Source of the DNA: an uncultured Mycoplasmatota bacterium
GTDB lineage: Bacteria > Bacillota_I > Bacilli_A > RF39 > UBA660
NCBI GenBank assembly: GCA_946553095.1
Contig: CAMNRN010000004.1
Location: forward strand, 1 to 38,889
Length of the DNA: 38,889 nucleotides
Direction of reading: 5' to 3'
The notes below the pieces were generated by a model. That model saw only the letters and a list, made by a program, of their open reading frames with translations. It did no database searches and had not been told where the DNA came from. Made by a program: the position numbers and the translations under genes. Shown piece by piece: positions 1 to 38,889 of this stretch (the stretch's first letter is position 1; every line of letters starts with the position of its first letter).

Positions 1-1
1 G

Positions 2-79
2 GAAAATTTCTTTGAGCTACTTAAAACTGAAATGTTTTATGATCAAGAAGATAAATATAAAACAATAGATAAATTTTAA
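2..79 (+). pseudogene. IS3-family (IS150-like) transposase, truncated C-terminal fragment
   Basis: The open frame entering at the left edge encodes 25 residues before a TAA. It begins ENFFELLKTEMFY, which matches the conserved end of the IS3/IS150 OrfB DDE integrase core; the Glu of ENFF is the family's third catalytic acid. Intact proteins normally run on for several tens of residues (an IDEL...YYN-type tail), but this frame stops just after KTID, so the copy looks 3'-truncated or stop-interrupted. The rest lies outside the window. It marks past insertion-sequence activity next to the divergent unknown gene. Family assignment rests on pattern recognition of a short piece. Confidence 0.6.
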
Positions 80-92
80 TATCTATTTTTTT
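64..92 (+). terminator. Rho-independent terminator after the IS3 fragment
   Basis: AATAGAT (64-70) pairs with ATCTATT (81-87) around a 10-nt loop and is followed by a T run ending at 92. It overlaps the stop of the minus-strand gene and may act weakly for that gene too. Confidence 0.5.
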
Positions 93-886
93 AATACTCT
101 TTTAACTTCTTCTATTGTATTCATACTAATACTAGTATGATATTTTTCCATTGCTTTTAATTGTAATTCAATAAATTCTTCCCCAGATATCATAAAAGAT
201 GGTTGGTAATATTCATGCCATAATTCTAAAGGTATAGCTATGTTTTGAGATAAGTCATAAACCATATTTTTATCAGCATCAATTAATACAGAGTGTTCAA
301 AATGACCACTAAATGGAAGAGGAATATAATAATATGCTCCCATCAATGAGGGCCTTTTTACTAAAAATTGTCCAGTTACATCGTGACAATGACCTCTTCT
401 TTCGCCATGAAAGATATTTATACCTGTTAAGTCGCTAGCATAATGTAATTTCCCTTGGTTATTATTTGGCAACAAAATAGAACAATTAGATTGCTGAAAA
501 TTTACATCTTTCATAGTAAAAAAAACATTTTTCATAATATTAATAGATTCTAGACCAAGATCTTTTGTAGAAATAAGATCCATCATTCTCATGAGGCTCA
601 TAAGTTCGTATGCTGATTGAAATCCTATTTTGTTCAAACAATATTTAAAATATTCTTTTTGGGTAGGATTACTATTTATAATTAAAGCCATCTTCACAAT
701 TAAATAATCAGCATCACTTGCATTTGGCCATGCTCGAGACCCTTCGTTAAAGAAAATATTCATTACGGTTTTAGCTTTAGCATTATTTATATTATTTTGT
801 TCCTGTTGTCTAATAGTATAATCATAATTTAAAAGACTAACAGATCTCATTTTTAAAACTTTATCTAAATCATCAAATTTAATCAT
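83..886 (-). CDS. Unknown protein with a possible Cys-His-Asp (papain/transglutaminase-like) triad
   Basis: A 267-residue soluble protein without signal peptide or membrane segment. I do not recognise the family. The second half has a pattern seen in transglutaminase/papain-like folds: RRGHCHDVTG with Cys167, then GHFEHSVLID with His198, then MVYDLSQN with Asp211. The Cys, then His about 30 residues later, then Asp about 13 after that would suit a thiol hydrolase or a transglutaminase-like domain; this is inference. The N-terminal about 130 residues look helical. It is transcribed divergently from spoVIF, from a perfect sigma-A promoter, with GAGG seven bases before the ATG. Its other neighbour is an IS3 fragment, so it could be acquired accessory cargo. 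Confidence 0.75.
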   Translation of the reverse strand: MIKFDDLDKVLKMRSVSLLNYDYTIRQQEQNNINNAKAKTVMNIFFNEGSRAWPNASDADYLIVKMALIINSNPTQKEYFKYCLNKIGFQSAYELMSLMRMMDLISTKDLGLESINIMKNVFFTMKDVNFQQSNCSILLPNNNQGKLHYASDLTGINIFHGERRGHCHDVTGQFLVKRPSLMGAYYYIPLPFSGHFEHSVLIDADKNMVYDLSQNIAIPLELWHEYYQPSFMISGEEFIELQLKAMEKYHTSISMNTIEEVKRVLKK

Positions 887-906
887 AAAAAACCTCGCGA
901 GAAAAT

Positions 907-935
907 ATTATAAGTTTATTTCTTAATAATGTCAA
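907..935 (-). promoter_or_regulatory. Consensus sigma-A promoter of the unknown minus-strand gene
   Basis: Read on the minus strand: TTGACA (complement of 930-935), 17-bp spacer, TATAAT (complement of 907-912). Both boxes are perfect and end about 21 bp before the ATG at 886. The region overlaps a possible sporulation promoter facing the other way. Confidence 0.85.
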
Positions 936-959
936 ATTTTTCTCAACAAACATATATTA
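931..959 (+). promoter_or_regulatory. Possible sigma-E/sigma-K-type promoter of spoVIF
   Basis: CATATATTA at 951-959 fits the CATA-nnn-TA -10 form of late mother-cell sigma factors, with GTCAAATT at 931-938 as a candidate -35. Against it: the expected start near 965 would leave only about 10 nt of leader, barely including the ribosome site AAGGAGG at 964-970. Confidence 0.3.
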
Positions 960-975
960 CATTAAGGAGGCCAAA

Positions 976-1218
976 ATGAAATTTGGAGATGACTTTTTTA
1001 AAAAAGTTGAAAAAAAGACAAAGGTTGATAAAAACACAATCCTTTCTTTAGCTGAAAAATTACAAAAAGGAAATATGAAAGATGAAAACACTTTAAGAGA
1101 GGTCATAGACACATTAAGCAAAATGACTGGTAAAAATGTTTCTAAAGAACAAAGTGATAAAATAATAAGCCGTATTATTGAAGATAAAGTACCACAAAAT
1201 GTTGATAAAATGTTCTGA
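976..1218 (+). CDS. spoVIF: Stage VI sporulation protein F (SpoVIF)
   Basis: An 80-residue protein matching SpoVIF closely in length and pattern. It has an N-terminal DDFFKKVEKKTKV segment, a central LAEKLQKGNMKDENTLREVI and a KMTGKNVSKEQSDKI stretch, all of which I recall from the B. subtilis protein. In B. subtilis SpoVIF acts late in the mother cell and is needed for proper spore coat assembly and GerE-dependent genes; that role is family knowledge. A strong ribosome site AAGGAGG (964-970) precedes the ATG by five bases. It stands alone, divergent from the gene at 83-886, and supports sporulation capacity together with spoIVA. Confidence 0.85.
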   Translation: MKFGDDFFKKVEKKTKVDKNTILSLAEKLQKGNMKDENTLREVIDTLSKMTGKNVSKEQSDKIISRIIEDKVPQNVDKMF

Positions 1219-1331
1219 AATAAATAAATCTTATTATTCTAAATAAGTGTAAATTATAATATTTTCACTTCCTAAAAAAGTAATATCAAAACTAATTTTT
1301 ATATGATAAAATTAAAATCGGTGATAAAAAA

Positions 1332-2465
1332 ATGGAAGGAAAAGAAATGAACACAATAGGAAAGAAAATATTAAAACTAAGAAAAGATAGTAAGATGACA
1401 CAAACCGCTTTAGCGGCAAGACTTCACGTATCTAATAGAACAATATCAAAGTGGGAAACTGATATTAGTACACCAGATATTTCTATGATTATTAAGATTA
1501 GTAAAATATTTAACGTAGATATTAATTTATTAGTAGATACTGAAAATATCAATATTGAAACTAGGAAGACTTTTCAAGATATCTTAATAGCAATTTTAAA
1601 ATTCATAATTAAGAATATTATCAAAATCGTATTCTTTTTAGTTAGTTTCATATTCTTCATTTATTTCTTAAACAACTATAATTCTATTAAAATTTATGAT
1701 ATCAAAAGTAGTGACAAAGGAATTACAATTGATGGTGGTTATTTCTTTGAAAGTAAATCTAAAAATATTCTAATTATCAATAACATTAAATTAGTTAAAG
1801 CTGACTACGATGTAATTTTGATTAAAACAGATTTATTTACATATGTTAATGGTGATAAAGTAACAATTTATGAAAGTGATAACTTAGAATCAATTAATAT
1901 CTCTGAGATACGCGGATATAAAGAACATCTATCTAAAGATATTATTAAAGCAATTAAAAAGGGTCTTTATTTAAGTATCGATACCATAGATGAAGATGAT
2001 GAATCTCACCACTATGAAATTAAAATGTCACTAAATAAGAATTTCTCTAATGACAAGCTAATATATTTTAAGGATCAGAATAAAACAAAAGTCGACGATG
2101 TTGAACCATATGTGAATATAAATAATATAATTATTGACGAAGTTATTTTAATTAATAATGACTTTACAAAAGACGAAGTAACTGGACTATATAGAAAAGA
2201 TTTAAGTGATGGAGAAAAAATAATTGTTGATTTGAAATCAAATAAAATATCTATTTATAAAGAGGTAAAAAAGAAAAAGCAGATTTATAATATATTTCTT
2301 GATAAATATTTAATTAGTTTTCAAGAAATAACTTCAGATAAAAATAATATAACTAGTTATACATATAATTATCAAGATGAAGAATTAGATTGCACCGAAG
2401 GAAATTGTAAGAATTATTTGGAAGACAAAAATTATATCTTTGGTATTATAGATTCATTAAATTAA
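1332..2465 (+). CDS. Membrane-anchored XRE-family transcriptional regulator
   Basis: A 377-residue protein in three parts. Residues about 8-68 form a Cro/CI-type helix-turn-helix (IGKKILKLRK, then TQTALAARLHVSNRTISKWE). Residues about 88-114 form a strongly hydrophobic, Phe/Ile-rich membrane segment. The remaining about 260 residues are polar and rich in beta-type patterns, with no recognised domain, and would lie outside the cell. The layout suggests a one-component sensor that binds DNA while anchored in the membrane. An alternative start at 1347 (MNTIGKK) has its own AAGGA site and matches usual XRE starts; the ATG at 1332 has GGTGA seven bases upstream. A terminator follows at 2478. A secreted protein lies directly downstream. 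Confidence 0.85.
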   Translation: MEGKEMNTIGKKILKLRKDSKMTQTALAARLHVSNRTISKWETDISTPDISMIIKISKIFNVDINLLVDTENINIETRKTFQDILIAILKFIIKNIIKIVFFLVSFIFFIYFLNNYNSIKIYDIKSSDKGITIDGGYFFESKSKNILIINNIKLVKADYDVILIKTDLFTYVNGDKVTIYESDNLESINISEIRGYKEHLSKDIIKAIKKGLYLSIDTIDEDDESHHYEIKMSLNKNFSNDKLIYFKDQNKTKVDDVEPYVNINNIIIDEVILINNDFTKDEVTGLYRKDLSDGEKIIVDLKSNKISIYKEVKKKKQIYNIFLDKYLISFQEITSDKNNITSYTYNYQDEELDCTEGNCKNYLEDKNYIFGIIDSLN

Positions 2466-2477
2466 GCTGATTCTATG

Positions 2478-2507
2478 AATCGTGGAATTTTTAGTTCTAC
2501 GATTTTT
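2478..2507 (+). terminator. Rho-independent terminator of the XRE regulator gene
   Basis: AATCGTGGAA (2478-2487) pairs with TTCTACGATT (2495-2504) with one G-T wobble and a 7-nt loop, followed by T residues. Confidence 0.8.
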
Positions 2508-2567
2508 CTATTGTAAAATCTAAAATTATTCGATATGCTGAATTCAGGAAAGGAGTGATTAGTTAGT

Positions 2568-3374
2568 ATGAAAAAAGTGAAGTTTGCTTTTTTATTAGCA
2601 GTAGTAAGTTTGGGGATTAGTTCTGTAAAAGCAGTAAACATTAGTAGTGAAGATTATAATAGACTAAGATTGGTTTTTTCTGAGGCCCGTATAAGTACTA
2701 TGACTGAAGAAGAAATAGAAAAATACTTAGAATTGGATTTAGAGAATGTTGAACAATCAAAAGTTTATTATAAAGGTGTATCACGTAATAATGAAAGTTA
2801 TACTTGGACGGAAGTAACCGAAGATGAGTATAATAATGAAGAATCAGAACCATATTCTTTGACAGTAACAACAAATTATAAAACATTTAAATTATCAACC
2901 ATAAGCAGCAATGATGGAGATTTTCATTATCTGAATTTGCAAACAAATTGGAAAGTTGCACCTGCTGTTCGTTCGTTTGATGTTATTGGTTTTTGTTTCT
3001 ATAATTTGGCTATTTATGATGGATCACAAAAAGGTCTTCAAATTTATAAAAAAGTCGGATCATCGTCTTATGACACAATAACATATTCACCAAATGGACG
3101 AAATATTTCTAAACAAGATGATGGCTTTGGTATTTCGATGAACTTAGTTGACGATGACATAAGTTCTCTAGAATTACATCTTGAAGCGTCTGTTCTTAAA
3201 TCAGCATCGGTATCCCATGTCTGGGGAAGCTATCAACATGCTATAAAAAATGTAACATTAGCAGAATCACAACAGTACACAGTAAGTACTGCTGGATATG
3301 GTCATGTTATAAACTTCATGCCTGCACAAGCAAATAAATATGATGGAATGCGTGGCGTGGATGCGGCACTGTAA
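2568..3374 (+). CDS. Secreted protein of unknown function
   Basis: 268 residues. A classical signal peptide covers about residues 1-22: KK charges, a hydrophobic FAFLLAVVSLGISS core and cleavage near VKA-VN. The mature part is acidic and glycine/serine-rich, with no Cys pairs beyond one Cys in GFCFYNLA, no sortase motif and no membrane anchor, so it is probably released. Residues about 95-260 alternate in a beta-strand-like way. I do not recognise the family. An AAAGGAG site lies upstream at an unusually long spacing of about 12 bases. A regulator terminator separates it from the membrane-bound XRE gene, and the unit ends at the strong terminator at 3601, after a possible short ORF. Confidence 0.8.
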   Translation: MKKVKFAFLLAVVSLGISSVKAVNISSEDYNRLRLVFSEARISTMTEEEIEKYLELDLENVEQSKVYYKGVSRNNESYTWTEVTEDEYNNEESEPYSLTVTTNYKTFKLSTISSNDGDFHYLNLQTNWKVAPAVRSFDVIGFCFYNLAIYDGSQKGLQIYKKVGSSSYDTITYSPNGRNISKQDDGFGISMNLVDDDISSLELHLEASVLKSASVSHVWGSYQHAIKNVTLAESQQYTVSTAGYGHVINFMPAQANKYDGMRGVDAAL

Positions 3375-3440
3375 TAAATAAAATCTATAAAAACTTTGAA
3401 AGGAGGTGAACAAGCTTAATTCACAGGTTAAGCGTAATCC

Positions 3441-3563
3441 ATGTTGCTTAATATGACTATGAGTGAAATGCGTCAAAGACGCGAAGAATATAACAAAGAT
3501 ACGATTAAATGTGTCAATGTTATGAAGTACAAGTATGAAGAAAGTTATTTAGCACATAACTAA
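3441..3563 (+). CDS. Possible 40-codon small protein
   Basis: ATG at 3441 opens 40 codons ending at TAA 3561-3563. The product starts MLLNMTMSEMRQRREEYNKD, is basic and helical-looking and ends YLAHN. Its weakness is initiation: the clear AAAGGAGGTGA site near 3399-3409 is more than 30 bases upstream, and a GTG right after that site gives only 16 codons in another frame. A strong terminator begins 37 bases after the stop, so the stretch is transcribed with the secreted-protein gene. It may be a real peptide, a leader peptide or plain 3' UTR. Confidence 0.3.
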   Translation: MLLNMTMSEMRQRREEYNKDTIKCVNVMKYKYEESYLAHN

Positions 3564-3600
3564 ATAATTAACTTTATGACTTTATCTGAAAAACTACCGA

Positions 3601-3628
3601 CCCCGGTGACATACATCGGGGTTTTTTT
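3601..3628 (+). terminator. Strong rho-independent terminator
   Basis: CCCCGGTG (3601-3608) pairs with CATCGGGG (3614-3621), with one wobble and a 5-nt loop, followed by seven T residues. It is GC-rich against an AT-rich background and closes the secreted-protein transcript. Confidence 0.92.
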
Positions 3629-3650
3629 GTGATCGTAATAATTTATTGGT

Positions 3651-3677
3651 ATAACTATAAATTTTAAATCATACAGT
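3651..3677 (+). promoter_or_regulatory. Sigma-E-type sporulation promoter of spoIVA
   Basis: CATACAGT at 3670-3677 matches the sigma-E -10 consensus CATACAnT, and an ATA -35 core (3651-3653) lies 16 bp upstream. The implied start near 3684 gives a leader of about 25 nt. spoIVA is a known sigma-E (mother cell) gene in Bacillus, so motif and gene agree. Confidence 0.7.
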
Positions 3678-3708
3678 TTAAGTAGAAAAAACGAAAGATT
3701 GGTGGGTT

Positions 3709-5187
3709 ATGGAAAAAGAAAAAATTATATCATCTATAGCAAAAAGGGGAAATGGTGAAATCTACTTAGGAGTAGTAGGAGCAGTTCGAACAGGAAAATC
3801 TACATTTATTAAACGATTTATAGAAAACTTAATTGTTCCGAATATCACAGATGAATATGAGAAGAAAAGATGCTTGGATGAAATTCCTCAGAGTGCACAA
3901 GGAAAGCAAATTATGACAACGGAGCCAAAGTTTGTGCCATCAAATGGAGCAAATATCAAAATAAATGAATTTTCGACCAATATCAAATTAGTGGACTGTG
4001 TAGGATATGTCATTCCTGAGGCCAACGGTTTTGTAGACGAAGAAGGAAATCCCCGCATGGTCAAAAGTCCTTGGTTTGAAGATGCAATACCATTTATTGA
4101 AGCTGCTGAAATAGGTACAGAAAAAGTAATTAAAGATCATGCGACAATAGGAATTGTTGTTACAACCGATGGATCATTTGGTGAAATAAAAAGAGAATCA
4201 TATTTAGAAGCGGAAGAAAAAGTTATTACAGAGTTGAAAAATATTGGCAAACCATTTATAGTCATTTTAAACAGTATTCATCCGACAAATACTGAAACAG
4301 TTCGTTTATCAAAAGAATTAAGTGAAAACTATAATGTGCCTGTTCTTCCAATAAGTGCTGAACTCATGAATGAAAAAGAAATCATGGAAATATTAAAAAC
4401 AGCCTTATATGAATTTCCTGTTTTAGATATCAAAGTATCCATCCCTGAATGGGTTCATGTTCTTCCTTGTGCGCACGATATAAAAAAGTACTATCTTGAA
4501 AAGATAAAAGAAAGTATTACAAGTGTTGAAAAAGTCAAAGATGTTGATACTATCATGGAACATTTTAGTGAATCGGAATACATATCTAAAGCTTATATCA
4601 GTGAACTTGATGCATCAACTGGCATCATAACTATAAATTTAGAAAGTACAGATGAACTATATAATGAAACACTAAGATCAATCATGGGAGATATGGTAAC
4701 GACCAAGGCAGGTTTACTAAAAATATTTGCTACATATACGACAGATAAGGAAGAGATGGACAATATCAAAGCGGCTCTTAAAATGGCTAAAAGTACTGGA
4801 TATGGAATTGTTTATCCAACTACGAGAGAATTAAAATTAAATACTCCAGAGCTAGTAAAACAAGGGAATCGCTATGGCGTTAAATTAAAAGCAGTGGCAT
4901 CTAGCATCCATCTTATGAAAGTCGATGTTGAATCAACATTTGAGCCTATAATAGGTAGTGAATTGCAATCAAAAGAGCTTATAAATCGATTGATGAAGGA
5001 TTATGAAAGTGATGCTGGAAGCATTTGGAAGAGTGAAATATTTGGTCGAAGCTTAGAAAATATTGTTCAAGAGGGAATTCAAGCAAAATTAAGTATGATG
5101 CCAGATAACACTCGATATAAATTAAAAGACACTGTAACAAAGATCGTAAATAAAGGGTCAAATACCTTAATAGCTATTGTAATTTAA
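3709..5187 (+). CDS. spoIVA: Stage IV sporulation protein A, spore coat basement-layer ATPase
   Basis: 492 residues, the usual full length. SpoIVA is a cytoskeletal ATPase of the TRAFAC class. It polymerises on the forespore outer membrane in the mother cell and forms the base on which the coat is built. The N-terminal Walker A is GAVRTGKST (residues 24-32), and VDCVGY and the PWFEDAIPFIEAAEIGT stretch are conserved. The C-terminal region keeps GVKLKAVASSIHLMKVDVES and GREGIQ-type conserved stretches (here SLENIVQEGIQAKLSMMP) and the short hydrophobic end IAIVI that anchors the protein. A GGTGG-like ribosome site precedes the ATG. It is preceded by a sigma-E-type promoter and followed by the HU gene, the same order as in B. 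subtilis (spoIVA-hbs). No truncation is visible. Confidence 0.97.
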   Translation: MEKEKIISSIAKRGNGEIYLGVVGAVRTGKSTFIKRFIENLIVPNITDEYEKKRCLDEIPQSAQGKQIMTTEPKFVPSNGANIKINEFSTNIKLVDCVGYVIPEANGFVDEEGNPRMVKSPWFEDAIPFIEAAEIGTEKVIKDHATIGIVVTTDGSFGEIKRESYLEAEEKVITELKNIGKPFIVILNSIHPTNTETVRLSKELSENYNVPVLPISAELMNEKEIMEILKTALYEFPVLDIKVSIPEWVHVLPCAHDIKKYYLEKIKESITSVEKVKDVDTIMEHFSESEYISKAYISELDASTGIITINLESTDELYNETLRSIMGDMVTTKAGLLKIFATYTTDKEEMDNIKAALKMAKSTGYGIVYPTTRELKLNTPELVKQGNRYGVKLKAVASSIHLMKVDVESTFEPIIGSELQSKELINRLMKDYESDAGSIWKSEIFGRSLENIVQEGIQAKLSMMPDNTRYKLKDTVTKIVNKGSNTLIAIVI

Positions 5188-5207
5188 CATAATTAATGTC
5201 AAGAATT

Positions 5208-5269
5208 AAAAGTATTTTACAATTAATTAGTCAAGAAAAAGTAATTTTAAAAGTAAAATGCTTTTTTTT
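5208..5269 (+). terminator. Rho-independent terminator of spoIVA
   Basis: AAAAGTATTTTAC (5208-5220) pairs over 13 bp with GTAAAATGCTTTT (5253-5265), with one wobble, across a long loop of about 32 nt. A T run continues to 5269. Confidence 0.75.
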
Positions 5270-5358
5270 ATTGATTTTATAAGCAATTTTTGCTAATCTT
5301 AATATGTAAGGACTAAGCGCTTTACATGGAAAATTTAGATGTATGGGAGGTAAAAACA

Positions 5359-5631
5359 ATGTCTAAAACAGAATTAGTAGAAATAATTGCCAAAGAATCT
5401 GGTTTATCAAAAGCAGATGCTACACGTGCACTAGATGCAACAATTTTAGCAATTACTACTGGATTAAAAAAGGAAGGAAAAGTTTCTTTAGTTGGATTCG
5501 GAACTTTCAGTGCTAAAAAAAGAGCTGCTAGAGAAGGAATTAATCCATTAACAAAAGAAGCTATCAAAATTCCTGCTAAGACAGTTGCTTCATTTAAAGC
5601 TGGAAGCAAATTAAAAGACGCTTTAAACTAA
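5359..5631 (+). CDS. hup: HU-family DNA-binding protein
   Basis: 90 residues, the standard HU length. It begins MSKTELVEIIAKESGLSKAD and contains the family signature region VGFGTFSAKKRAAREGINPLT, which forms the DNA-embracing arm, then AKTVASFKAGSKLKDAL at the C-terminus. HU dimers bend and compact the nucleoid. The start at 5359 is chosen because GGGAGG at 5346-5350 sits at ideal spacing and the protein then matches HU exactly; an in-frame ATG at 5326 would add 11 unlikely residues. It lies after the spoIVA terminator and before its own terminator and the retron promoter. Confidence 0.97.
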   Translation: MSKTELVEIIAKESGLSKADATRALDATILAITTGLKKEGKVSLVGFGTFSAKKRAAREGINPLTKEAIKIPAKTVASFKAGSKLKDALN

Positions 5632-5648
5632 TTTAAAGAAAAAGATAT

Positions 5649-5678
5649 AAAAGTTGATGATTAAAACTCAACTTTTTT
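5649..5678 (+). terminator. Rho-independent terminator of the HU gene
   Basis: AAAAGTTGA (5649-5657) pairs with TCAACTTTT (5668-5676), 10-nt loop, T run to 5678. It separates the HU transcript from the retron promoter that starts six bases later. Confidence 0.85.
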
Positions 5679-5683
5679 ATTTA

Positions 5684-5712
5684 TAGACAAATATATATTT
5701 TTATGCTACAAT
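5684..5712 (+). promoter_or_regulatory. Sigma-A promoter of the retron msr-msd RNA
   Basis: TAGACA (5684-5689), 17-bp spacer, TACAAT (5707-5712), with an extended -10 TG at 5704-5705. The predicted start at about 5718-5719 falls within the a1 repeat, as expected for a retron primary transcript. Confidence 0.7.
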
Positions 5713-5716
5713 TTCC

Positions 5717-5892
5717 TTGCAATAGCGGTTTAGAATATTTTCTAACTCATGCGAGTCGCATTGAGTCATCTTAAACTAAGAACGTTAAATCTTAATATTT
5801 CAAAGTAGCATATTACGCCATGCGTAATTTACCGTTAGTTAAAACTAACTAAACTACATTTTCATATTAAAGATATTTTACAAGTATTGCAA
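5717..5892 (+). ncRNA. Retron msr-msd non-coding RNA
   Basis: Structure read by eye. a1 TTGCAATA (5717-5724) is the exact complement of a2 TATTGCAA (5885-5892), closing the RNA just before the RT start. TAGC follows at 5723-5726, the usual context of the branching guanosine (G5725). Two msr hairpins follow: TTAGAA/TTCTAA (loop TATT, 5730-5745), and an 8-bp stem with one bulge around 5747-5766. The msd part is a long imperfect stem, about 5787-5808 with 5854-5877 (GTAG 5805-5808 pairs CTAC 5854-5857). It is topped by two perfect hairpins: ATTACGC/GCGTAAT (5812-5828) and GTTAGTT/AACTAAC (5834-5849). The RT would copy this into msDNA joined 2'-5' to G5725. Exact msDNA ends cannot be read from sequence alone. 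Confidence 0.82.
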
Positions 5893-5909
5893 TTATGGAG
5901 GTAATAGGA

Positions 5910-6860
5910 ATGAAAAAATACTTAACCAAAAGTATGATAAACAGTTTTCTATTATCTCTTCATTTATGTGAGGAAAAAACTGATGAGCTAACGATAAAAA
6001 AATTATATGCTATTAGTAACAATATAGAAAATAATTATCAAGTATTTTCAATCGAAAAGAAAAATAAAAAAATGCGTAAAATATATGCTCCAAATTATAA
6101 TTTGAAAAATATTCAAAAGAACATCTTACATAATATCCTTGAACAAATGCCTATATCACCTTATGCTAAGGCCTATATTCCTGGCGCCCATTTAAAAGAA
6201 AATGCCCTCCCACATTGTAGTAAAAGAATAATTTTAAAATTAGATATCAAAGATTTCTTTTCTAGCATAACCTTTGGTGAAGTATTGCGGAATTGTTTTT
6301 CTTACGATTATTTTCCTAATTCAATAGCTGTCCTATTAACTAAATTATGTACATATTATGATTATCTTCCTCAGGGAGCACCAACTAGTGCTTATATTTC
6401 CAACTTAGTATTAAAAGAATTTGATGAAGAAGTAGGAAAGTACTGTGATTCTAAAAATATTTCTTATACGCGATATTCCGATGACCTAACTTTTTCTGGA
6501 GATTTTTGCATAAGAGAAATAAAAAACTATGTAAAAAAAGAAATTTTAAAAAGAGGATATCTTTTAAACAATGAAAAAACTAAAGTAATAACTTGCAAGA
6601 ACAGGCAACAAGTAACTGGTCTCGTTGTTAATAAAAAAATTCAAACAAATAAAACTTATCGACATAAAATCAGACAAGAAATGTACTACATAAAAAAGTA
6701 TAGTTTAAAATCTCATCTTGAAAGATTAGGCATTGAGGATGAAAAAAAATACCTATTATCATTAAAAGGAAGAATAAATTATTGTCTTCAAATAAATAAA
6801 TTAGACCAAGAAATGAATAAATATATTAAAGACCTAGAAAGTTTACTACGAAAAATTTAA
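5910..6860 (+). CDS. ret: Retron reverse transcriptase
   Basis: 316 residues from the ATG at 5910, chosen because GGAGGT at 5897-5902 is its ribosome site; the ATG at 5895 overlaps that site. RT order: NALPH (98-102) matches the retron-specific NAxxH region X; LDIKDFF (111-117) carries the first metal-binding Asp; PQGAPTS (154-160) is RT domain 4; YSDD (189-192) is the catalytic box, where most retrons have YADD; VTG (235-237) is the retron-specific Y-region motif that recognises the msr hairpin. The length is typical and no effector domain is fused. A structured msr-msd RNA ends 18 bases upstream, making RNA and RT one transcript. Known retrons usually carry a toxin/effector; the next gene is the core methyltransferase ybxB with its own promoter, so none is evident. 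No strong terminator is seen after the gene. Confidence 0.95.
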   Translation: MKKYLTKSMINSFLLSLHLCEEKTDELTIKKLYAISNNIENNYQVFSIEKKNKKMRKIYAPNYNLKNIQKNILHNILEQMPISPYAKAYIPGAHLKENALPHCSKRIILKLDIKDFFSSITFGEVLRNCFSYDYFPNSIAVLLTKLCTYYDYLPQGAPTSAYISNLVLKEFDEEVGKYCDSKNISYTRYSDDLTFSGDFCIREIKNYVKKEILKRGYLLNNEKTKVITCKNRQQVTGLVVNKKIQTNKTYRHKIRQEMYYIKKYSLKSHLERLGIEDEKKYLLSLKGRINYCLQINKLDQEMNKYIKDLESLLRKI

Positions 6861-6913
6861 AGATTTGTCTATAGGTGAAATAGGCTATTTATAAGAAAAA
6901 ACAAAAATGTCAA

Positions 6914-6941
6914 TTGACTTTCTTGAGACATGTGATATACT
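6914..6941 (+). promoter_or_regulatory. Sigma-A promoter of ybxB
   Basis: TTGACT (6914-6919), 16-bp spacer, TATACT (6936-6941), with extended -10 TG at 6933-6934. The implied start near 6948 lies downstream of the ATG at 6944, so that ATG cannot be the start codon of this transcript. Confidence 0.75.
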
Positions 6942-6973
6942 AAATGTATACGCAAAGAAAAGGGGAAGTGCCT

Positions 6974-7567
6974 TTGGAACACTATTTTACAAATAACCCA
7001 TACTTAAAAAGTGAAATAAAAACCATTACCTATGAAAAAGAAAATTGTCGTTTGTCTTTTAAAAGTGATAATGGTGTTTTTTCTAAGGATAAAATTGATT
7101 ATGGCTCCTCATTTTTAATCGATACCTTTATAAAACATAATGATATCGAAATAAAGACGGGACTAGATGTCGGTTGTGGATATGGTTTAATAGGAATAGT
7201 CTTAAACAAAAAACTAAATATAAAGTTTGATATGATAGATGTCAATCGACGAGCGGTTCATTTGACTGAGATGAATATTAAAGAAAATAAGGCAGATTGC
7301 CGATCGTTTCAGAGTGATATATATAGTAATGTTGATAAAAAGTATGATTTAGTCATAACTAATCCGCCGATAAGAGCGGGGAAAAAAGTGTTAGAAGATA
7401 TATTAATAAATGCCCAAAATTATTTGAGTTCTGATGGAAGATTATGGTTTGTAATGCGCCGGGACCATGGTGTAAAATCTATGCAAGCAACCTTAGATTC
7501 GTATTATGAAACCGAAATAGTAGCAAAAAGTAAAGGTTTTTATGTCGTAAAATCGAAAATTCGTTGA
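6974..7567 (+). CDS. ybxB: YbxB/RsmC-like class I SAM-dependent methyltransferase
   Basis: 197 residues from TTG at 6974. The protein then begins LEHYFTNNPYLKSE, aligning with the EHYYSNNP start of B. subtilis YbxB. Motif I is LDVGCGYGLIGI, and the catalytic N6/N2-type motif is TNPPIRAGKK. RsmC-like enzymes modify 16S rRNA; YbxB itself is less well defined. The TTG start is chosen over the in-frame ATG at 6944 because AGGGGA (6961-6966) sits eight bases before it and because the promoter predicts transcription starting after 6944. The position immediately before rpoB is the same as in B. subtilis (rplL-ybxB-rpoB). The upstream rplJL genes are absent here; the retron and the spoIVA-hup block occupy that place. 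Confidence 0.9.
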   Translation: MEHYFTNNPYLKSEIKTITYEKENCRLSFKSDNGVFSKDKIDYGSSFLIDTFIKHNDIEIKTGLDVGCGYGLIGIVLNKKLNIKFDMIDVNRRAVHLTEMNIKENKADCRSFQSDIYSNVDKKYDLVITNPPIRAGKKVLEDILINAQNYLSSDGRLWFVMRRDHGVKSMQATLDSYYETEIVAKSKGFYVVKSKIR

Positions 7568-7592
7568 CAAACTAAAAACCTTGCGTTAGAAT
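7564..7592 (+). promoter_or_regulatory. Sigma-A promoter of rpoBC
   Basis: TTGACA (7564-7569), 17-bp spacer, TAGAAT (7587-7592). The -35 box contains the TGA stop of ybxB. It leaves an untranslated leader of about 60-65 nt before the GTG of rpoB. Confidence 0.8.
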
Positions 7593-7662
7593 TTTAACTT
7601 AGTGGCGTATTTATTTTTATAAATAAAAAAAGTCTTAAAAAAATTGTGTATGGGGTGATATC

Positions 7663-10600
7663 GTGGCTTATAAGAAGCAAAAATTTGGTGATTACCGAGA
7701 AAGAAGAAGTTTTTCTAAAACGACAAACACATTAGAATTAACAGATCTTTTGGAAATCCAAAAAAAGAGTTATCAAGAATTTCTAGACAAGGGAATAAAA
7801 GAAATCTTTGATGACTTATTTCCTGTGGAAAGTTTTACGGGAAATATTTCGTTAGAATTTGGGGATTATTATTTAGATGAACCTCGATATTCTATTAAAG
7901 AAGCAAAAGAAAGAATGGTAAATTATGCAGCACCATTAAAAGTTGAAGCGCGTCTTTTTATTCATGAGACAGGTGAAGTAAAAGAACAAACTATATTCCT
8001 AGGTGATATGCCGCTTATGACTGAGGCTGGAACATTTATCATCAACGGGGCAGAAAGAGTAATTGTCTCTCAATTAGTACGTAGTCCAAGCGTATATTTT
8101 AAGCGTGAAATTGATAAAAATGGTCGACGCATTGTAAGTGGAGAAATAATACCTAACAAAGGGACTTGGTTAGAGTATGAAACTGATGCTAGAGATGTAT
8201 TATATGTTAGAATTGACCGAACAAGAAAAGTAACAGTAACAACACTTTTAAGAGCCTTAGGTTTATCAAGTGATGACGACATTTTAAATCTATTTGGTGA
8301 AAATGAATACATCAAAAATACTTTAGAAAAGGATAGTACAAAGAATACTGATGAAGCTTTAATTGAAATTTATGAAAAATTACGTCCAGGAGAACCAGCT
8401 ACCTTAGATTCTGCTAAAAATCAATTAATCACTCGTTTCTTTGATCGTTTCCGTTATGATTTAGCACGTGTAGGTCGTTATAAATTTAACAAAAAGTTAA
8501 ATGTTTTAGACCGTCTTTTAGGCATGACTTTAAAAGAACCTATCGTGGATAATAAAACAACTGTTGTTGAAAGTGGCACTGTAATTACAAAAGAAATCCT
8601 AGAAAAAATCCGTCCGCTTTTTGAAAATGGATTAAACGTTAAAGATTCTTTAATTAATGAAGAGTTAGATGACTATAATAAAATTCAAACTGTTAAAGTA
8701 ATGGATCCATTAAATGAAAAAAATACTATTACTCTAATTGGAATAGATCCAAGTATTGATGTTAGAAGATTAACTATTCCTGATGTATATGCCTCTCTTT
8801 CTTACTATATTGGTCTTCACTCTAATATTGGTGGCGTTGATGAAATAGATAACTTAGGAAATAGACGAGTTCGTCAAGTTGGAGAACTAATTCAAAACCA
8901 ATTTAGAATTGGTATGTCTCGGATGGAAAGAGTTATTCGTGAAAGAATGACTACCCAAGAAATTGAAACAGTAACACCAAAAACTTTAATTAACATTCGT
9001 CCTGTTACTGCCTCATTAAAAGAATTCTTTGGATCTAGTCAATTATCAAAATTCATGGATCAAGTAAATCCAATCGCTGAGTTAACTGATAAAAGACGTT
9101 TGTCAAGTCTAGGGCCTGGCGGTTTGTCAAGAGACCGTGCTGGAATGGACGTTCGTGATGTTAACGCATCTCACTATGGACGTATTTGTCCAATTGAATC
9201 ACCAGAAGGACAAAACATAGGTCTTATTACATCTTTAGCAGGCTATGCTAAAGTAAATGAATATGGCTTTATAATGACTCCATATCGCCGTGTCGAAAAA
9301 GGTGTTGTAAGTGACGAAATTGTATACATGACCGCAGATGAAGAAAAAGACTACTATATATCTCAAGCCGCTATTGAACTTAAAGACAATCATATTGTAA
9401 ATGATGAAGTTGTAGTTCGTATAAATGGCGATACAGTTTATGTAAAAAAAGAGCAAGTTAACTTTGTAGACGTTGCACCAAGTCAAGTTGTTGCTATTAC
9501 TACTAGTTGTATTCCGTTCTTGGAATTCGACGATGCGCACAGAACTCTAATGGGAGCCAACATGCAACGTCAAGCTGTGCCTCTTTTAACTAGCGAAGCT
9601 CCTATAGTTGGAACTGGGGTAGAATATATTGCTGCTCGTGACTCTGGTTCAACAATTGTTTGTAAAGCTGATGGAGTTGTTGAATATGCTGACAGCTTAA
9701 AGATTATTGTTAAAGTTGCCAAAGGAAAAGACACTTATTATTTAGCAAATTTCGAACGATCAAATGCCTCAACTTGTGTAAATCATCACCCTTTAGTTCA
9801 AGTTGGCGATGAAGTTCATCGTGGCCAAGTAATTGCCGATGGACCATCAACTGATCAAGGAGAACTAGCACTTGGAAAAAATATGACAGTTGCATTTATG
9901 ACATTTGATGGATATAACTATGAAGATGCAGTTATTTTAAATGAAAGATTAGTAAAAGATGATGTTTATACATCTCTACATATAGCGCATTATGATATCG
10001 ATTGCCGTGATACAAAATTAGGACCAGAAGAAATAACACGAGATATCCCTAATGTTGGAGAAGATGCTCGTAAAAACCTAGATGCTGATGGAATTATTCG
10101 TATTGGTACAGAAGTAAAAGAAGGAGACATCCTAGTTGGTAAAGTTACGCCAAAAGGAGTTCAAGAATTAACTAGTGAAGAAAAATTATTACATGCCATC
10201 TTTGGAGAAAAAACTCGTGAAGTTCGCGATACTTCATTGAGAGTAGAACATGGAGCAGGTGGATTTGTTCACGATGTTAAAGTATATACTAAAGAAAATT
10301 CTGATGAACTTCCAGCTGGTGTATCTAAAGTAATCAGAGTATACATCATTCAAAAACGTAAAATTCAAGTTGGAGACAAAATGTCTGGACGTCATGGAAA
10401 CAAAGGTGTTATATCTTTAATATTACCAGAAGAAGATATGCCATATTTACCAGACGGAAGACCAGTTGATATCATGTTAAATCCTCTAGGTGTGCCATCA
10501 CGTATGAACATTGGTCAAATATTAGAATTACATTTAGGTATGGCTGGGAAAAAATTAGGCGTTCATTACGCTACTCCAGTTTTTGATAGTGCGACTTGGG

Positions 10601-11262
10601 AAGATATTTCTGAAGAAATGAAAAGTGCAGGAATGTCTGAAGACGGAAAAGTTGAATTAATTGATGGGCGAACTGGTGAGGCGTTTGATAACCGTGTCAA
10701 TGTTGGTGTTATGTATATGGTAAAACTACACCACATGGTAGATGACAAACTTCATGCTCGAGCAACTGGACCATATTCCCTAGTTACACAACAACCACTT
10801 GGTGGAAAAGCACAATTTGGTGGCCAAAGATTTGGAGAAATGGAAGTTTGGGCTTTATATGCCTATGGAGCAAGCCATGTTTTACAAGAAATCTTAACAG
10901 TTAAGGCAGATGACATTGTCGGACGTGTTAAAGTTTATGAATCTCTTGTTAAAGGAAAAGTAATAAATCAAGCTGGTGTTCCAGAATCATTCCGAGTTTT
11001 AGTAAAAGAATTCCAAGCACTAGGACTAGATGTTCAAGTTATTAATAATGAAGATGAAGTAGTAGAATTTAAAGACATTGAAGAGGAAGAAGACGATAAT
11101 GAAGCCTTCCGAATCGACGAAATAGAAGTTTCAACTCCTCTTGAAGAAGTTCCAGATCCAGTTGAAGAAGAATCATTTGACGAAGAAGAGGACGAAATTA
11201 CAGATTTAGATGATTTAGAATTTCCAGACATCATAACTGATGATATGGAAGATGGGGAGTAG
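7663..11262 (+). CDS. rpoB: DNA-directed RNA polymerase subunit beta
   Basis: 1199 residues, full length, GTG start with GGGGTG five bases upstream. The rifampicin-cluster region ([15 protein letters not shown], then [20 protein letters not shown]) is intact. It has Lys463 and Asp476 where E. coli has Gln513 and His526, both positions where changes cause rifampicin resistance. The [12 protein letters not shown] and [21 protein letters not shown]-type active-site and clamp stretches are present. The last about 60 residues form a strongly acidic Glu/Asp tail. rpoC follows after an 8-nt gap, so the two are translated together. Its promoter overlaps the ybxB stop. Confidence 0.99.
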
Positions 11263-11270
11263 GTGAAAAA

Positions 11271-14200
11271 ATGATAGATGTTAGTAAATTTAAAGGAATT
11301 AAAGTAAGTATTGCATCCCCAGAAAAGATTCGTAGTTGGTCTTATGGTGAAATAAAAAAACCAGAAACAATCAATTATCGAACTTTAAAACCAGAAAGAG
11401 ATGGGCTATTTTGTGAAAAAATCTTTGGACCAACTAAAGACTTTGAATGTTCATGTGGAAAATACAAAAGATTAAGATATAAAAACATTGTCTGTGACAG
11501 ATGTGGCGTTGAAGTAACACGCTCTAAAGTAAGACGAGAAAGAATGGGGCACATTGAACTTGCGGCACCATGTTCTCATATTTGGTTCTTCAAGGGAGTT
11601 CCTTCTAAAATGGGACTTATCCTTGATATGTCACCAAGAGATTTAGAAGAAGTATTATACTTTGTAAGTTATGTTGTAATCGATCCAGGAACAGCTCCTT
11701 TAGAACGCAAGCAAACACTTTCTGATAAAGAATATCGAGCTTACTATGAAAAATATGGCAATGCTTTTAAAGTAGGTATGGGAGCTGAAGCCATCAAGGA
11801 ATTATTGAGTTTAGTTGATTTAAATAAAGAAATTGAAGAATTAAGATTAGAACTTGAAAATACAACTGGTCAAAAAAGAATTCGTTTAGTAAAAAGACTA
11901 GATTGCCTTGTAGCTTTTCAAGAATCAGGTAATAAACCAGAATGGATGGTCCTTGATGTCCTTCCTGTTATTCCTCCAGAATTGCGTCCAATGATTCAAC
12001 TAGATGGAGGTCGTTTTGCAACAAGTGATTTGAACGATTTATATCGTCGTATTATTAATCGAAATAATCGTTTGAAAAAATTACTTGAACTTGGAGCTCC
12101 AACTATCATTGTTCAAAATGAAAAACGTATGCTTCAAGAAGCGGTTGATTCACTACTTGATAATGGTCGACGCGGTAGAAGTATTACAGCTGCAAGCAAT
12201 CGACCTTTAAAGAGTTTATCTAGTATGTTAAAAGGAAAACAAGGAAGATTCCGTCAAAACTTATTAGGTAAAAGAGTAGACTACTCTGGTCGTAGTGTTA
12301 TTGTTGTTGGACCAAATCTTAAGATGTACCAATGTGGGCTTCCTAAAGAAATGGCGATAGAATTATTTAAGCCTCATGTAATAAATGGCATAGTTGAACG
12401 TGGCTTAGCCCACAACATTAAAGGTGCTAAAAAATTAATTGAAACTCGTGATGAATCAGTCTGGGACATTGTTGAAGATGTCATTACTGAATATCCAGTT
12501 TTATTAAACAGAGCTCCGACTCTTCACCGATTAGGAATTCAAGCATTTGAACCTGTCTTAGTAGGTGGAAAGGCTATTCGTTTACACCCATTAGTGTGTA
12601 CAGCCTTCAACGCGGACTTTGATGGTGACCAAATGGCAGTCCATGTACCATTATCAGAAGAAGCTAAAGCTGAAGCACGAATTCTTATGTTAGGTGCTAA
12701 TAATATCCTAAACCCTAAAGATGGAAAACCTATCGTTACCCCAAGTCAAGATATGGTTTTAGGAAACTGTTACTTAACAATTGAAAAAGCTGGGCTTCCA
12801 AATGAGGGACATGTTTATAAAGATCCAAATGAAGCTTTAATGGCTTATGAAAGAAGAGAAATTACTCTTCATACTAGAATTGTTCTTCCAGCCTCATCAT
12901 TTAAATACAAATTATTTACTGATGAACAAAAAGATAAGTACTTAGTTACTACGGTTGGAAAAATCAAATTTAATGAAATTTTACCAGATTCATTCCCATA
13001 TGTTAACGAAGGATCAAAAGCTAATATTGAAGGAATAACTCCGAGTAAATATTTCTTAGAAAGTGGCACAAATATCCCTGAGGCTGTTGCTAAAATGGAA
13101 TTAGTTTCTCCTTTTGTTAAAAAGACTTTAGGTCAATTAATTGCCCAAGTATTTAAAAGATACAAGACGACAGAAACTTCCATCATGCTAGACCGTTTAA
13201 AAGATTTAGGTTTCAAATATTCTACTTTAGCAGGTATTACTGTTTCCATATCAGATGTTGTAAAAAGTAGTCAAAAAGGCGATATTATTGCTACTGCTAA
13301 AGAAAAAGTTGATAAGATAAATAAACAATATCAACGTGGTTTAATAACTGAAAATGAAAGATATGAAAATGTAATTGAAGTATGGAATAAAGCCACTGAT
13401 GCAGTTAAAGATGAATTAAATGCTCAAAGTGCTAATAATTATGATAATCCAATCTTTATGATGATGAACTCTGGAGCACGTGGATCAATCTCAAACTTCG
13501 CTCAACTTGCTGGTATGCGTGGTCTTATGGCTAAACCGGATGGATCAACAGTAGAAATCCCAATTACATCATCATTCATGGAAGGTCTAACCGTATCTGA
13601 ATTCTTCTTATCTACACATGGTTGTCGAAAAGGAGATGCGGATACCGCTTTACGTACCGCTGACTCAGGATACTTGACTAGACGACTAGTAGATGTTGCC
13701 CAAGATATAATTGTTAAAGATTATGACTGTGGATCAATTCAAGGCTTAGTGGTATATGATTTATTAAATGATAAAGATAACTCGGTTATTGAGCCATTGA
13801 CTGAAAGAATACTAGGTCGATTTGCTTCTAAAAAGATTGTTAATCCAACTACTAAAGAAGTAATTCTTGAAGCTGGGGAAATGATAACTGAAAATGTCGT
13901 AGCTAAAGTTGAAAAAGCGGGAATTAAGAAAGTTGAAATAAGAAGTGTTTTAACATGTAAAGCCAACAATGGTGTTTGTCAAAAGTGTTATGGTCGAAAC
14001 CTAGCGACCGGAAATTTGGTTGAAAAAGGTGAAGCCGTTGGTATCATGGCCGCTCAATCAATTGGTGAACCTGGTACTCAGCTTACAATGCGTACCTTCC
14101 ATACCGGAGGAGTTGCAAGTGGTGATGACATTACACAAGGGTTACCAAGAGTTGAAGAGTTATTTGAAGCTCGTATTCCTAAAGGAAAAGCGACAATTGC

Positions 14201-14945
14201 TGAAATATCTGGAAAAGTAATTGGTATTGAAGAACAAAATGGCAAACATAATATTACGATTGAAAATGAAGCTGGATGCCGTGAACACGTTACTAATTAC
14301 AACATGAAAGTAAGAGTAGAAATAAATGACACAGTTGAAGCTGGAGACAAGTTAACAGAAGGTGTTATTTCACCAAAAGAATTATTAGCTGTAACCGATC
14401 CGCTTACTGCTCAAGAGTACATTTTAAAAGAAGTACAAAAAGTATATAAACTTCAAGGTGTTGATATTTCGGATAAGCATATCGAAATTATTGTTAAGCG
14501 TATGATTAACAAAGTTAGAATAATTGACGGCGGAGACACAGAATTCGTTGAAGGTCTAACAGTATCTCTAAGAGAATTTACAGAAGGAAATAAACCAGTA
14601 ATTCTTGCTGGAAAAGTCCCTGCTAAAGGAAATCCAATCATGCTTGGAATTACTAAGAGTTCTCTTGAAACAGATTCATTCTTATCCGCAGCATCATTCC
14701 AAGAAACAACTAGAGTATTAACAGATGCTGCTATTCGTGGAAAAGTAGATAATCTTCACGGACTTAAAGAAAATGTAATCATCGGAAAACTTATCCCAGC
14801 AGGAACAGGATATAAACAATATAGTGATATCAAACTAGAACTTGAAAAAGATTTACTGGATGATGATGCCAGTGAAGTACTTGAAGAAAAGTTAATGTCT
14901 GATGATGACATCATTACGACATCCGATATTATAGAATCAAATTAA
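11271..14945 (+). CDS. rpoC: DNA-directed RNA polymerase subunit beta-prime
   Basis: 1224 residues, full length. The N-terminal zinc site uses Cys60, Cys62, Cys75 and Cys78. The catalytic magnesium loop is NADFDGD (residues 447-453) with Asp449, 451 and 453. The trigger-loop region includes [20 protein letters not shown], and a second zinc cluster lies in [16 protein letters not shown]. Together with rpoB it forms the polymerase core. The ribosome site GGAG/GGTG lies within the end of rpoB and the 8-nt gap. The C-terminus ends in an acidic, Asp-rich tail, mirroring RpoB. A terminator starts at the stop codon. No substitution stands out in the catalytic residues. Confidence 0.99.
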
Positions 14946-14970
14946 ATCAAGGTTAAAGCCTTGATTTTTT
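14945..14970 (+). terminator. Rho-independent terminator of rpoBC
   Basis: AATCAAGG (14945-14952) pairs with CCTTGATT (14959-14966) around a 6-nt loop, T run to 14970. The stem begins at the last base of the rpoC stop codon. Confidence 0.9.
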
Positions 14971-15014
14971 CTAATCTTTTATGATAGAATAAAGAGCGAT
15001 TTAGGGGAGTGCTT

Positions 15015-15791
15015 ATGAAAATACGAGAAACCAATGACAAAGTCTTTGCTTTTTCTAATGAGAATTTAACTAGTTTTGAAAAGTTATATCATTTTGATAA
15101 TGCTGATGTTTTAAGTGTCTTAGGAAGCGGTGATCAATACTTCGCAGCCAAGCTTTTTGGTGCGAGAAATGTAGATTTATTTGATAATAATCCTGCTACT
15201 TATTTTCACTTTATTATCAAATTCACAGCTATCCAAATATTACCTTACGAAGACTTTTATTTCCTATTTATAAAAAATCGTTTAAATGATGCATTTCGAT
15301 TAAAAAAAATATTACCATATCTACCTAAAGACGTCGCCAGTAACTTATTAGAATTTCTAAAATCGCATAAAAGGATTAGTGATTCATTAATGTATAGTGC
15401 TATTTCTGATCATGTACTAAATTATCAAACAGGGCGGATAATTCCTTATTTTGATCCAGAAAATTATAGAAAATTGCAAAAAATATTACAAAATTCACCA
15501 ATTCCTCGCATAATAATAGGTGACTTTTGGCAATTACCCAACCAGATTCCTACTGATTATGACATCCTTTTAGCCTCGAATATATTCACCTGGAGAAGTT
15601 GCTCCTTAAAAGAATATCAAGAGTTTTTAAGAAAGTTTAATATTCCAGAGATAGAAGCACTTTATAGTTGGAATAAAAATAGTGTAGAGCAAATGTTAGA
15701 AGAAAAAAGCGATTTTATTCTTGACCAAGTTGAAAGTGTATCATTAGAAAAAGAAGACCCCCACGACTATATTCTATCTTTAAGAAAATAG
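15015..15791 (+). CDS. Possible SAM-dependent (BtaA/DUF3419-like) transferase
   Basis: 258 residues from the ATG at 15015, five bases after AGGGGAG; a GTG at 15009 overlaps that site and is rejected. Residues about 32-55 (DVLSVLGSGDQYFAAKLFGA, then VDLFDNNP) have the shape of a Rossmann SAM-binding motif I with an acidic end of strand 2. The layout reminds me of the DUF3419/BtaA group, enzymes that transfer the aminocarboxypropyl part of SAM. Further on, DYDILLASNIF could be the post-motif strand. I cannot confirm a substrate. It is the first gene after the rpoBC terminator and is followed 15 nt later by the pseudouridine synthase gene. Confidence 0.7.
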   Translation: MKIRETNDKVFAFSNENLTSFEKLYHFDNADVLSVLGSGDQYFAAKLFGARNVDLFDNNPATYFHFIIKFTAIQILPYEDFYFLFIKNRLNDAFRLKKILPYLPKDVASNLLEFLKSHKRISDSLMYSAISDHVLNYQTGRIIPYFDPENYRKLQKILQNSPIPRIIIGDFWQLPNQIPTDYDILLASNIFTWRSCSLKEYQEFLRKFNIPEIEALYSWNKNSVEQMLEEKSDFILDQVESVSLEKEDPHDYILSLRK

Positions 15792-15792
15792 T

Positions 15793-15800
15793 GATATAAT
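15793..15800 (+). promoter_or_regulatory. Extended -10 element directly before the RluA-family gene
   Basis: TG (15792-15793), A, TATAAT (15795-15800). The expected start is at or next to the ATG at 15807, implying a leaderless message. No good -35 box was found. Confidence 0.45.
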
Positions 15801-15806
15801 AAGGCT

Positions 15807-16457
15807 ATGAAAAAGTTAAATATAATATATGAAGATAAAGAATTACTGGTAATAAGTAAGCCAAGTGGTATTCTTACAATTGCCAGTGCCAAAGAGAAAA
15901 CTAGAACAATTTATCATGAAGCAAGAGAATATATCAAAAAACAGAATCCCCACAATAAAATATATATAGTTCATCGTCTTGATAAAGATACATCAGGAGT
16001 TATTTTATTTGCTAAAAATGAAAAACTGAAAGAAAAATTCCAAGAAAATTGGTCTAATATAGCAATTGAAAGGACCTACATTGCCATTGTTGAAAAAACG
16101 TCAAGCAAGAAAAAAGATCGCTTGATAAACTATTTACAAGAATCTAGTACTCATCAAGTGTATGTTACTAAAGATCAAAAAAATGGCAAATTAGCCATAA
16201 CGAACTATGAAGTCCTAAAAACTAATGGAAAAATGAGTCTTTTAAAGATTAACATTGAAACTGGTCGTAAAAATCAAATTCGTTCTCAGTTACAATACAT
16301 CGGAAACCCAATTATAGGTGATAAAAAGTATCAAGCTAAAACTAACCCGATAAAAAGGCTGGGACTACATGCCCATGTTCTTAAAATAATTCATCCCATC
16401 ACAGCTAAAGAAATGACCTTTGAAGCTCCGATTCCTAAAAGTTTTAATATTATATAA
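15807..16457 (+). CDS. RluA-family RNA pseudouridine synthase
   Basis: 216 residues. It contains the family signature HRLDKDTSG (residues 56-64) with catalytic Asp59, and the flanking LLVISKPSG and later IETGRKNQIRSQL and GDKKY motifs in the usual order. These enzymes convert specific uridines of rRNA or tRNA to pseudouridine. At 216 residues there is no N-terminal S4 domain, so it resembles the short RluA/RluE-like forms; the modified site cannot be told. Initiation is odd: no proper Shine-Dalgarno is seen, only AAGG two bases before the ATG, and an extended -10 element lies six bases upstream. It is followed closely by the radical SAM gene. Confidence 0.92.
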   Translation: MKKLNIIYEDKELLVISKPSGILTIASAKEKTRTIYHEAREYIKKQNPHNKIYIVHRLDKDTSGVILFAKNEKLKEKFQENWSNIAIERTYIAIVEKTSSKKKDRLINYLQESSTHQVYVTKDQKNGKLAITNYEVLKTNGKMSLLKINIETGRKNQIRSQLQYIGNPIIGDKKYQAKTNPIKRLGLHAHVLKIIHPITAKEMTFEAPIPKSFNII

Positions 16458-16465
16458 GGAGAACT

Positions 16466-17266
16466 ATGTATAAAAAAGTATATGTTGAAATAACCAATGT
16501 TTGTAATCTTTCGTGTCCTTTTTGCATTGGCAATCAAAGGAAGCCGGAGTCAATAAGTCTTGCTAATTTTAAAATTATATTGCAGAAATTAAAAGGGCAT
16601 ACAAAGTATTTATATTTACATGTTTTAGGAGAGCCTCTTCTTCATCCTGATATTGAAAAGATAATCGAATTAGCTAAAGAAGACTTTTTCATCAATATTA
16701 CTACTAATGGTTATTTTATAAAGAAAATAAAAAACAACTTAAATATCCGTCAAATAAATATATCATTACATAGTTACACCAAAAATTCTCATAAAACTAT
16801 AGAAGAATATTTAGAAGATATTTATATATCGATTGAACAATTAAAAAGATCCACTTATATATCTTTAAGACTTTGGGTAGATAGTGAATATAAAGATGAA
16901 ATAATAAGCTTTTTAGAAGAAAAATATCATCAAAAAATAACTGGAAAGCAAAAATTAAGTGAAAATATATATATTGACTTTGAACATACCTTTATTTGGC
17001 CATCCCTAGATAATCCGATACTTAGCCGAAAAGGAACGTGCTACGCTCTAAAAGATCACATCGCCATACTAGTTGATGGGCGAATTACGCCTTGTTGTCT
17101 TGATTCATTAGGCACCATAGAATTAGGAAACATTTATACTGACGATTTAGAAACTATAAAAAAAAGCCCTCGATATCAAAATATGCTTCAAGGTTTTCAA
17201 AATAATCAAAAGTTAGAACCATTATGTCAAAGATGTAATTTTATAAATAAAAAATATCCTCATTAG
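16466..17266 (+). CDS. Radical SAM protein with SPASM-like C-terminus
   Basis: 266 residues. The 4Fe-4S/SAM motif is CNLSCPFC (Cys13, Cys17, Cys20), at the very N-terminus after YVEITN. A GEPLLHPD segment follows. The C-terminal part has CYAL, then GRITPCCLDSLG with GNIY, then LCQRCNF, the Cys arrangement of an auxiliary SPASM/twitch cluster. SPASM proteins usually modify peptides or proteins. No precursor peptide gene is visible beside it; the neighbours are a pseudouridine synthase and a dNTPase, so the substrate is open. AAGGAG precedes the ATG at standard spacing. Confidence 0.88.
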   Translation: MYKKVYVEITNVCNLSCPFCIGNQRKPESISLANFKIILQKLKGHTKYLYLHVLGEPLLHPDIEKIIELAKEDFFINITTNGYFIKKIKNNLNIRQINISLHSYTKNSHKTIEEYLEDIYISIEQLKRSTYISLRLWVDSEYKDEIISFLEEKYHQKITGKQKLSENIYIDFEHTFIWPSLDNPILSRKGTCYALKDHIAILVDGRITPCCLDSLGTIELGNIYTDDLETIKKSPRYQNMLQGFQNNQKLEPLCQRCNFINKKYPH

Positions 17267-17389
17267 TAAACTATTTAATTAGACATAATAGAATTAACCT
17301 GTTATTATTATAGTATGGAAGTAATTGTATTTCCTAAAGAAAGGATAAATATATATTATCTTTTTAGAAATTATATATTTAGGTGCAGT

Positions 17390-18535
17390 ATGAATAAACA
17401 AATAATTGAAAACATGCAAAACAAAAACAAATATTTAAGTAAATTTGCTTGCCAAGATGAAAAAGCGATATATTTTAAACAAAACACCCAAAGTATAAGA
17501 ACTCCTTTTTTTAGAGATATTGATCGTATAATATATACGCTCGCATTTTCTCGGTATAGTGATAAGACTCAAGTATTTACATATAGTGATCACGATCATT
17601 TGAGTAAAAGAATGCAACATGTTCAGTATGTTAGCAAAATTGCTCGAACAATTGGCCGAGCCCTAGGTTTAAATGAAGACTTAATTGAAGCCGCTAGTCT
17701 AGGCCATGATCTTGGTCATCCACCATTTGGTCATGTTGGTGAAAGGATTTTAAACAAAATAAGTCTAGAAAACAATTTAGGCTATTTTAATCATAATATT
17801 CATAGCGTTCGTCTTTTAATGGAGATTGAAAACTATGGTTTAGGTAAAAATATTACTTTACAGACGCTTGATGCCATAATGTGTCACAATGGTGAATTTG
17901 CTTTAGGAAAATATAGTCCTAAAAAGAAAACTAAAGAAGAATTTTTCGAGGAATATGAATCATCATATAAAGATAATACATTATTAAAAAAGTTATATCC
18001 TATGACTTTAGAAGGCTGTGTAGTTCGTATTAGTGACTTAATTGCTTACTTAGGAAGAGATATTGAAGATGCTATTCGTCTAAATTTAATTTCCATCGAC
18101 GACATTCCCACAAATATTGTCCAAGTTTTAGGCAAGCAAAACAAGGATATAATCAATACTATTACACTAGATATCATAACAAATAGTGTTGGCAAGAATT
18201 ATTTAGAGCTAAGCGAAGGTATATATCAAGCTATTAAAGATCTTAAAGATTTCAATTATAAAAATATTTATTATAAAGCTAATACTGAAGAAGAGATCGA
18301 AAAACTAGAAACAATGCTCCGTTACTTATTTAAACAATATTTATCTGATCTAAAAAATAACAACAGTAGTTCCAATATTATAAAATCATATTTGAATAAT
18401 ATGGATGAAGAATATAAAAGAAAGAATTCTTTAGAAAGAATCGTTTTAGATTATATAGCGGGAATGACTGATGATTATTGTTTAAAAGAGTATAATAAAT
18501 ATTTAAATTTAAACCATAATAAAAATGAGGTGTAA
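17390..18535 (+). CDS. dgt: HD-domain deoxynucleoside triphosphate triphosphohydrolase (dGTPase-like)
   Basis: 381 residues from ATG 17390. The protein begins MNKQIIENMQNKNKYLSKFA and then has RTPFFRDIDRIIYTLAFSR, the usual beginning of dGTPase-like proteins. The HD metal site is built from His77 (MQHVQYVSKIART), the GHDLGHPPFGH stretch (His106-Asp107) and a later Asp in RISDLIAYLGRD. The family hydrolyses dNTPs to deoxynucleoside and triphosphate. An ATG at 17315 in frame would add 25 atypical residues, lacks a ribosome site and lies right behind a TATAGT box, so 17390 with AGGTG is preferred; spacing of four bases is short. It ends two bases before the M16 gene. Confidence 0.88.
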   Translation: MNKQIIENMQNKNKYLSKFACQDEKAIYFKQNTQSIRTPFFRDIDRIIYTLAFSRYSDKTQVFTYSDHDHLSKRMQHVQYVSKIARTIGRALGLNEDLIEAASLGHDLGHPPFGHVGERILNKISLENNLGYFNHNIHSVRLLMEIENYGLGKNITLQTLDAIMCHNGEFALGKYSPKKKTKEEFFEEYESSYKDNTLLKKLYPMTLEGCVVRISDLIAYLGRDIEDAIRLNLISIDDIPTNIVQVLGKQNKDIINTITLDIITNSVGKNYLELSEGIYQAIKDLKDFNYKNIYYKANTEEEIEKLETMLRYLFKQYLSDLKNNNSSSNIIKSYLNNMDEEYKRKNSLERIVLDYIAGMTDDYCLKEYNKYLNLNHNKNEV

Positions 18536-18537
18536 TA

Positions 18538-19803
18538 ATGATATACAAAACTTATAAATGTAATTCTTACAATATTCATACAATCAAAACAGATAAATTT
18601 AAAACCTGTCATATGGAAATTATCTTTACTAAAGAAGCCAAGAAAGAGGAACTAGCATCTTATTCTTTTCTTGTTGATTTGATATCTGAAACGTCAAATT
18701 TATATAAAAGTAGAAAAGAAGTAGTAATCCATTTAGAAGAACTCTATAAAACTGTTTTCTATGGATTAACTACTAAACTTGGCAAAATGCTTAGTTCTTC
18801 CTTTATCTTAGATTTTATCGATCCATGTTATATTGATGAACCAGATTACTTAGAAAATGTTTTAAAGTTTCCTTTTGACATGTTGCAAAACCCTCATGTT
18901 ACCAATGATGAATTTGATTTAAAAACTTTTAACATTATCAAAAAAAGAATGGAAAGAGAAATAACTGGACTTTATGAAAATCCCACTAAGATTGCTTTTC
19001 GCGAAGCATTTAATACTTTAGATAAAGAAAGTCCTACATCATTTCCCTTATTAGGAACGCTAGAAGACTTAGAAAAAATAACCCCGTCATCGTTATACAA
19101 AATATATCTTAGTTTAATGAAAGACAACTTATGTGATATATTTATCATCGGAAATTTAGATATGGATGAAGTAGTTACACAGATTAAGAAGAATTTTCAA
19201 AATCGCATCATCAGTAATCAAAAAAGAGAATTATATGTCGAAAATGCAAGCCGTAAAAAAGAGTTGATGCAAGAGAACAAAGCAAATTTTATTCAAGCAA
19301 ACTTAGTTCTTCTTTTCAATACTGAAAATTTAACTAAAAAAGAAAAAGATATTGTATTTCACGTTTATAATTACATTTTAGGTAGTGGGGGACTTACAAG
19401 TAAACTTTATCAAAGCATTCGTGAAGAAAACTCTCTTTGCTATGGGATTTCTAGTATGTATTTAAAGTATGATAGTTTATTAGCAATTCACGTTTCTCTT
19501 GATAATGAAAATATAAAGAAAGCTATTAGCCTAATTAAAAACTGTCTTAAAAAGATGGCAAAAGGTGATATGACTGAAACGGAAATAGAAGACGCCAAAA
19601 GAAATATCAGTCTATCTCTCGATTTAAGTCTAGATAATGAAGTAGCAATATTAAATAATCATGTCTTTAATATCTTTGATGATCTCCCACCTCTTGAAGA
19701 CCGTAAGAAACAAATCAATGAAGTAACTAAAAAAGAAATAGTTGAAGTCGCTAAAAAGGTAAAAATTAATACCATTTATGTTTTAAAAGGAGGCAAGGGA
19801 TAG
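18538..19803 (+). CDS. ymfF: M16-family peptidase-like protein, inactive partner (YmfF-like)
   Basis: 421 residues with M16 (insulinase/processing-peptidase) architecture but no HxxEH zinc motif; the place where it would be (about residue 35-45) reads EELASYSFLVDLISE. A glycine-rich SGGLTSKLYQSIREENSLCYG segment typical of the M16 C-terminal half is present. Such inactive subunits pair with an active one. In B. subtilis ymfF and ymfH are adjacent, and relatives have been linked to EF-P 5-aminopentanol modification; that is family knowledge. GAGGTG precedes the ATG. The next gene overlaps it by one base (TAGTG), implying coupled translation. Confidence 0.88.
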   Translation: MIYKTYKCNSYNIHTIKTDKFKTCHMEIIFTKEAKKEELASYSFLVDLISETSNLYKSRKEVVIHLEELYKTVFYGLTTKLGKMLSSSFILDFIDPCYIDEPDYLENVLKFPFDMLQNPHVTNDEFDLKTFNIIKKRMEREITGLYENPTKIAFREAFNTLDKESPTSFPLLGTLEDLEKITPSSLYKIYLSLMKDNLCDIFIIGNLDMDEVVTQIKKNFQNRIISNQKRELYVENASRKKELMQENKANFIQANLVLLFNTENLTKKEKDIVFHVYNYILGSGGLTSKLYQSIREENSLCYGISSMYLKYDSLLAIHVSLDNENIKKAISLIKNCLKKMAKGDMTETEIEDAKRNISLSLDLSLDNEVAILNNHVFNIFDDLPPLEDRKKQINEVTKKEIVEVAKKVKINTIYVLKGGKG

Positions 19804-21092
19804 TGAAAGAAATAAAATTAAAAAATCTAAATGAAACGATTTATGAGCATATCGACGACAGTGGGCTAAAAACTTACATGTGGGTAAATGAAAAGGTAAA
19901 TAGCTGCTACATGACTTTATCAGTTCGCTATGGATCTATTCACACGGATTTTAAAGTTGGTAATAAAAAATTCAAGGTTCCTAATGGCTTAGCTCATTTT
20001 TTAGAACATATTAAGTTTAACGAGAGTGATGATTATACAGCTCATGATTTTTACTATAAATCGGGAGGAGATGCTAATGCCTTTACGACATTTGATTTTA
20101 CTAGTTATTTAATATTTTCCACAGAAAACCTAGCAGATAACCTTCGTCATCTTTTAGACTTTGTCTATAATCCATTTTTCACTAAAAAGCTAATTAATAA
20201 AGAAAAAGGTATAATAACGGAGGAAGCTAATATGGGAAGTGATGACTCTCACTCCTTAAGTTATTATCTATTACTTCAAAACATGTTTCATGAACTAAAC
20301 TACCGTAATTTTATCACAGGAACACCCGAGGACATAAAAGAAATATCTCTAGATCATATTGTAAATGTATATAATAATTTTTATCATCCAGAAAACATGT
20401 TTTTATGTATCACAGGAAATTTTAATCCTTATGATATGGCCAAGACAATCAGTGAAACTATGAGTTCCAAAGAATTTTCTTTATATGTTAAACCTGTTAT
20501 CCAAAAGGGAAAAGAACCAAAAGAAGTCGTAAAAGAAATAGAAACTATCCAAATGAATGTTACTAGTCCAAAAGTAAAATATGGTCTTAAAATACCTCGT
20601 AGCAAATTTAAAAATATTGATGATTTTTCTCTAAGAGCTTTACTTCCCGTATTATTAAATGCTAACTTTGGAAATACCAGTGATTTTAAAGAAGAATTAA
20701 CAAGCAAAGGTTTAATTACAAGTCTATATCCATCAGCAGGTATTTATGATGAATTTGTTGTTATTATGATCACCGCTGATACCAATTATGTTGATGAAGT
20801 AATAAGTCGCATCGAAAATCAAATCGCAAATTTAAAAGTCGACAAAAAAGAAATAATGCGTAAAATCAAAGCAAATGTTGCCACCTTAATTCTAGATTTT
20901 GATGATATTGAAAAAGTAAATTCATTAATACAAGATGATCTTATAAATTATCATAAAATCATTGATGATGCCCTAGAGCGTTATAAATCATTATCGATTG
21001 AAAGTTTTAAAGATGTAGCCAGTGCCATAGGCCTTCAGAATAAATCGATTTTAATAATCAATCCTGAAAAAGAAGATGAAAAAAAGAATTAA
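19803..21092 (+). CDS. ymfH: M16-family zinc metallopeptidase, active partner (YmfH-like)
   Basis: 429 residues, GTG start overlapping the TAG of the previous gene. It carries the inverted zinc motif HFLEH (His65, Glu68, His69) and the distal glutamate region KGIITEEANMGSDD. That completes an M16 active site, in contrast to its upstream neighbour. The two probably form a heterodimer. AAGGAGG lies eight bases before the GTG, inside the end of the upstream gene. It is the last gene of the plus-strand run; a 14-bp perfect hairpin shared with the convergent rpsD follows immediately. Confidence 0.92.
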   Translation: MKEIKLKNLNETIYEHIDDSGLKTYMWVNEKVNSCYMTLSVRYGSIHTDFKVGNKKFKVPNGLAHFLEHIKFNESDDYTAHDFYYKSGGDANAFTTFDFTSYLIFSTENLADNLRHLLDFVYNPFFTKKLINKEKGIITEEANMGSDDSHSLSYYLLLQNMFHELNYRNFITGTPEDIKEISLDHIVNVYNNFYHPENMFLCITGNFNPYDMAKTISETMSSKEFSLYVKPVIQKGKEPKEVVKEIETIQMNVTSPKVKYGLKIPRSKFKNIDDFSLRALLPVLLNANFGNTSDFKEELTSKGLITSLYPSAGIYDEFVVIMITADTNYVDEVISRIENQIANLKVDKKEIMRKIKANVATLILDFDDIEKVNSLIQDDLINYHKIIDDALERYKSLSIESFKDVASAIGLQNKSILIINPEKEDEKKN

Positions 21093-21117
21093 TCCTCGAA
21101 AGAATTAATTCTTTTTT
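21080..21117. terminator. Bidirectional terminator between ymfH and rpsD
   Basis: A perfect 14-bp stem, 21080-21093 with 21104-21117, around a 10-nt loop. It has A6 on one side and T6 on the other, so it works in both directions for the convergent genes. Confidence 0.92.
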
Positions 21118-21123
21118 ATTATG

Positions 21124-21726
21124 CTATCTGTTATAGAATTCAACTATTAATTGTTCATTAATTTCTGCATTTAATTCACTACGATCAGGAATACGTACAT
21201 ATTTTCCTGTTAACTTTTTCTTATCCATCTCTACAAAAGCTGGTACAGAAGTATTAGCTTCTAATGCATCAACAATTGCAGGGTGATTCATTGAAGTTTC
21301 TTTGACAGAAATTATATCTCCAGGTTTAGTTGTGTAAGATGGAATATTTACCTTTTTACCATTAACTAAAATATGTCCGTGATTAACAATTTGTCTAGCA
21401 CTTCTTCTTGTTCTAGCCATTCCTAGACGATAAACCATATTATCAAGTCTAGATTCTAATAATACAAGTAAATTTTCCCCAGCAATACCTTTCATATGAC
21501 TAGCTTTATCGAAAGTCTTATGGAATTGCTTTTCATTAAGTCCATACATTATTCTAACTTTTTGTTTTTCTTGTAACTGAATACCATATTCACTTAATTT
21601 TTTTCTTCTGTCTTGACCATGAGCTCCAGGAGCATAAGGTTTCTTTGCTAAATCTTTGCCATTTTCTAAAGTTGAAAAGCCAAGTCTTCTAGATTTCTTA
21701 TAACTAGGACCAGTATATCTTGCCAT
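21124..21726 (-). CDS. rpsD: 30S ribosomal protein S4
   Basis: 200 residues beginning [18 protein letters not shown], the exact usual S4 start, with AAGGAG upstream. A start ten codons earlier in frame is rejected. The S4 RNA-binding domain spans about residues 88-150 ([20 protein letters not shown], then [15 protein letters not shown]). S4 nucleates 16S rRNA assembly and in many bacteria represses its own mRNA. There is one copy of the Cys-free form, without N-terminal zinc Cys. It has its own promoter and a leader of about 150 nt that can form a pseudoknot. It is transcribed towards ymfH. Confidence 0.98.
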
Positions 21727-21768
21727 ATTTTTTTCTCCTTTCTTATTAATTTGCATAACTATTTATTT

Positions 21769-21868
21769 GTTGTTTATTAGTTGTAGGGAGTTTGAATAAT
21801 TTCTCTAGGGCAGTCCTAAATACTTTATTGTTAATCAAACACATTACAAAAACAAACAACACTGCCTA
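21769..21868 (-). promoter_or_regulatory. rpsD leader pseudoknot, probable S4 autoregulatory element
   Basis: In the minus-strand RNA, TAGGCAGT (complement of 21861-21868) pairs with ACTGCCCTA (complement of 21806-21814) with one bulged C. The loop bases directly after the first arm, GTTGTTT (complement of 21854-21860), pair with AAACAAC (complement of 21769-21775), which lies past the first helix. The crossing pairs make an H-type pseudoknot ending about 43 nt before the start codon, as expected of S4-binding leaders in Firmicutes. S4 binding is inferred. Confidence 0.65.
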
Positions 21869-21884
21869 AATAACTTGCAAAATT

Positions 21885-21914
21885 ATTATATAATAAATAA
21901 TACGAAAAAAGCAA
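21885..21914 (-). promoter_or_regulatory. Sigma-A promoter of rpsD
   Basis: Minus strand: TTGCTT (complement of 21909-21914), 18-bp spacer, TATAAT (complement of 21885-21890). It lies just after the stop of the upstream unknown gene. Confidence 0.6.
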
Positions 21915-21919
21915 GCATT

Positions 21920-22681
21920 TTAAGCCTTTTTTCTTTCTAAAGAATGCTTTTGTTGTCGATATTCGCTTCCAAATATCAAAGCAATTTGTAATGCTTCCTC
22001 TTTTGTTAAAGTTGCCATACAATCTTTTGTTATTTTTAGATAATTTTCATAAATTAACTTTTTTAAAAAATCTTCTAAATAAGGAAAAGAATTAAATTGC
22101 ATTTTCCAATCTATTTTATAAGGTTCTAAATCGGATTTAAAACAAAAATCTTTAACTAAATATTTAATCGGACAAAAAGTTTCATCACGACCTATATAAA
22201 TATATTCTTTTGGCAATTTTCTATTTTGTATTTCTGGCATCAAGTAAACATAAGATTCCCTTAAATCTCCCATGAAAGTAACTAACAAATCTTTAGCTGG
22301 GGTAATAATTATTCCTTCGAATAAAAAGAATGGTACACCTTCAATCAATTCTAGCAATTCTGCTAGTATTTCACATAAGTCCATATAAGAAAATTTAAAA
22401 AACGAACAATCCAAGATTGGATTAGAATAATCACTTCCAGTTCTAATAAGCCCATTGTATTCCAAAGTAAGATGTTCCTTTAAAAAAGGAATTTTCCATA
22501 AATCTGGTCCTAAAATTTTCTCTAAATTTTTGAGGTTTTCACTTTCTTCATTTAAATCACAATTAGCATTAATTAAAGCATTCCTTATCGACCTATCACT
22601 AGTTGCCATCGAACAAAGATCTGCAATTTTAACATCAGGTGTATCATGTAAATTATTTAAAGAATTTATAAATGGAGTCAT
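21920..22681 (-). CDS. Conserved-looking hypothetical protein downstream of glmS
   Basis: 253 residues, soluble, no signal or membrane helix. I do not recognise a family. The N-terminal half contains ADLCSMATSDRSIRNALINANCDL, helical and polar; the middle alternates hydrophobic and acidic residues (LCEILAELLELIEGVPFFLFEG, split by Gly-Val-Pro); the end is basic (QQKHSLERKKA). It follows glmS by 36 nt with AAAGG before the ATG and has no promoter of its own, so it is probably co-transcribed with glmS. A weak hairpin (AAAAAAG with CTTTTTT) overlaps its end and may terminate the transcript. Confidence 0.75.
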   Translation of the reverse strand: MTPFINSLNNLHDTPDVKIADLCSMATSDRSIRNALINANCDLNEESENLKNLEKILGPDLWKIPFLKEHLTLEYNGLIRTGSDYSNPILDCSFFKFSYMDLCEILAELLELIEGVPFFLFEGIIITPAKDLLVTFMGDLRESYVYLMPEIQNRKLPKEYIYIGRDETFCPIKYLVKDFCFKSDLEPYKIDWKMQFNSFPYLEDFLKKLIYENYLKITKDCMATLTKEEALQIALIFGSEYRQQKHSLERKKA

Positions 22682-22717
22682 AACATAACCTTTCTAAAAG
22701 CAATTATTTTTGCCTTT

Positions 22718-24520
22718 TTATTCGACTGTTACAGATTTAGCCAAATTACGTGGTTTATCAATATCACAATCTTTATTTTTAGCTACTTTATATGATATTA
22801 ATTGTAAAGGAATAATCACAAGAATACTTTGTAAAATAGGGTGAACTCTAGGAATCAAAATAATTTCATCATAAAATTTTTCTTTAGGCATTTCTGTTGT
22901 AACATAGATAACTTTTGCCCCCCGAGCTTTAACTTCTTTAATATTACTAATTGTTTTTTCACGTAATTCATCTTTAGTTGAAAGGGCAATCACTGGCGTA
23001 TCTTCTTCAATCAAAGAGATAGTTCCATGTTTTAATTCTCCTGCTTGGTAAGCAACACTATTAATATAGGAAATTTCTTTCAACTTTAAAGATCCTTCCA
23101 TCGAAAGGGCATAATCGATATCTCTTCCAATAAAGAAAATATTTTGATGTTGAAAAACTTTATCCCCAATCATAAAATATTCTTGATTATCAACTATTTG
23201 TCTGATCAAGTTTGGCATTTTTTTAATATCTTCATAAATTTTATTTATTTGTTCATCTTTTAATAGTTTTCTTTGATAAGCAAAATAAATAGTAAGTAAA
23301 CTAAATATTGCCAGTTGAGCTAAATAGGCCTTTGTCGTTGCAACTGCAATCTCAATCCCGGCTTTAATATATATAACATGATCTGCTTCGCGCGCGATAC
23401 TACTACCGACAACATTCACGATTGCAAGTGTAGTAATTCCATCAGTTTTAGCTTTTCTTAAAGCTGCCAAAGTATCAGCAGTTTCGCCTGATTGTGACAC
23501 CAAGATAACTAAAGTATTATTATCATAAAAAGATTGTTTATATCTATATTCACTAGCAACTTCAACATTTACAGGCATAACAGCATATTCTTCAATTAAA
23601 CTTTTAGCAACAAGTCCAGTATGATATGCTGATCCACAAGCCACGATATCAATTTTCTTAAAATTACTTAAATCGGGAAAATTTTGTTTAAGAGAATCGA
23701 TTGATCCATCAAAATAAGAATGAATAGTTTCATAAAATACATTATCTTGTTCATGTATTTCTTTTAGCATAAAGTGTTCAAAACCTTGTTTCTGACCCGC
23801 TTCCATATTTCCTTCAAAAGTTAACAATTCTTTTTTTAATACTTCATTGTACTGATTATAAATCGTAACACTCTCATTTTTCAAAACCGCTATATCTAAA
23901 TCATCTAAAAGATAATACTTATTTGTAAATTCCAAAATTGCTGGAACATCTGAGGCAATAAAATTTCCTTCTTCGCCAGAAGCTACAATAAGTGGGCTCG
24001 AAAGCCTTGTAGCATAAAGGGTATCTTCATTATCATGAAATAAAATCCCAAGAGCAAAAGAACCTCGAATCATTTTACAAGACTTTTGAATTGTTTTCAA
24101 AACATCTTTTTCTTCTTTATAAACAAAATCGAGTAGGGCAGCCATAACCTCTGTATCCGTCTCTGATAAAAAAACATATCCGTTTTTCAATAAATCTTGT
24201 TTTAATTCAATATAATTTTCTATAATCCCATTGTGAACAATCGTAAATTTTCCTTGGGTATGAGGATGAGCATTAATTTTATTTGCCTCCCCATGTGTAG
24301 CCCATCTAGTATGTCCAATTCCTAAATGGCTTTCTGCCTCTAAATCAATTCTTTTTTTTAGATTCTCAATTCTTCCTTGTTCTTTAAAAGTATCTACTTT
24401 TCCTTTGTTAAAAATAGCAATTCCTGCTGAATCATACCCCCGATATTCAAGTGCTTCTAAACCATGAATAATTTTTGAAACACATTTGTCTTTGCCGACA
24501 TAACCGACAATTCCACACAT
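22718..24520 (-). CDS. glmS: Glutamine--fructose-6-phosphate aminotransferase (isomerizing)
   Basis: 600 residues. It makes glucosamine-6-phosphate from fructose-6-phosphate and glutamine, the first step to UDP-GlcNAc for peptidoglycan. The start is fixed by MCGIVGYVG: Cys2 is the nucleophile exposed after Met removal, so the in-frame ATG five codons upstream is wrong; GGAGG lies eight bases before the chosen ATG. The N-terminal Ntn glutaminase domain contains GHTRWATHG and HNGIIENY; the two SIS isomerase domains contain CGSAYHTG, SQSGETADT and the second ELKHGTISLI region; the end is KSVTVE, as usual. The message carries a glmS ribozyme, so glucosamine-6-phosphate should shut it down. Confidence 0.99.
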   Translation of the reverse strand: MCGIVGYVGKDKCVSKIIHGLEALEYRGYDSAGIAIFNKGKVDTFKEQGRIENLKKRIDLEAESHLGIGHTRWATHGEANKINAHPHTQGKFTIVHNGIIENYIELKQDLLKNGYVFLSETDTEVMAALLDFVYKEEKDVLKTIQKSCKMIRGSFALGILFHDNEDTLYATRLSSPLIVASGEEGNFIASDVPAILEFTNKYYLLDDLDIAVLKNESVTIYNQYNEVLKKELLTFEGNMEAGQKQGFEHFMLKEIHEQDNVFYETIHSYFDGSIDSLKQNFPDLSNFKKIDIVACGSAYHTGLVAKSLIEEYAVMPVNVEVASEYRYKQSFYDNNTLVILVSQSGETADTLAALRKAKTDGITTLAIVNVVGSSIAREADHVIYIKAGIEIAVATTKAYLAQLAIFSLLTIYFAYQRKLLKDEQINKIYEDIKKMPNLIRQIVDNQEYFMIGDKVFQHQNIFFIGRDIDYALSMEGSLKLKEISYINSVAYQAGELKHGTISLIEEDTPVIALSTKDELREKTISNIKEVKARGAKVIYVTTEMPKEKFYDEIILIPRVHPILQSILVIIPLQLISYKVAKNKDCDIDKPRNLAKSVTVE

Positions 24521-24546
24521 AATAAATTCCTCCATACAAAAATATT

Positions 24547-24682
24547 GTATGTGACTTACTTTTTGTTACAATCTTGATTTTGTTTTTTGTAAGCAAATCT
24601 AACGACTATACTAATCCCGTAATAACATCCGCCGAATATATTCGATAGTTATTATCCTCGTCAACCCTAAGGTTCTGGCGCT
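24547..24682 (-). promoter_or_regulatory. glmS ribozyme-riboswitch
   Basis: The minus-strand leader contains the conserved core in order: AGCGCCAGAACC with cleavage before the first G (complement of 24681), then GGTTGACGAGGAT, then ATCGAA and TTCGGCGGATG, then ACGGGA, and finally AAGTAAGTCACAT. The spacing matches known glmS ribozymes. Glucosamine-6-phosphate acts as the cofactor for self-cleavage, which leads to loss of the glmS message. The 3' boundary is approximate. Confidence 0.93.
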
Positions 24683-24725
24683 AACAATAATAATTTATCC
24701 TCCAATTTTCTTACTGTTTACTTTC

Positions 24726-24755
24726 ATTATATTACAATCGTCTTTAAATTGTCAA
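24726..24755 (-). promoter_or_regulatory. Sigma-A promoter of glmS
   Basis: Minus strand: TTGACA (complement of 24750-24755), 18-bp spacer, TATAAT (complement of 24726-24731). The start near 24719 lies about 38 nt before the ribozyme cleavage site. Confidence 0.85.
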
Positions 24756-24766
24756 AATAAATTTTT

Positions 24767-24795
24767 TTGACAATAAAAATACTTAATTGTATAAT
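24767..24795 (+). promoter_or_regulatory. Sigma-A promoter of the envelope cluster
   Basis: TTGACA (24767-24772), 17-bp spacer, TATAAT (24790-24795): a perfect consensus. It is back to back with the glmS promoter; the two -35 boxes are 11 bp apart. Confidence 0.9.
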
Positions 24796-24815
24796 CATGA
24801 TAGGAGTTGATAAAT

Positions 24816-25379
24816 ATGGCTAAGAAAAAAGAAATCATTGAAGCCAAAGTAAAAGATGAAAAAGAAGAAAAAGTAGAACCAGAGCCCCGCGAAAATAATC
24901 ATATTTCTATGACAAATACCATCATTATGGGTGTAATAGGTATAATCCTTCTCCTTCTTCCAAGAGGAGCAAATTCCATAATTGGCTATATCGTAGGTGG
25001 TGCATTAATTCTCGTTGGATCATTATCTATTATAAAATATTTTCAAGAAGATAATCCTAGTAAAACAAATTTAATAAGTGGTCTTCTTTATGCTATTTTA
25101 GGATTAATCATTATCTTAAATCCTTTATCTATTATGAAACTAATTACCATTATTTTAGGAGTATATTTAATCGTAAATGGTAGTTTAAAACTCCATGGAG
25201 CCTACTTAATAAAAGATATTGAACCTAAAAAATGGAAGAGTCTATTAATCGCCGGAGTTATAATTGATATTCTTGGAATCTTTTTAATCATTGATCCATT
25301 TTCAGGTTTATTCATAACTCAATTAGCTGGAGCTTTCCTAATCATCGTGGCTATTTTCGACTTTATAAATAAAAAATAA
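24816..25379 (+). CDS. HdeD-like (DUF308) multi-pass membrane protein
   Basis: 187 residues from ATG 24816, with AGGAG nine bases upstream; a TTG at 24807 adjoining that site is rejected. A charged, Lys/Glu-rich N-terminus (about 32 residues) is followed by six hydrophobic segments arranged as repeated GxxLIxxG pairs, such as GVIGIILLLLPRGANSIIGY and GLIIILNPLSIMKLITIILG. This is the repeated pattern of HdeD/DUF308 proteins, in which a Pro ends the helix. HdeD acts in acid resistance in E. coli; here the role is unknown. It heads a five-kilobase run of envelope genes, and its stop overlaps the next start (TAATG). Confidence 0.85.
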   Translation: MAKKKEIIEAKVKDEKEEKVEPEPRENNHISMTNTIIMGVIGIILLLLPRGANSIIGYIVGGALILVGSLSIIKYFQEDNPSKTNLISGLLYAILGLIIILNPLSIMKLITIILGVYLIVNGSLKLHGAYLIKDIEPKKWKSLLIAGVIIDILGIFLIIDPFSGLFITQLAGAFLIIVAIFDFINKK

Positions 25380-26086
25380 TGAAGAAATATAATAAAAATA
25401 AATTTATTGCCTTAGTATTTTTATTACTATGTGTAGGCATCTATTATATAAGTGAAAAAGATTCGTTCTCATATGAAACAAGCCCTTCAATTTCGATCGA
25501 AGACATCCCACCATATGAAGGAAAAAATTCTATTATTATAAATGATAACGAGCCGAATTTCTCAGAAGAATTATTTACGAGTACATCTTTTGAAAATTAT
25601 AGTGAATTAGACAAATTAAATCGCTGTGGAGTGGCCTTAGCTAATCTTGGCATAGATTTAATGCCGACAGAAGAAAGATCTTCCATTGGGATGATTAAAC
25701 CCAGTGGATGGCATACAATTAAGTACGAATTTATCAGTGGCAAATACTTATATAACCGGTGCCATTTAATTGGATATCAATTAACTGGCGAAAATGCTAA
25801 TGAAAAAAATCTAATTACTTGTACGAGACAAATGAATAGTATTGAAATGTTGAAATGGGAAAATAAAGTAGCAAATTATATTAAGGAAACAAAAAATCAT
25901 GTTTTATATCGTGTCACCCCTCATTTTGAAGGCGAAAATCTCTTAGCCAGTGGCGTTATAATTGAAGCTATGTCAGTTGAAGATCGAGGTAAAGGAATTA
26001 AGTTTAATGTATATATTTACAATGTTCAAGAAAATATTGAAATAGATTATCTAACTGGAGAAAGTAGAGAAATAGCAAATGAATAA
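25379..26086 (+). CDS. Exported DNA/RNA non-specific endonuclease (EndA-like)
   Basis: 235 residues with an N-terminal membrane anchor or signal (about residues 8-24) and an external nuclease domain. The beta-beta-alpha-metal motif reads YNRCHLIGYQLTGENANEKN (residues 125-144). The family's DRGH is replaced by NRCH, with His129 as the expected general base and Asn at 139 and 142 for the metal, the variant seen in streptococcal-type DNA-entry and secreted nucleases. LITCTRQMN follows as expected. It may degrade external DNA for nutrition or serve uptake; no competence genes are seen here. It overlaps the first gene by one base and the lipoprotein gene by eight. Confidence 0.9.
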   Translation: MKKYNKNKFIALVFLLLCVGIYYISEKDSFSYETSPSISIEDIPPYEGKNSIIINDNEPNFSEELFTSTSFENYSELDKLNRCGVALANLGIDLMPTEERSSIGMIKPSGWHTIKYEFISGKYLYNRCHLIGYQLTGENANEKNLITCTRQMNSIEMLKWENKVANYIKETKNHVLYRVTPHFEGENLLASGVIIEAMSVEDRGKGIKFNVYIYNVQENIEIDYLTGESREIANE

Positions 26087-26642
26087 TAAATTTGGAAAAA
26101 TAATAATCATATTGATGTATGTATTCTTAGTCTCTGGCTGTCAAAAAGAAGAATTAAAAAATCCTCCCCAAGAAGATATTCCAAAAGAAAAAGAACTAGT
26201 ATGTAAAGAAGGAAAGTTAGAAAATAATCAATGTAAAATAGTAACCATTAAAGAAGGTACATTAACCTGCAAAGAAGGCTATACCTTAGATAATGACTCA
26301 TGCCAAAAAGTAATTTTAATTGATGCTGTTAAAAAATCAAGTTGCCCTGAAGGCTTTGAATTAAAATATGATGGATGCATAAGTATTAAAGATTACTCGT
26401 TGGAGAAAAATGAAAATAATGAAGACATCTGCCCTGGATCAACTACTAAAAGGGGAAGTGTATGTAAAGAAATATTAAAAGAGAATAACGAATACAGCTG
26501 CATCAAAGGAACATTAAAAGACACAAGTTGTGAAATCATTGATAAGCAAGATGCGGGAGTTATGTGTCCAGAGGGATTCAAACCGAACCAAAAAGTCTGT
26601 GAGAAAATAGAGTATAAGGAACCTGAAATAATAGAAAAATAA
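26079..26642 (+). CDS. Lipoprotein with six Cys-pair repeats
   Basis: 187 residues. The signal ends in the lipobox LVSGC, with Cys21 to be lipidated. The mature protein consists of six modules of about 25 residues, each holding one Cys pair spaced CX9C or CX10C: CKEGKLENNQC, CKEGYTLDNDSC, CPEGFELKYDGC, CPGSTTKRGSVC, CIKGTLKDTSC and CPEGFKPNQKVC. Each pair probably forms a disulfide, giving a string of small knots on the cell surface, reminiscent of short EGF-like or cysteine-rich surface repeats; no family was recognised. The next gene encodes a membrane-tethered thioredoxin-fold protein, which could serve these disulfides. The start overlaps the nuclease gene by eight bases. Confidence 0.85.
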   Translation: MNNKFGKIIIILMYVFLVSGCQKEELKNPPQEDIPKEKELVCKEGKLENNQCKIVTIKEGTLTCKEGYTLDNDSCQKVILIDAVKKSSCPEGFELKYDGCISIKDYSLEKNENNEDICPGSTTKRGSVCKEILKENNEYSCIKGTLKDTSCEIIDKQDAGVMCPEGFKPNQKVCEKIEYKEPEIIEK

Positions 26643-26652
26643 GGAGTAAAAT

Positions 26653-27357
26653 ATGGATAAAACTAATAAAATTTGTTTAATAATTAGCTCAATATGTATC
26701 ATTATAGTTATTTCATTTTGTGCATTTTTAATAATAAGACATAAAAAAGAAAAAAATATTACTGATGCTTTGAAGTTTAAACAAGAATATGAATATTATA
26801 ATTTTGCCCAAATTGGTGATGAAAAGTTAATTGAGCTGGATATCCCTGAAGACAATGTTGTAGAATACAAAAGTGCTAAAGAAATAGTTGAAGTCTTAAA
26901 AAATGAAGATGCCGTAATCTATTTTGGTTATGCCACATGTCCTTTGAGTCGAAACATCATAAGTCCTTTGTTAAAAGCTGCAAAAGATGAAAATATCGAA
27001 AAAATATATTACCTCGACATAAAAGATATCAGAGATGAATATGAATTTTCTGGAACAATTACTCCTAAAAAAACGAAAGAAGGCATGAAGGCCTACTATG
27101 AAATTCTTGACTTTTTTGGTGGTAGGTTAGAAGATTATTACGTAAAAGATCAATATAAAAATGAATATGGCACAGGTGTAAAAAGGTTATTATCACCGAC
27201 AATCGTAACTGTAAAAAAAGGAAAAGTAATAGACATGCATGAAAAAACAGTTTTAAGTCATAAAAATCCGTATGAGAAATTAAGTGAAGAAGAAGAGCAA
27301 GAATTATATGCGATATACTTAAAAATGTTTAATCAGTTTAAAGAAGAAAGTAACTAA
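26653..27357 (+). CDS. Membrane-anchored thioredoxin-fold protein
   Basis: 234 residues. One N-terminal membrane helix (about residues 8-28) is followed by an external domain. AVIYFGYATCPLSRN (Cys96) has the thioredoxin strand-helix start with a CxxS active site instead of CxxC, then a cis-Pro-like LLSPTIVTVKKGK near residue 178-190. The arrangement resembles the bacteriocin transport accessory/thioredoxin-like group. One active-site Cys suits an isomerase or a glutaredoxin-like monothiol role more than an oxidase. It directly follows the Cys-repeat lipoprotein gene by 10 nt with AAGGAG at its start, supporting a shared job in disulfide handling. A second protein with membrane anchor follows under a separate promoter. 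Confidence 0.8.
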   Translation: MDKTNKICLIISSICIIIVISFCAFLIIRHKKEKNITDALKFKQEYEYYNFAQIGDEKLIELDIPEDNVVEYKSAKEIVEVLKNEDAVIYFGYATCPLSRNIISPLLKAAKDENIEKIYYLDIKDIRDEYEFSGTITPKKTKEGMKAYYEILDFFGGRLEDYYVKDQYKNEYGTGVKRLLSPTIVTVKKGKVIDMHEKTVLSHKNPYEKLSEEEEQELYAIYLKMFNQFKEESN

Positions 27358-27362
27358 CTAGG

Positions 27363-27391
27363 TTGTTTCCACCCAAAATATGTAGTATAAT
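27363..27391 (+). promoter_or_regulatory. Sigma-A promoter of the scpAB transcript
   Basis: TTGTTT (27363-27368), 17-bp spacer, TATAAT (27386-27391), 28 bp before the ATG at 27420. Confidence 0.7.
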
Positions 27392-27419
27392 AAAAAGAGA
27401 ATGAATAGGGAGAAAGTTT

Positions 27420-28343
27420 ATGAAAAGAAGAAAAAAAATAGTTATTACAGACCAAGAATTAACGCCAATAGTCTTAGCAACTATTGAAAGTAAAAAGACT
27501 GGTGTCGGCTTAATTGGCATCATTTTATTATTTGCTATATTTGGTAGTTTTACATATTATTTGCCAACTATTTCTAAATATGTTGAATCATATCTTCATC
27601 CTGAACTAAAATCAAACCTAGCTGAAAATGAAGGTGAAGAAAACAATAATGAAGAAGAGGAAGTAAAAAAATATTTATATACAAGAACACTTTCTATCGA
27701 TGTAGACGAATTCCTTTTATATAAATTTACTATTGACAATGATACACTTAACTTTTTTCTGAAAAATAAAAAAGAAACCACGCTAAATATTGACGAATTC
27801 AATTATTTCCTAGAAATATATGATGAAAAAGATAATTTGCTTCAACAAATAAAGTTTGAAGATGTTCCCACATTATCCGTAAATGAAGAAACCAAAGTAT
27901 CATATAAATTAAAAAATACCAACTTGAATTATTTTAAGTTTTTAGAAATCAAAAAAGAAAGCTATCCATCATATGAAGCTCCATTAAATGAAGAAAAAAA
28001 TGGAATATTAACGTGCACTAAAGATAATGAAGAGATAAAATATATATTTAAAAATAACAAATTAAACTTAGTCAATCTTAATCTTAAATTAGACATGACT
28101 ACACCTGATTTTTTTAATCAATATGAAACATATCAAAAAATAGCAGAAACTTACAATAAAATGGAAGGCATCACCGCTGAGTTTCTTTCTTTAGAAGAAG
28201 GTACAATGCTTTTTAACACTGAGATTGATCTAGGAAAAAACAATGGAACAAGCTTAAGTTTAAGTAAATCAGTATATGCTAAAGATACTGATGCTAAGGT
28301 CATTTATTTTGAAATGCCTTTAAAAAATTATATTTGTAAATAG
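27420..28343 (+). CDS. Unknown protein with single membrane anchor
   Basis: 307 residues. A basic cytoplasmic N-terminus (MKRRKKIVI) and about 25 more polar residues precede one membrane helix (about 28-48, GVGLIGIILLFAIFGSFTYY). A Glu/Asn-rich linker (ENEGEENNNEEEEVKKY) and an external domain of about 230 residues follow. The external part has regular beta-type alternation and only two Cys (LTCTK and the C-terminal YICK), which might pair. No family was recognised. It is the first gene of a tight run with scpA, scpB and the pentapeptide-like gene, separated from scpA by nine bases. Confidence 0.8.
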   Translation: MKRRKKIVITDQELTPIVLATIESKKTGVGLIGIILLFAIFGSFTYYLPTISKYVESYLHPELKSNLAENEGEENNNEEEEVKKYLYTRTLSIDVDEFLLYKFTIDNDTLNFFLKNKKETTLNIDEFNYFLEIYDEKDNLLQQIKFEDVPTLSVNEETKVSYKLKNTNLNYFKFLEIKKESYPSYEAPLNEEKNGILTCTKDNEEIKYIFKNNKLNLVNLNLKLDMTTPDFFNQYETYQKIAETYNKMEGITAEFLSLEEGTMLFNTEIDLGKNNGTSLSLSKSVYAKDTDAKVIYFEMPLKNYICK

Positions 28344-28352
28344 GGTGGTTTT

Positions 28353-29078
28353 ATGATTTTTTGCATAAAGGACTTCGAAGGCCCTTTAGATTTATTACTT
28401 CATTTAGTAAAAACAGCTAAAATGGATATATATGAAATAGACACAAAATATATAATTGATGAGTATCTTAAGTTTATAAATACACTTGATAAAGAAGATA
28501 TTGATAATGCTAGCTCCTATCTTGTCATGGCCGCAGAATTAATTCATTTAAAGTCGAGATTGCTTCTTAATTTAGATGATGATAGTTCGAAAGAAGATGA
28601 TAGTGAGTATACGATTAATAGTGAAGAAGATTTAAAAAATAAATTAATCGAATATGAAAGATATCAAAATGTAACAGATATTTTTAAAAAGTTAGAAGAA
28701 AAAAGAAATGAAGTTTATACAAAGATTCCTGAAAATTTAAGTGAATTTATGGTGCATGAAAAAATAGAGAAAACGGAAGATGTATCTCTTTTAACCAATG
28801 CTCTTATAGAAATGAAAAAGAGATTAGAATATCAAAAACCGCTTCACACGAAGATAACCAAAAAAGAAATCAGTGTTGAAGAAAGAACAAGTTATATCAG
28901 GGAAGTACTAACCAAAAGAAATAAAATCACTTTCAACGATCTTTTTGAAGTTTATTCAAAGGATTTAATCGTGGCCACATTCTTATCTGTTTTAGACATG
29001 TGTAAGAATAATGAAATATGCTTAAAACAAGAGGCAAACTTTGGTGATATTATAATAGAAAAGGTGGTAAATTCATGA
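28353..29078 (+). CDS. scpA: Segregation and condensation protein A
   Basis: 241 residues. ScpA is the kleisin that bridges the SMC heads and, with ScpB, forms the chromosome-condensing complex. The N-terminal FEGPLDLLLHLVKTAKMDIYEI is the strongly conserved SMC-neck-binding start, followed by YLVMAAELIHLKSRLLL. The C-terminal winged helix covers about residues 170-240 (ITFNDLFEVYSKDLIVATFLSVLDM). Length is normal. GGTGG lies eight bases before the ATG. The ATGA overlap with scpB is the usual coupling. The smc gene itself is not in this window. Confidence 0.97.
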   Translation: MIFCIKDFEGPLDLLLHLVKTAKMDIYEIDTKYIIDEYLKFINTLDKEDIDNASSYLVMAAELIHLKSRLLLNLDDDSSKEDDSEYTINSEEDLKNKLIEYERYQNVTDIFKKLEEKRNEVYTKIPENLSEFMVHEKIEKTEDVSLLTNALIEMKKRLEYQKPLHTKITKKEISVEERTSYIREVLTKRNKITFNDLFEVYSKDLIVATFLSVLDMCKNNEICLKQEANFGDIIIEKVVNS

Positions 29079-29638
29079 AACAAGCAGCTTTAGAAGGACT
29101 TTTATTTGTTGTAGGTGATGAAGGAATAACTTTAGCAAGTATCTGTGACATTTTAGAAATAGAAATGGAAGAAGCAAAAAGTTTATTAAAAAATTTAAGA
29201 GAAGAATACGAAAGTGAAAAAAGAGGAATTCGAATAAGTTTTTTTGGTGAAACATTCAAACTGACAACTAAAAGTGATCACAAAGAATATTATCAAAAAT
29301 TAATAACTAATCATGGTAGTAATGGATTGAGTCAGGCAGCTTTAGAAACTTTAGCCATTATTGCTTATAACCAACCGATAACTAGGATTGAAATTGATGA
29401 AAGAAGAGGAATTCCGAGCATTAATATGATTCGGAAATTAATGGCCAAAGATTTGATCAAAGTATCAGGAAAAAGTAGTTTGCCGGGCAAACCTAATTTA
29501 TATCGTACAACTAGTGAATTCTTAGATTATTTTGGCCTAGCTTCCTTAAGAGACCTTCCTGAGCTAATTTTAGAAGAAAAAAAAGAAGATCAAGAACAAG
29601 AATTATTTTCATCAATTTATAAAGAGGACCAAAAATGA
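29075..29638 (+). CDS. scpB: Segregation and condensation protein B
   Basis: 187 residues with two winged-helix domains. The first begins AALEGLLFVVGDEGITLASI, the second contains LSQAALETLAIIAYNQPITR and the signature EIDERRGIPSINMIRKLMAKDLI; GKPNLYRTTSEFLDYFGL precedes a short acidic tail. ScpB dimers bind the middle of ScpA and regulate the SMC complex. It overlaps scpA by four bases (ATGA) and overlaps the next gene likewise, so the three are translated as a unit. AGGTGG lies at the correct distance inside scpA. Confidence 0.97.
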   Translation: MKQAALEGLLFVVGDEGITLASICDILEIEMEEAKSLLKNLREEYESEKRGIRISFFGETFKLTTKSDHKEYYQKLITNHGSNGLSQAALETLAIIAYNQPITRIEIDERRGIPSINMIRKLMAKDLIKVSGKSSLPGKPNLYRTTSEFLDYFGLASLRDLPELILEEKKEDQEQELFSSIYKEDQK

Positions 29639-30234
29639 GTAAATTATTAGAAAGACATAGAGAAGAAGTCTCCATCAGTCATGAAAAATATACAGATGAG
29701 ACGGTAGAGAACATTCAATTTGTATTTGATACAATCGAAGATGTAACGTTTTTAAATTGTCAATTTAAAAATGTAGTTTTTCGTGATGTTTATTTAAAAA
29801 ATATTACATTTCAAAATTGTCAATTACAGAATTGTTATTTCCTTAACGATAACATTTCTTTTATGAGTTTTACTTCTTCTAAACTAACTGATGTTTTATT
29901 TGAAGGTGAAAAAGTATCATCATTAAACATAGTTGATTCATTAATTCAATACACCACATTTTCTAAAATAAAAATTATAAAAGGGAATTTTGATTCTCGC
30001 TTCATTGAATGTCTTTTTGAATCGACAAATTTAGATGATTGTCATTTTAAAAAGTCTTTTTTTGAAACTACCAAGCTAGATAATATAACTTGCCATGACG
30101 CTTTTTTTCAAGATTGCATTTTTGAAAATATTCATACTGACATTACATTTTTCAAAGGCGCAGTATTATCAATGGAGCAAGTCTTCTGCTTAGTAAGTGA
30201 CATGGGAATAAGAATAAAAGAACTAGATGAATAA
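29635..30234 (+). CDS. Pentapeptide-repeat-like protein
   Basis: 199 residues. From about residue 25 to 185 the sequence shows five-residue periodicity with Phe/Leu at the centre and Asn/Asp/Cys around it: FLNCQFKNVVFRDVYLKNITFQNCQ, interrupted in the middle (28 residues weaker), then FIECLFESTNLDDCHFKKSFF. This predicts a right-handed quadrilateral beta-helix. Such proteins can mimic DNA and protect gyrase, or be scaffolds; the context (scpAB) makes chromosome work plausible but unproven. Repeats are irregular, so the call is not certain. It overlaps scpB by four bases. A tRNA follows after 53 bp. Confidence 0.75.
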   Translation: MSKLLERHREEVSISHEKYTDETVENIQFVFDTIEDVTFLNCQFKNVVFRDVYLKNITFQNCQLQNCYFLNDNISFMSFTSSKLTDVLFEGEKVSSLNIVDSLIQYTTFSKIKIIKGNFDSRFIECLFESTNLDDCHFKKSFFETTKLDNITCHDAFFQDCIFENIHTDITFFKGAVLSMEQVFCLVSDMGIRIKELDE

Positions 30235-30287
30235 AAATATTCCATTTTTATCAAAAGAATGATATACTTAATATGTACCTTCATTAT

Positions 30288-30374
30288 GCTTGTATGGTGG
30301 AATTGGTAGACACGATGGACTCAAAATCCATTGGTAGTAATACTGTGTCGGTTCGAGTCCGACTACAAGCACCA
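30288..30374 (+). tRNA. tRNA-Leu (anticodon CAA)
   Basis: An 87-nt tRNA with encoded CCA. The acceptor GCTTGTA (30288-30294) pairs with TACAAGC (30364-30370), discriminator A, CCA at 30372-30374. The anticodon loop CTCAAAA lies in a TGGA/TCCA stem, giving CAA. The long variable arm expected of Leu is present, and the T arm has GTTCGAGTC. It decodes UUG. A TATACT box at 30263-30268 may serve as its -10. A terminator follows at 30387 and a recombinase remnant beyond that. Confidence 0.97.
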
Positions 30375-30386
30375 GATTGAATTTAT

Positions 30387-30406
30387 CCCCGTATGAACGG
30401 GGTTTT
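30387..30406 (+). terminator. Rho-independent terminator of tRNA-Leu
   Basis: CCCCGT (30387-30392) pairs with ACGGGG (30397-30402), 4-nt loop, then TTTT and further T-rich sequence. Confidence 0.9.
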
Positions 30407-30448
30407 ATTTTATTTAAATTTATTTTAGGACTTAATTTTATAAATTAT

Positions 30449-30562
30449 TTAAGTTTTCTTTTTCTTTTTAGGAAACATATGGTAGTAAGTTCGTTCATCC
30501 ATTTCAACTGTATCTCCAACTCTTTCAGCAACATCTCGAACATCACAACCTAGATAAACAAA
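30449..30562 (-). pseudogene. Tyrosine recombinase (integrase), C-terminal remnant
   Basis: Minus strand, 37 codons before TAA: FVYLGCDVRDVAERVGDTVE, then a stretch with ERTYYHMFPKKKKKT. This is the end of phage/ICE-type integrases: the GxDVxxVAERxGD helix and the TYxHxFP segment with the nucleophilic Tyr. Everything upstream of FVYLG, including the other catalytic residues, has no recognisable counterpart in the frame, and no start codon fits. It points away from the tRNA 3' end, a typical location for an integrase of an element inserted at a tRNA. The 30403-30886 gap holds otherwise only a leader with promoter. Confidence 0.65.
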
Positions 30563-30690
30563 TGGGGTGTTTATTTTAAAGTTGTTGTATATTGAAATAT
30601 ATTTTTAAAAAGCATAGTTGCAAAAGTTGTTTTAGAAATGAAAATTTAAAAAAATTTACATTCATATATAAATATGATAAAACTGTTTTT

Positions 30691-30720
30691 TTGACAAGTA
30701 TTCCAAAATTATGTTAATAT
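30691..30720 (+). promoter_or_regulatory. Promoter of the orphan gene at 30887
   Basis: TTGACA (30691-30696), 18-bp spacer, TAATAT (30715-30720) with extended -10 TG at 30712-30713. It leaves a long leader of about 160 nt. Confidence 0.6.
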
Positions 30721-30731
30721 GAATATGCCAA

Positions 30732-30821
30732 GTTAGCAATAAGACAAAGGACTTTAATAATAAAAGCTCTAATCTTTATAATATCAACTCGATTTAGTAA
30801 ACACACTTGAAGATTGCCAAC
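30732..30821 (+). other. Long-range complementary arms in an untranslated leader
   Basis: GTTAGCAAT (30732-30740) can pair with ATTGCCAAC (30813-30821) with one A-C mismatch, closing a loop of about 72 nt in the leader of the orphan gene. No known riboswitch class is recognised; the pairing could be chance. Confidence 0.3.
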
Positions 30822-30886
30822 GTATTTTTAAAATAAACTTGCAAAATGTAGTTTATAAAGTATTTTAGAATTGAGGTATAGAAAAT

Positions 30887-31771
30887 ATGTTTAGAGATAT
30901 TGAAATATTTATTGATCGTAATAAAGTTGATTTTGACTATGAAATAGATAAAGATAAAATAATTATTAAACTAATTGATGAACTAGAGATCGGAAAAGTT
31001 TTAAAAATATATTATGATGAAAACATATATGAGATAAAACCTAATGACAATAAAAAATTTAGTGAAGGCAAGGCAGGAGAGTTATTCATCAATTTGAATA
31101 TAAAAGAGTTATCTTTTTCCGTCGTATTAAAAAATAATTTTTTTGTCAAAAGTGTTTATAAATATATAAACAAATTAATTAACAAAGATACACTAATTAA
31201 TGAAATAAAAATATTTATGAATTCTGATGTTGGCAAAAAATACAAAGAAGATTTGAATATTTTATTAGACAATATAGAAAATAAAGATAAATCATTAGAA
31301 GAATTAATAATTAATAACGAAGATGAATACCAAAGAGTATTTGACTTAGTAATACATAATAAAACTTATATTAGTATTGCAGAGAATATGAGTGATTTAG
31401 AATTAATGCTTTTAATAACTTCTTACATTTTTGTCCCATTTACTCCGAATATAAATCAAGATTATTTTGATGATTTAGTAAAAGCTGCTGAGAATTATGA
31501 TAATGCTTTGGAAAATATATGGCGTCTAGGAATGAATTATGATTATAAAGGTTATAATTTTGATTTATTGGATAATTTCTTTGTAGATTCTAAAGACATA
31601 TATTATTTAGGTGAATATATAAGTGGCATTCATCAAACAAACCAAGAAAAAATAGTTAATGCAATACTGGCGACAAAAGATAAAGATTTTATAAAACGAA
31701 TTTTAGTCAGTGATTTAATTATCGACCATTTAGATGATAAATATAAAAATATTTTGGAATCTAGCATATAA
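30887..31771 (+). CDS. Orphan protein of unknown function
   Basis: 294 residues, acidic and very rich in Asn, Asp, Ile and Lys, with no signal peptide, membrane helix or Cys. I recognise no domain. The first about 85 residues are beta-rich with a DEN-DYEID opening; the rest is helical (LINKDTLINEIKIFM, then DNIENKDKSLEELI). It has a ribosome site GAGG seven bases before the ATG and a long leader with its own promoter. Composition is more AT-rich than the flanking housekeeping genes. It sits just beyond tRNA-Leu and an integrase remnant, so cargo of a decayed integrated element is a reasonable inference. No terminator is obvious after it. Confidence 0.75.
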   Translation: MFRDIEIFIDRNKVDFDYEIDKDKIIIKLIDELEIGKVLKIYYDENIYEIKPNDNKKFSEGKAGELFINLNIKELSFSVVLKNNFFVKSVYKYINKLINKDTLINEIKIFMNSDVGKKYKEDLNILLDNIENKDKSLEELIINNEDEYQRVFDLVIHNKTYISIAENMSDLELMLLITSYIFVPFTPNINQDYFDDLVKAAENYDNALENIWRLGMNYDYKGYNFDLLDNFFVDSKDIYYLGEYISGIHQTNQEKIVNAILATKDKDFIKRILVSDLIIDHLDDKYKNILESSI

Positions 31772-31815
31772 GAGTTTTATCTTTCTAGAATCATCAAGTT
31801 AAAGCCGAAGACAAC

Positions 31816-31844
31816 TTTACAGCCCAGTCATTTTTTTGTATAAT
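31816..31844 (+). promoter_or_regulatory. Sigma-A promoter of the gene at 31869
   Basis: TTTACA (31816-31821), 17-bp spacer, TATAAT (31839-31844), 24 bp before the ATG. AAAGGAGAG follows as ribosome site. Confidence 0.8.
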
Positions 31845-31868
31845 AATGTCTAAAAAAAGGAGAGAATC

Positions 31869-32570
31869 ATGGCTCGTGCAACAATAGAATACTTTTTTCG
31901 TATAATCGTCGAAATGAGTCACTTAGATGGAATTACTTTAAAAGATTATTATTTTTTAATAGAAATGTTAAAATACTTATCAAAAGAAGATTATTTATAT
32001 ATTGAAATATTAGATTTTATCGCTTTAGTTAAGAAAAAAATCTTTTTATATAGCAAAGAAGAAATAGCATTTGTAAAAGATAATACTGCACTTCTGCCTT
32101 TAATCATGGCAAACATAGAAAGTCCATACTATATAAATCCCCAGCATTATTACGTTTTTCCTAGTCAATTTAAAAGTGGAAGTAACATGAGTCTTAATGA
32201 TTTTCAAAATAGATTACATTGCTTTGGAACAAATCAAAATTATGATGTGATATCATATCTAGAAAGAGTTGAAAACTTATCTTTTAAAGAAACAATTAAT
32301 CTTCTAACTAGTATTTTTTTATTAACTTCAGAGCCGAGTGAAAAAAAACATTTAATCTATAAATATCAGGCAGTACTATTAAGTCCCGAGTACACTTTAG
32401 CTTTATCAAGAAAAATGAATAAAATATATCGTGATAAAGAATATTCTGAAAGTAAAGCTATCGAAGAGTTTTATCAAAATCGGTTCAATACAATAATGCG
32501 TGTTCGCCGAAAGGAAATTGACTCTAATTTTCAAAACAAAAGGGAAAATAAAAAAATTCAAATTCCCTAG
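31869..32570 (+). CDS. Hypothetical protein
   Basis: 233 residues, soluble, no signal peptide, family not recognised. The N-terminus (MARATIEYFFRIIVEMSHLD) and the following LKDYYFLIEMLKYLSKEDYL are helical. A central part holds IESPYYINPQHYYVFPS and a Cys/His-containing LHCFGTN; the C-terminus is strongly basic (RVRRKEIDSNF, then KRENKKIQ), which might contact nucleic acid. AAAGGAGAG lies six bases before the ATG, behind a good sigma-A promoter. It is followed after 17 bases by the DUF1848 gene, so the two probably share a transcript. Confidence 0.8.
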   Translation: MARATIEYFFRIIVEMSHLDGITLKDYYFLIEMLKYLSKEDYLYIEILDFIALVKKKIFLYSKEEIAFVKDNTALLPLIMANIESPYYINPQHYYVFPSQFKSGSNMSLNDFQNRLHCFGTNQNYDVISYLERVENLSFKETINLLTSIFLLTSEPSEKKHLIYKYQAVLLSPEYTLALSRKMNKIYRDKEYSESKAIEEFYQNRFNTIMRVRRKEIDSNFQNKRENKKIQIP

Positions 32571-32587
32571 TAGAAGAGGAGTAAGAA

Positions 32588-33475
32588 ATGATTTTAATAG
32601 TAAGTGGGAGAACAGATATTGTTGCATTTTACACTAAATGGTTTATCAATCGTTATCATGCTGGATTTGTCGATGTACGAAATCCTTACAATCCTAGCCT
32701 TATTAATCGAATATATTTTAAAGATGTTGATGCCATTTTATTTTGTACTAAAAATCCCACACCCATTCTTCCATTCATAGGTCAAATCAAAATACCGATG
32801 TTATTTCATGTTACTATTACACCATACCATCGAGATATTGAACCAAATGTCTTATCAAAAGAAAAAATAATTGAAGGCGTAAAAGAATTATCTAGGAAGA
32901 TCGGTAAAGAAAACGTTTATATAAGGTATGACCCAGTTTTTATAAATGATCATTATACGATTTCCTATCACATCAAAGCCTTTTCTAGGCTATGCGCATT
33001 GTGTGAAAACTACATAGATGGCTTTATATTTTCCTTTTTAGATAATTACAAAAATGTCCAAAAAAACTATCACATTTTGCATCCACACATATGGACCGAG
33101 GATATGTATAAAAAAATAGGACTTAACTTTAGTAAAATAGCTCTTAAGCATCATCTTTACATAAAGACTTGTGCTGAAAAAGAAAACTTAAGTAAATATG
33201 GCTTTATAAAAGGGGAATGTTTATCGCAAGAACTAGCCGAAAGATTAACAGGCAAATCCAAATTTAAAAAATGGAATGCCCGTAAAAATAAAAACTGTAA
33301 CTGTGTTGAAATGGTGGATATTGCTGCTTATAATACCTGCCAACATTTATGTGTTTACTGTTATGCCAATTATGCAGAAGAAAAAATAAAAGAAAATATT
33401 AAAAATCATGATGAAACATCCAGTGTTTTAATCGGTCATGTAAAAGAAGATGAAAAAATAATCATTAGACGTTGA
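32588..33475 (+). CDS. DUF1848 family protein, radical-SAM-like Fe-S protein
   Basis: 295 residues. The start MILIVSGRTDIVAFYTKWFINR and the segments DAILFCTKNPTP, FHVTITPYHRDIEPN and YIRYDPVF are the pattern of DUF1848. The C-terminal third carries NCNCVEM and CQHLCVYCYAN, which is a CX3CX2C cluster like that of radical SAM enzymes but at the opposite end from usual, plus earlier Cys. The domain is a TIM-barrel-like enzyme of unknown substrate; a link to DNA photolesion-lyase-like chemistry has been noted for relatives only by fold. AGAGGAG lies eight bases before the ATG. Confidence 0.88.
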   Translation: MILIVSGRTDIVAFYTKWFINRYHAGFVDVRNPYNPSLINRIYFKDVDAILFCTKNPTPILPFIGQIKIPMLFHVTITPYHRDIEPNVLSKEKIIEGVKELSRKIGKENVYIRYDPVFINDHYTISYHIKAFSRLCALCENYIDGFIFSFLDNYKNVQKNYHILHPHIWTEDMYKKIGLNFSKIALKHHLYIKTCAEKENLSKYGFIKGECLSQELAERLTGKSKFKKWNARKNKNCNCVEMVDIAAYNTCQHLCVYCYANYAEEKIKENIKNHDETSSVLIGHVKEDEKIIIRR

Positions 33476-33478
33476 GAC

Positions 33479-33488
33479 ATGTTATAAT
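33479..33488 (+). promoter_or_regulatory. Extended -10 promoter of the EamA-like gene
   Basis: TGTTATAAT (33480-33488), a TGn-extended -10 without a clear -35, 20 bp before the start codon at 33508. Confidence 0.5.
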
Positions 33489-33507
33489 AATCTAAGTGGT
33501 GATAACA

Positions 33508-34389
33508 ATGCAAGGAAAAAAAGCAGCATTTATGTGGTCGATATTTCATTCTCTGGCAGATACTATTGAAGATAATCTTTTAACTAAATTTGATGAAATA
33601 AAATATTTATTTTACGTTAATTTAATAACAGGAATATTTATTTTTATATATACTTTTTTTAATCCTATAGAAATATCTTTATTTTCATTTATAGCCATTA
33701 TATTTTATGCAATAGCCACAATTGGTGGTGATTTCTGCTACATCAAAGCTTTAAAAAATCTGCCGATTGGGCTAGCTAATTTGATTGACTCTGGTAGTGT
33801 CTTTTTAATTTTGTTATGCGATATCGCGGTCGGTTACATTACTCCTAGGTTCATTTTTTTCTTCCTTTTTTTAATTTATATTATATCAATCTATATTTTT
33901 TCTAAAGAGACTAATAAAATGAAAGAAGAGATAACTTGTAAAAAAATCGACTTAAAACAAATATTTATCTTAATTACTTCGACCATTTTTTATGCCGCGG
34001 TTCCATATTTTTTAAAAATAGCTTTAAAAAATGGCGCTAATGAAAGTGGCGTTAATTTTATTTATTATATTATAGCAATCACTTTTTTCTTCTTTCTATA
34101 TAAAATTCATCAAAAAAAGCATTGTATCAAAAAGGATGATTCAAAAAATCGTCAGTTTTTTATTAAAAACGTCTTATTTATAGGCTTCTTATTTTGTTTA
34201 ACTAGTCTTTTAAGTGTTTTAGCCTATAAAACAGCAGCTCCAGTTGTCGTAATGTTACTTATGAAACTGCAACTTTTCTTTGTCGTAATCATCTCAGTTA
34301 TTCGTCGAACTGATAAAATGAATTTAAAAAAGACCATTTCTTTAATAACTGGTATTATTTGTATAATTCTTTTAACTTGTTTAAATTAA
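33508..34389 (+). CDS. EamA-like drug/metabolite transporter family protein
   Basis: 293 residues from ATG 33508, with GGTGAT at the right distance; upstream in-frame GTG codons at 33496 and 33499 overlap that site. About ten hydrophobic segments are visible, in two halves of five, each ending in a charged loop, as in the DMT superfamily: first half with IKALKNLPIGLANLIDSGSVFLILLC and second half with AYKTAAPVVVMLLMKLQLFF. These PIG/APVV stretches are the membrane-repeat signatures. The substrate cannot be told. It is separated from the PIG-L gene by about 100 bp that hold a promoter. Confidence 0.85.
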   Translation: MQGKKAAFMWSIFHSLADTIEDNLLTKFDEIKYLFYVNLITGIFIFIYTFFNPIEISLFSFIAIIFYAIATIGGDFCYIKALKNLPIGLANLIDSGSVFLILLCDIAVGYITPRFIFFFLFLIYIISIYIFSKETNKMKEEITCKKIDLKQIFILITSTIFYAAVPYFLKIALKNGANESGVNFIYYIIAITFFFFLYKIHQKKHCIKKDDSKNRQFFIKNVLFIGFLFCLTSLLSVLAYKTAAPVVVMLLMKLQLFFVVIISVIRRTDKMNLKKTISLITGIICIILLTCLN

Positions 34390-34451
34390 ATATATTTTTC
34401 TGTCAAAAAGTGTCAACAAAATATGATAAAAAAATATATTTTTTCATGTAG

Positions 34452-34460
34452 TGGTATAAT
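34452..34460 (+). promoter_or_regulatory. Extended -10 promoter of the PIG-L/YfhO/aldolase genes
   Basis: TGGTATAAT (34452-34460), TGn-extended consensus -10, no clear -35, 26 bp before the ATG at 34487. Confidence 0.55.
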
Positions 34461-34486
34461 AAGAATAGAGTTTTAAAGGTGAAGTT

Positions 34487-35194
34487 ATGAATAAAAAAAG
34501 TATAATAGAAAAAAGTGCAATAGTTTTATTATTTTTAATTTTTGTGGCAACTAGCGCTTTTTTAATCAAAAGAAAACCTATAAATGTTGATAAAGATTTC
34601 ACTAAAATAAATTTAGACGATGCCAAAAAAGTGATGTTTGTTGCCCATCCAGATGATGATTCCATCTGGGGAGGAGCTCATCTATTAGAAGATGGAAAAG
34701 ATTATTTAGTAGTATGCATTACCTGTGGAGAAAGAGAAGATCGCGTAAAAGAATTTATTAGTGCGATGGAAAGAGTAGAAAGTCAATATATTATGCTTGG
34801 ATATCCTGACAAAACTAATGGAAAAAAAGATGATTGGCAAACATCTATTGAAAAAATTCATGCTGATATAGATGAAATTCTCCAATTAAAAACATGGGAT
34901 ATGATCGTTACTCATAATCCGGAGGGAGAATATGGACACATTCATCATAAAATGACTTCAAGTGCAGTGACCGAATTAGCCGATGTATCAAAGCTAATGT
35001 ATTTTGCCAAATATTATAAACCATCCCTTATCGATGATTATAAGGCTGATTTAAAAGAATTATCTGATGAATTATATCAGAAAAAATATGATTTAATCGG
35101 CGTATATAAAACGCAAGATTTCGTTTATGATATGTTCGGTCATATGTTTAGATATGAAAATTGGATTAAGTATGAGGATTGGAACAATGAGTAA
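34487..35194 (+). CDS. Membrane-anchored PIG-L (LmbE-like) family deacetylase
   Basis: 235 residues. One N-terminal membrane helix (about residues 10-27) is followed by a PIG-L domain. The zinc site reads AHPDDDS (His54, Asp56, Asp57) and, further on, EYGHIHHKM (His151 and His153/154), the typical set of zinc and catalytic residues. Family members remove acetyl groups from N-acetylglucosamine conjugates. The anchor puts it at the membrane, probably facing out, next to a YfhO-like membrane protein, so modification of a surface glycolipid or polymer is likely. The YfhO gene overlaps its last codons by eight bases. AAAGGTGAAG precedes the ATG. Confidence 0.92.
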   Translation: MNKKSIIEKSAIVLLFLIFVATSAFLIKRKPINVDKDFTKINLDDAKKVMFVAHPDDDSIWGGAHLLEDGKDYLVVCITCGEREDRVKEFISAMERVESQYIMLGYPDKTNGKKDDWQTSIEKIHADIDEILQLKTWDMIVTHNPEGEYGHIHHKMTSSAVTELADVSKLMYFAKYYKPSLIDDYKADLKELSDELYQKKYDLIGVYKTQDFVYDMFGHMFRYENWIKYEDWNNE

Positions 35195-37718
35195 GAGTAA
35201 AAAATTCACCTTAATAGATTATGTTAATCTTGCTATATTAACCATTATTTTTTTTCTTATTGTATTTCTAATTTTAAAAAAAGGCTATATTTTGGGGTCA
35301 ACAGTTGACTGGTCATCTCAACACATTGCTTTTCCCGAATATTTTCGCACTCTTTTTTTAGAAACTAAAGATCTATTTCCAGATTTTGCATTTAATCTAG
35401 GTGCAGGGCAAAACATATATAATTTTGCTTATTATGGATTACTAAGTCCAATCATCTTGATATCTTATCTTTTTCCCAAGATAAATATGGTTACTTACAT
35501 TATAGTTTCCAGTTGTTTTTTTATTTTACTTAGTGCTCTTTTATTTTACAAATTATTACGTAATCATTGTTATAATTCATACTTATCATTAATAGTTAGC
35601 ATTATATTTATGTGTGCCTCTCCTTTGATTTTTCACATGCACCGTCATATCATGTTTGTAAATTACATGCCATTTCTTATTTTAGGATTTTTCGGAGTTG
35701 ATAAATATTTTGAAAAAGACAAATCATGGTTGCTAATAATTAGCATTTTTCTGATGATTATGACTAGTTACTATTACTCAGTAGTCGGAATTATAGTTTT
35801 AACTATCTATGGAATATATACATATATAAAAAAGACTTCTCAAATAACCATAAAAGGTTTTTTCCTAGATGGATCTAAATTTGCTTTTCGCATCATCATC
35901 GGTATCCTTTTGGCAAGCATTTTAATCATTCCAACATTCTTAGTAATTTTAAACGGACGGGAAGCCACAACTGTATCAATTTCTCTAAAAGAAGTAATAA
36001 CTCCAGGTATTAACTTAGATTATATATTATATAAATATTATGGAATAGGGTTAGGTGCTATCACAATATTTGCTCTTATAAATAGTTTAACTAAAAAAAG
36101 AGAAAATCGTTTTATCGGTATCACTTTAATATTAGTTATATTATTTCCATTTATTAATTATTTATTTAATGCTACGATGTATATCGATGCTAAATCTTTA
36201 ATCCCATTTCTTCCTTTATATGTTTTATTAATAGCCTCATTTTTAAAAGATATTTATGAAGATAATACTAAATTAAAATGGATTATTCCAATATCAATCA
36301 TAATTCTTATCTTAGGAAAAAATACTTTAGGATCATTAGACAAAGCACTATATATAGATATCATTATCGTTTTAGGTGGTCTGTTTCTTTATAAAATCAC
36401 ACATTTAAAATGCTTATTAGGAATTAGTCTTGTTGTAATTAGTTGTTGTATCACCGTATTGTCTAGCCGTTTTGACAGCTTAGTGGAACGAGATTTATTA
36501 TATGGCAAAGATTATCATAATCAAAAAAATATTATTGAAGATATTACTAATAATGATTTTGGTCTATATCGTATTTCTAACCAAATAACTCCACTTGAAA
36601 ATACTAATCGGATATATAACAATATAAATTACTACAAAAATACATTATATTCATCCACATATAACAAGATTTATAACAAATTTTATTATGACATAATGAA
36701 TAATCCTATTCAAAGTCGTAATCGAGTTATCACAAGTAGTGCCAAAAATTATCCATTTTTACTCTTAATGGGAAACAAATATTTAGTTACAGATAAAAAT
36801 CCCTATCTAGGTTATACGTTATATAAAACGACTGACAACATCAATGTATATAAAAATGATTCCGTTTTGCCTCTTGCATATGCAAGAAGTGATACTATGA
36901 GCGAAGCACAGTTCACCGAGCTAGGTTATCCTTATAATCAAGAAGCTATTTTAAAAAATATAATAATTAATAAGGATGATTCAAAAGATTTTTCTCCGAG
37001 CATTCTCAAAAAAGACCTTGAATTAGACTTAAAACCCCTTAAAGAATTAAATATTGAAACCAAAAATGATATAACCACTATCAATATTGAAAAAGATCAA
37101 AAAATAAAATTGAAACTAAAAGAGAAACTTCATAATAAACTATTATATATTCACTTTGATCTTTTAGAAGATAATCCTTGCAGCATTGGTGACTCAATTA
37201 TCCGAATCAATGGTATAACTAACAAACTGACTTGTAATCCATGGAAATATCACAACAAGAATTTCACTTTTGATTACGTTTTAAGTGAAGAAAATATTCG
37301 CCAACTTACAGTATTTTTCAGCAAAGGAATTTATAAAATAAAGAATGTTGAATACTATATTTTGGATTATGAAGATATTAAAAATATCCGAGAAGATATT
37401 GATGAATTTCTAATAGATAAAGAAAAAACTAAGGGAGATAATATTGAAGGAAATATTTCCGTTAAAAAAGATGGGTATTTTACGATGAGTATTCCATATG
37501 ATCAAGGATTCACAGCCACTGTTGATGGAGAAAAAATACCAGTAGAAAAAGTAAATATGGGCATGATTGGCTTTCCAATAAAAAAAGGAAGCCATCATAT
37601 TAAAATAGAATATAAAGCACCAGGTAAGAAAATTGGCTTAATTTTATCTACAATGGGAATATTATTAACACTTGGAGCTATTGTATATGAAGAAAGAAGA
37701 GGGAAGAAAAATGATTGA
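35187..37718 (+). CDS. YfhO-like multi-pass membrane protein (GT-C-like glycosyltransferase)
   Basis: 843 residues from ATG 35187 (MSKSKKFTLIDYVNLAILTI); the in-frame ATG 20 codons earlier lies deep inside the PIG-L gene and lacks a ribosome site. The first about 430 residues contain a dozen or so membrane helices with an early external loop (STVDWSSQHIAFPEYFRTLF), holding the acidic residue after the first helix typical of GT-C enzymes. The last about 350 residues are an external domain ending in one more helix (IGLILSTMGILLTLGAIVY) and a basic tail. YfhO in Bacillus glycosylates teichoic acid or related polymers. It overlaps the aldolase start by eight bases. Confidence 0.9.
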   Translation: MSKSKKFTLIDYVNLAILTIIFFLIVFLILKKGYILGSTVDWSSQHIAFPEYFRTLFLETKDLFPDFAFNLGAGQNIYNFAYYGLLSPIILISYLFPKINMVTYIIVSSCFFILLSALLFYKLLRNHCYNSYLSLIVSIIFMCASPLIFHMHRHIMFVNYMPFLILGFFGVDKYFEKDKSWLLIISIFLMIMTSYYYSVVGIIVLTIYGIYTYIKKTSQITIKGFFLDGSKFAFRIIIGILLASILIIPTFLVILNGREATTVSISLKEVITPGINLDYILYKYYGIGLGAITIFALINSLTKKRENRFIGITLILVILFPFINYLFNATMYIDAKSLIPFLPLYVLLIASFLKDIYEDNTKLKWIIPISIIILILGKNTLGSLDKALYIDIIIVLGGLFLYKITHLKCLLGISLVVISCCITVLSSRFDSLVERDLLYGKDYHNQKNIIEDITNNDFGLYRISNQITPLENTNRIYNNINYYKNTLYSSTYNKIYNKFYYDIMNNPIQSRNRVITSSAKNYPFLLLMGNKYLVTDKNPYLGYTLYKTTDNINVYKNDSVLPLAYARSDTMSEAQFTELGYPYNQEAILKNIIINKDDSKDFSPSILKKDLELDLKPLKELNIETKNDITTINIEKDQKIKLKLKEKLHNKLLYIHFDLLEDNPCSIGDSIIRINGITNKLTCNPWKYHNKNFTFDYVLSEENIRQLTVFFSKGIYKIKNVEYYILDYEDIKNIREDIDEFLIDKEKTKGDNIEGNISVKKDGYFTMSIPYDQGFTATVDGEKIPVEKVNMGMIGFPIKKGSHHIKIEYKAPGKKIGLILSTMGILLTLGAIVYEERRGKKND

Positions 37719-38583
37719 AGAATTAAAAAATAAGAAAGGTTTTATCGCGGCTTTAGACCAAAGTGGGGGAAGCAGCAAAAAAACGTTAGCTAACTATGGA
37801 ATCGAAAATGTTCAAAATGATGAAGAAATGTTCCAAAAAATCCATGAAATGCGATCAAGAATAATTAGAAACGAAGCTTTTACATCATCACATATTTTAG
37901 GTGTAATTTTATTTAAGCATACGATGGATAATCCAATCGATGGTAAAAACACGGTACTTTATTTAAAAGAAAAAAACATTCCAGCCTTTTTGAAAATAGA
38001 TGTTGGCTTAGCAGAAAAAGAAGATGGGGTAGAACTTCTAAAAGAAATTCCTAATTTAGAAACCCTTTTAGAAGAAGCTAAAAAAAATGGTATCATCGGA
38101 ACCAAGATGCGTTCTGTAATTCATGAATACAATGAATTTGGTATCAAACAAGTAATCGAACAACAATTCACATTAGCCAAAACGATTATCAAAAAAGGTT
38201 TGATTCCTATCATTGAACCGGAGGTCGATATTAACTCTACAAGTAAAATGCTTATTGAAACATTTATGAAATCTGTTATTAGAAATGAACTAAATAAAAT
38301 GGCTCCAGAAGATTATGTTATTTTTAAATTTACATTGCCAGAAAGAGAAAATTTCTATGATGATTTATTAAAGTTTAAGAATGTTTTAAGAATTGTTGCT
38401 TTATCTGGTGGCTATTCTAAAGATGTTGCTTGTGAAAAGTTAAAACAAAATAAGAAAATGACAGCTAGTTTTTCGAGAGCCTTTTTGGAAGGTCTAAACG
38501 TCAGTCAAACTGAAGAAGAATTTACAGTAAACTTAAAAAGCAACATTGAGGAAATATATAGTGCTTCTGTCAATAAAATTTAA
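37711..38583 (+). CDS. fda: Fructose-bisphosphate aldolase class I
   Basis: 290 residues from ATG 37711; an in-frame ATG 13 codons earlier lies in YfhO. The N-terminal KKGFIAALDQSGGSSKKTL is the class I bacterial aldolase start. Further stations are GVILFKHTMD, IPAFLKIDVGL, GTKMRSVI, IPIIEPEVDI and VIFKFTLPE (Schiff-base Lys region), then ALSGGYS, which binds phosphate; the order is complete. It cleaves fructose-1,6-bisphosphate to triose phosphates without metal. GAGGGAAG lies seven bases upstream. It overlaps YfhO by eight bases, so an aldolase is translationally coupled to envelope genes. A strong terminator follows. Confidence 0.95.
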   Translation: MIEELKNKKGFIAALDQSGGSSKKTLANYGIENVQNDEEMFQKIHEMRSRIIRNEAFTSSHILGVILFKHTMDNPIDGKNTVLYLKEKNIPAFLKIDVGLAEKEDGVELLKEIPNLETLLEEAKKNGIIGTKMRSVIHEYNEFGIKQVIEQQFTLAKTIIKKGLIPIIEPEVDINSTSKMLIETFMKSVIRNELNKMAPEDYVIFKFTLPERENFYDDLLKFKNVLRIVALSGGYSKDVACEKLKQNKKMTASFSRAFLEGLNVSQTEEEFTVNLKSNIEEIYSASVNKI

Positions 38584-38612
38584 GAAAATCAACAAATAGA
38601 TTTTCTTTTTTT
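38582..38612 (+). terminator. Rho-independent terminator of the aldolase gene
   Basis: AAGAAAATC (38582-38590) pairs with GATTTTCTT (38599-38607) around an 8-nt loop, T run to 38612. Confidence 0.88.
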
Positions 38613-38683
38613 CATCCCTTCAAAGTGTCAAGTTATGACAATTTACATCAAAATTAAGAAAAATTTCCAAAAAAATATAGAAG

Positions 38684-38699
38684 TTTTTTTTTTTTTTTT
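38684..38699 (+). repeat. Sixteen-T homopolymer tract
   Basis: T16 at 38684-38699, directly before a weak TTGTAA (38698-38703) to TGTAAT (38722-38727) promoter candidate for the last gene. Tracts this long are prone to slippage. Confidence 0.9.
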
Positions 38700-38719
38700 G
38701 TAAAATGGTCATAGTAGAG

Positions 38720-38755
38720 AGTGTAATCAATTAGAAAAAAAGATTACTTTACACT
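38720..38755 (+). promoter_or_regulatory. Leader inverted repeat with two alternative pairings
   Basis: AGTGTAA (38720-38726) pairs with TTACACT (38749-38755); alternatively GTAATC (38723-38728) pairs with GATTAC (38742-38747). The two stems share bases, so only one can form. It ends four bases before the ribosome-site region of the exported-protein gene. Confidence 0.45.
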
Positions 38756-38774
38756 TGGGAAGGAATATATATTT

Positions 38775-38889
38775 ATGAAAAAGAAGAAACTAATCTTGGC
38801 AGTGGCGATACTAACTCTTATCATGGTCGTAATTGGAGCAACATATGCCTATTTTGTCGCTCAAACGGGATCGGGTCAAAGTGCTAATA
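38775..38889 (+). CDS. Exported protein, N-terminal part (cut by window end)
   Basis: 38 codons run off the right edge. The product begins MKKKKLILAVAILTLIMVVI and continues GATYAYFVAQTG: a very basic start, a long hydrophobic core, and an ATYAYF segment close behind it. This GATYAYF signal is common to Firmicutes surface or TasA/camelysin-like proteins processed by SipW-type peptidases, and to some other exported proteins; the rest is needed to tell. AAGGA at 38760-38764 lies about 10 bases before the ATG. A T16 tract and an inverted repeat lie upstream. Confidence 0.75.
   Translation, partial: MKKKKLILAVAILTLIMVVIGATYAYFVAQTGSGQSAN

Follow-up and report, generated by a model that had tools for sequence, protein, structure and literature searches.

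How did a short piece of a tyrosine recombinase gene come to lie beside a tRNA-Leu gene in an uncultured Mycoplasmatota bacterium, and does the gene that follows it share its origin? The window, by which we mean the whole stretch of 38,889 nt analysed here, is contig C4 of a 1.30-Mb genome (97 contigs, 93.5% completeness). An RpoB search returned mostly metagenome genomes of uncultured Bacilli, the best segment reaching up to 91% identity, and the scpB DNA of congeners is 68-78% identical to that of the window. A same-species strain, whether with an intact or an empty site, was absent from the comparison set. A pentapeptide protein gene, scpB and scpA lie on the other side of the tRNA from the recombinase fragment. 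The features of the locus are as follows:

30288-30374, plus strand: tRNA-Leu(CAA) (ARAGORN; Rfam RF00005, 61 bits), its 3' end being the presumed attachment site
30375-30451, minus strand: spacer between the tRNA and the integrase fragment (stop codon included), the presumed element end, with a match to a profile of 16 spacers at 30377-30439
30387-30402, no strand assigned: hairpin CCCC-GTATGAAC-GGGG with a T-rich stretch after it, resembling a terminator, read by eye from the sequence and alignment
30425-30435, minus strand: repeat-like motif in one copy (minus-strand sequence TAAGTCCTAAA), read by eye from the alignment
30449-30559, minus strand: C-terminal 36 codons of a tyrosine recombinase (30452-30559) and their stop codon (30449-30451)
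30560-30886, no strand assigned: non-coding stretch from the break point to the next gene, with a longest wholly internal stop-to-stop frame of 45 codons
30887-31771, plus strand: gene for a 294-aa protein of a patchily distributed family (homologue searches), a possible passenger

The fragment consists of the residues VYLGCDVRDVAERVGDTVEMDERTYYHMFPKKKKKT, 36 codons within a 51-aa stop-to-stop frame and approximately the last tenth of an integrase gene. Compared with 16 longer integrases it scored 68.2 bits, against at most 24.6 bits when its residues were shuffled 100 times, and the resemblance thus exceeds chance. An earlier note on this DNA had recognized a C-terminal scrap of a tyrosine recombinase; the identification was right, and the length of 37 codons given there has to be corrected to 36. 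The identity to six integrases is 73-84% over 31-36 residues (68% for a seventh), and the integrase gene of the congener G169 shares 80% of its DNA sequence with the fragment over 110 nt (E 3e-22). At the DNA level, homology to several loci stops at approximately position 30561. At E 0.001 and with the own genome included, matches were found in 4 of 145 genomes of the family and 23 of 385 genomes of the order. Outside the own genome the five top matches (75-81% identity) lie in open frames, four of 374-385 aa and one of 294 aa, and the homologue in G447, a genome of another genus, has the Pfam domains Phage_integrase, Arm-DNA-bind_4 and Phage_int_SAM_3. What the window keeps of the catalytic C-terminal domain is the last 36 codons, which are homologous to this family and are not scored by Pfam. 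NCBIfam gave no match either, and a PHROG scan, which covered the fragment and the proteins encoded at 30887 and 31869, gave for the fragment one match at chance level (E 0.27). The fragment has no further match in its own genome, though eight places with Phage_integrase are present there. The plasmid collection, searched by protein, contained no match, and the phage collection yielded two records, both belonging to a single Erysipelothrix phage, SE-1 (36% identity, E 0.1), which were not used. Two further C-terminal scraps of the same integrase, in frames of 79 and 113 aa, were seen in other genera (L065 and L066); in L065 the scrap is followed by what appears by eye to be a part of tRNA-Phe.

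The genomic context of the homologues was surveyed at 20 loci fetched around the order-wide fragment matches. At 16 of them the strand opposite to the integrase carries a tRNA or tmRNA gene, and 97-158 bp separate the 3' end of this gene from the point where the fragment homology ends. The targets are 11 different RNA genes: tRNA-Asn (two loci), Ser-GCT (three), Ala, Leu-CAA, Leu-TAG, Thr-GGT (two), Thr-CGT, Arg-CCT, Phe (two) and His, and tmRNA. Thirteen of the integrase frames at these loci have 368-410 aa, and the others are broken or short (239 aa in L163, 88 aa in L172, no frame in L174). As for the other four loci, L168 and L178 show no RNA gene before the contig end (~136 and 258 bp beyond the match), in L171 the integrase gene and a tRNA-Leu(GAG) share a strand, and in L176 there is no RNA gene within 400 bp. 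Between the integrase stop codon and the tRNA most loci show, by eye, a tandem repeat of ~11 bp and then a hairpin.

The window has the same layout, the 3' end of the integrase fragment facing the 3' end of the tRNA over a short spacer with hairpin and repeat-like motif. In the alignment (by eye) its hairpin occupies the position of the hairpin at the other integrase loci, and its single motif stands where these usually have two tandem copies; we infer that the motif is a putative integrase binding site. From the tRNA 3' end to the stop codon of the fragment there are 74 bp, in agreement with the ~75 bp noticed earlier. The layout distance of 78 bp is below that of the other loci because of a gap in the last integrase codons. 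An unrelated gene family covering the integrase frame in relatives, which would have refuted the reading of the earlier note, was not seen.

For a nucleotide profile built from the 16 spacers of the relative loci, the best match in the window is 30377-30439 (E 1e-6), and the second-best has E 0.2; composition biases the score (24.5 bits, bias 18.3). The 3' flanks of tRNA-Leu(CAA) in congeners served as control. From 24 loci one (L048, flank of 56 nt) was excluded by the length filter, and none of the 23 flanks searched scored, the best E being 2.9 versus 1.8e-6 for the window. Similarly, the integrase fragment had no match at E 0.001 at the 24 congener loci. Several congeners have different hairpins 3' of tRNA-Leu(CAA) (by eye), and therefore the hairpin of the window probably arrived with the element. 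In a literature search we found no paper linking tRNA terminators with integrases, which is not proof that such a link is unreported. An RNA family known to Rfam was considered for the region 30375-30886 and rejected, as none reaches its gathering score there. At two of the 24 congener loci a recombinase of another type lies 3' of the tRNA: in L039 a large serine recombinase with the Pfam domains Resolvase and Recombinase, and in L043 its shortened N-terminal part. L044 shares its flank with L043.

At three of the 16 loci the tRNA 3' end recurs downstream of the integrase gene as a repeat of 17-19 bp, which marks the limits of an element:

L160 (genome G470): tRNA-Asn, 17-bp repeat, 8.8 kb
L164 (genome G447): tRNA-Leu(CAA), 18-bp repeat, 9.3 kb
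L173 (genome G317): tRNA-His, 19-bp repeat, 2.9 kb

The L173 element is perhaps itself reduced. At the remaining 13 loci no tRNA-end repeat of at least 12 bases was detected within the ~1-10 kb of sequence examined. Beyond the repeat of L164, in a genus other than that of the window, lie a gene for a pentapeptide protein (Pfam) and, by eye, scpB and scpA. The tRNA-Leu(CAA) of the window is oriented oppositely to that of L164 relative to scpB, and such an inversion was also noticed for L054. The comparison with relatives that had been proposed earlier thus revealed an intact element at tRNA-Leu(CAA) beside scpB. Since the homologues share the tRNA-facing layout and an element is delimited at this very tRNA, the locus very probably preserves one end of an integrative element, site-specific in its insertion and now decayed, as the earlier note had supposed. 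Counted against this explanation are the second repeat missing from the window, element ORFs without a match, the distance of the congeners and the composition bias of the spacer score.

A second copy of the tRNA 3' end further downstream, for which the earlier note had suggested a search, is absent from the window: no 10-mer is shared, and 18-mer and 16-mer probes found no copy with up to three mismatches before the contig end at 38889. The missing attR fits a relic rather than a complete element, and the far site could also lie beyond 38889. When 30 ORFs of the three delimited elements were compared with 30375-38889, only the three integrases matched, and no relaxase was found. The missing repeat would also suit a chance import of the fragment together with DNA of other origin, unconnected with any insertion at tRNA-Leu(CAA). 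However, the spacer abuts the tRNA 3' end, arranged as at the other loci, and we regard such a chance arrival as highly improbable.

Under the preferred explanation, a decayed integration site, the question arises how far foreign DNA extends. The stretch 30560-30886 is indeed the long non-coding leader described earlier. In blastn against the set of loci it gave short AT-rich matches only, the best one (29 nt, E 1.6e-4) elsewhere in the own genome, and it has a short likeness, by eye only, to the upstream region of the homologous gene in G109. The protein encoded at 31869-32570 (plus strand) contains a region like the DnaG zinc ribbon (Pfam 24.3 bits, just below the cut-off of 24.9); with its matches to a PHROG DNA primase (E 2.8e-6) and TIGR01391 (E 6e-6, far below the cut-off), it is weakly similar to DnaG and phage primases and is not a whole primase. 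Foreign DNA may therefore reach beyond 30887. For the DUF1848 gene at 32588, 17 of 30 genomes of the genus (own included) gave matches, which in the other genomes always lie on a different contig from tRNA-Leu. A counterpart of the aldolase gene at 37672 lies, by eye, 2.4-3.4 kb after tRNA-Leu(CAA) at 10 of the 24 congener loci, which suggests that chromosomal sequence resumes by 37672; the stretch between tRNA-Leu and this gene is not conserved.

Two features elsewhere in the window deserve mention. A reverse transcriptase (5895-6860, plus strand) is close to the models of Ec107-like retrons (PADLOC RT_Ec107-like, E 6e-121; NCBIfam retron_St85, 228 bits, below the cut-off of 235). It is preceded by ~260 bp without a listed gene and followed by a protein gene at 6944 with a partial PADLOC mad2 match (E 1e-16) and by rpoB. 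A glmS ribozyme (24544-24693, minus strand; Rfam RF00234, 66.4 bits) is located upstream of the gene at 22718-24535.

The gene at 30887 had been called an orphan, a description that no longer holds: at E 0.001 and with the own genome included, homologues are present in 23 of 291 genomes of the family and 7 of 30 of the genus, and at E 1e-40 in 11 of 385 genomes of the order. In a tree of these 11 family members seven of the eight inner branches were open, and identity tables were used instead. The comparison with ScpB comprised 10 genomes, since G399 has no ScpB match, and gave a rank correlation of 0.05 between the two identities over 45 pairs. The homologues in G109, G324 and G404, which represent three genera, are 85-86% identical, compared with 49-63% for ScpB; the ScpB of G109 is divergent from all others (46-50%), and for G324 and G404 alone the values are 86 versus 63. 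For G324 and G374, which belong to one genus, they are 75 versus 83, and within the genus of the window 57-65% versus 75-80%. As judged from these sequences, identity in the 30887 family does not follow kinship, and the family has been transferred between genera.

In four of the 11 genomes the distance from the 3' end of a tRNA or tmRNA gene down to the start of the 30887-family gene is no more than 1.1 kb (512 bp in the window, 171 bp in G109, ~1.1 kb in G163 and 218 bp, from tmRNA, in G391). The other seven have no RNA gene that near, the contigs of G164 and G324 starting 530 and 868 bp upstream, respectively. With 292 tRNA matches, one assumed tmRNA per genome and ~13.1 Mb, p for such proximity by chance is ~0.025; the probability that at least three of the 10 other genomes show it by chance is ~0.002, for a limit of 1.1 kb that was set after the data were seen. 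At E 1e-3, none of the 10 other loci of the 30887 family contains this integrase, and none of 26 integrase loci contains the 30887 family. This evidence is circumstantial, and the proposal that the gene was cargo of the lost element may be correct, the vicinity of tRNA and tmRNA genes speaking for it and the lack of shared loci against it. It is tempting to speculate that the family is a specialised passenger of elements targeted to tRNA or tmRNA genes, repeatedly deposited beside tRNA genes and retained after decay, possibly protecting the host or excluding further elements, but we consider this doubtful.

Searches for the nature of the protein itself were negative: no relatives were found in the genome_contigs and viral_contigs collections, no solved structure matched the 11-member alignment at E 1, and PADLOC reported nothing. 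A single-sequence AlphaFold model (mean pLDDT 48.3, pTM 0.33) was too poor for use. A mini-element flanked by att sites around the gene was also considered and rejected, because G109 and G163 have no downstream tRNA-end repeat of at least 11 bases, and G391 has only one 11-mer, which comes from the flank. By eye, an AT-rich stretch around TTGTCAAGGAAACTTGCATAAAATAAA precedes the homologues of G164 and G163 (L126, L127), and a similar one is found 3' of tRNA-Leu(CAA) in G164 (L053).

To which class did the lost element belong? The earlier note had suggested a phage or an ICE; the relic stands, and a mobilizable element and a phage are both candidates. The L164 element encodes the integrase, a Mob_Pre relaxase, which we take to be of the MobV type, and an AAA_25 ATPase (Pfam); towards its far end there are, by eye, genes for an HTH regulator and for exported proteins. 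The best order-wide match to the fragment (81%) belongs to the 8.8-kb element of G470; by eye, the proteins of this element that look like a relaxase and an ATPase are similar to those of G447. It is thus possible, if short of probable, that the relic stems from a mobilizable element of ~9 kb with a Mob_Pre relaxase and that the 30887 gene is retained cargo of its far end. Such an element occupies tRNA-Leu(CAA) in G447, the 30887 gene is directed away from the tRNA like the far-end genes of the G470 and G447 elements, and its family, which is transferred between genera, is followed in G109 by a Mob_Pre-like fragment (25.1 bits, just below the cut-off of 25.5). However, neither a relaxase nor another gene of such an element matches 30375-38889, the 30887 family and this integrase do not share loci, and an integrase from a phage contig is an equally good match. 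The latter, on the IMG/VR contig L180 (84% identity over 31 residues), is accompanied by genes for an anti-repressor, Erf, an exonuclease and a DnaD-like loader, and on the same side L162 and L169 carry genes for Erf or DnaB. A temperate phage with this integrase family is accordingly a source that we propose tentatively, the 30887 gene then being a neighbour or a phage passenger; the primase-like protein at 31869 would suit it. Against it stand the relaxase of the element delimited at tRNA-Leu(CAA) and the scope of the PHROG scan, limited to the fragment and two proteins of the window. Because the integrase family is found on both relaxase elements and phage contigs, the fragment cannot tell the class of the lost element.

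The review PMC5704250 describes mobilizable elements that carry one tyrosine recombinase and are located at tRNA 3' ends, together with their decay and accretion; its table places NBU1 and MTnPi4 at tRNA-Leu. Like the integrative mobilizable elements of that review, the window combines a tyrosine integrase with a tRNA 3' end as target that is kept intact; since these elements have direct repeats and decayed copies are common, it fits as a remnant. Unlike them it has only an integrase tail and one end, and no relaxase or second att site was found. With phages of the L180 type, which carry Arm-DNA-bind_4, Phage_int_SAM_3 and Phage_integrase, it shares the integrase family, but no phage gene is established in the window. 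As in a CIME, defined in the same review as an element without integration and transfer genes that retains attL and attR (PMC5704250), mobility genes were lost after insertion; in contrast to a CIME, no attR was found in the window.

Directly observed are the homology to integrases, the layout beside the tRNA, the break point and the lack of a second repeat in the window. The history that we infer from the locus starts with site-specific recombination: an element with an integrase targeting tRNA 3' ends would have inserted at tRNA-Leu(CAA), leaving the tRNA intact and placing its own end, with hairpin, repeat and integrase 3' end, beside it. A deletion from inside the integrase gene (break at ~30561) outward, rather than a replacement, would then have removed the rest, including the far att site, and a further small deletion would have scrambled the last dozen or so integrase codons. 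The remainder would be inert.

In summary, a scrap of 36 codons that was found by eye and is scored neither by Pfam nor by NCBIfam marks a real integration site. The locus is otherwise an ordinary relic, a common type of genomic fossil. It seems that the end of the element supplies a hairpin of its own beside the tRNA, where congeners have other hairpins. Beyond the window, one integrase family of uncultured Bacilli is linked to 11 tRNA and tmRNA targets, to relaxase-bearing elements and to phage contigs.
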